Positions 1-64,000 of a DNA stretch of 64,000 bases are shown here, in pieces. The DNA comes from Planctomycetota bacterium (GTDB taxonomy: Bacteria > Planctomycetota > Phycisphaerae > Phycisphaerales > SM1A02): NCBI GenBank assembly GCA_017859745.1, contig JAFMML010000009.1:1-64000 (forward strand), in the 5' to 3' direction. How positions within the stretch are numbered: position 1 is the stretch's first letter; every line of letters begins with the position of its first letter. A program made the position numbers and the translations under genes. A model generated the notes under the pieces. The model ran no database searches and had not been told where the DNA came from. It saw nothing but the letters and a program-made list of their open reading frames with translations.

Positions 1-1
1 C

Positions 2-3000
2 CCGATCGCCAACTACATGAACTACACCGACGACGCCTGCATGAACCAGTTCACGGAGGGGCAGTCGCGACGGATGCGCTGCACCATCGTCCACTACCGC
101 GCGACGCTGCCCTGCGACGGCTGCGACGACGACGCGGACTCCGACGGCGACGGCGTCCCCAACGGCAGCGACAACTGCCCGGCGGTCGCCAACGCCGACC
201 AGGCCGACACCGACGGCGACGGCGTCGGCGACGCCTGCGACGGCTGCCCGACCGATCCCGATCGCACCGAGCCCGGCGACTGCGGCTGCAACGCCCCCGC
301 CGACGACACCGATGGCGACGGAGTGATCGACTGCGAGGACGGCTGCCCGAACGATCCGAACAAGACCGAGCCGGGCCCCTGCGGTTGCGGGCTCGCCGAC
401 GCCGACAGCGACGGCGACGGCACCCTCGACTGCAACGACGCCTGCCCGAACGACCCCTACACCGCGGTCGCCTCGGGCGGCTGCGGCTGCGGCTCGATCG
501 ACGCGGACGTCGACGGCGACGGCGTCCTCGACTGCGACGGCGTGGTCTTCGACGTGGGAACCTTCAACCTCTCCGGCGGCCAGTCCGCTTCGGTGGCTCT
601 CGAGGGCTACGTCGGCACCATGACCGGCTTCGCCATCGCCTTCGACTACGACGGCGGCGGCGGGACCTGGGCCTCCGACATGGTCGCGGCCTTCGGCAAC
701 GGCAGCGACGGCGTCGAGGTCGGCGGCTACAACGCCGACTTCGGCTACGAGAGCCTCGGCGCGTGGTCCTTCGACGGCAGCGGCTCCGCGGCCGACGGCG
801 TCTACAGCGACGCCATGGAGGCCTCGCTTCCGATCATCCCGGGTCAGACCTTCAAGTTCCGGATCATGAACGGCTGGAGCAGCGCCCCCAGCACCGAGTA
901 CGCGAACGTTCGCATCGTCGTCTTCGGCATCGTGCCCGACAATCCGTGCGCCGAACTCGCGGCGACGGCGACGACCACCGCCTTCGGCTCCGACGGAGCA
1001 AGCGGCGCGACCTTGTCGATCTCGACCGGCGAGGGCTGCGCCTGGACGGCCTCGAGCGACAGCGCCTGGGTGACGCTGTCGGCCGGATCGGGCTCGGGCG
1101 ATGCGGCCCTCACCTTCGACGTGGCCCTCAACGGCACCGCGGTCGCCAGAACCGCCGTCGTCACCGTCGACTCCGACGGCGCCGACGCGGTGACGATCTC
1201 GATCTCGCAGGAGGCCAACGCCTGTGCGGCCGACAGCGACGGCGACGGCGTCGGCGACTGCGACGACGGATGCCCGAGCGATCCCGGCAAGACCTCGCCG
1301 GGCGCCTGCGGATGCGGCGTGGCCGACACCGACAGCGATGGCGACGGCACCCCCGACTGCAACGACGGATGCCCCACCGACGCCAACAAGACCTCGCCGG
1401 GCGCCTGCGGATGCGGCGTGGCCGACGCCGACAGCGACGGCGACGGCACCCCCGACTGCAACGACGGATGCCCGACCGATCCCGACAAGACGTCGCCCGG
1501 CACCTGCGGCTGCGGCGTGGCCGACGCCGACAGCGACGGCGACGGCACCCTCGACTGCAACGACGGTTGTCCGAGCGACCCCAACAAGACCGATCCCGGA
1601 ACCTGCGGGTGCGGCGTCGACGATGCGGGCGCCACGAACTGGTGGCCCGACGTCGACGGCGACGGCTACGGCGACGCCACCGCGATCGCGACCTCGGCGT
1701 GCGTCCAGCCCGTCGGCTTCGTCGGCAACGACCTCGACTGCGACGACGTGAACGCCGCGATCAACCCCAACGCCGTCGACATCTGCGGCGACGGCCTCGA
1801 CAACGACTGCAACGGAGAAGTCGACGAGACCTGCTCCGGCGCCGTCGGCTTCCTCGGCTTCACCGGCGAGATCGTCGAGACCGTGGTGAACGGCGTCCGG
1901 TACGCGAGCATGGACGTCTACGCGAACTTCGACTCGACCAGCGTCGAGGTCGTCAACGTCTACGACTCGACGGTCGCCAACGCCGGAGGTTCCGCCTTCG
2001 TGCAGAACGACTTCGCGGGCGGAACGTGGTCTCCCTCGCTGACCGATCCCTCGCTGGAGGCGATCGACTCCTACGTCACCGTCGGTGGCGAGGCGGGCCC
2101 GGCCGCGGGCAACACCACCTCGTTCGATCCCTCGTTCCCCGACGGCACCGTCGCGGTGCCCCCGGCGGGCGCGGGCTGGTTCAACTCGAACCCGACCAAC
2201 CTGCAGGGCTTCAGCGACGAGCAGGGCCGCGTGCGGATGGCTCGCTACGTGATCGCGATGACCTCCACCGAGGACGTCCTCTCGTTCACGGCCTCGATCT
2301 CCTTCGCGGGCTATCCCGGAGGTGACACCCAGCAGCAGTCCGCCAGCGTCGAGGTGGCCTGGCCCACCCTGCCGCCGGTCGAGTTCCTCGGGCTCGAGGG
2401 CGTGCTCACGGAGTTCGACTTCGAGGGCGTCTCCTACGCCCGCGTCGACCTCTACGCGGCGTTCAACTCCGCGAGCGTCGAGGTGGTCAACGTCTACAGC
2501 ACCGACATCGCCAACGCCTTCGGCACCGCGTTCGTCCAGAACGACTTCGCCGGCGGAACCTGGTCGCCGGTCCTGTCGAATCCCGCGACGATGGTGGCGG
2601 ACTCGTTCGTCACCGTCGGCGGCGATCTCGCCTCGCCGTCCTCCAACACCACCACCTTCGATCCGGGCTTCCCCGACGCCGGCGCCGAGGCGCCTCCGGT
2701 GGGCGCGGGCTGGTACAACTCCAACCCCGCCAACCTGCAGGGCTTCACCGACGTCGACGGCCGAGTCCTGATCGGACGGTTCACGATCGTGCCCACCGCC
2801 GCCGAGGACGTCTTCTCGGCGACGGCGAGCCTGACCTTCGCGGGATACCCAGACGGTGCCACGCAGCAGCAGACCGCCTCGACCGCGGTGGCGTGGCCGG
2901 TCTCGCCCTGCCCGGCCGACTTCGACGGCAACGGCGTCGTGGACGGTGCGGACCTGGGATTCATCCTGCTGGACTGGGGCACGGCCAGTCCGGCCAGCGA

Positions 3001-3073
3001 CCTCGACGGGAGCGGAATCGTCGACGGCGCCGACATCGGCCTGATGCTGCTCGACTGGGGCGGCTGTCTCTGA
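2..3073 (+). CDS. Secreted M43-type metalloprotease, C-terminal part (5' end outside window)
   Basis: The reading frame is open at the left edge (frame of base 2), so this is the 3' part of a larger gene. The first visible residues, NYMNYTDDACMNQFT then GQSRRM, match the Met-turn and following helix of pappalysin/cytophagalysin (M43) proteases; the zinc-binding HExxH would lie upstream. After it come Cys/Asp-rich thrombospondin type 3-like calcium repeats (about 125-540), an unassigned beta-rich segment (541-945), a BACON-like domain (about 949-1220), a second set of TSP3-like repeats (1222-1635), a MopE-like metal-binding segment with DVDGDGYG, DCDD and GLDNDCNG (1636-1845), two homologous ~170-residue domains (about 1846-2370 and 2383-2905), and a C-terminal pair of dockerin-like EF-hand repeats with DFDGNGVVDGADLG (2905-3070). 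Probably exported and Ca-stabilised. The dockerin-like end may be a surface anchor (inference). Confidence 0.85.
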   Translation, partial: PIANYMNYTDDACMNQFTEGQSRRMRCTIVHYRATLPCDGCDDDADSDGDGVPNGSDNCPAVANADQADTDGDGVGDACDGCPTDPDRTEPGDCGCNAPADDTDGDGVIDCEDGCPNDPNKTEPGPCGCGLADADSDGDGTLDCNDACPNDPYTAVASGGCGCGSIDADVDGDGVLDCDGVVFDVGTFNLSGGQSASVALEGYVGTMTGFAIAFDYDGGGGTWASDMVAAFGNGSDGVEVGGYNADFGYESLGAWSFDGSGSAADGVYSDAMEASLPIIPGQTFKFRIMNGWSSAPSTEYANVRIVVFGIVPDNPCAELAATATTTAFGSDGASGATLSISTGEGCAWTASSDSAWVTLSAGSGSGDAALTFDVALNGTAVARTAVVTVDSDGADAVTISISQEANACAADSDGDGVGDCDDGCPSDPGKTSPGACGCGVADTDSDGDGTPDCNDGCPTDANKTSPGACGCGVADADSDGDGTPDCNDGCPTDPDKTSPGTCGCGVADADSDGDGTLDCNDGCPSDPNKTDPGTCGCGVDDAGATNWWPDVDGDGYGDATAIATSACVQPVGFVGNDLDCDDVNAAINPNAVDICGDGLDNDCNGEVDETCSGAVGFLGFTGEIVETVVNGVRYASMDVYANFDSTSVEVVNVYDSTVANAGGSAFVQNDFAGGTWSPSLTDPSLEAIDSYVTVGGEAGPAAGNTTSFDPSFPDGTVAVPPAGAGWFNSNPTNLQGFSDEQGRVRMARYVIAMTSTEDVLSFTASISFAGYPGGDTQQQSASVEVAWPTLPPVEFLGLEGVLTEFDFEGVSYARVDLYAAFNSASVEVVNVYSTDIANAFGTAFVQNDFAGGTWSPVLSNPATMVADSFVTVGGDLASPSSNTTTFDPGFPDAGAEAPPVGAGWYNSNPANLQGFTDVDGRVLIGRFTIVPTAAEDVFSATASLTFAGYPDGATQQQTASTAVAWPVSPCPADFDGNGVVDGADLGFILLDWGTASPASDLDGSGIVDGADIGLMLLDWGGCL

Positions 3074-3133
3074 GTTCCGCTCGTCCCTCCACGACGCTTC
3101 TCACACACTCCTCTGGCGGAACGAGATCCGCAA

Positions 3134-3172
3134 CGACGGCGCCGGTGGTCCTTCGGGGCCCCGGCGTCGTCG
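3134..3172 (+). terminator. Hairpin after the metalloprotease gene
   Basis: Arms 3134-3145 and 3161-3172 form 12 base pairs with one G-T pair; the 15-base loop can pair further (GGTCC with GGGCC-like bases). It lies 60 bases after the stop. No T-run follows, so termination is inferred from position and stability only. Confidence 0.45.
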
Positions 3173-3277
3173 CATCGTTCGGGCATGCCTCGAACACCCG
3201 TCCAAACCGAATGTCGGCATCGCGTGAGCGCGGGCCGACTCGCGGGATCCGCCGCCGCGACACGAAGGGCACCGTGG

Positions 3278-3283
3278 TAGATT
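3278..3283 (+). promoter_or_regulatory. -10-like box (TAGATT), leaderless-type, for the lipoprotein at 3291
   Basis: TAGATT ends 7 bases before the ATG at 3291 and no ribosome binding site lies between. This is the spacing expected if transcription starts at or next to the A of ATG. Confidence 0.5.
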
Positions 3284-3290
3284 CGCGATC

Positions 3291-3779
3291 ATGCACGACT
3301 CGCACGACTCGCACGACTCGTCCGCCACGACCTCTCCGATCGCATCGGTTGGTTCGTCCCACTCGCGACCTCGCCGCGGGGTCGCCCAGCGACGCACCGT
3401 CGCCGCCGGTGCCACGACCCTGCTTGCGATCACCATCGCGTTCGCATCGGGGTGCGTGACCGTCTCGGAGTCCTCGCCGGCAACGACGCCGGTGGGGACA
3501 TGGACTTCGAGCGCCGACGGCCTGCGCCTCGACCTGCGCGACGATGGTGCCTTCACGGTGACGCCACCGACGCCGCGCAATCCGGTCCGCGGACGCTGGA
3601 CGCTCGACGGCAGTCGCATCGAGTTCCGCAACGACGCCGATGCGGCGGTCTGCCCCGACGTTGCGGGAACCTACGGCTGGACGCTCGAGGAGGGTTCGCT
3701 CTTCTTCACGCTGGTCGAGGACGGCTGCGCGCCCCGTCGGGACCACATGACCAGCGTCTTCACCCGCGCGAACCGCTGA
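3291..3779 (+). CDS. Small lipoprotein with calycin-like domain
   Basis: 162 residues. A polar, HDS-repeat N-terminus is followed by a hydrophobic stretch and the lipobox-like end FASGC, so it is probably exported and lipid-anchored, though the region before the hydrophobic core is long for a signal peptide. The remaining ~105 residues start with VGTWTSSADG, contain DGAF, GRWTLDG, CPDVAGTYGW and the end VEDGCAPRRDHM. This GTW...DGxF...C..GxYxW...D.C..R pattern is common in small lipocalin-like proteins of unknown function; the two cysteines may form a disulfide. The start is set by the -10-like TAGATT 7 bases upstream. It stands alone between the protease and a convergent permease. Confidence 0.65.
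   Translation: MHDSHDSHDSSATTSPIASVGSSHSRPRRGVAQRRTVAAGATTLLAITIAFASGCVTVSESSPATTPVGTWTSSADGLRLDLRDDGAFTVTPPTPRNPVRGRWTLDGSRIEFRNDADAAVCPDVAGTYGWTLEEGSLFFTLVEDGCAPRRDHMTSVFTRANR
3294..3320 (+). repeat. 9-bp direct repeat, three copies
   Basis: CACGACTCG occurs three times in a row directly after the ATG of the lipoprotein gene and encodes HDS three times. The period is a multiple of three, so copy changes would keep the frame. Confidence 0.9.
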
Positions 3780-3834
3780 CGGCGCCCCGGAACGCTCACT
3801 GTCGGGCTTCACCACCGGGGCTCACGACCGAAGC

Positions 3835-4965
3835 TCACCGCCGAGGCGTATCCGGCGCGGCCTCGGCCCGCCCGGCCAGTTCGGCCTCTTCGAGCGCGAC
3901 CACCTCGTCGATGGGAAGCTGGTCGAGTTCGCGCGCCGGATCGACCCGCCGCCTTCGGGCCATCGCGTGCTGGGTGTAGAGCATCATCGCGGCCCCCGCG
4001 ACCGCCACGGTCCCGCAGACGAGCTGCGGCAGGCTCAGCATCTCGCCGAAGACGAACCAGCTCGCCGCCGCCACCGTGAACGGCTGCAACTGGACGACGC
4101 CGGTCGCCTGGGCGACGCCCAGCTTCGCCATGGCGGTGAAGTAGATGACGTGGCCCGCGGCGAGACCGAAGACGATCGAGACCGCCATCGCCGTCCAGGC
4201 GGTGCCGTCGAGGGCGACGAGCTGCTCGACCGGGTTCGCCGAGAAGATCGTCATCAGCACCAGCAGGCTTCCGCCCACGTAGAGGCTGATCACGCTGAAG
4301 GAGAGCTTCGCGGAGACGCCCGCAAGGCACCGTCGCACCGCCATGCCGTAGCAGGCGTAGCCGACACCCGAGGCCGCCGCGAGCAGCATGCCGATCAGGT
4401 TCGACTCGCGCGGCGCCCCTTCGAGGCCGCCGGTGACGACGCCGGTGACCTCCGCCGGCGCATACAGCGCGACCCCCACGACGCCCACCACCACCGCGGC
4501 CATGCCCGCCAGGAAGCTCGGCCGTCGGATCACCAGACGCTCGGCCGGGAAGAGGATCGCGGCGCCGACCGCCGTCGCCACGATCTGCATCCGCATGCCG
4601 AAGGTGAGCATGCCGGGACCGGTGTAGTAGAAGGCGCCGACGAAGGCGATCTGAGCGGTGGTCGAGAAGAACGCCGGCCACAGGGCCCGTCGCCAGATCC
4701 ACCCCGCGACCTGCCGCCTCGACAGCATCCACAGCAGGTACGGCAGCCAGACCAGCGCCGCGATTCCGTAGCGCCACCCGTTGCTCGCCCACAGATCGAG
4801 GCAACCGGTCAAGTACTCGACGAAGAGCGGCGTCACCGTCCAGCAGAACAGCGAGCCGGCCGCGGCGGCGATGCCCACGCCACTCACCGCAAGCGGCGCG
4901 GGGCCGGACGAGCGGTTCGCGTCGCCGTCGGTGGCGCCGGCGGTCGTGGATCGATTGACGGACAT
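3835..4965 (-). CDS. DMT superfamily (EamA) inner-membrane transporter
   Basis: 376 residues from the ATG at 4965. About ten hydrophobic segments in two EamA halves are visible: the first starts near GIAAAAGSLFCWTVTPLF, the second near GMLLAAASGVGYACYG and includes LGVAQATGVVQLQPF before the last two helices, as is usual for drug/metabolite transporters. An acidic-basic tail (RRRRVDPARELDQLP onwards) is cytoplasmic. The substrate cannot be told. An in-frame GTG lies 21 bases upstream (4986), but a -10-like TACGGT at 4977-4982 sits between the two, so the ATG is preferred. Divergent from the esterase at 5034; convergent with the lipoprotein at 3291. Confidence 0.8.
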   Translation of the reverse strand: MSVNRSTTAGATDGDANRSSGPAPLAVSGVGIAAAAGSLFCWTVTPLFVEYLTGCLDLWASNGWRYGIAALVWLPYLLWMLSRRQVAGWIWRRALWPAFFSTTAQIAFVGAFYYTGPGMLTFGMRMQIVATAVGAAILFPAERLVIRRPSFLAGMAAVVVGVVGVALYAPAEVTGVVTGGLEGAPRESNLIGMLLAAASGVGYACYGMAVRRCLAGVSAKLSFSVISLYVGGSLLVLMTIFSANPVEQLVALDGTAWTAMAVSIVFGLAAGHVIYFTAMAKLGVAQATGVVQLQPFTVAAASWFVFGEMLSLPQLVCGTVAVAGAAMMLYTQHAMARRRRVDPARELDQLPIDEVVALEEAELAGRAEAAPDTPRR

Positions 4966-4976
4966 CGGAGTCCGGG

Positions 4977-4982
4977 ACCGTA
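4977..4982 (-). promoter_or_regulatory. -10-like box (TACGGT) for the DMT permease
   Basis: On the minus strand TACGGT ends 11 bases before the ATG at 4965, predicting a leader of only a few bases. It excludes the upstream GTG at 4986 as the start. Confidence 0.4.
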
Positions 4983-5021
4983 CCACCTCGATCGCCTCGG
5001 CGAGGGGATCCGGTCGTTCGC

Positions 5022-5027
5022 TATCGT
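5022..5027 (+). promoter_or_regulatory. -10-like box (TATCGT), leaderless-type, for the esterase at 5034
   Basis: TATCGT ends 6 bases before the ATG at 5034 and there is no ribosome binding site in the gap. Confidence 0.5.
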
Positions 5028-5033
5028 CCCCTC

Positions 5034-5993
5034 ATGCACCAACGCGTCTCGACGACGGTCCTGTGCTCGGCGTTGGCTCTCGCACTGGGATCGTCCGGCG
5101 ACGCGGGGGCCGATGAGATGACCAGCGACGCTCCGACGCCGACCTCGCAGAAGACCGCGTCCGAAACGGCGCCCTCCGCAAGGGTTCTCGCCGAGATCCG
5201 CCACGGTCGAGTCTCGATCGAACTGGACGACGGTGTGGCGGCGACGGTGCCCTACCGACTCGTCGTTCCGGCCGAGCAGATCCTCTCGCGCCACCCGAAC
5301 GGGTTGCCCCTGATCGTCTTCCTGCACGGCTCCGGCGAGCGGGGCGACGACAACCAGGCCCAGTTGCGCCACTTCGTCGGCGACTCCGGGGGCGACGCGT
5401 TCCAACGCCGCCAGCCGTGCCTGGTGCTGGCGGTGCAGTGCCCCGCCGACCAGTACTGGACCCGACTCGAACGAGACCGCATCGGCGACGCCGCGTACGC
5501 CCCACGCTTCGATCGGACCACCCCTGCCATGGAGGCGGTGATCACCGCGATCGACGAGGTGCTCGAGGGGCATCCCGAAGTCGATCGGGATCGCGTGCAT
5601 CTGACGGGGCTTTCGATCGGCGGCTACGGCGCGTTCGACCTCGCCGCCCGCCGCCCGGAGCTCTTCGCCTCGGTCGTGCCGATCTGCGGAGGGGGCGATC
5701 CCACGACGGCGGACCGCCTCGCCGCCTTGCCGATCACGATCGTGCACGGGACCCTCGACCAGGTCGTGCCGGTCGAGGCGAGTCGGCGCATGCACGCGGC
5801 CATCGTCGCGGCGCAGGTCGCTCGGAGCATCGACGAGTCCGGTCGCGCGCGGCTCGTCGAGTATCCCGACGCCCACCACGAGTCGTGGACGCGCGCCTAT
5901 CGGTTCGGGGCCGAAGGCGTCCTGGACTGGATGTTCGCCCAGCGCCGCGCCTCGCCACCCCGCAACCTCCCGAAGGAGTCGGCCCCGCGATGA
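5034..5993 (+). CDS. Secreted alpha/beta-hydrolase (esterase/PHB depolymerase-like)
   Basis: 319 residues with an N-terminal signal peptide (hydrophobic VLCSALALALG, cleavage near residue 25-28). The hydrolase core shows the oxyanion-hole motif HGSGERGDD, the nucleophile elbow GLSIGGYG (Ser194), an acid in HGTLDQVVP (Asp242) and a histidine in DAHHESW (His281 or 282). This is the arrangement of the feruloyl esterase/PHB depolymerase and dienelactone hydrolase-like families that hydrolyse esters outside the cytoplasm; the substrate is not evident. Its stop overlaps the start of the next gene (ATGA, 5990-5993), so both are one transcript. Confidence 0.8.
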   Translation: MHQRVSTTVLCSALALALGSSGDAGADEMTSDAPTPTSQKTASETAPSARVLAEIRHGRVSIELDDGVAATVPYRLVVPAEQILSRHPNGLPLIVFLHGSGERGDDNQAQLRHFVGDSGGDAFQRRQPCLVLAVQCPADQYWTRLERDRIGDAAYAPRFDRTTPAMEAVITAIDEVLEGHPEVDRDRVHLTGLSIGGYGAFDLAARRPELFASVVPICGGGDPTTADRLAALPITIVHGTLDQVVPVEASRRMHAAIVAAQVARSIDESGRARLVEYPDAHHESWTRAYRFGAEGVLDWMFAQRRASPPRNLPKESAPR

Positions 5994-6988
5994 ACCTGCC
6001 CACGCCTCGAACCGGTGCTCCGTTTCATGCGACGGCTCTCGCATTCCTCTTCGCAGCGCTGGCATCGGTCCCCATCGGCTGCACCGCCACCACGACGATC
6101 GACGTCCCGGCAGCTTCGACCGCGGGCCCGTTCACGATCGTGCTGGGCATCGCGCAGGATGCCGGAGTCCCGCAAGCGGGCGTCTTCTCGGATCCGCGCT
6201 GGGACGATCCGGCGGCGCAGCGCCTGGCGGTGAGCCTCGGCATCGTCGATCCCGCGTCCTCGACGCGATACATGATCGACGCGACACCGGACTTCAAGCG
6301 GCAGTCGCTCGACCTGTATCGAGCCTCCGACGGTCCGCCGCGGCCGGTGCTCGACGGGATCCTCCTGACCCACGGACACATGGGCCACTACACCGGGCTC
6401 ATGTTCCTCGGCCACGAGTCGATCGGCGCGAACGGGGTCCCGGTCTGGGCGATGCCGCGCATGGCGGAGTTCCTGCGGACCAACGGACCGTGGAGCCAAC
6501 TCGTCGCCTACGGCAACATCCGACTCGAGCCGCTGACGGCAGGTGTTCCGGTGGAACTCGGCGACGGACTCTCGGTGACGCCGCTGCTGGTGCCGCACCG
6601 GCAGGAGTTCTCCGAGGTCGTGGCGTTCCGCGTCGACGGCCCGCGTCGCTCGGTGCTGTGGCTCCCCGACATCGACTCGTGGCGGGAATGGGACGAGTGG
6701 GGCGTGCGCCTCGAGGACGTGCTGGCGACCGTCGACGTCGCCTATCTCGACGCGACCTTCTTCGCCGACGGCGAGATTCCCGGCCGCGACATGAGTGGAT
6801 TTCCCCATCCGTTCATCCGCACGACGATCGACCGGCTCGCGGACCTGCCCGCTTCGGAGCGTAAGAAGGTCCGCTTCATCCACCTCAACCACACCAATCC
6901 GGCGCTCGACCCCTCGTCGCCGGCGCGGCGCGAGATCGAGTCCGCGGGCATGGCGGTCGCCGAACGGGGCGAGATCGTCGGCCTCTGA
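5990..6988 (+). CDS. PqqB-like MBL-fold metallohydrolase lipoprotein
   Basis: 332 residues. The start at 5990 is chosen because GAAGGAG lies about 11 bases upstream and the ATG overlaps the previous stop by 4 bases. The N-terminus has a signal with lipobox end VPIGC, so the enzyme is predicted to be lipid-anchored outside the inner membrane. The core carries the metallo-beta-lactamase motif as THGHMGHYTGL (His128, His130, His133), with Gly where most family members have Asp, as in PqqB-like proteins; later metal-ligand candidates are LWLPDIDSW, LDATFF and FIHLNHTNP. PQQ genes are not present nearby, so a general hydrolase rather than a PQQ biosynthesis protein is likelier. Co-transcribed with the esterase. 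Confidence 0.75.
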   Translation: MNLPTPRTGAPFHATALAFLFAALASVPIGCTATTTIDVPAASTAGPFTIVLGIAQDAGVPQAGVFSDPRWDDPAAQRLAVSLGIVDPASSTRYMIDATPDFKRQSLDLYRASDGPPRPVLDGILLTHGHMGHYTGLMFLGHESIGANGVPVWAMPRMAEFLRTNGPWSQLVAYGNIRLEPLTAGVPVELGDGLSVTPLLVPHRQEFSEVVAFRVDGPRRSVLWLPDIDSWREWDEWGVRLEDVLATVDVAYLDATFFADGEIPGRDMSGFPHPFIRTTIDRLADLPASERKKVRFIHLNHTNPALDPSSPARREIESAGMAVAERGEIVGL

Positions 6989-7010
6989 ACCGGTGCGTTC
7001 GGCGGTCGTG

Positions 7011-7616
7011 TCAGGGCTCGAGCCACGTCGATCGGACCACCTGCCCAGCCTCGTCGAACTCGAAGGCCGCCCGCTCGTGGCCTGCCGCATGCAGGGCAAG
7101 CACGTCGAATCGCTCGACGCGGGTCCGCAGCACCGCGAAGTTCGCACGTCCCGCCTCGGACTCCGCCGCGTCGGGGTTTCGCGACTCCAACGCGTCGGGC
7201 AGGTTGGGCGAAGGAACGTCGCAGGCCGTGCCGGGCACATGCGGCGCGAGGTAGCACCGACGGCTCGGCAGGCTGGTCTCGGCCCAGCGCTCCAGGGCGA
7301 TCGGATCCTCGTCGGCGACGAGATGCACCGTCGCCCGCCCGCGTGCCCGCACCTGCAACTTGCTTCCGGGGTCGTAGAAGGTCCATGCCACGCGAGGATC
7401 GGCCCGAATCTCCTCGATCTTCGGACTGCGCCGATCGGTGTGGCAGCCGAGGACGGCGCCCTCGCGCATCGCCTCGCGAAGCACCACGGTCCGCGCCGCG
7501 GGAGCGCCCTGCCCATCGACCGTCGCCAGGACCGGCAGACGCCAGGAGTGACGCCGATCCCGCACCGCTCTGGCCAGGCGAACCCAGCAGTCGTGGATCA
7601 GTTCGTCGAGGGTCAT
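7011..7616 (-). CDS. PNPOx-like FMN-binding flavoprotein
   Basis: 201 residues. The sequence has the split-barrel pattern of pyridoxamine 5'-phosphate oxidase-like proteins: ATVDGQGAPAARTVVLRE, then HTDRRSPKIEEI, and a C-terminal half ending in FDVLALHAAGHERAAFEFD. The version with DPRVAWTFYDPGSKLQVRARG is typical of the Alr4036-type group. It probably binds FMN in the cytoplasm; whether it oxidises PNP/PMP is not clear. An in-frame TTG at 7646 would add ten Arg-rich residues; the ATG at 7616 is preferred because GGAG lies 11 bases upstream of it. Confidence 0.75.
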   Translation of the reverse strand: MTLDELIHDCWVRLARAVRDRRHSWRLPVLATVDGQGAPAARTVVLREAMREGAVLGCHTDRRSPKIEEIRADPRVAWTFYDPGSKLQVRARGRATVHLVADEDPIALERWAETSLPSRRCYLAPHVPGTACDVPSPNLPDALESRNPDAAESEAGRANFAVLRTRVERFDVLALHAAGHERAAFEFDEAGQVVRSTWLEP

Positions 7617-7765
7617 CGCGGCGCTCCGTCGTCGGCGTGGTTGCAAGTCGTGATCGAGACCCGATCGAGCCGTCCCGCGGGCTCGCTCCGGCTATCCTCG
7701 ACCCGATCCATTCAAACGTACCTCAGAGTCCCAAGCGGCCGCCACCGTCCGGAGCATGCGCCATC

Positions 7766-8212
7766 ATGAACGCTCGATTCGTCCGTGCCCTCGCTCTTCT
7801 CTCTCTGGCCTCGCTGTCGGTGGGTTGCGCCACCCGATACCAGCCCGACGACTTCGCGGGCACCTGGCGGGGCCAGGCCACGTGCGTCAACACCGTCGGA
7901 AGTCCCACGGTGGAGCAGGTCCTGTCGATCGAGATCGGCGTGCAGGGGCGCGTCGAGGGAACGATCGCATGGCGAACGCTCGACGCCGGCCTCGGCCATG
8001 ATCCCGATGGCGAGGAGGTCTTCGAAGACATCGAGAACGTGATCGGGATCGCCAGCGTCGAGGACGGCAGCATGGCGCTGGTCGAGACCGCGGAGCCGGG
8101 GACCCTGTTCGCCCGCATGCGTCCGGACGGTCGGCTCGAGCTGCTCCGAACCCAGCCGGGCCAGCAACCGGTCGTCACGCTGGCGACCCTCGCCCGCGAC
8201 GACGAGCGCTGA
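7766..8212 (+). CDS. Small lipoprotein of unknown function
   Basis: 148 residues. Signal peptide with lipobox LSVGC at about residue 21, followed by a short beta-rich domain that begins DDFAGTWRGQATC and runs through SIEIGVQGRVEGTIAW, MALVETAEPGTLF and MRPDGRLELL. The FAGTWRG opening and alternating strands suggest a small lipocalin-like barrel, similar in style but not in sequence to the lipoprotein at 3291. The start has CCGGAG 9-12 bases upstream. No function can be assigned. Confidence 0.6.
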   Translation: MNARFVRALALLSLASLSVGCATRYQPDDFAGTWRGQATCVNTVGSPTVEQVLSIEIGVQGRVEGTIAWRTLDAGLGHDPDGEEVFEDIENVIGIASVEDGSMALVETAEPGTLFARMRPDGRLELLRTQPGQQPVVTLATLARDDER

Positions 8213-8236
8213 TTCGGGAGACCCGACGCCTCAGCC

Positions 8237-8292
8237 GGCCCAGTTCAGCCGGCCCAGTTCAGGCGGCCCAGTTCAGGCGGCCCAGTTCAGCC
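8237..8292. repeat. 14-bp direct repeat, four copies
   Basis: GGCCCAGTTCAG followed by CC or GC is repeated four times without gaps (8237, 8251, 8265, 8279), with a partial fifth copy to about 8299. The last copies overlap the final codons and stop of the osmC gene. The 14-base period shifts frame, and the repeat itself supplies TGA on the minus strand. Confidence 0.95.
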
Positions 8293-8697
8293 GGTCCAGA
8301 CGAACTGCACGGTCGCGTCGATGTCCGGGTGCAGGCTCTTGTGGACCGGGCAGGTGTGCGCCGCGTTCTCCAGCGACCCGCGTCGCGGATGGTCCGCGGC
8401 GAGCGGCACCTCGATCGTCGTGCGGAGACTCGCGATGCGGCGCGGGGCGTCCGGCGACATGACCTTCTCGGTGCGGGCGTGCATCCCCGATAGATCGAGG
8501 TCGTGCCGATCGGCGACGATCCCCATGATCGTCATCATGCATGCCGGCAACGCGGCGGCGAGCAGATCGGTCGGCGAGAACGACTCGCCCTTCCCGTGGT
8601 TGTCGACCGGGGCGTCGGTGAGGATCGTGGACTTCGACGGACCGTGCACGGCCTCGCAACGGAGGCCTCCGGTGTAGCGGACGGCGACTTCGACCAT
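8287..8697 (-). CDS. OsmC/Ohr-family peroxide-reducing protein
   Basis: 136 residues. Two redox cysteines sit in the expected places, PACMMTIMG in the central helix and HTCPVHKSL near the C-terminus, together with SFSPTDLLAAALPAC and the ending ATVQFVWTG. Proteins of this family reduce organic hydroperoxides using lipoyl or thiol donors in the cytoplasm. The family length is usually 135-150, so it is complete. The start is fixed by AGGAG 7-8 bases upstream of the ATG at 8697. The stop lies inside a 14-bp tandem repeat. Confidence 0.85.
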   Translation of the reverse strand: MVEVAVRYTGGLRCEAVHGPSKSTILTDAPVDNHGKGESFSPTDLLAAALPACMMTIMGIVADRHDLDLSGMHARTEKVMSPDAPRRIASLRTTIEVPLAADHPRRGSLENAAHTCPVHKSLHPDIDATVQFVWTG

Positions 8698-8915
8698 GGG
8701 TGGTTCTCCTCGTCGCTGCACCGTACTCCACGCAGGATCCGGGCGTTGAGGGGGTTCCCCCCGACGGCACCGCCATCTATCCTCACGACCGGGCCGGACG
8801 GTTCGAGCGCGTCGCTCCAATCGACGCCCAGCCCGGACCCGACGACCCGTTCGGGTGTCCCACTTCGGCGGCCGATAGCGTCCCCCTCGAGTCGCCTTCT
8901 CTCCAAGGATTCTCC

Positions 8916-10199
8916 ATGCTTCGCACCACCCTCGCCCTCGGCGGCGGCCTGCTCGGCCTGCTCGCCTTCGTCTCCGTCGCGAACGCCGCGCCCGAACCTC
9001 CCACGGAAGAGGCGGTGCAGAGCAAGATCGAACGGGCCATGGCCTTCTATCGATCCAAGGGCGACGCGTTCAGTCTCGAAGACCCCGAGTTCCATGCGGT
9101 GCTCGACGGCGAACTCGCGGACGTCGATCCGGCGGAGTGCGATCTGCCGACGATCATGTCGATGCAGATGCTCTGGGCGTACTCGCCCAACGCCAAGCCG
9201 ACGTGGATCGCCCGCATTCGCGAGATCGGTGCCGAAGGCGACTGGCTCGGCGCGGCCGGCGCTCTGGCCGGCAGCGGCGACCGCGAGGCGGGCATGGCGA
9301 TGCTCGATGGCCGGGACCTCGCCGCGGTCGAGGACGAACGTCTCGGCGAGGCGATGGCGCTGCTTTCGATGATGGACGACGAGACCCTCGCGTCGATGCG
9401 CGGAACCCTCGTCGCCATCGGCAAGCGCATGCCCACCGAGGGCGCCGGCGAGCTGCTCGCGTGGAGCGAGTTTCCCGCCATGCTCGGACGGGCCGGCGTC
9501 GACAAGGCCGACCGCGACGAGATGCGATCCCGCCTGCTCGGCGCGATGCGGGCGGCCGCCGAGACCGCCGACGAACGCGGCAAGGCCCGCCTCGACCGAA
9601 CCGTCGCCTTTCTCGACGGCGCCGCGGGACGTGGCGAGCTGATCGGTCACGACGCCCCCGCCGTCGAGTTCCGCTGGAAGAGCGTCGACGAGCCGTGGCA
9701 CTGCTTCGGCTGCATGAAGGGCAAGGTGGTCGTCGTCGACTTCTGGGCGACCTGGTGCGGCCCGTGCGTCGGTTCGTTCCCGAACGTCCGCGAGCTGGTG
9801 GACTACTACAAGGGCTACGACGTCGTGGTGCTGGGCGTCACCAGCGAACAGGGCAACGTGATCTTCCGCGACGAGCGGGGCCGCGTGGAGACCGACTCCT
9901 TCGAGAAGGAGTGCGAGCTGATGGCCGAGTACGTGAAGGCGATGGACGTCACCTGGCCCGTCGCGTTCACCGAGACCGACGTCTTCAATCCCGACTTCGG
10001 CGTGCGAGGCATCCCGCACGTCGCCATCATCGCCCCCGACGGCAAGGTCGCCTACAACGGCATGCATCCCGCCGGCGACATGGCCGAGAAGGTCGAGAAG
10101 ATCAACGGACTGCTCGAGAAGGCCGGGCTGAAGCACCCGCCCGCGTGGACGCCCAAGGCCGAGGAGACCGAGGCGTCGGAGGAGGCTCCCGCGGCCTGA
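8916..10199 (+). CDS. Exported TlpA-like thioredoxin-domain protein
   Basis: 427 residues with a Sec signal peptide (LALGGGLLGLLAFVSVANA, cleavage near residue 24). Residues ~25-240 are an Ala/Glu/Asp-rich helical region without a recognised domain. The C-terminal ~180 residues are a TlpA/AhpC-like thioredoxin fold with WATWCGPC (Cys281 and Cys284) and a cis-Pro loop RGIPHV. A second CxxC, HCFGC (Cys263, Cys266), lies just before the first strand of the fold. Expected role: thiol-disulfide exchange outside the cytoplasmic membrane, possibly for cytochrome c maturation; this is inference. Start chosen for the signal peptide and AAGGA 8-12 bases upstream. A strong hairpin follows the gene. Confidence 0.8.
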   Translation: MLRTTLALGGGLLGLLAFVSVANAAPEPPTEEAVQSKIERAMAFYRSKGDAFSLEDPEFHAVLDGELADVDPAECDLPTIMSMQMLWAYSPNAKPTWIARIREIGAEGDWLGAAGALAGSGDREAGMAMLDGRDLAAVEDERLGEAMALLSMMDDETLASMRGTLVAIGKRMPTEGAGELLAWSEFPAMLGRAGVDKADRDEMRSRLLGAMRAAAETADERGKARLDRTVAFLDGAAGRGELIGHDAPAVEFRWKSVDEPWHCFGCMKGKVVVVDFWATWCGPCVGSFPNVRELVDYYKGYDVVVLGVTSEQGNVIFRDERGRVETDSFEKECELMAEYVKAMDVTWPVAFTETDVFNPDFGVRGIPHVAIIAPDGKVAYNGMHPAGDMAEKVEKINGLLEKAGLKHPPAWTPKAEETEASEEAPAA

Positions 10200-10233
10200 G
10201 GTCGCGAACGTCCCCGAGCGCAACCCGAAACGA

Positions 10234-10269
10234 CGACGACGCGGTGGCCGATGGGCCGCCGCGTCGTCG
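10234..10269. terminator. Strong hairpin between convergent genes
   Basis: Arms 10234-10249 and 10254-10269 form 16 base pairs with one G-T pair and a 4-base loop. It sits between the convergent ends of the thioredoxin gene (10199) and the dockerin-like gene (10323). On the minus strand it is followed by TCGTTTCGGG, a weak T-rich tract, so it may terminate both transcripts. Confidence 0.65.
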
Positions 10270-10322
10270 CATTCGGGGTCGAGGTCCGTCGAGGCGTCTC
10301 CCCTTCGATCGCCCCGCGGAAT

Positions 10323-11837
<1,515 letters not shown>

Positions 11838-12233
11838 GGGAAGTCTCCTGCCGGCGGCTTTCGAACTGCCGCTGCTGTCGAAGCGACACCGGCCTGCTGT
11901 CGGCGTCTCGCCGGCCGAGCGTTGGCATGGGTCCCTACGTCGGCGCGGACGCTCGGGATCCGTGGGATCCGGCGGGGTCCGCACGTGTCGCTCCAATCCG
12001 AAGTCTATGAGGTGTTTGCACCCCCGCCAGCGCGAAGCGCCGGGGCTTCGCGACGCCGGTCCGAGAAGCGGAAGCGACTCCCGGCGGGATCGGGCTCGAG
12101 TCGTCGATTCCACGATCGTCTCGCCTCGACGAGTCCCCCGGCGACTCCTTCCCTTCGATCCCACCGACAGGCCAGGCCACCGCTGCCGCCTTGGAGGGTT
12201 GATTCGCAAGACGGAAACCGGTCTCATGGGGCG
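11838..12233. other. Divergent intergenic region with hairpins
   Basis: No gene seen. It separates the dockerin-like gene (minus) from the cytochrome gene (plus). A perfect 8-bp hairpin lies at 12031-12052 (CGCGAAGC / GCTTCGCG, 6-base loop), and a small one at 11876-11888 (TGTCG / CGACA) is 38 bases before the GTG on the minus strand. A minus-strand CATAGACT near 12003-12010 is a possible -10 that would give a leader of about 160 bases. AGGAG at the dockerin-like start is the only clear ribosome binding site. Confidence 0.5.
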
Positions 12234-15200
12234 GTGATCTCGGTCCTGCTCATCGCCTGCGTCGTCGCAGCGCCTCCCGGTGCCTCCCGGATGGAAGGCC
12301 CGACCGACCACCCCGTCGAGATCGACTTCAGTCGGGACATCCGGCCGATCCTCGCGGCGAAGTGCTTCGCCTGCCACGGCCCGGACGGATCGAGCCGCGA
12401 AGCCGGCCTGCGTCTCGACACCCGCGACGGAGCCGTCGCCGATCTCGGGGACGGCTTCCACGCGATCGTGCCGGGCGACCTCGAGGCGAGCGAACTCTGG
12501 TTCCGGGTCGGAAGCCGCGATCCCGAGCTGAGGATGCCGCCCAAGGGCGAGCCGCTGTCGGCGGCGGAGCTCGACCTGCTGCGTCGCTGGATCGAGGCGG
12601 GGGCGACCTACGAGGCGCACTGGGCCTACGAACCGGTCGCGGACCCCGAGGTGCCTGCGGTCGAGTGGCGCGACGGCGAAGCCGCGACCGGCGAGATCGA
12701 TCCGTTCATCGCGCGAAGCCTGCGCCGCGCGGACCTCGTCCCCTCCGTCGAGGCCGATCGCCGCACGCTCATCCGACGGGCCACGCTCGATCTCACCGGA
12801 CTGCCGCCCACGACCGCCGAGGTCGAGGCGTTCCTCGCCGACGGCTCGCCCGGCGCCTACGAACGGCTGGTGGACCGCCTGCTGGCGTCGCCGGCCTACG
12901 GCGAGCGCTGGGGCCGGCACTGGCTCGACGTGGCCCGCTACGCAGACAGCAACGGCGTCGACGAGAACACCGCGTTCGCCAACGCCCACCGCTACCGGGA
13001 CTGGGTGGTTCGGGCGTTCAACGGGAACCTGCCCTTCGACGAGTTCCTGCGCCTGCAGATCGCAGGCGACCTGACGCCGGCGATGCACGACGCCGATCGC
13101 GCCGCCGACGCCCTGACCGCGACCGGCTTCCTCGCGATCGGCCCGAAGGTCCTCGCCGAACCGGACAAGGAGAAGATGGTCTTCGACATCGTCGACGAGC
13201 AGGTCGACGTCGTCGGCAAGGCGTTCCTCGCCCAGACCCTCTCCTGCGCACGCTGCCACGACCACAAGTTCGATCCGATCTCGCAGGAGGCCTACTTCGG
13301 CTTCGTGGGCGTCTTCAAGAGCACGAAGACGATGTCCACGCTGCAGACGGTCGCGCGAACCCTCGAGCGCCACGCCGAGTCGATCGACGAGGCCGCGGCG
13401 CGACAGGCGCACGTGACCGCGGTCGCCGAGGCGACGAGCCGCGCCGACGAGGCGGTCGCCACGGCGCGTCTCGCGGTGCAGGCCCGCTGGCGCGACCGCT
13501 TCGCCGAACTCGCCGCCGCCGCCTCGACGCTGCCGGAGTCGCCGGCGGAACGCGAGGCCGAGGAGGGACCCGATCTCGTCAACCTGCTCGTCGACCACGA
13601 TCGCTGGGGCCCCGGGATCGGCGTGGTGCGCTCGACCGGCGGCGGTCCGGGCCGGGCGACCTGGGCCTTCGACGTCGCCGAGGCCGACACCTACGAACTC
13701 CGCATCCGCTACGCGAGCGCCGAGCCCCGCCCGGTCCGCATCGAACTCGACGACGGCCGCTCCACGACGCTGCTGGCCGACGCCGCGCTCGGCGACGCGA
13801 CCGGCTCCTTCATGCCCGACGGCCAGCGCTGGAGGAAGGTCGCCGAAGTCGATCTCGAACCGGGCACCCATCGCCTGACGATCTCGAGCGACCACGCGTT
13901 CCCGCATCTCGACCGACTGCAGCTGGCGTCTTCGAAGGCCGTCGCGGACCACGAGGACGCGGTCGCCGCCGCCGCGCAGGATCTCGACGTGCCCGCCGCC
14001 GTGCTGAAGGCTCTCGACGACGTGCGCCGGCACCATCCGGCGTTCGAGTCCGTGGTCGCGTCATCCCGAGAAGACGCAAGCGACGGCGACGGCGACGCGG
14101 ACTCGGACGCACCCGACCTTGCCGAACGGGTCGCGATGCTCGATCCCGCGGCGGCACCCGAGGGCGACGACGACGGGGCGGTGCTCCATGCGGCGCTCTT
14201 CGGTTCGGGCGGCGCATTTGCGGATCGGGCCTTGCTCGACGCGGCCCGCAGCGATGCCGACGAAGAGGCGGTCGCCGAGGCCGACGCGGTGCTGGCGGAA
14301 CTCGCGGCGACCGGTCCGCCGCCTCCGATTCCGGTGCTGGCGGTCGAGGACCACGCCGAGCCGACCGACGTCGCCCTGCACGTGCGCGGCGACCACACCA
14401 ATGCTCCTGGATCGCCGGTGGCACGGGGCGTGCCCGCCTCGATCTCGGGGTCGGCCGCGATCCCGACGGTTCCCGAGAACGCCAGCGGCCGCCTTCAGCT
14501 GGCGGAGTGGCTCGCCGACCCGCTGCACCCGCTGACGGCCCGCGTCTTCGTGAACCGCGTCTGGCACTGGCATTTCGGTCGCGGCCTCGTGGACACGCCG
14601 AGCGACTTCGGCACCCGCGGCGGCAGCCCGAGCCATCCCGAACTGCTCGATCGCCTCGCCACCGACTTCGTCGCGGGCGGCTGGAACGTCAAGGACCTGC
14701 ACCGTCGCATCATGGCGAGCCGGACCTACCGGCAGTCTTCGGCACGTCGCGCCGACGCGGCCGCGATCGATCCCGAGAACCGTCTGCTCTGGCGATGGGC
14801 GCCGCGCCGGCTCGAGGCCGAGGCGATCCGCGACTCGATGCTCGCGATCTCGGGCGAACTCGATCCCTCCATGGGCGGATCGCTGCTGGGCGTCGGCAAC
14901 TTCGCCTACGTCACCAACGACCAGTCCGCCAACGCCGCCCGCTACGACGCCCCGCGGCGCAGCCTGTACCTGCCGGTCATCCGCAACGCCCTCTACCCGT
15001 TCTTCTCGACCTTCGACTACACCGACGCCGGCATCAGCGAAGGCTGCCGCGCCCGCACCGTGATCGCGCCGCAGGCGCTCTTCATGCTGAACAGTCCGTT
15101 CGTCGAACGGCAGGCCGCCGCCTGGGAGGCTCGTCTTCGCGCGACGCCGGGCGACGCCGAACCCGCCGCGCTCGACGCGGAGATGTCGGCCGACCGCGCC

Positions 15201-15386
15201 CCGCACGCGGGCGAAGGGCGGATCGAACGGGCCTATCTCGAGGCCTTTGCTCGCCGTCCCGCCGTCGAGGAGGCCTCGCTGGGCCTCGAGTTCCTCGCGG
15301 CGCAGGCCCCGCTCGGCGAGGAGGAGGCGTGGCGGCGCTATCTTCAGGTGCTGCTGGCGACCAACGAGTTCATCACCATCGACTGA
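12234..15386 (+). CDS. PSCyt1-DUF1549-DUF1553 planctomycete cytochrome protein
   Basis: 1050 residues from the GTG at 12234, the first start that gives a signal peptide (ISVLLIACVVAAPPGAS). Order: a planctomycete-type cytochrome c domain with CFACH (Cys44, Cys47, His48) and MPPKGEPL; DUF1549 with RATLDLTGLPPT, RWGRHWLDVARYADSNG and a second haem-type motif CARCHDHKFDP (Cys338, Cys341, His342); a linker; a jelly-roll-like segment (about 13600-13930) resembling a carbohydrate-binding module; an acidic stretch; and DUF1553 with FVNRVWHWHFGRGLV and DFGTRGG. Such proteins are exported and, with a DUF1501 partner, are thought to act in polysaccharide or sugar-derivative breakdown, but their reaction is unknown. 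The next gene starts 11 bases downstream. Confidence 0.85.
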   Translation: MISVLLIACVVAAPPGASRMEGPTDHPVEIDFSRDIRPILAAKCFACHGPDGSSREAGLRLDTRDGAVADLGDGFHAIVPGDLEASELWFRVGSRDPELRMPPKGEPLSAAELDLLRRWIEAGATYEAHWAYEPVADPEVPAVEWRDGEAATGEIDPFIARSLRRADLVPSVEADRRTLIRRATLDLTGLPPTTAEVEAFLADGSPGAYERLVDRLLASPAYGERWGRHWLDVARYADSNGVDENTAFANAHRYRDWVVRAFNGNLPFDEFLRLQIAGDLTPAMHDADRAADALTATGFLAIGPKVLAEPDKEKMVFDIVDEQVDVVGKAFLAQTLSCARCHDHKFDPISQEAYFGFVGVFKSTKTMSTLQTVARTLERHAESIDEAAARQAHVTAVAEATSRADEAVATARLAVQARWRDRFAELAAAASTLPESPAEREAEEGPDLVNLLVDHDRWGPGIGVVRSTGGGPGRATWAFDVAEADTYELRIRYASAEPRPVRIELDDGRSTTLLADAALGDATGSFMPDGQRWRKVAEVDLEPGTHRLTISSDHAFPHLDRLQLASSKAVADHEDAVAAAAQDLDVPAAVLKALDDVRRHHPAFESVVASSREDASDGDGDADSDAPDLAERVAMLDPAAAPEGDDDGAVLHAALFGSGGAFADRALLDAARSDADEEAVAEADAVLAELAATGPPPPIPVLAVEDHAEPTDVALHVRGDHTNAPGSPVARGVPASISGSAAIPTVPENASGRLQLAEWLADPLHPLTARVFVNRVWHWHFGRGLVDTPSDFGTRGGSPSHPELLDRLATDFVAGGWNVKDLHRRIMASRTYRQSSARRADAAAIDPENRLLWRWAPRRLEAEAIRDSMLAISGELDPSMGGSLLGVGNFAYVTNDQSANAARYDAPRRSLYLPVIRNALYPFFSTFDYTDAGISEGCRARTVIAPQALFMLNSPFVERQAAAWEARLRATPGDAEPAALDAEMSADRAPHAGEGRIERAYLEAFARRPAVEEASLGLEFLAAQAPLGEEEAWRRYLQVLLATNEFITID

Positions 15387-15396
15387 GACCGACCGA

Positions 15397-16884
15397 ATGA
15401 ACCGACGACGAGAACGCGGCGGCGAAGGCACCTGGTGCGGGCAGCAGGATCGCGCGCAGTCGCGTCGCGAGATGCTTCGAAGCTGCGGCGTCGGCTTCGG
15501 CGGCATCGCCCTCGCGGCGATGCTTGCGGAGCGCTTCGCCCTGGCCGGGCCGGCGACGGAAGGACTTCGGCCACCGCTGCTCGATCCCGACGCGGCCGGG
15601 GCCCTCGCCGAGCGGGCCACCCACTTCGCCCCGCGGGCCAAGCGGGTGATCTTCCTGTTCATGCACGGCGGCCCGTCGCAGGTCGACACCTTCGACTACA
15701 AGCCGCGCCTGCAGCGAGACGACGGCAAGCCCTTCCCCGGCGAGAAGCCCCGCGTCCAGTTCGCCGAGACCGGCAACCTGCTCGGAAGCCCGTGGAGGTT
15801 CAAGCAGCATGGCGAGTGCGGGGCGTGGGTCAGCGAGCTCTTCCCCAACGTCGCCGAGATCGTCGATCGCCTCTGCTTCGTGAAGAGCCTCCACGGATCC
15901 AATCCCGCCCATGGCGCGGCGCTCCTGAAGATCCACACCGGAAGCGAGACCCTCGTGCGGCCGAGCATGGGCTCGTGGGTCACCTACGGCCTCGGCAGCG
16001 AGAACCAGAACCTTCCCGGCTTCGTGACCATCAGTCCGACGCTCGGCCACGGCGGCGTCAACAACTTCTCGAGCGCGTTTCTTCCGGCGGCGCACCACGG
16101 CACCCCGTTCGGGCGCACCGGCATTCCCGCCGACGACGCCGAGTTCGCCCACATGCATGCGGGCGTGCCCCGCGACGTGCAGCGGGCCCAACTCGACCTG
16201 CTGGCGGCGCTCAATCGCGAGCACCTCGGCCGCACCGGCGAGGACCCGTCGCTGGAGGGCCGCATCGAGGCGTTCGAACTGGCCTTTCGCATGCAGGCCG
16301 AGGCTCCCTGGGTCGTCGACACCGGCAGCGAGACGCCCGCGACGCTCGCGATGTACGGAATCGACGAGAAGCCCACCGAGGACTTCGGCCGCCAGTGCCT
16401 GCTGGCCCGACGGTTCTCCGAGGCGGGCGTGCGCTTCGTCCAGTGCACCCACTCCTACAAGTGGGATCAGCACGGCGACCTGAAGCGCCTGCACGAGCAG
16501 AACTCGAAGGAGGTCGACAAGCCGATCGCGGGCCTGATCCGCGACCTCGAGAGTCGCGGCATGCTCGAGGACACCCTCGTCCTCTGGGGCGGGGAGTTCG
16601 GTCGAACACCCGCGGCGCAGGGCGGCACCGACGGCCGCGACCACAATCCCCACGGGTTCACGTGGTTCATGGCCGGGGGCGGCGTGAAGCCCGGGTTCAG
16701 CTTCGGCGCAACCGACGAGTTCGGCTGGTACGCCGAGGAGGACAAGGTCCACGTCCACGACCTGCACGCGACGATCCTCGCCCTGCTCGGAATCGACCAC
16801 GAGCGCCTGACCTACCACCACACCGGACGCGACCATCGCCTCACCGACGTCCACGGCCACGTGGTCCGGCAGATCTTCGCCTGA
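15397..16884 (+). CDS. DUF1501 protein, Tat-exported
   Basis: 495 residues. The N-terminus holds a twin-arginine signal, SRREMLRSCG followed by GFGGIALAAML. The body has the family hallmarks MHGGPSQVDTFDYKP, FVKSLHGSNPAHG, DNF-like GHGGVNNF, GEFGRTP and DGRDHNPHGFTWFMAGGG, which place it in the sulfatase/alkaline-phosphatase-like fold of DUF1501. The reaction is not known. It starts 11 bases after the cytochrome gene, the standard planctomycete pairing, so the two products probably act together outside the cytoplasm, perhaps as oxidase and hydrolase on the same substrate (inference). Confidence 0.9.
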   Translation: MNRRRERGGEGTWCGQQDRAQSRREMLRSCGVGFGGIALAAMLAERFALAGPATEGLRPPLLDPDAAGALAERATHFAPRAKRVIFLFMHGGPSQVDTFDYKPRLQRDDGKPFPGEKPRVQFAETGNLLGSPWRFKQHGECGAWVSELFPNVAEIVDRLCFVKSLHGSNPAHGAALLKIHTGSETLVRPSMGSWVTYGLGSENQNLPGFVTISPTLGHGGVNNFSSAFLPAAHHGTPFGRTGIPADDAEFAHMHAGVPRDVQRAQLDLLAALNREHLGRTGEDPSLEGRIEAFELAFRMQAEAPWVVDTGSETPATLAMYGIDEKPTEDFGRQCLLARRFSEAGVRFVQCTHSYKWDQHGDLKRLHEQNSKEVDKPIAGLIRDLESRGMLEDTLVLWGGEFGRTPAAQGGTDGRDHNPHGFTWFMAGGGVKPGFSFGATDEFGWYAEEDKVHVHDLHATILALLGIDHERLTYHHTGRDHRLTDVHGHVVRQIFA

Positions 16885-16899
16885 GTCTCGCCGATCCGG

Positions 16900-18576
16900 T
16901 CAGTCTTGGACGATCACGTCCACGAACCGGAACGCCCGGGCGTCGAAGAGCCCGCGATCGCCGAGCTTGAGCGCCGGAATCACCAGCAGCGCCATGAACG
17001 AGAGCGTCATGAACGGCGCCTCCAGCGTCGAACCGAGTTCGCGAGCCTTCGCGGACAGCCGCTCGTAGGCCTTGCCGACCTCCTCCGCGGGGCGGTCGCT
17101 CATGAGTCCCGCGATCGGCAGCGGGAGCACCTCGGTCGCCCCGTCGCCGTCGACGACCGCGAGTCCGCCGCGGGCCTCGAACACCGCATCGACCGCCGTG
17201 GCGAGGCTCGTTCGATCGGCGCCCACCGCGACGACCTGATGGCTGTCGTGGCCGACGCTGCTCGCGATGGCGCCCCGGCCGAGACCGATGTTGCGGATGA
17301 ACGCGACCGCCGGCGGCGCCTCCTCGTAGCGGTTGCAGACCGCAAGCATCAGCGTGTCGCTCGCCGGATCCGGCTCGACGAGGCCGTCGGCGACCGCGAG
17401 GGACTGCCGGATCTCGTTGGTCACGAGTTCGCCGTCGATCGCCTCGATGACCCGCACCTCGACCGACTTCGCACCGGACGGCGCCGCCAGACGAAAGTCT
17501 TCGCCCGAGAAGGTCGCGGCGCGGAAGGCGTTGGGCAGGCTGCCGGGCGCCGCGAAGGGGTCGATGCTCACGCCGTCGCGGGCGACGCGGCGACCGGCGA
17601 CCCAGGTCGATCGGACGCGAAACGAATCGAGGTCGTCGACGAGAATGAAGTCGGCGCGATCGCCCTCGCGCAGCAGCCCCGTCTCGAGGCCGTAGTGCTC
17701 GACCGGATGCACGCACGCGGCGCGGAGCACGTCGAAGCGATCGAACCCTCGCTCGACGCAGTGGGCCATGACCCGATCGAGATGACCTTCGACCAGCTCG
17801 TCGGGATGGCTGTCGTCGGTGCAGAACATGATCGACTCGGGGTGCTCGGCGATCAGCGGGCGCAGCGTCGCGAGGTTGCGGGCGGCGCTGCCTTCGCGGA
17901 TGAGGACCTTCATGCCCGCGGCGACCTTGTCGCGAGCCTCCTCGAGCGTGAAGCACTCGTGGTCGGTCGAGATGCCCGCCGACGCGTAGCGGACCGCGTC
18001 CTCGCCCCGGAGCCCCGGCGCGTGCCCATCGACCGGCTTGCCGAGGCGCTTCGCGGCGGCGATCTTCGCAGCGACCTCGGCATCCCCGCCGAGGACGCCC
18101 GGCCAGTTCATCATCTCGGAGAGATACGGAAACTCCGGACGCGCGAGCAGCCGCGCGACCGCGTCGGCATCGAGGCGGGCCCCGGCGGTCTCGAAGTCGG
18201 TTGCGGGGACGCAGCTCGGCACCCCGAAGGCGATCGGGATGCACGCCTCGCGAGCCTCGGCGAGCATGAACTCGAGGCCCTCTTCGCCGAGGACGTTGGC
18301 GATCTCGTGGGGATCGCTGACCGTGGCGACGGTGCCGTGGCGGGCGGCGACCCGGGCGAACTCCCGCGGGGGCAGCATGCTGCTCTCGACGTGGACGTGG
18401 GCGTCGACGAACCCGGGCATCAGGAATCCCGGATCGATCGACTCCGCGGCGTCCTCGGGGCCGAGTTCGCGGATCGACTCGATGCGGCCTTCACCGCCCT
18501 CCCCGCTCCAGACGACCTCCGCGGGATACACGCGGCGGGCATGGAGATCGACGAGGCGATGTCGAAGGGTCGGCAT
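16900..18576 (-). CDS. ade: Adenine deaminase
   Basis: 558 residues, the usual length. An amidohydrolase domain carries PGFVDAHVHVESSM (first metal ligands), SDPHEIANVLG, DGHAPGL, STDHECFTLEEA and FCTDDSHPDEL (catalytic Asp region), followed by the adenine deaminase C-terminal domain with NIGLGRGAIASSVGHDSHQ. It converts adenine to hypoxanthine and ammonia in the cytoplasm. The start is fixed by a -10-like TACGCT ending 6 bases before the ATG. It is divergent from the pyrimidine-degradation genes, which suggests a shared role in base catabolism or nitrogen supply. Confidence 0.9.
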   Translation of the reverse strand: MPTLRHRLVDLHARRVYPAEVVWSGEGGEGRIESIRELGPEDAAESIDPGFLMPGFVDAHVHVESSMLPPREFARVAARHGTVATVSDPHEIANVLGEEGLEFMLAEAREACIPIAFGVPSCVPATDFETAGARLDADAVARLLARPEFPYLSEMMNWPGVLGGDAEVAAKIAAAKRLGKPVDGHAPGLRGEDAVRYASAGISTDHECFTLEEARDKVAAGMKVLIREGSAARNLATLRPLIAEHPESIMFCTDDSHPDELVEGHLDRVMAHCVERGFDRFDVLRAACVHPVEHYGLETGLLREGDRADFILVDDLDSFRVRSTWVAGRRVARDGVSIDPFAAPGSLPNAFRAATFSGEDFRLAAPSGAKSVEVRVIEAIDGELVTNEIRQSLAVADGLVEPDPASDTLMLAVCNRYEEAPPAVAFIRNIGLGRGAIASSVGHDSHQVVAVGADRTSLATAVDAVFEARGGLAVVDGDGATEVLPLPIAGLMSDRPAEEVGKAYERLSAKARELGSTLEAPFMTLSFMALLVIPALKLGDRGLFDARAFRFVDVIVQD

Positions 18577-18582
18577 GCCCAG

Positions 18583-18588
18583 AGCGTA
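18583..18588 (-). promoter_or_regulatory. -10-like box (TACGCT), leaderless-type, for ade
   Basis: On the minus strand TACGCT ends 6 bases before the ade ATG at 18576, with no ribosome binding site. A TCGAAC lies 15 bases upstream of the box and could be a -35 element. Confidence 0.5.
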
Positions 18589-18673
18589 CTCCGCGAGAAG
18601 TCCGTTCGAGCGGGGTTCGATTCGCGGGCCCGGGAATTGCCCGATTCCCCTGTGACGCAGATGACGCGGGGAC

Positions 18674-18679
18674 TACGCT
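18674..18679 (+). promoter_or_regulatory. -10-like box (TACGCT) for the pyrimidine-degradation genes
   Basis: GACTACGCTC on the plus strand, 42 bases before the preT ATG, has the same hexamer as the ade, O-acetylesterase and methyltransferase promoters but gives a normal leader of about 35 bases. No strong ribosome binding site is visible. Confidence 0.35.
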
Positions 18680-18721
18680 CGAACGTCGAGCCTTGCCGAT
18701 GATGCTGGTTCGCCTTCGCCC

Positions 18722-20065
18722 ATGACCACCCCCCTGCCGGCAACCCGATCCGAGACCGCCTTCGGCGACTTCAAGCTGCCGTTCGCTCCAGGCGAGGCGG
18801 TGGCCGAGGCCACCCGCTGCCTCTTCTGCCACGACGCCCCCTGCATCGCGGCGTGCCCCACGGCGATCGACATCCCCCAGTTCATCCGGAAGATCGCCAC
18901 CGGCAACGACCGCGGCAGCGCGAAGACGATCTTCGAGAGCAACATCCTCGGCATGAGCTGCGCCCGGGTCTGCCCGGTCGAGGTGCTGTGCGTCGGATCC
19001 TGCGTCTACAACGATCTCGACCAGCCGCCGATCGCCATCGGTCGCCTGCAGCGGCACGCGACCGACCGGGCCTTCGCCGAAGGCTGGACCTTCTTCGAGG
19101 CCGGCCCCGACACCGGCCGTCGGGTCGCCCTCGTCGGTGGCGGACCCGCCAGCCTCGCCGCGGCCCATCGCCTGCGCCGCCTCGGCCACGCCTGCACCAT
19201 CCTCGAGCGCGGCACGACCCTTGGCGGACTCAACTCCACGGGCGTGGCGCCCTACAAGATGCGGGCCGACCGCTCGATCGAGGAGATCGAGTGGGTGCTT
19301 GCGATCGGCGGCATCGAGGTTCGGACCGGGGTCGAGGTCGGCGGCCAGGGGCCGGACGATCCTTCGCTCGAGGATCTCGAACGCGACTTCGACGCGGTCT
19401 TCGTCGGCGCGGGCCTCGGCGCGGACTCGGCACTCGGCGTGCCCGGAGAGGACCTCCTCGGCGTCCACGGCGCCGTCGCCTGGATCGAATCGATGAAGCT
19501 GGGCGAGGTCGATCTCGCCGGCGTCGAGCGGGCGGTCGTCGTCGGCGGCGGCAACACCGCGATCGACGGCGTTCGGGAACTGCTCGGCCTCGGCGTCGCC
19601 TCGGTGACGATGCTCTATCGGGGCACGCCCGAACGCATGAGCGGATACGCCCACGAGTGGACCGCGGCACTCGCCGACGGCGCTCGCGTCGAGTGGCGGG
19701 CGATCGCCACCGACTTCGAGGGGACCGACCGAATCGAACGGGTCCGTGCCGCCAGGCTCGACGACGCACGGCGGCCGATCGACGGCGGCGAGTTCACCCT
19801 CGACGCCGATCTCGTGCTCCTCGCCATCGGACAGTCGAAGCTCGGCGAGCGCCTCGCGGCGCTCGAGGGCATCGCGCTCGATCGCGGACGGGTCGCCGTC
19901 GACGACGGCGGCGCCACCGGACGCGGCGGCTGGTACGCCGGCGGCGACTGCGTCAACGGCGGCAAGGAGGTCGTCAACGCCGTCGCCGAGGGCGATCGTG
20001 CGGCACTGGCGATCGACGCGTGGTTCGCCGCCGGGGGCGGCCTTCGAAAGGGCTCCGGTGCCTGA
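18722..20065 (+). CDS. preT: NAD(P)-dependent dihydropyrimidine dehydrogenase subunit PreT
   Basis: 447 residues, similar in build to the GltD-like half of mammalian dihydropyrimidine dehydrogenase. The N-terminal Fe-S region has CLFCHDAPCIAACP and SCARVCPVEVLCVGSC. An FAD-binding GGGPASLAAAHRL begins near residue 137 and an NAD(P)-binding VVVGGGNTAIDG near 272; the C-terminal GGDCVNGGKEVVNAVAEG closes the FAD site. It passes electrons from NAD(P)H to PreA to reduce uracil or thymine to the 5,6-dihydro form. Its last 8 bases overlap the start of preA. Confidence 0.85.
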   Translation: MTTPLPATRSETAFGDFKLPFAPGEAVAEATRCLFCHDAPCIAACPTAIDIPQFIRKIATGNDRGSAKTIFESNILGMSCARVCPVEVLCVGSCVYNDLDQPPIAIGRLQRHATDRAFAEGWTFFEAGPDTGRRVALVGGGPASLAAAHRLRRLGHACTILERGTTLGGLNSTGVAPYKMRADRSIEEIEWVLAIGGIEVRTGVEVGGQGPDDPSLEDLERDFDAVFVGAGLGADSALGVPGEDLLGVHGAVAWIESMKLGEVDLAGVERAVVVGGGNTAIDGVRELLGLGVASVTMLYRGTPERMSGYAHEWTAALADGARVEWRAIATDFEGTDRIERVRAARLDDARRPIDGGEFTLDADLVLLAIGQSKLGERLAALEGIALDRGRVAVDDGGATGRGGWYAGGDCVNGGKEVVNAVAEGDRAALAIDAWFAAGGGLRKGSGA

Positions 20066-21335
20066 TCTCTCGACCGACACCGGCGGCATCCGCTCGCCGA
20101 ACCCCTTCTGGCTCGCGAGCGCGCCGCCGACCAACAGCGGCCTGCAGGTCCAGCGAGCCTTCGAGGCCGGATGGGGCGGCGCGGTCTGGAAGACCCTCGG
20201 CACGCCGATTCGCAACGTCACCAGCCGCTTCGGCGGCCACTCGATCGGCGGCGTGCGCGGCGCGGGCTTCAACAACATCGAACTCATCACCGACCGTCCG
20301 CTCGAGGCCAACTACCGCGAGATCGCCGAGACCAAGCGCCTCTTCCCGGACCACGCGATGATCGTCTCGCTGATGTTCGAGACCCGCGAGGAGTGGAAGG
20401 AGCACATCGGCCGCTCGATCGACGCCGGCGCCGACGGACTCGAACTCAACTTCGGCTGCCCCCACGGCATGTGCGAGCGGGGCATGGGCAGCGCCGTCGG
20501 CCAGGAGCCCGCGGTCAACGAGCGGATCACCTCCTGGGCGGCGGAGTTCTCGACGGTTCCGGTGATCGTCAAGCTGACGCCCAACGTGTCCGACATCGTG
20601 CCGCATGGACTCGCCGCGAAGCGCGGCGGCGCGGACGCGGTCAGCCTGATCAACACCATCAAGAGCATCATCGGCGTCGACATCGACCGCTTCGTGCCCG
20701 AGCCTCGGGTCGGAGGCGCCAGCACCAACGGCGGCTACTGCGGCAGCGCCGTCAAGCCGATCGCCCTGCACATGGTGGCGGCGCTCGCGCGAGAACGGGA
20801 ATTCGGCCTGCCCATCAGCGGCATCGGCGGCGTGGCCGACTGGCGCGACGCGGTCGAGTTCATCCTGCTCGGGGCGAGCACCGTGCAGGTCTGCACCGAG
20901 GTCATGCTTCGAGGCTACGGCGTCGTCGAGGACATGATCGACGGCCTCTCCGAGTACATGCGGACCCACGGCTTCGAGTCGATCGACCAGATGGTCGGCA
21001 AGGCGGTGCCGGGCTTCCGCGAGTGGGGCGACCTCGACCTCAACCACGAACTCGTCGCGAAGATCGACGCCGACGCGTGCATCGGCTGCCAACTGTGCGT
21101 CGCCGCCTGCCACGACGGGGCCCACCAGTGCATTCATCCACAGGAGGGCTCGCGGGTTCCCGTCGTCGACGAGTCCGAATGCGTGGGCTGCAACCTCTGC
21201 AAGATCGTCTGCCCGGTCGAGGAGTGCATCTCGATGGAGACCGTCGAGCACGACGTGCCGCCGGCGACCTGGAACCAGCACGTGGCCGATCCGGTCCACC
21301 ATCCCCTGCGACCGAAGAAGGGCTCGCACGGCTGA
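20058..21335 (+). CDS. preA: Dihydropyrimidine dehydrogenase catalytic subunit PreA
   Basis: 425 residues from a GTG at 20058 that overlaps the preT stop by 8 bases. The FMN-binding TIM barrel of the dihydroorotate dehydrogenase type has NFGCPHGMCERG, VIVKLTPN, GGYCGSAVKPIALHM and SGIGGVADWRDA. Two 4Fe-4S motifs follow at the C-terminus, CIGCQLCVAACHDGAHQC and CVGCNLCKIVCPVEEC. Together with PreT it reduces uracil and thymine, the first step of the reductive pathway. In the active-site loop the position of the mammalian catalytic Cys (ACGQ) is Val147 (SAVGQ) here; Cys139 lies eight residues earlier. Confidence 0.9.
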   Translation: MPDLSTDTGGIRSPNPFWLASAPPTNSGLQVQRAFEAGWGGAVWKTLGTPIRNVTSRFGGHSIGGVRGAGFNNIELITDRPLEANYREIAETKRLFPDHAMIVSLMFETREEWKEHIGRSIDAGADGLELNFGCPHGMCERGMGSAVGQEPAVNERITSWAAEFSTVPVIVKLTPNVSDIVPHGLAAKRGGADAVSLINTIKSIIGVDIDRFVPEPRVGGASTNGGYCGSAVKPIALHMVAALAREREFGLPISGIGGVADWRDAVEFILLGASTVQVCTEVMLRGYGVVEDMIDGLSEYMRTHGFESIDQMVGKAVPGFREWGDLDLNHELVAKIDADACIGCQLCVAACHDGAHQCIHPQEGSRVPVVDESECVGCNLCKIVCPVEECISMETVEHDVPPATWNQHVADPVHHPLRPKKGSHG

Positions 21336-21443
21336 GGCTCGCGACGCACCGCGACAAGAACGCCCTCGACCGACTCCATCGACATCGCCGACGCCGACGC
21401 CGACGACCGACACCGCATCGCTCCTTCCCGAGGAACGCCTCCC

Positions 21444-25350
<3,907 letters not shown>

Positions 25351-25361
<11 letters not shown>

Positions 25362-25376
25362 GAAAGGATGAGTTGA
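25351..25376 (+). repeat. 11-bp direct repeat across the mmsA stop
   Basis: GGATGAGTTGA occurs at 25351-25361, where it contains the mmsA stop, and again at 25366-25376, with a diverged third copy (GAACGAGCTGA) just after. It looks like a small tandem duplication and has no clear function. Confidence 0.7.
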
Positions 25377-25422
25377 ACAAGAACGAGCTGAGACGCGACA
25401 CGCACGCAGGAGCAACGCCGTC

Positions 25423-26796
25423 ATGAACCCACCGCCCCCGCCATCCTCCCATGCGCTCGACGCGCCCCCCTCGGGCATGGGCTCGGAGGAGATGATCCGG
25501 GCGTGCCTCGAGCACAGCATGTTCTCCTGGAGCGCGACCGGGAAGGTCGCGCCGGTGCCGGTCGCCCGCGCCGAGGGCATCCACCTCTACAGCCCCGAAG
25601 GCAAGCGCTGGATCGACTTCAACAGCCAGCTGATGAGCGTGAACATCGGCCACGGCCATCCCCGGGTCGTCAAGGCGATCCAGGATCAGGCCGCGACGCT
25701 CGCCTACGCGTTCCCGGGGATCGCGACGGAGATCCGGGCGCGGCTCTCGCTGAAGCTCGCCGAGATCGTGCCCGGGAACATCAACAGCTTCTTCTACACC
25801 TTGGGCGGCGCGGAAGCCAACGAGAACGCGATCAAGGCGGCGCGGCTCTACACCGGTCGCCACAAGATCCTCGTGCGGCACCGGGCCTACCACGGCGGCA
25901 CCCACGGCGCCATCACCCTGACCGGCGATCCTCGCCGTTGGCCCGCCGAGCCCGGCATGCCCGGCGTGGTTCGGACGATGGACCCGCGGCCCTACGAGTT
26001 CAGCTTCGGCTCGACCGACGCCGAGATCGTCGAGAACAACCTCCGCTATCTCGAGGAGACCATCGCCTACGAGGGCCCGCAGAACATCGCCGCGATGTTC
26101 ATCGAGACCGTCACCGGCACCAACGGCATCCTGCCGCCTCCCGAGGGCTACCTGAAGGGCCTCAAGGCGCTGCTTGCGAAGCACGGCATCCTGCTGGTCT
26201 GCGACGAGGTCATGTGCGGCTTCGGGCGCACCGGCCGCCTCTTCGCCTTCGAGCACGGCGGCATCGTGCCCGACATCGTGACCATGGCGAAGGGACTCAC
26301 CTCGAGCTATCTGCCGCTCGGGGTGATGGCCCTGTCCGATCCGATCGCGGACCACTTCCGCGAGAACGTCTTCTGGGGCGGGCTCACCTACAACGCCCAT
26401 CCGCTCTGCCTCGCCGCGGCGCTCGCGGCGATCGAGGTCCTCCTCGACGAGGGCATGATCGAGAACTCGGCGCGGATGGGCGACGTCATGCGGGGCCACA
26501 TGGAGCGCCTCGCCGCGAAGCATCGCTGCGTCAAGGAGCACCGCAACATCGGCCTCTTCGGGACGATCGAGCTTCAGAAGAACACCCGCGGCGAGCGCCT
26601 CGTGCCCTACGCGGGAAGCCATCCGGTCATGCCGAAGCTCGGGGCGTTCCTCAAGGAGAACGGCCTCTTCACGGTGCTGCAGTGGAACCTGGTGATGTGC
26701 AATCCCCCGCTCTGCATCGACGAGGCGCAGATGGCCGAGGCGTTCGAGATCATCGACCGCGGCCTCGACCTCGTGGACGAGGTGGTCGAGGACTGA
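25423..26796 (+). CDS. Class III aminotransferase, probably beta-alanine:pyruvate/2-oxoglutarate
   Basis: 457 residues. PLP-dependent fold type I with FYTLGGAEANENAIKAAR, HRAYHGGTHGAITLTG, CDEVMCGFGRTG and the Schiff-base lysine in MAKGLTSSYLPLG (Lys290). It moves the amino group from an omega-amino acid to a keto acid. Position after the other five genes points to beta-alanine (or 2-methyl-beta-alanine) as donor, giving the semialdehyde used by the dehydrogenase encoded just upstream. Other omega-amino acid donors cannot be excluded. Start has GGAG 12-15 bases upstream. Confidence 0.85.
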   Translation: MNPPPPPSSHALDAPPSGMGSEEMIRACLEHSMFSWSATGKVAPVPVARAEGIHLYSPEGKRWIDFNSQLMSVNIGHGHPRVVKAIQDQAATLAYAFPGIATEIRARLSLKLAEIVPGNINSFFYTLGGAEANENAIKAARLYTGRHKILVRHRAYHGGTHGAITLTGDPRRWPAEPGMPGVVRTMDPRPYEFSFGSTDAEIVENNLRYLEETIAYEGPQNIAAMFIETVTGTNGILPPPEGYLKGLKALLAKHGILLVCDEVMCGFGRTGRLFAFEHGGIVPDIVTMAKGLTSSYLPLGVMALSDPIADHFRENVFWGGLTYNAHPLCLAAALAAIEVLLDEGMIENSARMGDVMRGHMERLAAKHRCVKEHRNIGLFGTIELQKNTRGERLVPYAGSHPVMPKLGAFLKENGLFTVLQWNLVMCNPPLCIDEAQMAEAFEIIDRGLDLVDEVVED

Positions 26797-26817
26797 GCGC
26801 CGAAGCTCGCGATCGGG

Positions 26818-28356
26818 TCATCTCGGCGGCCGCAGGCGCATGCCGAGCAGGTAGACCGCGGCGGAGATCGCGAGGCCGGTGAACCACGCGTAGGGATAGA
26901 GCGTTGACCAGAATCCGCCCGCCTCGCCCAGATCGATCACCTTGACCTGCCCGAGGAAGCCGGGCACGTTGGGGGCGACGCCGAGGGCGAGCGCGACCAT
27001 CGCGATCCAGTTGACGCGGCCGTAGCGGCCGTCGTGGCGGTAGAGGTCCTCCACCACCAGCGTCTTGCGCTTCACGATCCAGTAGTCGGCGATCATGATG
27101 CCGGCGATCGGACCCAGCAGCGCCGAGTAGCCGACGAGCCAGTCGAAGATGTAGGTGTCGGCGGAGGCGAGCAGGCGCCACGGCATGATCGCGATGCCGA
27201 CGAGTCCGGTGATCACGGCGCCGGTGCGGAAGGAGATCCGCTTCGGCGCGAGGTTCGCGAAGTCGTTGGCGGGGCTCACGATGTTGGCGGCGATGTTGGT
27301 CGAGATCGTCGCGACGCCGACGGCCACCAGGGCGATCAGGGCGACCAGCAGGCGGGTGCCGTCGCCGGCGAAGACCGGCGCCTCCATGCCGGGCGGGGCG
27401 TCGGCGCTGGTGAGGTACGACAGCACCTTGACCGGATCCCAGAGTTCCGCGGCAGGCACGCCCTTCAGAAGCGCCTGCGAGGCGCTGGTGATGACGACGG
27501 CCATGGCGCTGAAGGCGATCATCGTGGTCGGCAGGCCCAGCGCCTGACCCCAGGCCTGCTCGCGCTGACCCTTGCCGTAGCGGGTGAAGTCGGGGATGTT
27601 CAGGCTCAGCGTCGCCCAGAATCCGATCATGCCGGTCAGCGAGGGCACGAAGACCTTCCAGAACGCGCCCATCGACTCGAACTTCGAGGGCTCGTCGAAG
27701 GTCGGACCGAAGTCGCCGGCACGCCGGACCAGCCAGACCAGCAGCCACAGCGCGAGCACCATCAGGAGCGGCGCCGCCCAGTTCTCGAAGAACTTCAGGG
27801 CGTTCATGCCCGCCACGATGATCCCGATGTTGACGAGCCAGAACACGCCGAAGCAGATCGCGCTGGGCACGCCGAGACCCATCACCGTCGCGTCGCCGCC
27901 GACCGTGGCGAACGCGGGCCACACCGCGACGAGGAAGGTCTTCATCGCCTCGCCGCCGAGATAGGTCTGGATCCCGAACCAGCCGCAGGCGACGACGGCG
28001 CGAGCCATCGCCGGAACGTTCGCGCCGACCGTGCCGAAGCTGCTGCGCACGACGACCGGGAATGGCAGGCCGTACTTCGTGCCGGGGTGGGCGTTCAGCA
28101 GGATCGGGATCAGCACGATCAGGTTGCCCAGGCCGATCGTCAGCAGGGCCTGCCACCAGTTCATGCCCTGGGCGACGAGCCCGCCGGCCAGCATGTAGGT
28201 CGGCAGGCAGTGGGCCATGCCCATCCACAGGGCGGCGTAGTTGTAGGTGGTCCAGTTCCGCCGCTCGACCGGCACCGGGGCGAGGTCGGCGTTGACCAGT
28301 CGGCTGTCGTGGAGATCCGCAGGCAGGCCGGAAAGATCGGGCGGTGAATCGGTCAT
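26818..28356 (-). CDS. NCS1-family nucleobase permease
   Basis: 512 residues from the ATG at 28356; a GTG at 28401 would add 15. About twelve hydrophobic helices are visible. Hallmarks are NWTTYNYAALWMGMAHCLPTY near the N-terminus, GTVGANVPAMARAVVACGWFG, NIPDFTRYGKGQREQAWGQ, and INIAANIVSPANDF-like TNIAANIVSPANDFANL, all typical of cytosine/uracil/allantoin symporters (NCS1). It lies convergent to the pyrimidine-degradation genes with a 21-base gap, so uracil, thymine or a hydropyrimidine is the most likely cargo. Allantoin or hydantoin are alternatives. Confidence 0.88.
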   Translation of the reverse strand: MTDSPPDLSGLPADLHDSRLVNADLAPVPVERRNWTTYNYAALWMGMAHCLPTYMLAGGLVAQGMNWWQALLTIGLGNLIVLIPILLNAHPGTKYGLPFPVVVRSSFGTVGANVPAMARAVVACGWFGIQTYLGGEAMKTFLVAVWPAFATVGGDATVMGLGVPSAICFGVFWLVNIGIIVAGMNALKFFENWAAPLLMVLALWLLVWLVRRAGDFGPTFDEPSKFESMGAFWKVFVPSLTGMIGFWATLSLNIPDFTRYGKGQREQAWGQALGLPTTMIAFSAMAVVITSASQALLKGVPAAELWDPVKVLSYLTSADAPPGMEAPVFAGDGTRLLVALIALVAVGVATISTNIAANIVSPANDFANLAPKRISFRTGAVITGLVGIAIMPWRLLASADTYIFDWLVGYSALLGPIAGIMIADYWIVKRKTLVVEDLYRHDGRYGRVNWIAMVALALGVAPNVPGFLGQVKVIDLGEAGGFWSTLYPYAWFTGLAISAAVYLLGMRLRPPR

Positions 28357-28414
28357 CAAGCGACCATCGGTCCGCGGGTCGTTCGCTCCGCAGTTCGGCA
28401 CGGGCGGGATCAGG

Positions 28415-28804
28415 TCAGGCGGCGATCGACATCCCGATCCACGCCGCCCCGACCCCGGCCAGCACCGTCAGCAGCAGGTCCGCGACGGCGTGGACGACTC
28501 GGCGATCGGCCAGGAACCGCTCGGCGTCGACCGCCACCGTCGAGAACGTCGTCACCGCGCCGCAGAAGCCGTTCCCGAGGACCGACGCCAGCACCGGCGA
28601 CATCGTCCCACCCATCGCGAGGCTGCCGACGAGGCCCAGCACGAACGACCCGAACACGTTGACCGCGAGGGTGCCGAAGGGAAAGTGCCGTTCCGAGGCC
28701 AGCGCCCGCGCCGCCGACTCGTGGACGAAGCCGCCAAGATGATGTCGGAGCATCGCTCCCGCGGCGCCGAAGAGGGCGATGCCGACGAGTTCGAGGGGGC
28801 TCAT
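28415..28804 (-). CDS. crcB: Fluoride channel protein CrcB/Fluc, second of a pair
   Basis: 129 residues, four hydrophobic helices. Family motifs: GAMLRHHLGG, FPFGTLAVNVFGSF (conserved Asn) and GFCGAVTTFSTVAVD (Phe and Thr-Thr-Phe-Ser-Thr lining the pore). Fluc proteins form dimers that export fluoride. Its ATG overlaps the stop of the upstream crcB gene (ATGA, 28801-28804). Two tandem, non-identical copies suggest an obligate heterodimer with fixed opposite topologies. Confidence 0.9.
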   Translation of the reverse strand: MSPLELVGIALFGAAGAMLRHHLGGFVHESAARALASERHFPFGTLAVNVFGSFVLGLVGSLAMGGTMSPVLASVLGNGFCGAVTTFSTVAVDAERFLADRRVVHAVADLLLTVLAGVGAAWIGMSIAA

Positions 28805-29250
28805 CGCGAAGTCCCTCCCGGGCGACCGATCGCGACGACGGCCACACGAGTTCCGACGAACGCCGCCATGACGCCCGTCGCAAAGCTCGCCGCGAAGTAG
28901 CCGATCGCAAGCCACGCGTGGCGGCTCTCGACCAACTGCACGAACTCGACGCTCATCGTGGAGAAGGTCGTGAACGACCCGCAGAAGCCGATGGCGGCGA
29001 ACGGCCGCAGCCAACGCGGCGCGTGGGGTCGCAGCTCGCAGATGGCCATGACCGCACCCAGCACCAACGCCCCGGCGACGTTGACCGCGAAGGTCGCCCA
29101 CGGGAATCGAGGGTCGGCCATCGACATCGTGGGCAGCAGCGCCTCGACGCCCACGCGGGCCAGCGCGCCGAGGGCCCCGCCGACGGCGACCAGCAGCGTG
29201 ACCGGCACGGGCTTCGCGGCGGACGAGGGCGGTTCGGCGAGTTCGTTCAC
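28801..29250 (-). CDS. crcB: Fluoride channel protein CrcB/Fluc, first of a pair
   Basis: 149 residues with four helices and the same motifs as its neighbour: GGALGALARVGVE, FPWATFAVNVAGALVLG and GFCGSFTTFSTMSVEFV. The polar N-terminus NELAEPPSSAAKPVP is longer than in most copies. It is the upstream member of a two-gene unit, overlapping the next crcB by 4 bases. No fluoride riboswitch is recognisable in the 150 bases before it. Confidence 0.9.
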   Translation of the reverse strand: MNELAEPPSSAAKPVPVTLLVAVGGALGALARVGVEALLPTMSMADPRFPWATFAVNVAGALVLGAVMAICELRPHAPRWLRPFAAIGFCGSFTTFSTMSVEFVQLVESRHAWLAIGYFAASFATGVMAAFVGTRVAVVAIGRPGGTSR

Positions 29251-29309
29251 GGCCGCCGCAACCTACTCCGGCGACCCTGCCGCCACAAACGTCGGCATCG
29301 CGAACAAGA

Positions 29310-29347
29310 CACGCCGCCGCCGAGCCCGCGGGCCCGGTGACGGCGTG
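29310..29347 (-). terminator. Long imperfect hairpin after the dockerin-like gene at 29403
   Basis: Arms 29310-29327 and 29330-29347 pair over 18 positions with two mismatches and one G-T pair; the two-base centre means the last pairs open into a loop. On the minus strand TCTTGTTCG follows, a weak T-rich tract. It lies 56 bases after the minus-strand stop and 60 bases before the first crcB start. Confidence 0.5.
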
Positions 29348-29402
29348 CGTGGTGGGCGGCCCGAAGGCGACCCTTTCGAATCGAGAGTGCCGCGAGACCG
29401 CC

Positions 29403-31832
29403 TCAGGGACACGGACCCCAGGCGTCCAGCAGGATCGCCAGATCCGCACCATCGACCGTGCCGGAGGCGTTCAGGTCGGCGGGGCAGGCACCCTTGCCGC
29501 ACGAGCCCCACGCGTCGAGGAGGATCGCGAGGTCGGCGCCGTCGACCGTGCCGTCGTCGTTGAGGTCCGCCGGACAGTCGGTCGAAGGCTCCACGGTCAA
29601 CGTGACCATGGTGGGGTTGTCCGGGTCGAAGCCTTCGTCGTGGTAGGCCAGGCGGTACGTGTTGAGACCGATCGTGAGCAGGGAGCCATCCACCAGATCG
29701 CCGCTGTCGTCGTCCTTCCAGAAGAGGCCGATGAAGTCGTCCTCGGCGGGATAGTCGAGGATGCCGAACTTGGTGCCGGCGGGCAGCACCACGTCGTTCT
29801 CGGGTCGGACGAAGGCGTCGAGGTAGGCGCCGATGGTGCCCATCACCACCTCCGACCCCGCGATCAGGCGTTGCGATCGGTCCTGCTGCGGATCGAGTTC
29901 GATGGCGAGCTTCGAGAACGGATTCAGCACGATCGGACCGTCGATCTGCAGGGTCGAACCGGTCGAACCCAGGATGCCCAGAGTCGCCTCGACCCCGAAC
30001 AGTTCGAACAGGCCACTGCCGGACACGGCGCCCGATCCCACGAAGACGCCCTCCACTTCGATGAACGCCTCGTTGACGATGGGGATCCGGGACGTGACGA
30101 AGGCGTCTTCCCTCACGAACAAGGCGGAGTTCTCGCCGAGGATCTCGATGGTTCCGTCGTCCCAGCCGCTGCCGATCGAGTCGGTGATCTCGAGGTCGGC
30201 GAACTCGGTGAGCGTCACCTTCGGATTCGGGGAGAAGACCATGTCCATGAACAGGGCGTCGACGCTCACGGTCCCGTCCCCGGCGAGGATCAGATGGGCG
30301 CCCGGCCCGTCCATCACGATGGCGGTGGTCAGGCCCGTCGCGACGCCGGTCGTGAAGTCGGTGTCGATCGTCGTGGTGCCGCGCACCGTGGTGAGATCGG
30401 ACACGATCTTCGATGACGGCTCGAACGTGACGGTGGCGCCGTCGAGAAGCATGGTGTCCACCTCGATGCCGACGCCGCCGAGTCCGAGTTCGATGCTGGC
30501 GTTCTCGACCTCGAGCGCGCCGGTCTCGAGCGTCGATTCGGCACCGAAGATCCGGAGCACGCCGCCGTTGTGGACCCGCATCTTGCCGGAACCGGTCCTG
30601 AAGATCACGTAGGACTGGAACAGCTCGAGCGTCCCGCCGTCGACGTCGGCGTGGTTGACGGAGTTGGAGAAGTAGCACCGAACGCTGTTGGGGAGACCGA
30701 ACCCGGTCTGCCCGCACTCGTCGAACTTCAGCGAGGCGCCCGGCGCGACCGAGAGGGTCGTGGGCGACCCGACCAGGCCCTGCATGCCCAGATACCCGCT
30801 GTCGCCCCCGGTCGCCGAGAGCGAGAGCGGGACCGGGGCATCCCACACCGGCTGCTCCGGAACGCAGACGAGACGGGCGTTGTCGAGGTCGATCGCGGTC
30901 TGATCGCCACGAAGTCGGAACGTGAAACCGTCCGGGTCCATGTCGACGTTCCGCAGCGTGAGCGTCTCGACGGTCAGTTCGAAGAAGTCCGGCTCGAAGG
31001 TGTCGAGGTTGAGGCCGGAGAGCGTGACGCCGACCTGGCCTCCCGAGGGTCCGGCCCACGTCGTGTTCCTCCACGGCGCCTGGCCGGAAGTCCGCCAGTC
31101 GTGGTCCCGGTAGAACAGCTTGCTCGTGCACTCCGTCGTCGCCTCGAGGGTGACGCAGTCCACCGTGTCCGAAGGCGGCGGAACGCTGTCGCCGCACGCG
31201 GGGATGGTCGCGCAGGTGGGCTCCCCTCCACAGTTCGCAGGCATGCCGGTCCCGCCCGCGCCGATCGCGATCGCGGTGTTCGGCGTCGACTCGTAGGCGT
31301 ACTCGACGATCGAACGCGGCTGGGCTCCGAAGAACTCGGCGACGCAGAACCGAATCCAGCCGTAGTGCAGCGCCCCGGTCGCCTCGTTGGTGAAGCGGAC
31401 TCCGACGTAGTTGTCGCCGCTCGACAGGATCCAGTTCGCGGCGGGTTGATCGATGGTCGGCGTGCTGCCGGAGGTCCAGCTCGGGACCTTCGGCCCGATG
31501 AGCGTGCCCAGCGGAAGATTGTTGACGCCGCTGGCGCCGTTGAAGCCGCGCACGAAGGCGTTGCTCGGCGAATCGAACGAACCGTCGCAGAACAGTGTGA
31601 ACTGGTTCTTGAACTGGAAGTCGTAGCCGTCCACGGTGGGCGAGGTCGCGCTTTCGCCGGTGACGAGGTTGATCACGATCCCCGACTCGGTCGAGGGGAT
31701 GTTGATGTTCACCATGCCGCTCGCCACGACGTCGGCGGAGGCGGTGGAGGCGGCGCCAAGGCCGCCCCCCAGCGCCAGCGCGAGGGCCGGGCGGACGAAG
31801 CGGGCAGGGCACGATCGGTGCTGACGGGGCAT
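29403..31832 (-). CDS. Secreted beta-helix-like protein with dockerin-like C-terminus
   Basis: 809 residues from the ATG at 31832, which has GGAG about 10 bases upstream; an ATG 42 bases further upstream is possible. Signal peptide: RPALALALGGGLGAASTASA. Residues ~35-210 form a domain with DGYDFQFKNQFTLFCDG and GDNYVGVRF, seen in planctomycete proteins in which a single barrel precedes repeats. The middle has many short strands with GGTLELFQ, GGVLRIFGAEST, GALEVENASIELG and AHLILAGDG, like autotransporter-type beta-helix rungs. The C-terminus has two dockerin-like repeats, DLNDDGTVDGADLAILLDAW and DLNASGTVDGADLAILLDAW. Likely a large surface protein; function unknown. Confidence 0.75.
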   Translation of the reverse strand: MPRQHRSCPARFVRPALALALGGGLGAASTASADVVASGMVNINIPSTESGIVINLVTGESATSPTVDGYDFQFKNQFTLFCDGSFDSPSNAFVRGFNGASGVNNLPLGTLIGPKVPSWTSGSTPTIDQPAANWILSSGDNYVGVRFTNEATGALHYGWIRFCVAEFFGAQPRSIVEYAYESTPNTAIAIGAGGTGMPANCGGEPTCATIPACGDSVPPPSDTVDCVTLEATTECTSKLFYRDHDWRTSGQAPWRNTTWAGPSGGQVGVTLSGLNLDTFEPDFFELTVETLTLRNVDMDPDGFTFRLRGDQTAIDLDNARLVCVPEQPVWDAPVPLSLSATGGDSGYLGMQGLVGSPTTLSVAPGASLKFDECGQTGFGLPNSVRCYFSNSVNHADVDGGTLELFQSYVIFRTGSGKMRVHNGGVLRIFGAESTLETGALEVENASIELGLGGVGIEVDTMLLDGATVTFEPSSKIVSDLTTVRGTTTIDTDFTTGVATGLTTAIVMDGPGAHLILAGDGTVSVDALFMDMVFSPNPKVTLTEFADLEITDSIGSGWDDGTIEILGENSALFVREDAFVTSRIPIVNEAFIEVEGVFVGSGAVSGSGLFELFGVEATLGILGSTGSTLQIDGPIVLNPFSKLAIELDPQQDRSQRLIAGSEVVMGTIGAYLDAFVRPENDVVLPAGTKFGILDYPAEDDFIGLFWKDDDSGDLVDGSLLTIGLNTYRLAYHDEGFDPDNPTMVTLTVEPSTDCPADLNDDGTVDGADLAILLDAWGSCGKGACPADLNASGTVDGADLAILLDAWGPCP

Positions 31833-32072
31833 GGAACGGGTCTCCGGACGGCGTTTGGGGCCTGGGCGGGCCATCGGACTGGACGGGTGGGGCGAGCGCC
31901 CCGGCCTCCGCGAAGCGGCAGTCCGAGAAGGATGCTCGGCAAACACGCCTCGGGATGCTTGGATCGCGAATCCATTGCTGCGCATAATGTTCACTTGGGG
32001 CGAGGGGAGGTTGGCTCCCGAAACTCGCCGGCGTCGGTCGCCACGCGACCACCCCGCGACGAGGTGCAGGTC
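31833..32072. other. Divergent region with structured leader of the dockerin-like gene
   Basis: No gene seen. For the minus-strand gene a possible leader of about 150 bases contains two adjacent hairpins: 31889-31902 (GGGGC / GCCCC, 4-base loop) and 31908-31918 (CCGC / GCGG). A CATTATGC on the minus strand near 31984-31991 could be a -10. For the AraC gene GAGGTGCAGGTC before its ATG serves as ribosome binding site. Confidence 0.4.
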
Positions 32073-33053
32073 ATGTCCCATCCGCTGGTCGATCACGCGT
32101 CCCTGCTGACCGGTTCGCACGTCACGCGGGTCCGAGGGCGGACGGGCGTGGATCGGGTGGTTCGGACGATCGAGGGCGGTCACCGCCGGAACGTGGAGAC
32201 GAACGCCTCGGAATCGGAGGGGCGGGAGTTGCGGTTCGTCGAACTCGGCACGCTGCGACTTGGCCTCGGCGTCGTCGATCGACCCGAGACGATCTCGTTG
32301 CGACGCGAGACGACCAGCGACTTCCTCGTGCAGTTCGTGCTCGAGGGGGAGGTGCATCTGGCCATCGACGGCCGGCGTCATCGCCTTGGACCGGGGAACG
32401 CCATCGTGGTTCCCCCCGGCTGCCGATTCGAGCGACGAACGCAGCGCAGCGTCGGCCTGTCGGTCGTGGTCGACTCGATCGCGCTGAGAACCCGGTTGGC
32501 CGAGCGCGTCTCCGCGGCGCTCGATCGTCCGATCGAGTTCCGGACCAGGGTCGTCGCGGCGCGGAATCCTCTGCTGGCGATGGCGGTGGCGATCGATCAG
32601 GCGCTTGCAAGCGGCCTCGCCGTCGTGGACGGACCGGCCTGCACCGCCATGCAGCGGGCGTTCATCGATCTTCTGCTCGACCTGCAGCCGCATTCCTACG
32701 CGGACGATCTCGTGCGCGACGATCGCGCGGTGAAGTCGATGCGGATCGAGACGGTGCGGGCGCTGGTCGACCGCGATCCCTCGGCTCATCTCACGGTGGA
32801 GGATCTCGCCTCGGCCGCCGAGTGCAGCGTTCGCTCGCTGCAGGCGAACTTCGCCGAGTACGGCGCGACCAGCCCGATGGACTTCGTGCGGCGACGCCGG
32901 CTCGCGCTCGCGCGAACGCGCCTGCTCGACCCCACGTGCGAGGATCCGATCGGCGAAATCGCGGTCGCGCACGGCTATCGCAGCGCGAGCCGATTCGCGG
33001 CGGACTACCGGCGGCTCTTCGGCGAACTTCCTTCGGGCACCCGTCGCCGCTGA
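32073..33053 (+). CDS. AraC-family transcriptional regulator
   Basis: 326 residues. The N-terminal half is a cupin-like ligand-binding domain (AraC_binding_2 type) with DFLVQFVLEGEVHLAIDG and LGPGNAIVVPPGC. The C-terminal ~100 residues hold two helix-turn-helix motifs: HLTVEDLASAAECSVRSLQ and DPIGEIAVAHGYRSASRFA, followed by DYRRLFGELPS. It is expected to bind DNA as a dimer in response to a small molecule. The signal and targets are unknown; the divergent dockerin-like gene is one candidate. Start: ATG at 32073 with GAGG about 9 bases upstream; an in-frame GTG lies 9 bases earlier. Confidence 0.85.
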   Translation: MSHPLVDHASLLTGSHVTRVRGRTGVDRVVRTIEGGHRRNVETNASESEGRELRFVELGTLRLGLGVVDRPETISLRRETTSDFLVQFVLEGEVHLAIDGRRHRLGPGNAIVVPPGCRFERRTQRSVGLSVVVDSIALRTRLAERVSAALDRPIEFRTRVVAARNPLLAMAVAIDQALASGLAVVDGPACTAMQRAFIDLLLDLQPHSYADDLVRDDRAVKSMRIETVRALVDRDPSAHLTVEDLASAAECSVRSLQANFAEYGATSPMDFVRRRRLALARTRLLDPTCEDPIGEIAVAHGYRSASRFAADYRRLFGELPSGTRRR

Positions 33054-33071
33054 CCCGTCGAAGCGATCCGA

Positions 33072-33974
33072 TCAGTCTCCGGCGACGAGCGCCTCGATCG
33101 CGGCTCGATCCGGCATCGACGGCATCGCTCCGCGACGGGTGGCGGCCAGAGATCCTGCGGCGCAGGCGGCGGCCAGCGCCGCGCCTTCCGGGGCGCCCCG
33201 CACCGTCCACGCCGCCATCGCGCCGATGAAGGCGTCGCCGCAGCCGACGGTGTCGAGCACCTCGACCTCGTGCGCCGCCTGCGACCACCTCGCGTCGTCG
33301 CGACCTGCACGCGCGCCGTCGGCGCCGAGCGTGACGACCACCAGGCGACCTGCGGTCTCGTCGCAGAGAATCCGAAGCGCCTCGCCGGGATCGGACTCCC
33401 CACCGCTCAGCGCCGCGGCCTCGGACTCGTTGACGAGCAGGCACTCGACCGCCGCGAGCGTCGCGGCCGAGGGCCGAGGGTCCACCGGTGCGACGTTCAG
33501 CCACGGGCGCCCGCCTCGCTCCCGCACCGCACCGACGACCTCGTCGAGCTGCGCCGTCTCGTTCTGCAGAAGCACGAGGTCGCCCGGTCGGATCGAGGAG
33601 ACGGCGCGATCCAGATCCCGAGCATCGAAGCGGGCGTTCGCCTCCGGCACGATGGCGATCGCATTCTGCCCCGTCGCGTCGACCTGCACGAAGGCGGTGC
33701 CGCTCGCACCCTCGTCGACGTGGGCCGCGGAGACGTCGACGCCCAGTCGTCGCAACGCGTCCAGCACGAATCCGCCGTCGCGACCGGTCCGGCCCGCGAA
33801 GATCGTCTCCGCGCCCGCCCGCGAGGCCGCGGCCGCCTGGTTCGCCCCCTTGCCGCCGGGATGGATCGCCATGCCGAGCGCGGCGACCGTCTCGCCGGGC
33901 CGCACGATGGCCGGAACCGCCACCACGCGATCGACCATGACCGAACCGATCACGACGACCCGGGGCGTGGTCAT
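33072..33974 (-). CDS. rbsK: Ribokinase-like PfkB-family sugar kinase
   Basis: 300 residues. PfkB signatures: HPGGKGANQAAAASR near the N-terminus (substrate binding), FAGRTGRDGGF, LVNESEAAAL and the C-terminal DTVGCGDAFIGAM, which contains the catalytic Asp. The last motif is usually DTxGAGD; Cys replaces Ala. Ribokinase phosphorylates ribose at O5; adenosine- or other sugar-kinase activity is possible. The ATG at 33974 is 2 bases after the stop of the upstream lipoprotein gene, so they are probably co-transcribed; a TTG at 33980 is the alternative start. Confidence 0.8.
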   Translation of the reverse strand: MTTPRVVVIGSVMVDRVVAVPAIVRPGETVAALGMAIHPGGKGANQAAAASRAGAETIFAGRTGRDGGFVLDALRRLGVDVSAAHVDEGASGTAFVQVDATGQNAIAIVPEANARFDARDLDRAVSSIRPGDLVLLQNETAQLDEVVGAVRERGGRPWLNVAPVDPRPSAATLAAVECLLVNESEAAALSGGESDPGEALRILCDETAGRLVVVTLGADGARAGRDDARWSQAAHEVEVLDTVGCGDAFIGAMAAWTVRGAPEGAALAAACAAGSLAATRRGAMPSMPDRAAIEALVAGD

Positions 33975-33976
33975 GC

Positions 33977-35314
33977 TCAAGGCCGCTCGGATCGGGCCCG
34001 CAGCACCGCGCCTTCACGGGTGCCGATGAAGAGGTCCCCGCGCCAGACCGCGATGGCGCTCGGTGCGACCTCGGGCAGGTCGAGAATCTCGCGCGGAGGC
34101 CGGTTCGACCGAACGTCCTCCATCGAGAACGCGAACACCGCATGGGCGGGCTCCTCGGCGCGGTCTCCGGCGACCAGCAGGAACTCGCCGGACGAGGCCG
34201 CCGACCCGACGGGCGCCACGTCGACGACCGCGAGATCGCTCCACGCGTCCAGTTCGCGCACGCCTTCGGCCTCGACGACGAACATCCGCGTGGTGCGATC
34301 GGGATTGCGGGCGAGCGCGAGTCCGGTCTCGCCGTCGAGCGGCCAGGTGCGCAGCACCAGCAGGTCGGCGATCTCCCCGCCGACGTCGCCGACCATGCCG
34401 TCGCGGAGTCGAACGTGCCGGCCCTCGATCGGCCCGCCGTCGACGAAGGGGTTCACGTAGCCGAAGACGTACAGGCTGTCGCCGACCGGAAGCAGGCGCC
34501 GGAAGCGGGTGTCGCCCTTGCCCTTCTCGGGGAACATCACCCGAAGCGCCGGCTCGAAGGTCTCGCCGCCGTCGTCGCTGCGCCAGAGGTAGCGGAAGAT
34601 CTCGCCGGACTCCCACTCGGTGCGATGCGCCGATCCCGAGCCCACCGCCCAGATCGAACCGTCGTAGGCGCAGATGTCGTGGACGTGCTCGCCGCCGGGA
34701 ATGGTCCGGAACTTCCGCCAGGCGGGCTGGCCGTGCCGGTCGTCCAGGCGGAACACGTTGCCCTCGATCGGCCGATGCTCGGCGGGCTTGGCCTGCGTCC
34801 AGAGCTCGTCGGCGTCGGTCGAGTCGACGCCGGCCTGCCACAGCACGCCGTCGACGACGCGGTAGGGCTCGATCTGCTCCTCGCCCGTGTCGAACGGGGT
34901 GCGCTGCCGCTCGCCCTGCTGCGTCGGCGTCACCGGCGGCGCCGCCAGCACGCGGGCGACGCGGTAGCCGGGGTCTTCGGGGGAGATGAAGTAGCGGAAC
35001 TCGACCGGCGTCTTCGATCCCATGTTGCGGGTGGCGTCGCCGTAGCCGATCCACAGCAGTTCCGGCTGCGGACCTCGCCCGTCCGGATCGAACGCGTCGA
35101 GCGCAGTGATCTCGCGCGTGAAGCCGTCGGGAAAGTTCGCCTCGCCGACGGCGAGGTAGTCCGCGATGGGTTCGGACCACGAGGTGGCCGGTCCGAACCC
35201 GGACCCGGACGTGGAGACGGAGGTCGCGGTTTCGCAGGCCGGCAGGAAGGTGGCCGCCGACAGAAGCGCGAGCGTGGGGAACGCGTGTGTCGGTCCGGTG
35301 GAGATTCGGTTCAT
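33977..35314 (-). CDS. Lipoprotein with Asp-box/beta-propeller-like body
   Basis: 445 residues. Lipobox end FLPAC near residue 26 after a hydrophobic segment, so it is probably lipid-anchored outside the inner membrane. The body is rich in short strands with RYLWRSDDGGETFEPAL (an Asp box as in sialidases), GEHVHDICAYDGSIWAVGSG, LLPVGDSLYVFGY and AVWRGDLFIGTREGAVL near the end, which suggest a six- or seven-bladed beta-propeller. No catalytic motif is recognised. A -10-like TAGACT ends 6 bases before the ATG. It is followed after 2 bases by a ribokinase gene, so a role in sensing or processing a pentose-containing substrate is conceivable but only inferred. Confidence 0.65.
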   Translation of the reverse strand: MNRISTGPTHAFPTLALLSAATFLPACETATSVSTSGSGFGPATSWSEPIADYLAVGEANFPDGFTREITALDAFDPDGRGPQPELLWIGYGDATRNMGSKTPVEFRYFISPEDPGYRVARVLAAPPVTPTQQGERQRTPFDTGEEQIEPYRVVDGVLWQAGVDSTDADELWTQAKPAEHRPIEGNVFRLDDRHGQPAWRKFRTIPGGEHVHDICAYDGSIWAVGSGSAHRTEWESGEIFRYLWRSDDGGETFEPALRVMFPEKGKGDTRFRRLLPVGDSLYVFGYVNPFVDGGPIEGRHVRLRDGMVGDVGGEIADLLVLRTWPLDGETGLALARNPDRTTRMFVVEAEGVRELDAWSDLAVVDVAPVGSAASSGEFLLVAGDRAEEPAHAVFAFSMEDVRSNRPPREILDLPEVAPSAIAVWRGDLFIGTREGAVLRARSERP

Positions 35315-35320
35315 GCGCGA

Positions 35321-35326
35321 AGTCTA
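35321..35326 (-). promoter_or_regulatory. -10-like box (TAGACT), leaderless-type, for the lipoprotein-ribokinase pair
   Basis: On the minus strand TAGACT ends 6 bases before the ATG at 35314; the gap TCGCGC contains no ribosome binding site. Confidence 0.5.
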
Positions 35327-35360
35327 CCGTCGGCCCGGCCGGGATTCGTCGCGACGCCGG

Positions 35361-36455
35361 TCAGTCGGAGACCGGCGACGTCGCGGGATCCGAGGGGTCG
35401 CCATGCCCCGGAAGGCCTCGACGGATCGAGCGTGAGAACTCCTCCGCGGTCGCATCGGGATCCGTCGCTCTCGAAGCCGCGGTGATCCGCGAGACCTCCC
35501 GCATCTCGGCGAACGGCAGGGTCGTGTCGATCATCCCGGTGGCGTGGAAGTACCGATCGATCCACCCGTTCAGCAGGTGGCGGATGTCGAAGGAGCCCTC
35601 CCGGCCGGCGGCGTTCTTGTACCGCATGATGTTCAGCGTGCAGTTGTTCTTGAGCAGGTGGTACCACTCGGCCCGGTCGGCGAGTTCGTCGATGCGTCGG
35701 CAGTACTCGAGGAACAACTGCCGGACCGCGGCGGGAGGCGTCTTCAGCCTGTACAGGAAGATCTCCTCGTCGCGGTGGTCGGAGCGAACGCGGATCAGAT
35801 CCCGCTCGTCGCCCACGACGTAGATCAACTCGAACTCCTTGAAGATCGAGGCGATCGGCGCATAGCTCTCGCCGATCTCGGGCCGGGTCTCGATCGAGAT
35901 GCAGACCGGTGCGGCATCCTTGAAGTTGAAGCTGACGAACGTGTGGCCGACCGGCCCCTCGGTCCAGTAGGAGATGAAGAGATCCACCGACTCCAGCGCG
36001 TCGAGCGACACCTCGCGCTCCTCGAGACGCTCGTCGAAGTCGTGGCGGTCGCGATACTCGAAGTTCCGGTAGCCGGTGAACCGGACGGTGTCGCCGTCGA
36101 CGATCGCCCGCGGCATCACCGCGACCTCGCGTCGCCACTCTCGGTCGTGGGAAGGCGGGATCGACGAGAACCAGACCGCCACGCCGATCCAGAGCACGGC
36201 GTAGACGAGCTTGGTTCGCCCGCGGCGATCGATCCAGAACACCCAGAGGCCGAAGATCGCGAATCCCAACGCCATGGCCAGTCGGATCGCCGGCCACGGG
36301 AGGTTGGAGTAGTGCAGCGCAAGCACCGCCCAGATGCCGGAGACGGCCAGCACGATCGACCAGAGGGCGCGTGCCGATCCGAGTGCGGCGCGTCCCGCAA
36401 GAGAGCGGCGGTGCGGCGACTCGACGGTCGCGGCGGGATCCTGGCGGGTGGTCAT
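35361..36455 (-). CDS. DUF4105 (Lnb N-terminal-like) membrane protein
   Basis: 364 residues. Three hydrophobic segments occupy about residues 30-100 (ALWSIVLAVSGIWAVLAL, LAMALGFAIFGLWVFWI, LVYAVLWIGVAVWF). The following ~220 residues match DUF4105, with SYWTEGPVGHTFVSFNF (conserved His) and EWYHLLKNNCTLNIMRY (conserved Asn-Asn-Cys-Thr), residues that would form a papain-like Cys-His site on the outer side of the membrane. DUF4105 proteins occur near lacto-N-biosidase and envelope genes; the substrate is unknown. AGGAG lies about 8 bases before the ATG. Confidence 0.8.
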   Translation of the reverse strand: MTTRQDPAATVESPHRRSLAGRAALGSARALWSIVLAVSGIWAVLALHYSNLPWPAIRLAMALGFAIFGLWVFWIDRRGRTKLVYAVLWIGVAVWFSSIPPSHDREWRREVAVMPRAIVDGDTVRFTGYRNFEYRDRHDFDERLEEREVSLDALESVDLFISYWTEGPVGHTFVSFNFKDAAPVCISIETRPEIGESYAPIASIFKEFELIYVVGDERDLIRVRSDHRDEEIFLYRLKTPPAAVRQLFLEYCRRIDELADRAEWYHLLKNNCTLNIMRYKNAAGREGSFDIRHLLNGWIDRYFHATGMIDTTLPFAEMREVSRITAASRATDPDATAEEFSRSIRRGLPGHGDPSDPATSPVSD

Positions 36456-36544
36456 GGTCGCTCCTGCGAATGGGGACGCGGTTCAATCCCGCTGCGCAGG
36501 AGCCGCAGGGCGCGGCGACCGCGTCGACTCGGACGTGGCGATGC

Positions 36545-37954
36545 TCAGACGCCGGTGGGCAGCTCGAAGCCCGGCCGATACGCACGGCTCACGATCGACT
36601 CCGTCGCCTCGACGTTGTTGGTGAAGGAGTTGGTCGCCTTGTCCCAGAGCAGTTCCTGGCCGGGGTAGCGGGCCGCCTTCGAGCACAACAGGCCGGCCTC
36701 GGCCATCGCGGCTCCGGCGGCGAAGGGCGTCTGGACGAACGCGTCCTTGCCCATGCAGCGGTCGACCCAGCAGTGCCAGTGGTTGCGCTCGCTGCGCTCC
36801 TCGAGGCCCGGGAGGGTCTTCCAGTCGAAGTCCTTGCCGCCTCGCCACACCTCGAGCTTCCCGCCCGGCTCGACGTGCAGCACGCCGTCCTCGCAGACCA
36901 CGAGGGTTCCGGTCGCGGAGAAGTTGCCCGGCGGAATGTTCAGCGCCGCCCGCGAGGGATGCTGCCCCTTGTCGCAGTAGTGCAGCGGCAGCACCGCGTT
37001 GGCGAAGCGATCGCCCGGGTCGGGATAGGCCAGCGTCGAGGCGACGTGCTGGGCGTGGTAGAAGCCCGACGGCGTCCGCGTGTGGGAGATGACCGAGGTG
37101 GGGCTCTTCAGGTCGAACGCGTAGACCGGCACGTCGAGCAGGTGGGTGCACCAGTCGCCGAGCTGGCCCGTTCCGTAGTCCCAGCTCGAGCGCCATCGCA
37201 GTCCGACCAGACCGTCGCGGTACGGCGCGTCCTCGGCGCAACCCAGCCACAACGGCCAGTCGATCGACTCCGGCGGCGTCGAGGGATCGGGCTTCGGGCC
37301 GTAGTAGAAGTAGCCGTTGCCCTCGTCCGGCGGACCACCCACCCAGACGTGGCACTCGACGGGCTTGCCGAGCAGGTCCTTCTCGAGGATCTCCACCGCG
37401 TACTGCCGCCCGGTGTTGCCCATGCGCTGGTTGCCGACCTGGGTGACGAGTTCGGGATGCGCCGCGGCACAGGCCTCGATCGCCGCCACCTCGGACAGCT
37501 GCTGGACCAGCGGCTTCTGGCCGTAGCAGTGCTTGCCGTTCTCCAGCGCCAGCATCATCGGCAGGGCGTGGTTGTGGTCGGGGGTGCAGACGATGACCGC
37601 GTCGAACTTGTCGCCGTGCTTGTCGAACGCCTCGCGATGGTCCTTGCAGGTGAACGCCTGCGGGCGATCCTTCGCGGCATTGGCGAGGGCGTTGGCGTCG
37701 ACGTCGCAGAGCCCGGTGAAGACGACGTCGGGATGACTCTCGAGCTGCTGCCGGTCGTAGGGTGCGATGCTGCCGCCGACGCCGATCTGCAGGATCTGGA
37801 GCTTCTCGAGCCTCGAGCGACGCAGCGATCGCGGCAGCGCGGAGACCGCGCCCATCGCCGTCGTGGCCGAGGCGAGAAGCGACGACGCCGCCACGCTTCC
37901 GGCGGCGGCGACGGTGGAACGGAGAATGGTGCGACGATTGATCGGGAGGCTCAT
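36545..37954 (-). CDS. Gfo/Idh/MocA-family oxidoreductase, Tat-exported
   Basis: 469 residues from the ATG at 37954, chosen because GGAG lies about 11 bases upstream and a twin-arginine signal follows (INRRTILRSTVAAAG, then an Ala-rich core). The Rossmann part has QIGVGGSIAPYDRQQL, TGLCDVDANALANAA, AVIVCTPDHNHALPMMLAL and YGQKPLVQQLSE (EKP-type motif with Gln for Glu). The C-terminal part has GLRWRSSWDYGTGQLGDWCTHLLD. Such exported NAD-dependent dehydrogenases act on sugars or inositols and are numerous in planctomycetes; the cofactor is inserted before export. The substrate is unknown. Confidence 0.88.
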   Translation of the reverse strand: MSLPINRRTILRSTVAAAGSVAASSLLASATTAMGAVSALPRSLRRSRLEKLQILQIGVGGSIAPYDRQQLESHPDVVFTGLCDVDANALANAAKDRPQAFTCKDHREAFDKHGDKFDAVIVCTPDHNHALPMMLALENGKHCYGQKPLVQQLSEVAAIEACAAAHPELVTQVGNQRMGNTGRQYAVEILEKDLLGKPVECHVWVGGPPDEGNGYFYYGPKPDPSTPPESIDWPLWLGCAEDAPYRDGLVGLRWRSSWDYGTGQLGDWCTHLLDVPVYAFDLKSPTSVISHTRTPSGFYHAQHVASTLAYPDPGDRFANAVLPLHYCDKGQHPSRAALNIPPGNFSATGTLVVCEDGVLHVEPGGKLEVWRGGKDFDWKTLPGLEERSERNHWHCWVDRCMGKDAFVQTPFAAGAAMAEAGLLCSKAARYPGQELLWDKATNSFTNNVEATESIVSRAYRPGFELPTGV

Positions 37955-38101
37955 GATCGGCTCCGGGAGGTCGAGGTACCGAGGTCTCGGCATCCTACTG
38001 CCCGGTTCCGGAAATCGTTCGCGGCGATCGGCGTCGAAGTCGAACATCCCGACCCCTGCAGAGGCCGACTCGGCACCGCCCGGCCTTCGGACGACCTCCG
38101 T

Positions 38102-39664
38102 TCAGACGCCGAGATCGGCCATCGTCCGCATCGCGGCGTTGTGGCCCGCGGCGCCGATCACGCTGCCTGCCGGATGCGTGCCGGCGGAGCATGAATAGAG
38201 GCCCTCGACGGGCTGGCGATAGGGCACGCGATCGGAGAAGCCGTAGGCGTTGTCGATGTGGTGGATGTGCCCGCCGGTGATGCCGAAGTGGCGCTCGATG
38301 CCGCCCGGATCCAGCGCAAACATGTCGACGACGAGATCCGACGTGCCCGGCGCGAAGCGATCGCAGATCGACAGCAGATGCCGCGCGTAGTCGTCGCGAT
38401 GGTCGTCCCACGATCCCTCGGCCAGCGTGTGCGGCACCCACTGCACGAACAGGGCGCTGTTGTGGCGCCCCTCGGCGTCCCGCATCGACGGGTCGACGGT
38501 GGTGTGGATGTACCACTCGATGGTCGGGAACTCTGGAAGGCGTCCGGCGGCGACCTCCTCGAAGCCCCGTCGCAGCGACGCCATCACCTCGGACTCGTCG
38601 GGCAGCAGGTGGATCGTCGGACCGAAGGCCACACCCTTCCGATCGAGAGCCTCGGGCAGGCAGGTGAACTTCGGCAGTCCCGACAACGCGAGGTTCACCT
38701 TGAAGGTCGAACCGGGGCGACGCATCGAATCGAGTCGTCGGTTGTACGCGTCGGGAAACGCCTCCGCGCCGACGAGTTCGCGCATGCGGAACGGATCGGC
38801 GTTGACCACCACCGCCGCGGCGCGGATCTCCTCGTCGCCGGCGAGCAGCACGCCCGTCGCGGTCCCGCTCTCGACCAGCACCCGCTCGACGGGACACGAA
38901 GTCCGGATCTCGACCCCGAGTTCGCGGGCCCGCTCCGCAAGGAGCCGGGTCACCGTGCCCATGCCCCCCTCGACGATCATCCAGGTGCCGTCGCTGCCGG
39001 GCAGGCGACACATGTTGTGCACCAGGAAGTTCATGCCCGTCCCCGGCGTGTCCCAGGTCCCGTAGAGGCCGCTGAAGCCGTCGGTGACCGCGTACATCGC
39101 CTTCAGGAGGTCGCTCTCGAACCCGAAGCGGTCGAGGTGCTCGCCGACGGAGCCGCGGCACAGCGCGACGAACGCGTCGCGCAGCGCCGGTCGCACGAAG
39201 CGCTCGGCGGTCTCCTCGATGGAGAGCGGCTCCTCGAGCCAGGTGGGGGCGATGTCGTCGCGCATCGCCTCGATCTCGGCCAGCATCGCGTCGTTGGCCC
39301 GCAGGTCCGCCTCGGAGAAGAATCGGCGCAGCTGGGCCCGCGTCGCCTCGCGGTCGGAACCCAGCAGCAGCGATCGTCCGTCGGTGGTGGGCAGGAAGTA
39401 GTGCGGATCGCGGCGCCGCAGCGGGATCTCGACGCCCACGGCCTCCATCAGTTCCGGCGGCATCACGCCGAGCAGATACGCGCCGGTCGAAGTGGCGAGC
39501 CCCGGCGCCTTCGCGAACGGTCGCTCGGTGCGAACGGCGCCGCCCACGACGTCGCACGCCTCCACGACGAGCGTCCGCAGGCCGCGCTGCGCGAACATGA
39601 TCGCCGCGACCAGCCCGTTGTGACCGGCTCCCACCACCAGCACGTCGCAGCGATGTCGCGTCAT
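38102..39664 (-). CDS. FAD-dependent oxidoreductase, phytoene-desaturase/PYROXD2-like
   Basis: 520 residues. FAD-binding start DVLVVGAGHNGLVAAIMFAQ followed by VVEACDVVGGAVRTE; the middle has MYAVTDGFSGLYGTWDTPG and WMIVEGGMGTVTRLLAE, and the C-terminal FAD motif YSCSAGTHPAGSVIGAAGHN. The GAGHNGL start and the C-terminal GTHPGG-like motif mark the PYROXD2-like group rather than carotenoid desaturases. The reaction is not known. Its ATG lies 40 bases after the O-acetylesterase stop on the same strand, so the two are probably one operon. Confidence 0.8.
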   Translation of the reverse strand: MTRHRCDVLVVGAGHNGLVAAIMFAQRGLRTLVVEACDVVGGAVRTERPFAKAPGLATSTGAYLLGVMPPELMEAVGVEIPLRRRDPHYFLPTTDGRSLLLGSDREATRAQLRRFFSEADLRANDAMLAEIEAMRDDIAPTWLEEPLSIEETAERFVRPALRDAFVALCRGSVGEHLDRFGFESDLLKAMYAVTDGFSGLYGTWDTPGTGMNFLVHNMCRLPGSDGTWMIVEGGMGTVTRLLAERARELGVEIRTSCPVERVLVESGTATGVLLAGDEEIRAAAVVVNADPFRMRELVGAEAFPDAYNRRLDSMRRPGSTFKVNLALSGLPKFTCLPEALDRKGVAFGPTIHLLPDESEVMASLRRGFEEVAAGRLPEFPTIEWYIHTTVDPSMRDAEGRHNSALFVQWVPHTLAEGSWDDHRDDYARHLLSICDRFAPGTSDLVVDMFALDPGGIERHFGITGGHIHHIDNAYGFSDRVPYRQPVEGLYSCSAGTHPAGSVIGAAGHNAAMRTMADLGV

Positions 39665-39704
39665 GGTCGCCGTGTCTCCGATGCCCTTCCCGTCGCGGCC
39701 GCGC

Positions 39705-40706
39705 CTACCGCGACGGCGCCGAGGGTTCCGTGGCCCCGGCCGACGACGTCAACGTGCGCATCGCCCGTCCCATCGCGTCGCCGGCCTGCAGATAGCTGCC
39801 CCCGCTGCCGTACCAGTGATGGCCGTGGGTCCGGTTCGGGCACGACTCCGCGGGACGCAGGAACCGTCGCGTCGGCACGAAGACGACCGCCTCGAGGCCC
39901 TCGCAGCCTTCCCGCTGCGCCGATCGGAACTGCTCGCCGTCCCAGTTGCCGGTCTCGCCGACGACCACCGGCAGCGTCGCCGCGTCGAACTCGGTCCTCA
40001 GATCCGCCACGAGATGCTTCAGATTGGCCGCGTAGGTCGCGGTCGCGTCGCGGTCGCAGGCGTCGTTCCAGCCCTGGAACCAGACGACGCCCTCGAGCTT
40101 CGGCGTCCTGCCGGCGAGCGCCGGGAACCGCTCGGCCATGGTGGCGATCGCCTGCCGGTACTCCGCGAGCATGCGTCGGTAGTACGGGCCGACCTCGCCG
40201 CCGGCGCTCGGCGGTCGGAAGTCCTTCGCGAGGCTCTTGCCGCCCCAGCAGGTCTTCACCAGCAGCACCGGCTCGTCGAACGCGTCGCCGAGGATCAGGC
40301 CGATGCCGAGTTCCGGCCCGATGTGGTGGCGACCCGAGTGCACGCCGAATCCGATCGACAACGGTCCGGACTTGAGCTCCCCACGTTCGGTCAGGTAGCT
40401 GACGAAGACGTCGTCCCGTTCCGTCCAGCCGCCCGCGTCGCTCCGAAGGTCTCGCCACGGGGCGCCGTCGTCGCTGGCGAGAAACTCGACGAGGTTGCCG
40501 CGGCCGCCGTTGTAGTCGCGCTCGTGGTCGAGATCGACGACGCCGTGGCCTTCCATGTTCGACTGCCCCGCGAGCAGGAAGACCCTGACCGCCTTCGCCT
40601 CGCCGGTCGAGGGCGGCGGTTCGGCCGCGACGACGGTCGTGGTGGAGGCCGGAAGCGCGAGCGATGCCGTGACCGCCGCCGCGAGGATTCGAGTGTTCGT
40701 TCGCAT
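39705..40706 (-). CDS. Secreted sialate O-acetylesterase-like SGNH hydrolase
   Basis: 333 residues from the ATG at 40706, set by a -10-like TACGCT ending 6 bases upstream. Signal peptide ILAAAVTASLALPASTTTVVAA. The catalytic serine is in VFLLAGQSNMEGHG (Ser49), with TCWGGKSLAKDF and VVWFQGWNDACD as blocks II/III, and the C-terminal HWYGSGGSYLQAGDAMG supplies a histidine candidate. This is the SASA (CE6-like) domain that removes O-acetyl groups from sialic acid or xylan. Direct divergence from a sialidase (77-base gap) makes O-acetylated sialic acid the likelier substrate. Confidence 0.82.
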   Translation of the reverse strand: MRTNTRILAAAVTASLALPASTTTVVAAEPPPSTGEAKAVRVFLLAGQSNMEGHGVVDLDHERDYNGGRGNLVEFLASDDGAPWRDLRSDAGGWTERDDVFVSYLTERGELKSGPLSIGFGVHSGRHHIGPELGIGLILGDAFDEPVLLVKTCWGGKSLAKDFRPPSAGGEVGPYYRRMLAEYRQAIATMAERFPALAGRTPKLEGVVWFQGWNDACDRDATATYAANLKHLVADLRTEFDAATLPVVVGETGNWDGEQFRSAQREGCEGLEAVVFVPTRRFLRPAESCPNRTHGHHWYGSGGSYLQAGDAMGRAMRTLTSSAGATEPSAPSR

Positions 40707-40712
40707 CGCAGA

Positions 40713-40718
40713 AGCGTA
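40713..40718 (-). promoter_or_regulatory. -10-like box (TACGCT), leaderless-type, for the O-acetylesterase
   Basis: On the minus strand TACGCT ends 6 bases before the ATG at 40706. TTCGAA lies 17 bases upstream of it and may be a -35 element. Confidence 0.55.
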
Positions 40719-40783
40719 CCACTGCGATCCGGTGCTTCGAATAGCCTGCACGGTCGTCAGCCACGTCTCCGGAGAGCGTCGCG

Positions 40784-42013
40784 ATGCCCGAACTCGTCAG
40801 AAGCCCGTTTCAAGCCCGATTCCGATCGGCCGTCGCGATGCTCGCGACGGGCCTCGGCGGCGCGGCCGCGATCTCGTCCGTCTCCGCCGCCGAGCCCCCG
40901 CCCGCCGCGACGCCTGCCGATCCGGCGGTGTTCGCCTCGGGCACCGACGGCTATCACACCTTCCGCATCCCCGCCCTGCTCGAAGCCGCCGACGGCACGC
41001 TTCTCGCCTTCGCCGAAGGCCGGGTGAACGGGCGCGGCGACTCCGGCGACATCGACCTGGTCCTGCGGCGCAGCGAGGACGGCGGACGCACCTGGGGCGA
41101 TCTCGAAGTCGTCTGGAGCGACGGCGCGAACACCGCCGGCAACCCCTGCCCGGTGCTCGACCGCCGCACCGGGACGATCCACCTGCTGGCGACCCGGAAC
41201 CTCGGCACGGACCACGAGCCCCGCATCATCGACGGCACCTCGACCGGGACCCGCACGGTCTGGGTGCTGTCCAGCGCCGATCACGGACGGACCTGGACCG
41301 AACCTCGCGAGATCACCGCGACCGCCAAGCGCGACGACTGGACCTGGTACGCGACGGGGCCCGGCAACGGGATCCAGTTGGAGCGCGGTCCGCACGCGGG
41401 CCGTCTGCTCGTGCCGTGCGACCACATCGAACGGGACACGAGGCACTACTACTCCCACGTGATCGCCAGCGACGACGGCGGCGCGACCTGGCGGGTGCTG
41501 GGACGAACCCCCTCGCACCAGGTCAACGAATGCGCCGTCGCCGAACTCGCCGACGGTTCGCTGCTTCTCAACATGCGGAACTACGACCGTTCGAAGCGGG
41601 CCCGGGCGATCTCGCGCTCGACCGACGGCGGATCGTCCTGGTCCGAGGTCGTGCGCGATCCGGCGTTGCCCGAACCGATCTGTCAGGCGGCGATGGTCGC
41701 GATCGACGAGGGTCGCACCCTGATCTTCTCCAATCCGGCAAGCGCCGATCGCCGTGAACGCATGACGGTTCGCACCAGTCGCGACGGCGGAAGGACCTGG
41801 TCCGAAGGTCTGCTGCTGCACCCCGGGGCGTCGGCATACTCGTCGCTGGCGACGCTCGCACCGCGAGCGAGCGCCGCCGACGCCACCCCGATCGTCGCCT
41901 GCCTCTACGAGGCCGGCGCCTCGCATCCCTACGAGTCGATTCGCTTTCGAGCTCTCGATCGTGCGGCGCTGGGCCTTCCCGACGGGAACACTCCGATCGC
42001 AGACGGAGAGTGA
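40784..42013 (+). CDS. Secreted exo-alpha-sialidase (GH33)
   Basis: 409 residues. A signal peptide (FRSAVAMLATGLGGAAAISSVSAA) precedes the six-bladed sialidase fold. The N-terminal YHTFRIPALL (FRIP motif at residues 60-63, first catalytic Arg) and EGRVNGRGDSGDIDLV (catalytic Asp) are followed by five Asp boxes: SEDGGRTW, SADHGRTW, SDDGGATW, STDGGSSW and SRDGGRTW. CLYEAG near the C-terminus fits the Tyr-Glu nucleophile pair. It releases terminal sialic acid from glycans outside the cell. GGAG about 9 bases upstream fixes the start. No sialic acid lyase or transporter is present in this window, so the product may be used via genes elsewhere. Confidence 0.9.
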   Translation: MPELVRSPFQARFRSAVAMLATGLGGAAAISSVSAAEPPPAATPADPAVFASGTDGYHTFRIPALLEAADGTLLAFAEGRVNGRGDSGDIDLVLRRSEDGGRTWGDLEVVWSDGANTAGNPCPVLDRRTGTIHLLATRNLGTDHEPRIIDGTSTGTRTVWVLSSADHGRTWTEPREITATAKRDDWTWYATGPGNGIQLERGPHAGRLLVPCDHIERDTRHYYSHVIASDDGGATWRVLGRTPSHQVNECAVAELADGSLLLNMRNYDRSKRARAISRSTDGGSSWSEVVRDPALPEPICQAAMVAIDEGRTLIFSNPASADRRERMTVRTSRDGGRTWSEGLLLHPGASAYSSLATLAPRASAADATPIVACLYEAGASHPYESIRFRALDRAALGLPDGNTPIADGE

Positions 42014-42046
42014 GCGCGGTCGCACGACCACTCCCACCTCCCCCCG

Positions 42047-43066
42047 TCACCCTCGCCCGCGTTGGACCCATCCTTCGGCAAGCCGCCAGCAGCGATGGAT
42101 CCTTCGATTGCGAAAGTCCTCGGGCACCGAGCGGTTGCTGATCTCCCGGCAGCCGAATCCCGCCGGAACGGCGCCCGGCGCCATCTCGAAGCTTCGGGAG
42201 TTGGTCGAGAAGAGGATCTCGCCGCCGGGGGCGACGAACCGGGCGAGCCACGCGAGCAGTTGCGGGTGGTCCCGGTCGATCGAGAACGACTCCGCCTTCA
42301 TGCGCTTGGAGTTGGAGAACGTCGGCGGATCGCACACCACCAGGTCGTAGCGGTCCGCGGCCGAACCGGGTCCCGCCTCGAGCCACTGCAGGCAGTCGGC
42401 GTGGATCGCGCGGTGATCCTCGTCGAGGGCGAATCCGTTCAAGGCGAGGTTGCGTGCGTACCAGTCGAGGTAGGTCCGCGACATGTCCACGGTCGTCGTG
42501 GACGCGGCGCCGCCGGCCCGGGCGTGGACGCTGAAGGCGCCCGTGTACGCGAAGAGGTTCAGGACCCGTCGCTCCTTCGCACGATCCTGTACCGACTTCC
42601 GCATCGGCCGATGATCGAGGAAGAGGCCCACATCGAGGTAGTCGGAGAGGTTCACCTCGAATCGAAGGCCGTGCTCGGCGACCACCTTGGTCCGGCCCGC
42701 GTCGCCGACCCGCTCGTACTGGTCGCGGCCGCCCTCGTCGGACACCTGCCGACCACGGTGCTTGACGAAGAGTCGATCGCGGGAGATGTCGAGGCCCGCG
42801 AGGATCTCCGCCTCGCTGTCGCGACGGTGTTCTCGCTCCTGATCGGGCGTTTCGTCCTTCCGCCGCCTGAACAACCACGCCACCGCGTCGCCCGCATGCG
42901 CGAGATCGATCGGCGTTCCCGTCGCGGGATCGACGTCCGCATACCAGTCGACGATCGCCGGGTACTCGGGCACGTCGCGCTCGTAGAGACGGAAGCAGGA
43001 GATCCCCTGCCGCCGACCCCACTTCGCGAGATGCCGCATTCGATTCGCCAGTCGCTCGCCGAGCAT
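42047..43066 (-). CDS. Class I SAM-dependent rRNA (cytosine-C5)-methyltransferase-like protein (RlmI/RlmK type)
   Basis: 339 residues. The C-terminal domain has EVNLSDYLDVGLFLDHRPMR, RVLNLFAYTGAFSVHA (SAM-binding motif I), DMSRTYLDWYARNLALNGF, HRAIHADCLQWL and VVCDPPTFSNSKRM (motif IV), in the order found in RlmI and the RlmK half of RlmKL. The N-terminal part has no clear PUA domain. It probably methylates 23S rRNA or another RNA in the cytoplasm; a guanine-N7 rather than cytosine target, as in RlmK, is possible. A -10-like TACGCT ends 8 bases before the ATG. Confidence 0.82.
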   Translation of the reverse strand: MLGERLANRMRHLAKWGRRQGISCFRLYERDVPEYPAIVDWYADVDPATGTPIDLAHAGDAVAWLFRRRKDETPDQEREHRRDSEAEILAGLDISRDRLFVKHRGRQVSDEGGRDQYERVGDAGRTKVVAEHGLRFEVNLSDYLDVGLFLDHRPMRKSVQDRAKERRVLNLFAYTGAFSVHARAGGAASTTTVDMSRTYLDWYARNLALNGFALDEDHRAIHADCLQWLEAGPGSAADRYDLVVCDPPTFSNSKRMKAESFSIDRDHPQLLAWLARFVAPGGEILFSTNSRSFEMAPGAVPAGFGCREISNRSVPEDFRNRRIHRCWRLAEGWVQRGRG

Positions 43067-43074
43067 GGGGCGGA

Positions 43075-43080
43075 AGCGTA
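43075..43080 (-). promoter_or_regulatory. -10-like box (TACGCT), leaderless-type, for the methyltransferase
   Basis: On the minus strand TACGCT ends 8 bases before the ATG at 43066 with no ribosome binding site between. Confidence 0.45.
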
Positions 43081-43227
43081 GCGACCGGATCGCGATCCCA
43101 CTTCCCGGGCACGCCCCCCACCGCGAGGGCATCCGCGCGAGATCGGCGCCGCCGACGCCACCAGCCCGGACGTCGCCGCCGAGGCCGCGTGGCCGCGACC
43201 GCCTCGATCGCAGTCCGGTGCGGTCGC

Positions 43228-44403
43228 TCAGGCCGAGCGCACCCACCGCACCAGATCGGGCACCACCGCATCGAGCCACGCCGCCGCGACCAGTGCGACG
43301 ACCACCGCCACCGCGACGACCGCCAGCACCTCGCCGCCGATCAGCAGACGAATCGTCCAGGGTCCGGCGCCGATCGCCCGCATGGCGAGCAGCTCGCTGC
43401 GGCGGGCCCGGATCGAGAGCAGCAGCGTCATGGACGACAACGCCACCGTCACGACCACAAGCACGACGGTCACCAGATCGAAGATCCTCGCCACTCGAAC
43501 CACGCGGTTGAGCAGATCGCCCACGACGATCGCCGGATCGACCGCCTGCCGCGCCTCCGGTTCGTCCAGCCGCGTGGACACGATGGTCTCGGCCTTGCGG
43601 GTCCGCGGAAACACCAGGATCGCGCTCGTGGGCATCTCGCCGAGTTCGCCATGAAGGTGGAACCCCGCGAGGTTCTCGTCGGTCACCTCGTAGTACTCGC
43701 GAATCCCCTCGTCGAGCACGATCCGCTCGCCGTCGCGGCCAAGCACCACCCGCTCGGGAAGCGATCGGGCCTCGGCGTGCCCGTGCAGCAGGCCCTCCAG
43801 AAGCCACGCGGTCCGCAGATCCACGAAGACCGCCTCGTCGTCGGCGGTGCCGCTGGTCTCCAGGACGCCGCGCACGTGCATGCGAAGCGGCGGCGCCGTC
43901 GCGAGGTCGTAGGCCTCGCGGGGATCGGAGAAGAGACCGTCGCCCGGCGCAATCCCCAGCCTTCGCGCCAACGCGGCGCCGACCACGCAGTCTCCGAGGC
44001 GCTGCAGGAGATTCCCGCGGGCCGGACGCAGATCCCGCTGCTCGAAGTAGTCGTATCGGGTCCCCACGATCGGCGCACCCCGCGTGGTGAATCCCAGCGC
44101 GAGCGGCACCGCCAGCACCTCCGGCTCGGCATCGAGTTCGAGGGTCTCCCGATACCGAAGCGTCCCGATCTCGGCGCGGTCGAAGTAGAGCGAGGCGAGC
44201 ACGAGTTCGATCGGACTTCCCGCGACGCCGACGACCAGCGGCGTCTCCGCGGCGCGGCGTCGAAGTTCGGCGCCGGTGCGTTCGAGCACCATCCGACCGG
44301 CGATGGGAATCAGCAGCGCCCCGGCGAGGCACGCCGTCAGGAGCGCGGTCTGGGCCCAGTCGTGGGCGAGGCGTCGCAGGACCAGCAGCGGAAGCCCCCT
44401 CAC
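43228..44403 (-). CDS. ABC transporter permease, MacB/FtsX-like
   Basis: 391 residues from a GTG at 44403 that overlaps the ATPase stop (GTGA). One helix near the N-terminus (TALLTACLAGALLIPIAG), a long extracytoplasmic domain of about 230 residues, and a C-terminal set of helices (FDLVTVVLVVVTVALSSMTL, then the FtsX-type turn RRSELLAMRAIGAGPWTIRL and GEVLAVVAVAVVVALVAAAW). This is the type VII exporter layout of LolC/E, MacB and FtsX, which work by mechanotransmission rather than transport through the membrane. The substrate is unknown. Works with the ATPase encoded just upstream. Confidence 0.8.
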   Translation of the reverse strand: MRGLPLLVLRRLAHDWAQTALLTACLAGALLIPIAGRMVLERTGAELRRRAAETPLVVGVAGSPIELVLASLYFDRAEIGTLRYRETLELDAEPEVLAVPLALGFTTRGAPIVGTRYDYFEQRDLRPARGNLLQRLGDCVVGAALARRLGIAPGDGLFSDPREAYDLATAPPLRMHVRGVLETSGTADDEAVFVDLRTAWLLEGLLHGHAEARSLPERVVLGRDGERIVLDEGIREYYEVTDENLAGFHLHGELGEMPTSAILVFPRTRKAETIVSTRLDEPEARQAVDPAIVVGDLLNRVVRVARIFDLVTVVLVVVTVALSSMTLLLSIRARRSELLAMRAIGAGPWTIRLLIGGEVLAVVAVAVVVALVAAAWLDAVVPDLVRWVRSA

Positions 44404-45083
44404 GACGACGCCTCCGCGGCAAGCAGCGACCGCATCTCGACCACCCGATCGAAGCGGTCGAGCAGCGAGTGGTCGTGGGTGACCATGAACAGGGTCCGTC
44501 CGCCCCGCCGCGCCGCCTCGACGAGCAGGTCCGCGGCGACCGCGGCGGTGTCGGGATCGAGGCTGCCGGTGGGCTCGTCGGCCGCGACGAGCGCCGGCTC
44601 GGTCACGAGGGCCCGGCAGACCGCGATGCGCTGACGCTCCCCCTGACTGAGGCGTCGCGGCCTTCGGCGAAGAAGCGCGTCGATCCCCATCGACTCGGCG
44701 AGGCGTCTCGCCCGCGCGGTCGCGGCCGCGAGATCGCCGAGGCTTCCGTCGAGGTGGTACGGCAGCAGGATGTTCTCCAGCGCCGTCAACGAATCGAGCA
44801 GGCGAAGATCCTGGAAGACCAGCCCGACTTCGCGTCGCCGCCAGCGACGCAACGCGGTGTCGGTCATCGCGTCGAGACGGATGCCGTCGATCTCGATGCG
44901 CCCGGCGTCGGGACGGCGGATGCCGACCATCAGTTCGAGCAGCGTGGTCTTGCCGCAGCCGCTCGGTCCGACGCAGGCCACCGCCTCGCCCCTGGCGATG
45001 GCGAGGTCGGGCACGGTCATCTCGAAGGGTCCGCCGCGATGACGGAACCGCAGCTCGCGAAGAATGACGAAGGCGTCCGACAT
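44400..45083 (-). CDS. ABC transporter ATPase, LolD/MacB-like
   Basis: 227 residues, the usual length. Walker A GPSGCGKTTL, Q-loop VGLVFQDLRLLDSLTALEN, signature RLSQGERQRIA (LSQGE in place of LSGGQ), Walker B ALVAADEPTG and the H-loop MVTHDHSLLDRF are all present. It is the energy-coupling subunit for the permease that overlaps its 3' end by 4 bases. The membrane protein at 45175-46632 precedes it on the same strand with a 91-base gap and may belong to the same unit. Confidence 0.9.
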   Translation of the reverse strand: MSDAFVILRELRFRHRGGPFEMTVPDLAIARGEAVACVGPSGCGKTTLLELMVGIRRPDAGRIEIDGIRLDAMTDTALRRWRRREVGLVFQDLRLLDSLTALENILLPYHLDGSLGDLAAATARARRLAESMGIDALLRRRPRRLSQGERQRIAVCRALVTEPALVAADEPTGSLDPDTAAVAADLLVEAARRGGRTLFMVTHDHSLLDRFDRVVEMRSLLAAEASS

Positions 45084-45174
45084 GGGCGACTGATGGTTCT
45101 AGCGGATCCATCGGCGGGCGGCGACCGGCACCCGGCGACAGGACGCGGGTCGTCGTTCGCCACCGGACGATCGC

Positions 45175-46632
45175 TCAGATCTCGAAGGTCCCGTCCTCCG
45201 CGACCGGCGCGATCTCCTCGAGCTCGACCGGCGGCTCGTCGACGCGTCGCTGCGACAGCAACTCGTCCCCGGCGATGCGCCAGCCCTGGTCGGTGGCGAT
45301 CACGAGGTAGCGGCCCTCGTATTCGTTGGTTCGAAAGTGCCCGTGACCCCAGTGGTAGACCGCCCCGTCGACCTCCCAGAGACATCGCACCGTGAAGCCG
45401 ACGCGACGCCGATCGTGCGTCTCGAGATTCGCCCCGCCATCCTCTCCACCCGCGCCGGCCTCGGGAGCCGCCTCGTCGGGGGGCTCGATCAGGCCGATCG
45501 ACTCGATCTCGATCTCGAGCGGGCGAACCTCGATCACCCGACCGACGGCGCCGCCCTCCTCCTCCATGATCAGGCTGCGTCGCACGCTTCGATAGATGCG
45601 CGGCAGCAGGGGTCCGTCCACGCACGCGGCGAGGGCGTCGTAGACCTCCTCCTCTCCGTCGAGGTCGAACGCCCGGTAGATGCCCCGCTGCAGCGGCGTG
45701 AAGATCGCGGCGGCTTCGGACACGGTGGGCAACGGCGCCTCCTCGCGGGCGATCTCCACCAGCCACGCGTCTCGACCGAGCCACGCGAGGCCGGCGCTCG
45801 CCGCCAGCACCGACCCGACCGCGAGTCCCCCACGTCGCCATCCGCGACGCTGCAGGAGCGTCGCCGCCAACAGGGCGCCTGCGGCGACGACGAGGATCGG
45901 AAGCAGCGCCAGCGTCCGCACCGTCGGTGGCGGCGGGGCCGCCGGCGCCGCGAGCGCGGCCGCATCGACCTCGTCCGGGGGAGGACGGTGCCAGGTGAAC
46001 TCCGGCTCCCGCTCGCTCAGCTCGATCAGATCGCGTTCGCCCGGCGCGAGCAGCTCGACGGTGATGATCAGCGGCGGCGGCTCGTCCAGCAGACTCAGCT
46101 CGTTCGGAGGAAAGTCCCGCCATCGGATCGCGACCTCTTCGGGCACGCCGTCGGTCGGGTAGTCCAGCGTGAAGGCGATCTTTCGCAGGCCTCGCATCCC
46201 GTTGAGCGGAAAGAGCGAGAGCAGATCGGGATCGGGATCGTTGACGAGGATCTCGCTCATCGTCGGCGACGGTGTCAGGCCGTCGATCGAGATCAGCGGG
46301 AACGATCCGGGCGAGGCGAACCGTTCGGCGAGAAGATCGCGGAGGGCCCACACCTCGCTCGGGGCGATGTCGCCGGGCGCCTCCCTGGCGAAGTCGACCA
46401 CGGCGTCGATGAACACGAGGTTGGGGCTCAGGCGAACCTCGACTCCCGATTCGCGGATCCGCATCACCACTTCGCAGTGCGGGCCGTCCTGGGGGTGCCG
46501 GAGCGCCTCGGCGACCGGCGAGGACCTGCCATCCCCGCTGGTCGCGCCGCCGAGTGCGGGCAACGGGCGCGATTCGATGCCGGCCATCGCGATCCCGGCC
46601 ATCGCGATCCCGGCCATCGCGATCCCGGTCAT
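45175..46632 (-). CDS. Two-helix membrane protein of unknown function
   Basis: 485 residues if it starts at the ATG at 46632; an ATG at 46753 and internal ATGs within the repeats are alternatives, and no ribosome binding site decides. The N-terminus is made of repeated MAGIA units encoded by a 15-bp repeat, and might act as a hydrophobic export signal. Residues ~40-260 are an extracytoplasmic-looking domain with CEVVMRIRESGVEVRLSPNL and PLISIDGLTPSP. Two helices follow (TLALLPILVVAAGALLAATL and LAVGSVLAASAGLAWLG), and a C-terminal ~200-residue region with LQRGIYRAFDLDGEEEVYDA and WEVDGAVYHWGHGHFRTNEY. The family is not recognised; position suggests a partner of the downstream ABC transporter. 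Confidence 0.55.
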   Translation of the reverse strand: MTGIAMAGIAMAGIAMAGIESRPLPALGGATSGDGRSSPVAEALRHPQDGPHCEVVMRIRESGVEVRLSPNLVFIDAVVDFAREAPGDIAPSEVWALRDLLAERFASPGSFPLISIDGLTPSPTMSEILVNDPDPDLLSLFPLNGMRGLRKIAFTLDYPTDGVPEEVAIRWRDFPPNELSLLDEPPPLIITVELLAPGERDLIELSEREPEFTWHRPPPDEVDAAALAAPAAPPPPTVRTLALLPILVVAAGALLAATLLQRRGWRRGGLAVGSVLAASAGLAWLGRDAWLVEIAREEAPLPTVSEAAAIFTPLQRGIYRAFDLDGEEEVYDALAACVDGPLLPRIYRSVRRSLIMEEEGGAVGRVIEVRPLEIEIESIGLIEPPDEAAPEAGAGGEDGGANLETHDRRRVGFTVRCLWEVDGAVYHWGHGHFRTNEYEGRYLVIATDQGWRIAGDELLSQRRVDEPPVELEEIAPVAEDGTFEI

Positions 46633-46640
46633 CGCGCCGG
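46581..46640. repeat. 15-bp direct repeat, three exact copies and one variant
   Basis: CGGCCATCGCGATCC occurs at 46581, 46596 and 46611; a diverged copy follows at 46626. On the minus strand it encodes MAGIA repeats at the N-terminus of the membrane protein; each unit carries an in-frame ATG, so it could supply several alternative starts. Confidence 0.9.
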
Positions 46641-47029
46641 GTCGGGTCGAGACGCTCGATCGGATCGTTTCACCGTCGCCTGCCCGTCGGGCTGGCGGCG
46701 GATTCGCCGAGCGACTGCGGTGGGCGAGGTTCAGAAGGGCGTCGCGAGGCATGCGATGGAGCAGGAGAGGGGCCACTCCGAAGGGCTGGATCGGCGGTCG
46801 TGGTCCCGCCCCGACCGCCGCCGCGTCGAATCGCGGCGGCCTCGAGGCGCCACCAACCGCGACGAAACCTCGCTCGGAGGTCGCACACGCGGGTTCGTCC
46901 GGCACGTCGAGCCGCTCCGAACGGCGTCCCGAAACCGGACCGCTCCGACTCGGTAGCACCTTGTTCGGACTGTAGCATCGCCGGCCCCACCGTCCCGCCG
47001 AGACCTCGGCACCCGAAGGATCCACCGCC
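46633..47029. other. Divergent intergenic region between the membrane protein and M28 peptidase
   Basis: The extent depends on the uncertain start of the minus-strand gene (46632 or 46753). No separate gene is convincing here. On the plus strand TTGTTC at about 46970 followed by TGTAGCAT could be the peptidase promoter, leaving a leader of about 45 bases with GAAGGA before the ATG at 47030. Confidence 0.35.
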
Positions 47030-49339
47030 ATGCCCCGACGCCACGTGCGTGATCGCGCTTCCGGTCTCCTCTCCACCGCACTGCTCGTCGCGACGATGGC
47101 GGTTCCGTTCGCCGCCGGCGTCGTCGCGACGGCGCAGTCCACCGACGCGACGCCCAGCAACGACGTGCTTGCCGCCGCAGGCCCCTGGCGGATCACCGCG
47201 ACGGCGGCCGACGGCGGCACCTACGTCTCCGATCTCGACCTCGCCATCGACATGGCCAACGAGGTCGAGGGGTCGATCGTGTTGCCGCGGCTGGCCATGG
47301 AGGGCACGGTTCGGGGCACCTTCGACGTCGGTGCCTCGCGGTTGACGCTGACGTTCGTGTTCGGAGAGGGCGACGGCGCGATCGAGGTGGAGGCCGACCT
47401 TCTCGTCGAGGGCGATCGGGTCGGCGGCAGCGGCACCGGCCTCGACGGACAGCGACTCGCCTTCGACGGCGTGCGCATCACCGACGCCATGCTCGCCGAG
47501 GACGCCGCGATGGCCGCGATGCGGGCGGCGGCCGACGCCTCGCGGACGCCGCTGTCCGACGCGTTCGGATCCGCCGATCCGGAGGTCCTGGAGTTCAACG
47601 AGCACATGACCGTGCTGGCGAGCCCATGGATGGAGGGACGCCTGCCGGGCACCCGCGGCATGGAGTTGGCGCGGGAGTACATGGAGTGGCAGTTCCGCAA
47701 GGCCGGACTCGAGCCGGCGATGCCGGTCGAGGGCAGCGAGACCAACGGGTACCGACAGCCCTTCGATCTCGGCAGCGACAGCACCGTCACGGGGCAGCGC
47801 CTCGAGGCGATGCTCGACGACGCCCTTCTCGAGTTCGCCCTCGGCGAGGACTTCGAGTTCACCGGCATGGGCACCGAAGGCGAGGTCACGGCGCCGGTCT
47901 CGTTCGTGGGCTACTCGATCGACGACGGCGAGAACGGCTACACCAGCTTCGAGGAGGACACCGACCTCTCCGGCCGCATCGCGGTGATGCTGCGCTTCGA
48001 GCCGATGAACGAGGACGGCGGCAGCCGCTGGAGCGATCGGGGCTGGTCGAGCAACGCCTCGTTCGGCCGCAAGTTCGCCGCGGTCTCGCGCCGCAATCCC
48101 GCCGCGGTGGTGCTGGTGAACCCGCCCGGAAGCGACGACGAGCGGTCGGGCAGCCTCATCAAGGGCGGCACCCGAACCGCGGACTTTCCGGTGGTCATGG
48201 CCACGCCCGAGGCCGCCGATCGCCTCGTTCGCCTCATCGACGCCGAAGGCCGCGGCATCCGCGACCTGCGCACCTACGCCGACGAGGGCGGCGCCGCGTT
48301 CCACTTCCCCGACGAGGCGACCGTGACCCTTGCGGGCATGGTGGAGGAGATTCCGGTCGTCGCGGAGAACGTCGTCGGCCTGCTGCCGGGCCGCGGCGGC
48401 CTCGAGGACGAGTACATCGTGATCGGCGGCCACCTCGACCACCTCGGATTCGGCGAGTTCGGCTCGCGGCGCGGCGCCGGCAATCTCCATCCGGGCGCCG
48501 ACGACAACGCCTCCGGCAGCGCCGGGGTCATGCTGCTGGGCAAGAGCCTCAAGAAGGCCTACGACGAACTGCCTCCCGAGACTCCGCTGCGCTCGATCCT
48601 CTTCTTCGGCTTCGATGCGGAGGAGAGCGGCCTCAACGGCGCCCGACACTACGTCCGCAACCCGATCGCCCCGCTCTCCCAGCATTCGCTGATGATGAAC
48701 TTCGACATGATCGGCCGCATCGAGAACCGCCGCCTCAGCGTGTCGGGTCTCGGTTCGGGAGAGGGCCTGAAGGACTGGGCCCAGCCGTTCTTCGAGGCGT
48801 CCGAACTCGAGGTGGTCCAGAACGACGGCGGCGGCGGCGGCAGCGACCACGCCGCCTTCTCCTCCGCCGGGGTCCCGGTGCTGTTCGCGATCATCGCGGA
48901 CTTCCACAACGACTACCACACGCCCGACGACACTCCCGACAAGATCAACCGCGAGGATGCGGTGCGGACGGTCCGCCTCTGGCACGAGCTCGCGCTCGAC
49001 GCGGCGCAACGACCCGAGAAGTTCGTGGCCCCCGCGGGCGGCTCCGGCGATCGCATGCGAGGCGGCAACCGGCTCGCGGTTCGACTGGGCGTGCGCAGCC
49101 GGCCCGACGACTCCGGCGAGGGCCTCGAGGTCGTGACGGTCTCCGAAGGCAGTTCCGCGGCCGAGGCGGGCATCATGCCCGGCGACCGCATCGTCAAGAT
49201 GGACAAGCAGGCGATCAACAGCCGACGCGAACTCGTCGAGATGCTTCGCGACAAGAGCCCCGGCGACGTCATGAGCGTCAACATCGTGCGCGACGCCGAG
49301 GAGCAGCTGATCTACGTCACGCTGAAGGGCGTCGACTGA
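47030..49339 (+). CDS. Secreted M28 aminopeptidase with C-terminal PDZ domain
   Basis: 769 residues. Signal peptide (LLSTALLVATMAVPFAAGVVATAQ). Residues ~45-175 form an unassigned beta-rich domain; a PA-type insert precedes the catalytic part. The zinc site of M28 peptidases is complete: GGHLDHLGFG (about residue 468), HPGADDNASGSAG (about 490), FDAEESGLNGA (about 530), MNFDMIGRI and FHNDYHTPDDT (about 629). The last ~95 residues are a PDZ domain (AVRLGVRSRPDDSGEGLEV, SSAAEAGIMPGDRIVKMD). It should release N-terminal amino acids from peptides outside the cytoplasm. AAGGA about 11 bases upstream supports the start. Convergent with queC. Confidence 0.9.
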   Translation: MPRRHVRDRASGLLSTALLVATMAVPFAAGVVATAQSTDATPSNDVLAAAGPWRITATAADGGTYVSDLDLAIDMANEVEGSIVLPRLAMEGTVRGTFDVGASRLTLTFVFGEGDGAIEVEADLLVEGDRVGGSGTGLDGQRLAFDGVRITDAMLAEDAAMAAMRAAADASRTPLSDAFGSADPEVLEFNEHMTVLASPWMEGRLPGTRGMELAREYMEWQFRKAGLEPAMPVEGSETNGYRQPFDLGSDSTVTGQRLEAMLDDALLEFALGEDFEFTGMGTEGEVTAPVSFVGYSIDDGENGYTSFEEDTDLSGRIAVMLRFEPMNEDGGSRWSDRGWSSNASFGRKFAAVSRRNPAAVVLVNPPGSDDERSGSLIKGGTRTADFPVVMATPEAADRLVRLIDAEGRGIRDLRTYADEGGAAFHFPDEATVTLAGMVEEIPVVAENVVGLLPGRGGLEDEYIVIGGHLDHLGFGEFGSRRGAGNLHPGADDNASGSAGVMLLGKSLKKAYDELPPETPLRSILFFGFDAEESGLNGARHYVRNPIAPLSQHSLMMNFDMIGRIENRRLSVSGLGSGEGLKDWAQPFFEASELEVVQNDGGGGGSDHAAFSSAGVPVLFAIIADFHNDYHTPDDTPDKINREDAVRTVRLWHELALDAAQRPEKFVAPAGGSGDRMRGGNRLAVRLGVRSRPDDSGEGLEVVTVSEGSSAAEAGIMPGDRIVKMDKQAINSRRELVEMLRDKSPGDVMSVNIVRDAEEQLIYVTLKGVD

Positions 49340-49417
49340 GGACGAGATCCGGCAGGCGGATCGTCCGGCGACGCGCGAGGAGTTCGTCGCGAACACGTTG
49401 CCCGCCCGCGGCGCCGG

Positions 49418-50158
49418 CTAGTCCCGACGCAGCGCCGGATCCTCGACCCCGGCCTCGTCGAACCCCTTCGCCCGCAGCCGGCACGCGTCGCAACGCCGGC
49501 ACGGCGCCCCCGTCGGCGTCGGGTCGTAGCAGCTCGTGGTCGACGCGAAGTCGACGCCGAGTTCGAGCCCGAGTCGGACGATTCCGGCCTTCGACAGCGA
49601 CGCGAGCGGCGCATGCAGCTGGAAGTGACGACGGCCCTGCGCCGCGTCGACGACGCCGTCGCGCGTCGCGAGGTTCGCGAGGCGCTCGAACGCCGCGATG
49701 AACTCGGGACGGCAGTCCGGGTAGCCGGAGTAGTCCACGGCGTTGACGCCGATCGCGAGGTGCCGCGCCCCGCGGGCCTCGGCCAGCGCGAGGGCGAGGG
49801 AAAGGAACACGGTGTTGCGGGCGGGGACGTAGGTGACGGGGATCGCCGAGGCGTCGTCCAGCTCGCGATCCTTCGGAACCTCCACGTCGTCGGTGAGGGC
49901 GCTGCCGCCGAAGGCGCGAAGGTCGATCGGCACGATGCGATGCTCGCGAACGCCGTGGATCTCGGCGAGACGCGCCGCGCAGGACAGCTCGAACCGATGC
50001 CGCTGCCCGTAGTCGAAGCTGATCGCGACGACGGGGTGCCCGCGGCGACGCATCCACGCGAGAACGACCGCGGAGTCGAGGCCGCCCGAAAGCAGCACCA
50101 CCGCCGGTTCGTCGGCGGCGATCGGCTCGGGCGCGTCCGCGGTTCCCGAACCGCTCAC
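49418..50158 (-). CDS. queC: 7-cyano-7-deazaguanine synthase QueC
   Basis: 246 residues from a GTG at 50158. The PP-loop [15 protein letters not shown] near the N-terminus, [30 protein letters not shown], and the C-terminal zinc ligands in [21 protein letters not shown] identify QueC, which converts 7-carboxy-7-deazaguanine to preQ0 with ATP and ammonia, a step towards queuosine in tRNA. A few extra residues precede the usual start. The GTG overlaps the MoxR stop (GTGA), so it is translated from the same transcript; no other queuosine gene is in the window. Confidence 0.92.
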
Positions 50159-51084
50159 GCCGGGCTCGGCACGCTTTCGAGGACCCTCTGCACGATTCGA
50201 CGCGCCGTCAGGGTGTCGCCGGTGTGCATCGGGGCGCGGGTGACCACGCGATGGGCGCACACCGCAAGCACGTTGCCGACCACGTCCTCGGGTTCGCAGT
50301 GGTTGCGACCGTCCATGAGGGCGGTGGCGCGGGCGGCCTGCGCCAGGGCGAGCGCGCCGCGCGGGCTGATGCCGACCTGCAGATCGTCGGCGTCGCGACT
50401 CGCGGTGGCGATGGCGATGATGTAGTCCACCAGCGAGTCCTCGAGCTTCACCTCGTCGACGGCATCCTGCAGGGCGACGACCTCCTGCTCGCTGGTCACG
50501 GGCTTCAGTTCGCGAAGGCTCGTGCGGGCCGGCTGCAGGCGAAGCACCCGCCCCTCGTCGTCGGGACTGGGATAGCCCAGGCTCATGCGGATCAGGAACC
50601 GATCGAGCTGGTTCTCCGGCAGCGGGTAGGTCCCTTCGAACTCGTAGGGATTCTGCGTGGCCAGCACCATGAAGGGCTGCGGCAGCGACATCACCTCGCC
50701 CTCGGCGGAGACGGTCGCCTCGCTCATCGCCTCGAGCAGGGCCGACTGGGTTCGCGGGGTCGTCCGGTTCACCTCGTCGGCCAGCACGATGTTGGCGAAG
50801 ATCGGTCCCGGCTGGAACTCGAAGCGGTTCTGCTCGCGATTGAAGATGCTGACGCCCGTGATGTCCGCCGGAAGCAGATCCGGCGTGCACTGGATTCGGC
50901 TGAACCGGCAGTCCACCGAACGGGCGAGGGCGTTGGCGAGAACGGTCTTGCCGACCCCGGGAACGTCCTCGATGAGCGCGTGGCCTCGGGCGAGCAGGCA
51001 CAGGATCAGTCGATCCACGGCCTGCAGATTCCCCATGTAGACGGTGGCGATGTTGGACCGCAGGCGTTGGATGACGTCGAGCAT
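50155..51084 (-). CDS. MoxR-family AAA ATPase
   Basis: 309 residues from the ATG at 51084; the frame extends upstream but a TATACT -10 box lies 24 bases before this ATG. Walker [17 protein letters not shown], Walker [21 protein letters not shown], sensor 1 [19 protein letters not shown], and the family-typical [19 protein letters not shown]. MoxR ATPases act as chaperones for metal insertion or envelope complexes, usually beside DUF58 and VWA genes. None of these is present here; instead it overlaps queC, with a zinc-ribbon membrane protein divergent. Confidence 0.9.
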
Positions 51085-51108
51085 GGGAGTTTGCCGCGGA
51101 AGCGACGG

Positions 51109-51114
51109 AGTATA
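51109..51114 (-). promoter_or_regulatory. -10 box (TATACT) for the moxR-queC pair
   Basis: On the minus strand TTATACT lies 24 bases before the MoxR ATG at 51084, giving a leader of about 17 bases. It is the best -10 consensus match noticed in the window. No clear -35 was found. Confidence 0.6.
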
Positions 51115-51163
51115 AGAGGACTTCCGCCGAGGCGACGACATCGCCGAGGGGCGAGTTGCAGAC

Positions 51164-52156
51164 GTGACCGAGTCGATCGACCACCTCCAGACCTCCACAC
51201 CCGAGCCCGGGATCCCTGTTGCGTTCCCCTGCCGCCGCTGCCGCTACGAGATCCGCGGCATCGCGCTCGACGGCGTCTGTCCGGAGTGCGGAGAGCCGAT
51301 CTGGCGAACGCTCTCGGAGCACGTGGACCTGTCGGCGTCGATGATCGACGCCGAGACCTGCCGTCGCACCGGGCGCCTGCTTCCCGTGGTCGCGGCGATC
51401 GTCGCCATCGTCGCCATCCTCGCGGCACTGCCCCCCGCGACGTGGCCCTGGAGCGGGCCGGACTCGCGTCTGGCGACGCCGCTGTCGTCGGTGGACGACT
51501 CGAGCATCTGGACGAAGGCGGCGAGCGCCGCGTGGCTGCTGATCGGCCTCGCCGCGGCCGCCGCCGCGATCGGACTCCGCGACGGCTCGACCACCCTCGA
51601 TCTCGACGACGTGCCGCAGGACTTCGCGAGGCCGCTGCGCCGGCCGCGGATCCTGCTGCGGCTCGGTGCGGGCCTTGCGTTCGCAACCGCCCTTTCGCTG
51701 CTCCTTCCGATCGCCGTCCAGACCGGTGTGGCCGGACCGCTCGCACTCGCCTCGACGGGTGTCCTGCTTCTTGCGGGCGGCCTGCTCGCGGATCGACTCG
51801 GCCCTGGCAGCCGACGCTGGCGGAGCGGCGGATCGGCGCGGCAGAGTCCATATCTCGTGGTGGGAAGTCTGATCGCGGCGATCTGCTTCTCGCTGGCGAG
51901 CGGGATGTTCGAGGTCCTCGATCGACCGGAGGGTGCGACGATCGCCGGGCTGCTCGCGGCGGCAACGATGCTGCTGGTGGTGATCGGTGGCCTCTACCTC
52001 GCGGCGAACGTGCTCTGGATCTCCGGAGACCTTCGACGCAGGCGGCCTCGACTCGAACGGATGCTGAGCGATCTTGGTGGGCAACCCGGCCCAGGGACCA
52101 CGCCGACCGACGGGACCGATCGCACGCCCGGCGGAGATGCCCCCTCGCCGTTCTGA
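51164..52156 (+). CDS. Zinc-ribbon membrane protein of unknown function
   Basis: 330 residues from a GTG at 51164. A cytoplasmic zinc ribbon at the N-terminus has [12 protein letters not shown] and [12 protein letters not shown], a common planctomycete module. Five to seven hydrophobic helices follow ([112 protein letters not shown]), ending in a polar Pro/Gly/Asp tail. No enzymatic motif is seen. It diverges from moxR, and its function is unknown. GAGGGG lies about 12-17 bases upstream of the GTG, a weak ribosome binding site. Confidence 0.7.
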
Positions 52157-52692
52157 TCTCCGCGACCGCTCCCGGATCGTGAATCTGCCACATCGGCAGG
52201 CCCCCGACACCAGGCGCGATTGCCTGTCAGATCGACGGTCGTCGCGGCCCCGAGGCCCCGATGCCGCAGGCCGGTTCGACTGCCGGGCCGGCCCCTGCCC
52301 CAGGCATGAAGCCGCCTCCCCTCGGATCCGGCGTCTCGCCTCGGTTTGAACCCCTTCGATGCCGGTTCGACGCCCTTGCGAGGCCGTTTCCACCGTTGAA
52401 ACGCCACGTCCACCGATCCGTGGAGCGAGACGCTCGTGATCCGGGGCGGCCTGTCCACGCTCGGAGCCGATCGCGACAACCGTCGCGGCGGCTGGCCGTG
52501 CGACCGATCCGGGCCGGGCAGGACGTTCGATCGAGTTGGACCCGGGTCCCGGTTTGAGGCCCGGTTTGGCGCGGCGTTTGAATGTGGTTCCCGCCGACCG
52601 AGTGCGGTCCGATCCTCGGACGCCCGGCCGCTGCCGAACCCATAGGACGCCCGGGTCCGCCGATGGCGGATCCCCACTGGAGACCTCGAACC
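52157..52692 (+). other. Long region upstream of groEL, probable heat-shock regulatory region
   Basis: No gene or RNA gene recognised in 536 bases. The HrcA-type CIRCE inverted repeat is absent. TTTGAA or TTGAAA-like sequences occur at 52345-52350, 52396-52401, 52553-52558 (TTTGAG) and 52577-52582. The second is followed after 11-12 bases by CCGATCC, which resembles the -10 of sigma-32 promoters loosely. It also contains the imperfect inverted repeat CGTTTC/GAAACG at 52385-52403. Regulation is inferred only. Confidence 0.3.
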
Positions 52693-54384
<1,692 letters not shown>

Positions 54385-54465
54385 TCGCCGCCGCACCGCA
54401 CCGTTCCGTCCTTCCCAATCGTCTTCCCGATTCGACTTCACACCTCGTTCGACTCGACAAGCACC

Positions 54466-54480
54466 GCCGGCCCCGCCGGC
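54466..54480 (+). other. Small hairpin before groES
   Basis: GCCGGC at 54466-54471 and 54475-54480 are separated by three bases and could form a 6-bp stem just before the groES ribosome binding site. It may mark processing or weak termination between groEL and groES, but no T-run follows. Confidence 0.35.
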
Positions 54481-54496
54481 TTCATGGAGAACCGAC

Positions 54497-54787
54497 ATGT
54501 CCGTTCGTCCCCTCGAAGACCGCATCCTCGTCAAGCCCCTCGAGCCCGAGACCAAGACCTCCTCGGGGATCTTCCTGCCCGAGTCCGCCAAGGAGAAGCC
54601 CATGCAGGGCAAGGTCGTGGCCGCGGGCCCCGGCAAGCTTCTCGACAACGGTCAGCGGACCAAGCCCAGCGTCAAGAAGGGCGACACCGTGGTGTTCGGC
54701 AAGTACGCCGGCACCGAGATCGAGATCAAGAACGTCACCCATCTGATCATTCGCGAGAGCGAGCTGCTCGGCCTCGTCGAGGGCTGA
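54497..54787 (+). CDS. groS: Co-chaperonin GroES
   Basis: 96 residues, family length. Begins [17 protein letters not shown], has the mobile loop [16 protein letters not shown] that binds GroEL, and ends [13 protein letters not shown]. It caps the GroEL cavity in the cytoplasm. One groES lies between two groEL genes and should serve both. GGAGA about 9 bases upstream fixes the start. The gap from the first groEL is 112 bases and to the second groEL 52 bases, consistent with a single transcript. Confidence 0.95.
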
Positions 54788-54839
54788 TCGCCCCGACCTC
54801 GTCTCGCCGCCTCATTCGACTTTCGCAAGGAAGCCATCC

Positions 54840-56453
<1,614 letters not shown>

Positions 56454-56562
56454 GCCGTCGACCGAATCGCGACCGACCCCACGCGGGCCGGGTCGAGGAG
56501 CGTGGAGCGCCCCCTCCCCTCCTCGATCCGGTCCGCACCCTCCTCCGGGCCGAACGCCTGCC

Positions 56563-57717
56563 ATGCCGACCGAACGCTGCTACTACGAGATCCTCGGCAT
56601 CGAGCGGACCGCCTCGGGCGATCAGATCAAGACCGCGTACCGGCGCCTCGCGCTGAAGCACCATCCCGACCACAACCGCGGGGACGCGGAGGCGGAGGGG
56701 CGGTTCAAGGAGTGCGCGCGGGCCTACGAGGTGCTGTCGGATCCGCAGCGGCGGGCTCGATACGACCAGTACGGTCACGCCGGGCTGAGGGAGACCCCCG
56801 GCCACGACTTCGGGTCGATGAACATCGACGACATCTTCTCGATGTTCGGCGACATCTTCGGCGGCGGCGGCTTCCCCGGCGGAGGCCGCGGCGCCCGGGG
56901 ACGACGCGGGCCGGCGCGGGGCTACGACCTCGAGACCTCCGTCGAAGTCACGCTCGAGGACGTGCTCGCAGGATGCGGCCGCGAGGTCTCGTTCACCCGT
57001 CTCGACGTCTGCACCGAATGCAGCGGATCCGGCGTCGAACCCGGCCACGATCCCGAGACCTGCCCCGACTGCCAGGGGCAGGGCAAGGTCGCGCAGGTCG
57101 GCTTCGGCGGCATGTTCCGCATGGTCACCGCGTGTCCTCGCTGCCGCGGCAAGGGCCAGCTCGTCGTCCACCGCTGCAAGGCGTGTCGGGGCGAGGGCCG
57201 GGTGCGGGTCTCGAGGAAGATCGAGGTCAAGATTCCCGCGGGCATCCGCGAGGGTCAGGTGGTCCGCATCAACGGCGAGGGCGAACCGCCGCCTCCCGAG
57301 GCGAGTCCCGCGGGCGAAGGTGTCCGCGGCGACCTGCACGTGTTGGTCGAGGTCGCCGCGCACGACCGATTCGAGCGCGACGACGACGACCTGATCGTCG
57401 TGCACCGGATCGCCTTCGCGCAGGCGGCGCTCGGCGCCGAACTCGAGATCGAGGGCATCGACGGCACCGAGACGCTGGCGATCCCTCCGGGCAGCCAGCA
57501 CGGCGACGTCCATCGCGTCGGCGGGAAGGGCCTGCCCTCGCTCCGCGGCGGCGGACGCGGCGACCTCGTGGTGCTGCTGCAACTCGTGGTGCCGCGACGC
57601 CTCACCCCCGCCCAGCGGGAACTGATCTCCGAGTACGCCAAGACCGAGGAGCTGCCGGTCCACGACAAGGATCAGCGATCGATGTGGAGCCGGTTCAAGG
57701 AGAGCTTCACCAGCTGA
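56563..57717 (+). CDS. dnaJ: Chaperone DnaJ (type I Hsp40)
   Basis: 384 residues. J-domain with LALKHHPDHNRGD (HPD motif), a short Gly/Phe region (FGGGGFPGGGRG), all four zinc-finger repeats (CTECSGSG, CPDCQGQG, CPRCRGKG, CKACRGEG) and the C-terminal substrate-binding domain with IPAGIREGQVVRINGEG. It delivers unfolded proteins to DnaK and stimulates its ATPase. It follows the second groEL by 109 bases and precedes grpE, so a shared heat-shock transcript is likely; dnaK is not in the window. Confidence 0.95.
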   Translation: MPTERCYYEILGIERTASGDQIKTAYRRLALKHHPDHNRGDAEAEGRFKECARAYEVLSDPQRRARYDQYGHAGLRETPGHDFGSMNIDDIFSMFGDIFGGGGFPGGGRGARGRRGPARGYDLETSVEVTLEDVLAGCGREVSFTRLDVCTECSGSGVEPGHDPETCPDCQGQGKVAQVGFGGMFRMVTACPRCRGKGQLVVHRCKACRGEGRVRVSRKIEVKIPAGIREGQVVRINGEGEPPPPEASPAGEGVRGDLHVLVEVAAHDRFERDDDDLIVVHRIAFAQAALGAELEIEGIDGTETLAIPPGSQHGDVHRVGGKGLPSLRGGGRGDLVVLLQLVVPRRLTPAQRELISEYAKTEELPVHDKDQRSMWSRFKESFTS

Positions 57718-57760
57718 GGACGGTTGGATCCGATTCCCTGGGATTTCAGCGAGAGCCACC

Positions 57761-58303
57761 ATGAGCGCCCCGGAAGCCAGAGAGAACCACGAAGAACTCG
57801 ACGACGCCGCCACCGAGGCGTTCGAGCAGGATGCCGGGTCGTCCGAATCCTCCGACGAGGGCGACGAGTACGCCGCGCTCAACGAGCGATACCTTCGGAT
57901 GCTCGCCGACTACCAGAACTTCCAGCGCCGCACCCTGGAAAGCGAGCCGCGGATCCGTTCGGCGGGGATCGCGAGCATCGCCCGAAGCCTGGTGCCGGCG
58001 CTCGATCAGTTCGACCTCGCTCTTGCCGCGGCCGGCGATGCGGAGAGCCTGCGCGCGGGCATGCGCCTGATCCGTTCGGAACTCCTCAAGGGTCTCGCCG
58101 CCAACGGCGTCGAGGCCGTCGAGCCCGCGGTCGGCGACGCCTTCGATCCGAACCTCCACGAGGCGGTCCTGCGACAGCCGCCCGAATCGGGGGCCGAGGT
58201 CGAGCCGGGGTCGATCTCGATGGTCCTCCAGGCCGGATACCGCCTCGGGGACATGGTGATCCGGCCGGCCAAGGTCGGTCTCGCCCCCGGCGAAGAGGAC
58301 TGA
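57761..58303 (+). CDS. grpE: Nucleotide exchange factor GrpE
   Basis: 180 residues. An acidic N-terminus (EELDDAATEAFEQD) leads to the long helix YLRMLADYQNFQRRTLES, and the C-terminal beta domain has FDPNLHEAVLRQPP and LQAGYRLGDMVIRPAKVGL, both diagnostic for GrpE. It releases ADP from DnaK. The gap from dnaJ is 43 bases. The order dnaJ-grpE without dnaK is less usual. Confidence 0.92.
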   Translation: MSAPEARENHEELDDAATEAFEQDAGSSESSDEGDEYAALNERYLRMLADYQNFQRRTLESEPRIRSAGIASIARSLVPALDQFDLALAAAGDAESLRAGMRLIRSELLKGLAANGVEAVEPAVGDAFDPNLHEAVLRQPPESGAEVEPGSISMVLQAGYRLGDMVIRPAKVGLAPGEED

Positions 58304-58328
58304 TCTCCGACCATCCGGAGTCCCACCC

Positions 58329-58892
58329 ATGCCGACCTACGAGTACGAGTGCGACGCCTGCGGCCACCGCTTCGACGAATTCCAGTCGATCACCGCCAAC
58401 CCGCTTCGCAAGTGCCCCGCGTGCGGCCGCCTGAAGTTGCGGCGCCTCATCGGCACGGGCGGCGCCGTGATCTTCAAGGGTGGCGGCTTCTACGAGACCG
58501 ACTACCGCAGCGAGGGCTATCGCAAGGCCGAGGCGGCCGATCGCAAGTCGACCGATTCCAAGCCGGCGGCCGAGACGACGTCGGGCGGATCGTCGGGCGA
58601 TGCCGGCGCTCCCGGCAAGACCGAGACCTCCAAGGCTGCATCGGGAGATGCCTCGGGCAAGGCCGACGCGGCCGGTTCCTCCGCGCGGGTCGGTTCGTCG
58701 GAAGATGCGACGAGCGCCTCCAAGGGCGGGGCCGCCCCGACGGATCGCGGGGCCTCCGCGACCGGCGCGTCCGCGCCGAAGAGGACGACCTCCGGCAAGC
58801 GGCACGCCCGCGAGGGACGGGGAGTCGGCAACCTCAAGCCCGCCGCCCGCTCGGGATCGACGAAGAAGTCGACCCGCCGCTCGCGGGGCTGA
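58329..58892 (+). CDS. FmdB-type zinc ribbon protein with disordered tail
   Basis: 187 residues. The first ~55 residues are an FmdB/putative regulatory zinc ribbon: PTYEYECDACGHRFDEFQ, KCPACGRLKLRRLI and a Gly-rich AVIFKGGGFYETDY. The remaining ~125 residues are low-complexity Ser/Ala/Gly/Lys ending in a basic KKSTRRSRG, typical of a disordered nucleic-acid-binding tail. It starts 25 bases after grpE, so it is probably expressed with the chaperones. The exact role of this family is unknown. Confidence 0.8.
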   Translation: MPTYEYECDACGHRFDEFQSITANPLRKCPACGRLKLRRLIGTGGAVIFKGGGFYETDYRSEGYRKAEAADRKSTDSKPAAETTSGGSSGDAGAPGKTETSKAASGDASGKADAAGSSARVGSSEDATSASKGGAAPTDRGASATGASAPKRTTSGKRHAREGRGVGNLKPAARSGSTKKSTRRSRG

Positions 58893-58931
58893 CGCCGATC
58901 GTCGCGCAGACCAGGCCTCGAAGGCCATGAT

Positions 58932-60188
58932 GTGCCGATGGCCGCCACGCCATCCCGCCACCGCGGTCCGTCGCACGGCCGACCGGCTCGTCGAACCGTC
59001 GAGACCATCCCGCCCGACGCCGCGCGGCGGGTGCTGCTGCGCCTGCAGGCCCTCGACGGACCACGGCCCCGATCGAGCCCCCGCGCCGTCGAGCGTCTGG
59101 TCGATCGACTCGGCTACGTGCAGGTCGACTCGATCAACGTGCTCGATCGCGCCCACGACCGGATTCTGGCGACGCGTCTCGCGGGCTACCGGCCCGAGCA
59201 CCTTCGAAAGGCGATCGAGCAGCACCGATCGCTCTTCGAGCACTGGACCCACGACGCCAGCGTGGTGCCCGTCGGGTGGGTGAGGCACTGGAAGCACCGC
59301 TTTCGACGACATGCGAGCACGCCGCGCAACGACGAGTGGTGGCGTCGACGCTTCGGCCCGGATCCGCAGGCGACGCTGCGCCGCGTGCTGCAACGACTGC
59401 GTCGCGAGGGGCCGCTACGGACCCGCGATCTCGAACGACCCGAGCGACATCGGGGCGGAGCATGGTGGAACTGGCATCCCGAGAAGGCCGCGGTCGAGCA
59501 TCTGTGGCGCTGCGGCCGGGTGGCGATCGCGGGTCGTGAGAACTTCGAGAAGGTCTACGACCTCTTCGAACGCGTCGTCCCGCGTTCGGCGGACCGATCG
59601 AGTTCGCCGAGCGCCCATCTCTCGTGGGCGTGCCGCGAGGCGATGACGCGGCTGGGCGTCGCGACCGCCGCCGAGGTCGCGGCGTTCTTCGAGGCGGTGC
59701 CGGTCGCCGAGGCGAGGACGGAACTGTCGCGGATGGCGCGACGCGGCGAGATCGTCGAGGTCCTGATCGACTCCTGCGACGGCGGGAGATCGACTGCGGG
59801 ATTCGCGCGAACCGACTGGGCCCGGTTCGCCGGGCCCATCGACCACGACGCGTTCCTGCCGCTGTCGCCGTTCGATCCGGTGGTGCGGGATCGGCGACGT
59901 CTCGCGAGGCTGTTCGGCTTCGAATACCGCTTCGAGGCGTTCACGCCGGCGCCTCGAAGGCGCCACGGCTACTACGTGCTGCCGCTTCTCGACGGGGATC
60001 GCTTCGTCGCACGGATCGACCCCCGGTTCGACCGTGCGGCGGGCGAACTGCTCGTGCGGGGACCGTGGTGGGAGCCGGACGTGCCTCGCGATCGGCGGCG
60101 TCTCGAGGACGCGCTGGATCGCCTCGCCGAACAGATCGGCGCCGATCGCTGGCGGCTGGAACGGCCCGACCGGCCTCGAACGCGCTGA
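58932..60188 (+). CDS. AlkX/YcaQ-like winged-helix DNA glycosylase
   Basis: 418 residues from a GTG at 58932 (ATG at 58938 is the alternative; GAAGG sits 7 bases before the GTG). The sequence fits the HTH_42 (YcaQ/AlkZ) family, with LGYVQVDSINVLDRAHD carrying the catalytic Gln-x-Asp (QVD) of the AlkX subgroup, HWTHDASVVPV, SPFDPVVRDRRRLARLFGFEYRFE and GRENFEKVYDLFERVVP. Known AlkX members excise alkylated bases and unhook interstrand crosslinks. It is followed by a ROK kinase; this pairing has no clear link. Confidence 0.8.
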   Translation: MPMAATPSRHRGPSHGRPARRTVETIPPDAARRVLLRLQALDGPRPRSSPRAVERLVDRLGYVQVDSINVLDRAHDRILATRLAGYRPEHLRKAIEQHRSLFEHWTHDASVVPVGWVRHWKHRFRRHASTPRNDEWWRRRFGPDPQATLRRVLQRLRREGPLRTRDLERPERHRGGAWWNWHPEKAAVEHLWRCGRVAIAGRENFEKVYDLFERVVPRSADRSSSPSAHLSWACREAMTRLGVATAAEVAAFFEAVPVAEARTELSRMARRGEIVEVLIDSCDGGRSTAGFARTDWARFAGPIDHDAFLPLSPFDPVVRDRRRLARLFGFEYRFEAFTPAPRRRHGYYVLPLLDGDRFVARIDPRFDRAAGELLVRGPWWEPDVPRDRRRLEDALDRLAEQIGADRWRLERPDRPRTR

Positions 60189-60197
60189 GCGACCAAG

Positions 60198-60203
60198 TAC
60201 ACT
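60198..60203 (+). promoter_or_regulatory. -10-like box (TACACT), leaderless-type, for the ROK kinase
   Basis: TACACT ends 7 bases before the ATG at 60211, with CGCGCCC between and no ribosome binding site. TCGAAC lies 16 bases upstream and may be a -35 element. Confidence 0.55.
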
Positions 60204-60210
60204 CGCGCCC

Positions 60211-61179
60211 ATGGCGAAGCGGGCCGAATTCACCGTCGGCATCGACCTCGGCGGCACCAAGATGCACGTCGGGGTCGTCGACCGCGAGCATCGCATCCTC
60301 GGCGAGTGCCGCCGCAAGACCCGCGGCGACGGCGGTCTCGACGTCGTGGTCGATCGCATGGTGGGAGCGGTCGATCGGGCCTGCGACGACGCGGGCATCG
60401 GGTTCGACCGGGTCGCCGCGGTGGGCGTGGGTGCCCCGTCCGCGATCGACCATCCGCGCGGCGTCGCGCTGCGGGCGGTCAATCTCGGGTGGACCGACGT
60501 GCCGCTTCGCACGCTGCTCGCCAAGCGCTTCGATCGACCGGTGACCCTCGACAACGACGTCAACGTCGCCGCCTGGGGCGAGTCCCGTCTCGGCGCCGGC
60601 CGGGGCGTGTCGACCATGCTCGGGGTCTGGGTCGGCACCGGCGTCGGCGGCGGGCTCGTGCTCGACGGGGTTCTGCATCGAGGCCACTTCTTCACCGCCG
60701 GCGAGATCGGTCAGATGGTGATCGCGGCGTCGGCGCCTCCCGGCCATCGCACCGTCGAGGAGGTGTGCAGTCGCACCGGCATGGTCAATGCCCTGCGTGG
60801 TCTCGTCGGTCGCGACGAGGACTCGCCGCTCGCGCGACGCCTGCACGACGCCAAGCGATCGCACGTGGGCTCGTCCCTCCTCGCCGAGGCGTACCGAAAC
60901 GGCCATCCGGCGGTGCGCTCGGTGGTCGAGCACGCGGCCGAACGGCTCGGCCTGGTGCTCGCGAATCTGGCGACGGTGCTGTCGCCGGAGGCGATCGTGC
61001 TGGGCGGCGGCGTCACCGAGGCGATGGGCGACGCCTGGATCGAACTGGTTCGAGCGCCGTTCCGCCGCTGGGTCTTCCCCGATGCGTTGCAGAGGTGCCG
61101 CATCGAGGCCAGCACCCTCGGCGACCATGCGGGCCTGCTCGGCGCCGCGCTGCAGGCCGCCGACTCGGTCGGACGCTGA
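60211..61179 (+). CDS. ROK-family sugar kinase (glucokinase-like)
   Basis: 322 residues from the ATG at 60211. Phosphate-binding VGIDLGGTKMHVGVVD, catalytic TLDNDVNVAAWGE, LGVWVGTGVGGGLVLDG, HFFTAGEIGQMVI and the adenosine motif IVLGGGVTEAM. ROK enzymes phosphorylate glucose or amino sugars with ATP. The usual zinc motif (CxCGxxGCxE) is missing and the His after the GE motif is Gln (GEIGQ), so zinc is probably not bound. The exact sugar cannot be told. Confidence 0.8.
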   Translation: MAKRAEFTVGIDLGGTKMHVGVVDREHRILGECRRKTRGDGGLDVVVDRMVGAVDRACDDAGIGFDRVAAVGVGAPSAIDHPRGVALRAVNLGWTDVPLRTLLAKRFDRPVTLDNDVNVAAWGESRLGAGRGVSTMLGVWVGTGVGGGLVLDGVLHRGHFFTAGEIGQMVIAASAPPGHRTVEEVCSRTGMVNALRGLVGRDEDSPLARRLHDAKRSHVGSSLLAEAYRNGHPAVRSVVEHAAERLGLVLANLATVLSPEAIVLGGGVTEAMGDAWIELVRAPFRRWVFPDALQRCRIEASTLGDHAGLLGAALQAADSVGR

Positions 61180-61304
61180 ATCCGTCTTCTCGGAGGCCGT
61201 CGGACGCCGGCACGATTCCCGCGTCGCGCGAGCGAACGCGCCCTCCCGGATCCGCGGGCGGACGTCGGTGGTGGAACTTCAGACCGTCGTTGCGCCCACG
61301 GTCT

Positions 61305-61955
61305 TCAGTCGTCCTTCGGACCACTGCCGTCGCGACCGTCGCTCCGATCCGACTTCCCCAGACGGTGCTCCTTCAAGGAGACGTCGGGGAAGAACTGGAT
61401 CCCCAGGAACATCCGCTCGCCGTTGCGGTCTCTTCGCGACTCGCGCACGAGGGCTCGCAACTCCGACAGGAGGTGGGTGAACCGCTCGCGACGTTCGGCG
61501 TCGACCCACACGAGGTCGGTGGTGACCTGCAAGTGGTCCGGCGATCGACGCTCGTTCTCTGCGAGATCCGCACAACGCTTGATGCGACGTGCCGCATCGC
61601 GAAGCTGAACCTCCACCGCCAGGGCGAGGCGCCGCATTCCCGATCCTTCCGCGTGATCGACCGGGCGGACGGACGCGGCCTCGGTGAGCGAGTAGACCCG
61701 CGCCGGTCGCCCCTCGTCGGATCGCTCCTCCGACGAGATGAACCCGCTCGACTCCAGCACTCCGAGATGGGGATACAGCGAATCCGCCGATCGACCGCTT
61801 CCGTCGGACAACTGCGCCGCCGTCGCCTCTCCAAGCGCTTCGATCATCAGAATCAGCTCGATCCGAGGAGGCGACATGAACGCCACCCACATCGCATCGC
61901 TCCAGTTGCCCTTCGACAATCCCTGCAGCAGGTCCGATCTCGTACCCTTGGGCAT
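61305..61955 (-). CDS. Winged-helix transcriptional regulator
   Basis: 216 residues from the ATG at 61955. The N-terminal ~90 residues have an ArsR/PadR-type winged helix: MSPPRIELILMIEALGEA, ATAAQLSDGSGRSADSLYPH, LGVLESSGFISSEERSDEGR and VYSLTEAASVRPV. The C-terminal ~110 residues are mainly helical and charged, with DLVWVDAERRERFTHLLSEL, ending in a polar tail. It starts 22 bases after the recJ stop on the same strand, so it is probably translated from the recJ message. The signal it senses is unknown. Confidence 0.65.
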   Translation of the reverse strand: MPKGTRSDLLQGLSKGNWSDAMWVAFMSPPRIELILMIEALGEATAAQLSDGSGRSADSLYPHLGVLESSGFISSEERSDEGRPARVYSLTEAASVRPVDHAEGSGMRRLALAVEVQLRDAARRIKRCADLAENERRSPDHLQVTTDLVWVDAERRERFTHLLSELRALVRESRRDRNGERMFLGIQFFPDVSLKEHRLGKSDRSDGRDGSGPKDD

Positions 61956-61977
61956 CGCAGGGGCTTCCTCGATCGTG

Positions 61978-63771
61978 TCAGGCGAAGGTGGCGGATCGTG
62001 AAGCCGCCTCGCGCTCGTCGAGCGCCACTTCGAGCACCCGGACGTCCCGGACCGAGCCGACCACCTCGCGACGACCGCGGTAGGCGTCGAACTTCGGCTC
62101 GACGACGAGCTCGATCGCGGCCCCCTTGGACAGCAGCCCACGGTGCTCGACCGATCGCCACCACGTGGCCCGGAGGAACGAGCCGCGACCGTCGGTGACC
62201 TGCAGTTCGAGATGATCGTTCTGCTTGCCGAAGACCCGCGGCTCCGCGGCGATCCGCACGCCCGTCAGCCGGAACGACGGCGGGCGATTGCTGCGCCCGA
62301 AGGGCGCGAGGCGTTCGATGTCGGACATCGCCCGCGCATCGAGCTCGGACAGTTGGGCGTCTCCGTCGATGCGGATGGTCGGCATGAGGTCGTCCGGACC
62401 GATCCGCTCGGCCGCGTGGCCGAGAAGCGCCTCGGTGAACGCCTCGAGGCGATCCTCCTCGACCTTCAGGCCCGCGGCGGCGGCATGGCCCCCGAAGGTC
62501 GCAAGGTGCTCGCGGCACGCCTCGAAGCCCTCGAGGATCGAGTAGTCGTCGACACTTCGAGCCGAGCCCTTGGCGACACCGTCGGCGAGGCACATGAGGA
62601 CCGCGGGCCTTCCGAATCGCTCGACGAGGCGCGAGCAGACGATGCCCACCACGCCGGGGTGCCATTCGGGATGCGCCAGCACGATGGCCCGACGATCCGG
62701 GCCGGTCATCCCCCGCGCCTCGGCGAGTTCGCACGCCTGCTCGAAGATCCTGCGTTCGATGCGCCGGCGCCGCTCGTTCTGCCGGGCCAGCGCCGCCGCG
62801 ATGGTGCGGCTCTCCTCGGACCCCGCCTCGGTGAACAGCCGCACCGCCTCGCCGGCGTGCCCGAGGCGGCCGCAGGCGTTGAGGCTCGGTGCGAGGCGGA
62901 AGGCGACGTCCTCGCTGTCGGGTGATCGCCCCGACACGAGATCGGACTGTTCGAGCAGGGCCCGCACCCCCGGAATCCCGCAGGCGGACAGACGCGCCAA
63001 CCCCGTCGCCGCCAGCACCCGGTTCTCGTCGCGCAGCGGCACCACGTCCGCGATCGTGCCCAGCGCCGCGAGCGGCAGGCATTCGACCAGCTCCCGCTTG
63101 AACGACTCGCCCACCTGCTCCGAACCGCACCACTCCCGCGCGAACTGCCAGGCCAGCTTGAAGGCGACCCCGGCGCCGCAGAGTTCGCCGAACGGATAGT
63201 CCGCACCGGGATGTCGGGGATGCACCACTTCGGCGGCAGGAGGAAGCAGGACCTCGCCGTCCTCGCCCCGAGCGAACTCGTGATGGTCCGTGATCACCAT
63301 CTCGAGGCCGGCGGCGTTCGCGGCCTCGACCTCCGCCACGGCGGTGACGCCGCAATCCACCGAGACCACCAGATCCGCGCCCTCGCGCCGCAGTTCGAGC
63401 AGTCGCTCGGCGCTCAGGCCGTAGCCGTCGTCGACGCGGTGCGGAATGAAGATCGGCACCTCTGCGTCGGGGCAGGCCACCTTGAGGATCCGCCAGAGGA
63501 TCGAACTCGCGGTGACGCCGTCGACGTCGTAGTCGCCGTAGATCGCGACGCGGCGCCCGGCCCGGAGCGCCTCGACGAGTCTCCTCGCCGCCGACTCGAG
63601 GCCGTGCATCCTCCGGGGATCGTGCAGTTGCGACAGCCTCGGGGTGAAGAACGCCTCGAGCGCTTCGCCTTCGCCGATCCCCCGCCAGCGGACCAGTCGC
63701 CCGAAGAGCGTGTCCTCCCGGTCCTCGGTCGCGTGATCCGGGACGATCCAGCGCCTGGTGAGTCCTCGCAT
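61978..63771 (-). CDS. recJ: Single-stranded-DNA-specific exonuclease RecJ
   Basis: 597 residues from the ATG at 63771, chosen because a -10-like TACCCT ends 6 bases upstream. DHH motifs: IYGDYDVDGVTASSIL, VSVDCGVTA, ITDHHEF and LGTIADVVPL; DHHA1 motifs: HPEWHPGVVGIVCSRLVER, GSARS and FGGHAAAAGL; and a C-terminal OB fold with FGKQNDHLELQV. The exonuclease degrades single-stranded DNA 5' to 3' in mismatch and recombination repair. Length and motif order are family-typical. Confidence 0.95.
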   Translation of the reverse strand: MRGLTRRWIVPDHATEDREDTLFGRLVRWRGIGEGEALEAFFTPRLSQLHDPRRMHGLESAARRLVEALRAGRRVAIYGDYDVDGVTASSILWRILKVACPDAEVPIFIPHRVDDGYGLSAERLLELRREGADLVVSVDCGVTAVAEVEAANAAGLEMVITDHHEFARGEDGEVLLPPAAEVVHPRHPGADYPFGELCGAGVAFKLAWQFAREWCGSEQVGESFKRELVECLPLAALGTIADVVPLRDENRVLAATGLARLSACGIPGVRALLEQSDLVSGRSPDSEDVAFRLAPSLNACGRLGHAGEAVRLFTEAGSEESRTIAAALARQNERRRRIERRIFEQACELAEARGMTGPDRRAIVLAHPEWHPGVVGIVCSRLVERFGRPAVLMCLADGVAKGSARSVDDYSILEGFEACREHLATFGGHAAAAGLKVEEDRLEAFTEALLGHAAERIGPDDLMPTIRIDGDAQLSELDARAMSDIERLAPFGRSNRPPSFRLTGVRIAAEPRVFGKQNDHLELQVTDGRGSFLRATWWRSVEHRGLLSKGAAIELVVEPKFDAYRGRREVVGSVRDVRVLEVALDEREAASRSATFA

Positions 63772-63777
63772 CGGCAC

Positions 63778-63783
63778 AGGGTA
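63778..63783 (-). promoter_or_regulatory. -10-like box (TACCCT), leaderless-type, for recJ
   Basis: On the minus strand TACCCT ends 6 bases before the recJ ATG at 63771, with GTGCCG between. Confidence 0.5.
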
Positions 63784-64000
63784 CGAGATCCGGGGACGGA
63801 TCGGGTCCGGAGGGACGCCTTGCCCGCGACCGATCCTCGCCGATACTGCGGTCCCGTCGCAGCCGCGACCGATCACCCCCCAACGACCAGACCTCCCTCC
63901 GGTTCGTCGCCGGAGTCCCTGGGGGCCACCCCTTCGGAGCGACCGCTCCCGACCGCGCCGCAACCGATCGTCCCGTTCGACGAAGCCCGCCCCGAGAAGC
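63784..64000 (+). other. Right-edge region, possible 5' part of a plus-strand gene
   Basis: A plus-strand GATACT at 63842-63847 could be a -10. From about 63855 one frame stays open to the edge and reads as Pro/Ser-rich then PIVPFDEARPEK, which looks coding, but it has no ATG, GTG or TTG start. It may be the start of a gene running off the window, or noise. Confidence 0.2.

Follow-up and report, generated by a model that had tools for sequence, protein, structure and literature searches.

A close counterpart of the gene pair analysed here comes from gut Bacteroides, where the 9-O-acetyl sialate esterase EstA and the sialidase NanH are a precedent for joint action of two such enzymes (PMC5512079). 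As in that system, the locus described below encodes an esterase and a sialidase that would be located outside the cytoplasm, here by prediction, and that could act in sequence. The locus differs from it in that the two genes are divergent and the sialate specificity of the esterase is putative, and scans of the genus gave neither a NanA-like nor a NanM gene. Sialidase genes reportedly exceed the breakdown gene nanE about 21-fold in prevalence in non-human environments (PMC10570557). A search of the open-licence literature found no paper on such a sialidase-esterase pair in Phycisphaerales.

The window, i.e. the whole stretch of 64,000 nucleotides that was analysed, is part of contig 121 in a draft genome (G000) with a size of 3.24 Mb, 147 contigs and a completeness of 97%; two further genomes, G001 and G002, belong to the same genus. 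The layout described in an earlier sequence-only reading is borne out by the coordinates of the open reading frames (Table 1): the gene of the sialidase P0001 stands head-to-head with that of the esterase P0002, and an FAD enzyme gene 40 bases past the esterase stop codon is followed by that of a Tat-type Gfo/Idh protein. Secretion of the sialidase and the esterase was judged by eye from their signal-like N termini. With slightly more doubt than trust, we regard the two as a small glycan-trimming pair, in which the sialidase would be joined by an esterase that deacetylates the same or accompanying glycans and in which sialic acid itself is probably not the food.

Table 1. Features of the sialidase-esterase locus (positions in the window)
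Feature	Position	Strand	Details
GH33-type exo-sialidase P0001, predicted secreted	40784-42013	+	409 aa; Pfam BNR_2 1.5e-41
SASA-type (PF03629) SGNH carbohydrate esterase P0002, predicted secreted	39705-40706	-	333 aa; Pfam SASA 1.5e-22
Divergent intergenic stretch, possible promoter region	40707-40783	.	77 bases between the two ATG codons
FAD-dependent oxidoreductase (amine oxidase / phytoene-desaturase superfamily)	38102-39664	-	Pfam Amino_oxidase 2e-16
Tat-type Gfo/Idh/MocA oxidoreductase	36545-38047	-	Pfam GFO_IDH_MocA 4e-11; RR motif NRRTILR by eye

P0001 had been called a GH33 sialidase with five Asp boxes and a FRIP motif, and all of these were found in the translation, the S-x-D-x-G-x-x-W boxes at S97, S164, S229, S279 and S332 and the FRIP motif at R61. 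A phmmer comparison with the PDB matched the protein to the sialidase of Micromonospora viridifaciens (1e-43). None of the predicted catalytic residues R61, D86, E249, R265, R324 and Y352 varies among the 27 rows of the sialidase alignment A1, which holds 26 of the 29 non-self sialidase loci (L020, a fragment, L029 and L032 were left out). All six expected residues are thus present and invariant, and therefore an objection to the sialidase assignment from a missing active site fails. Five of these positions align to the M. viridifaciens enzyme and D86 falls one column off in an ungapped stretch; its register was judged from the NEU2 sequence. The roles, presumably an arginine triad of R61, R265 and R324, an aspartate as acid/base and a Tyr/Glu nucleophile, as well as the reference residue numbers, follow the enzyme literature. 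The structural model of P0001 (pLDDT 86.8) is of the propeller type, and its top Foldseek matches in the PDB are bacterial sialidases, with TM scores to the target of 0.86-0.89 for the single-domain entries 1eur, 1eus and 4j9t, the last of which is a design on a sialidase scaffold. P0001 shares the propeller-type model, the five Asp boxes, the arginine triad and the Asp, Glu and Tyr residues with the GH33 exo-sialidases of M. viridifaciens, with Bacteroidetes NanH and with mammalian NEU1 and NEU2. It differs from them in that it consists of a single catalytic domain, shares about 33% of its matched residues with the nearest solved structure, and has a putative substrate. These residues and the model support the view that P0001 would be a complete-looking, ordinary GH33 sialidase with a signal-like N terminus. 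Of the 14 named records whose sialidase is most similar, 11 carry the label Phycisphaerales, Phycisphaerae or Phycisphaera and two others go by different planctomycete names, which makes a planctomycete of that group the very probable host.

The partner P0002 had been described as a SASA-type sialate O-acetylesterase, and this is supported for the SGNH carbohydrate esterase and not supported for the sialate specificity. The protein reaches 80.8 bits against the SASA profile (cut-off 24.8), and S49 (in GQSNM), N214/D215 (in GWND) and H297 are invariant in the 21 sequences of the esterase alignment A2, which covers 20 of the 29 non-self esterase loci (L070, with an internal stop, and the more distant L081-L088 were left out). 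At position 294, three residues before H297, where the Asp of a DxxH motif is expected, nearly all 21 rows have a His, and the profile alignments to solved structures stop short of the part with H294 and H297. The catalytic acid, given H294, may come from elsewhere in the protein. The model (pLDDT 87.6) is closest in fold to 2apj (At4g34215; Z 23.8) and 1zmb, a putative acetylxylan esterase (Z 22.4). XAC1771, a CE20 enzyme, the deacetylase FI8, SIAE and NanS score at Z of about 19 to 22, and NanS (Z 20.0) and SIAE (Z up to 20.3) lie below both 2apj and 1zmb. Since neither of the nearest solved folds belongs to an established sialate esterase, a sialate specificity of P0002 is putative. In sequence, none of the 50 structures listed is close (identity of at most 20%), and no NCBIfam model matched the esterase at 0.001. 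P0002 has in common with the SASA/PF03629 esterases (2apj, 1zmb, XAC1771 7kmm, NanS 3pt5 and SIAE 8f9p) the SGNH-type fold, the serine block GQSNM and the conserved His, and differs from them by H294 in place of the expected Asp and by the low identity. The term sialate O-acetylesterase is therefore a family label for P0002, and its activity on sialates is putative.

The arrangement of the genes was then compared between genomes. In the congener G001, the run of sialidase, esterase, FAD enzyme and Gfo/Idh genes is intact at 78-85% identity, with 78% each for sialidase and esterase. The dN/dS values between G000 and G001 (sialidase 0.23, esterase 0.25, FAD enzyme 0.17 and Gfo/Idh protein 0.14) point to purifying selection on all four. 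The DNA past the sialidase gene is different in G001, and the methyltransferase gene that flanks the sialidase in the window is about 11 kb away there. The second congener, G002 (100% complete), has the methyltransferase and Gfo/Idh genes in the same order as in the window, and neither the sialidase nor the esterase (at E 1e-20) nor the FAD enzyme (at E 1e-80) was found in it. Because G002 keeps the Gfo/Idh locus without the other three, sialidase, esterase and FAD enzyme can be taken as a module at a variable locus, with the Gfo/Idh gene as its background. The variable locus (window 36545-43273, compared with L126 and L133/L039) lies between the gene of a SAM-dependent, RlmI-like methyltransferase and the Gfo/Idh gene; it is occupied by the sialidase module in the window, by this module and some 11 kb more in G001, and by exonuclease and response-regulator genes among others in G002.

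At the level of the family, an orthologous sialidase, defined as a match at E <1e-90, is carried by 13 genomes, G000 and G001 included. A SASA gene was sought near the sialidase in the 11 family loci outside the genus and found in none of them (stretches of 3.4 to 19.9 kb, five of them below 8 kb; in one, G039, the sialidase gene is split over two contig ends). In a wider set drawn from 84,980 species genomes, a SASA gene stands beside the sialidase in at least two of the best 80 of 343 relatives, namely in L138, which is G001, and in L205 from Verrucomicrobia. The SASA profile used for these 80 was built from A2 and is narrower than PF03629, and many of the loci are short, so that two is a lower bound. 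In L205 (7954-11125), a two-domain esterase-like protein is encoded directly upstream of a 52% identical sialidase on the same strand; its SASA part is without the GQSNM serine and reads GDENC at the first block. A wide linkage between sialidase and esterase, which we had considered, was thus not seen beyond the genus except in L205. The pair is real but local and, as far as seen, restricted to the genus.

So narrow a distribution is also what would be expected if the pairing were a coincidence inherited in two congeners, with the sialidase acting alone and the esterase being a general carbohydrate acetylesterase, e.g. for acetylated algal or plant polysaccharides, a reading that we consider possible although on the doubtful side. 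The nearest esterase folds named above, At4g34215 and the putative acetylxylan esterase, agree with it, and relatives of the esterase stand in mixed contexts without a sialidase match in all 13 fetched loci (5.6-19.9 kb). In the family, 11 genomes have an esterase relative (E <=1e-70) and no orthologous sialidase; six of these contain a more distant GH33-like match and five have none at E 1e-20. Against coincidence, the chance that a given gene has a SASA neighbour is about 0.2%, assuming 2,900 genes and counting the three SASA genes of this genome, and the adjacency outlasted a divergence to about 78% identity while the DNA past the sialidase changed. The esterase also co-occurs with the sialidase more often than expected, being present in 9 of the 13 family genomes with an orthologous sialidase versus 11 of 78 without (Fisher 9e-5, with kinship ignored).

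The two genes had also been proposed to share a promoter region, and here the proposal lost ground. A sigma-70-like site was sought in the 77-base stretch and none was found, although promoters in this group may depart from such a consensus, and the stretch gave no convincing alignment with the corresponding 101 bases of G001. The idea of a conserved shared promoter was set aside on these two results; the genes may be regulated jointly. Genus-restricted adjacency, the esterase folds, the genomes with esterase only and this unconserved intergenic DNA together speak against a joint trimming of glycans by the two enzymes. Two possible origins of the pair were discarded as well. Its composition gives no sign of horizontal acquisition (GC 0.71 for sialidase and esterase versus 0.70 for the window), and a search for a phage origin among 50,697 phage records gave two matches, with identities of 34% and 24%.

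Regarding the two oxidoreductases, the FAD enzyme is without a signal-like N terminus, and its gene is possibly co-transcribed with that of the esterase. Its distribution is patchy, with relatives in 9 of 151 genomes from four genera (E 1e-80). Eight of these are among the 150 other genomes, and only G001 has a match to P0001; the seven carriers outside the genus showed none at E 1e-20. This suggests that the FAD enzyme has been gained and lost independently of the sialidase. In G040, the reading frames around the FAD relative resemble, by eye, sulfur amino acid genes. For the Gfo/Idh protein, a similarity to the BT_2158 glycoside 3-dehydrogenase family (NF058561) stays well below the cut-off (164 bits against 750). 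This similarity and the contiguity of all four genes, kept together in G001, would fit a single pathway in which the two oxidoreductases oxidise sugars freed by the sialidase and the esterase, as the sequence-only reading had implied. We consider such a pathway highly improbable. G002 keeps the Gfo/Idh gene at this locus, and searches for the other three found none of them there; relatives of the Gfo/Idh protein (E 1e-60) occur in 59 of the 151 genomes, 10 of which are among the 13 with an orthologous sialidase; and the carriers of the FAD enzyme outside the genus gave no P0001 match at E 1e-20. The Gfo/Idh gene is a conserved neighbour of the locus and not part of the pair, and the FAD enzyme shows no sialic link.

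The fate of released sialic acid was approached through the Nan genes. The earlier observation that no gene for a lyase or a sialic acid transporter lies in the window fits the genome scans, which for transporters covered SSF: in the own draft, profile scans gave no match to PF00701, NANM, NanE or AGE, and no complete Nan system was found with these profiles, the SSF matches being three rows in two reading frames on other contigs without a NANM part. The family looks different. A NanM match is present in 10 of the 13 genomes with an orthologous sialidase versus 20 of the 78 others; six of the ten pass the family cut-off and four do not, and an SSF scan of nine of the ten found such a domain behind NanM, in the same frame, in every case. 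The sialidase genomes without a NanM match are G000, G001 and G073, the last of which is only 70% complete. NanM was sought in all three genomes of the genus (96-100% complete) and found in none. PF00701, to which G000 has no match, is represented by one gene each in G001 and G002, with a score that resembles those of the family's presumed DapA genes and differs from those of the lyases next to NanM; G009 has a NanM match and no PF00701. As a side observation, PF00701 (DHDPS/DapA/NanA) was matched in all 14 control genomes and in both congeners and is missing from 37 of the 151 genomes, G000 included. AGE passes its cut-off in the three g33 genomes, in G110 and in one g38 genome out of two. 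It was not found in the genus of the window, nor in the g7 and g8 genomes despite their NanM matches, and NanE was found in none of the 15 genomes tested. Because NanM-bearing relatives are also without NanE and AGE, the absence of these two carries little weight; given this spread, it is NanM, and to a lesser degree the lyase, that sets the genus apart.

The sialidase clade itself is tied to sialic acid by relatives in other families of the order. In G098, G110 and G103, sialidases of 49-55% identity are encoded near a NanM-SSF fusion, a DHDPS-type lyase and a GntR-type regulator; one member of each role was scanned with Pfam and the others were assigned by blastp similarity or genome scan. 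The genus of the window differs from these clusters, in which its sialidase clade otherwise lies, in showing neither a NanM nor a NanA-like match. The fusion of a NanM-type kelch epimerase to a sodium:solute symporter, about 880-920 aa long, was seen at L049:12156-14795 (by Pfam scan) and L050:4226-6991 (by 71% similarity and the NANM genome scan), in both cases near sialidase genes of order-level relatives. Among the best 80 of the 343 relatives, single-query tblastn found the NanM-SSF query in five loci and two DHDPS-type queries in nine, some at only 29-31% identity. Most of these 80 loci gave no match to either within the fetched DNA, which counts against a tight sialic acid cluster.

It is against this background that a full use of sialic acid as food has to be weighed, with the Nan pathway missing from the draft or running through a route outside the searched families. 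We judge it unlikely, since all three genus genomes are without a NanM match at their high completeness and each of the two congeners has one PF00701 gene, whose score falls where the presumed DapA genes lie. In its favour, family members with an orthologous sialidase have NanM-SSF fusions, some with an adjacent NanA-like lyase (G067 and G075) or AGE (all three g33 genomes and G088), and several NanM-bearing relatives lack NanE and AGE, so that this absence is compatible with sialic acid use. Moreover, the draft consists of 147 contigs at 97% completeness and missing genes may therefore be gaps, and the missing DapA candidate points to such a gap or to a real loss. The sequence-only reading is supported in its sialidase, in the carbohydrate esterase next to it and in an adjacency kept in a congener. 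A use of sialic acid itself as food is weakened, since the genus gave no match to NanM or to a NanA-like lyase.

A second GH33-like gene of G000, on contig 30 (L056:13142-15304), encodes a protein with a LamG-like domain in which the six catalytic residues are kept, and a PF00756 esterase gene follows it after 4 bases (span L056:11764-15304). By eye, this protein and its PF00756 esterase both end in dockerin-like repeats. This second pair is kept in G001 (L218) and was not seen in 14 other fetched loci; in G002, neither sialidase was found at E 1e-20. Both GH33-like genes of G000 with catalytic residues thus adjoin esterases, of two unrelated families, which lends some support, from very few genomes, to paired action. 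Separately, an 847-aa frame on contig 123 (L058:7710-10253) combines a BNR-repeat part with an alpha-L-fucosidase domain and, below the threshold, an F5/8 type C match, and most of the sialidase catalytic residues are not kept in its aligned columns. That a free-living planctomycete genus has two esterase-flanked sialidases without NanM or NanA-like genes might mean a de-capping of glycans for their inner sugars or an unrecognised sialic acid route, a broader claim that we regard as fairly unlikely.

Overall, the tentative reading of a sialidase and an esterase trimming glycans together would work as follows. A retaining GH33 exo-sialidase, with its arginine triad, Asp acid/base and Tyr/Glu nucleophile, would remove terminal sialic acids from external sialoglycans, and the divergent esterase would most likely take O-acetyl groups off the same or accompanying glycans and in this way aid the sialidase on acetylated substrates. 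The sugars beneath may serve as food, or the released product may be left to others. The scans of the genus gave neither a NanM mutarotase/symporter nor a NanA-like lyase, and for this reason sialic acid, once released, is probably not what the organism feeds on. As a gene pair the two are ordinary; the one mild surprise is that NanM and the lyase are missing. With an orthologous sialidase and no NanM-type genes, unlike the carriers in neighbouring genera, the genus is a possible genome-level example of sialidase excess, and it offers a testable case of sialidases that would uncover glycans rather than feed on sialic acid.
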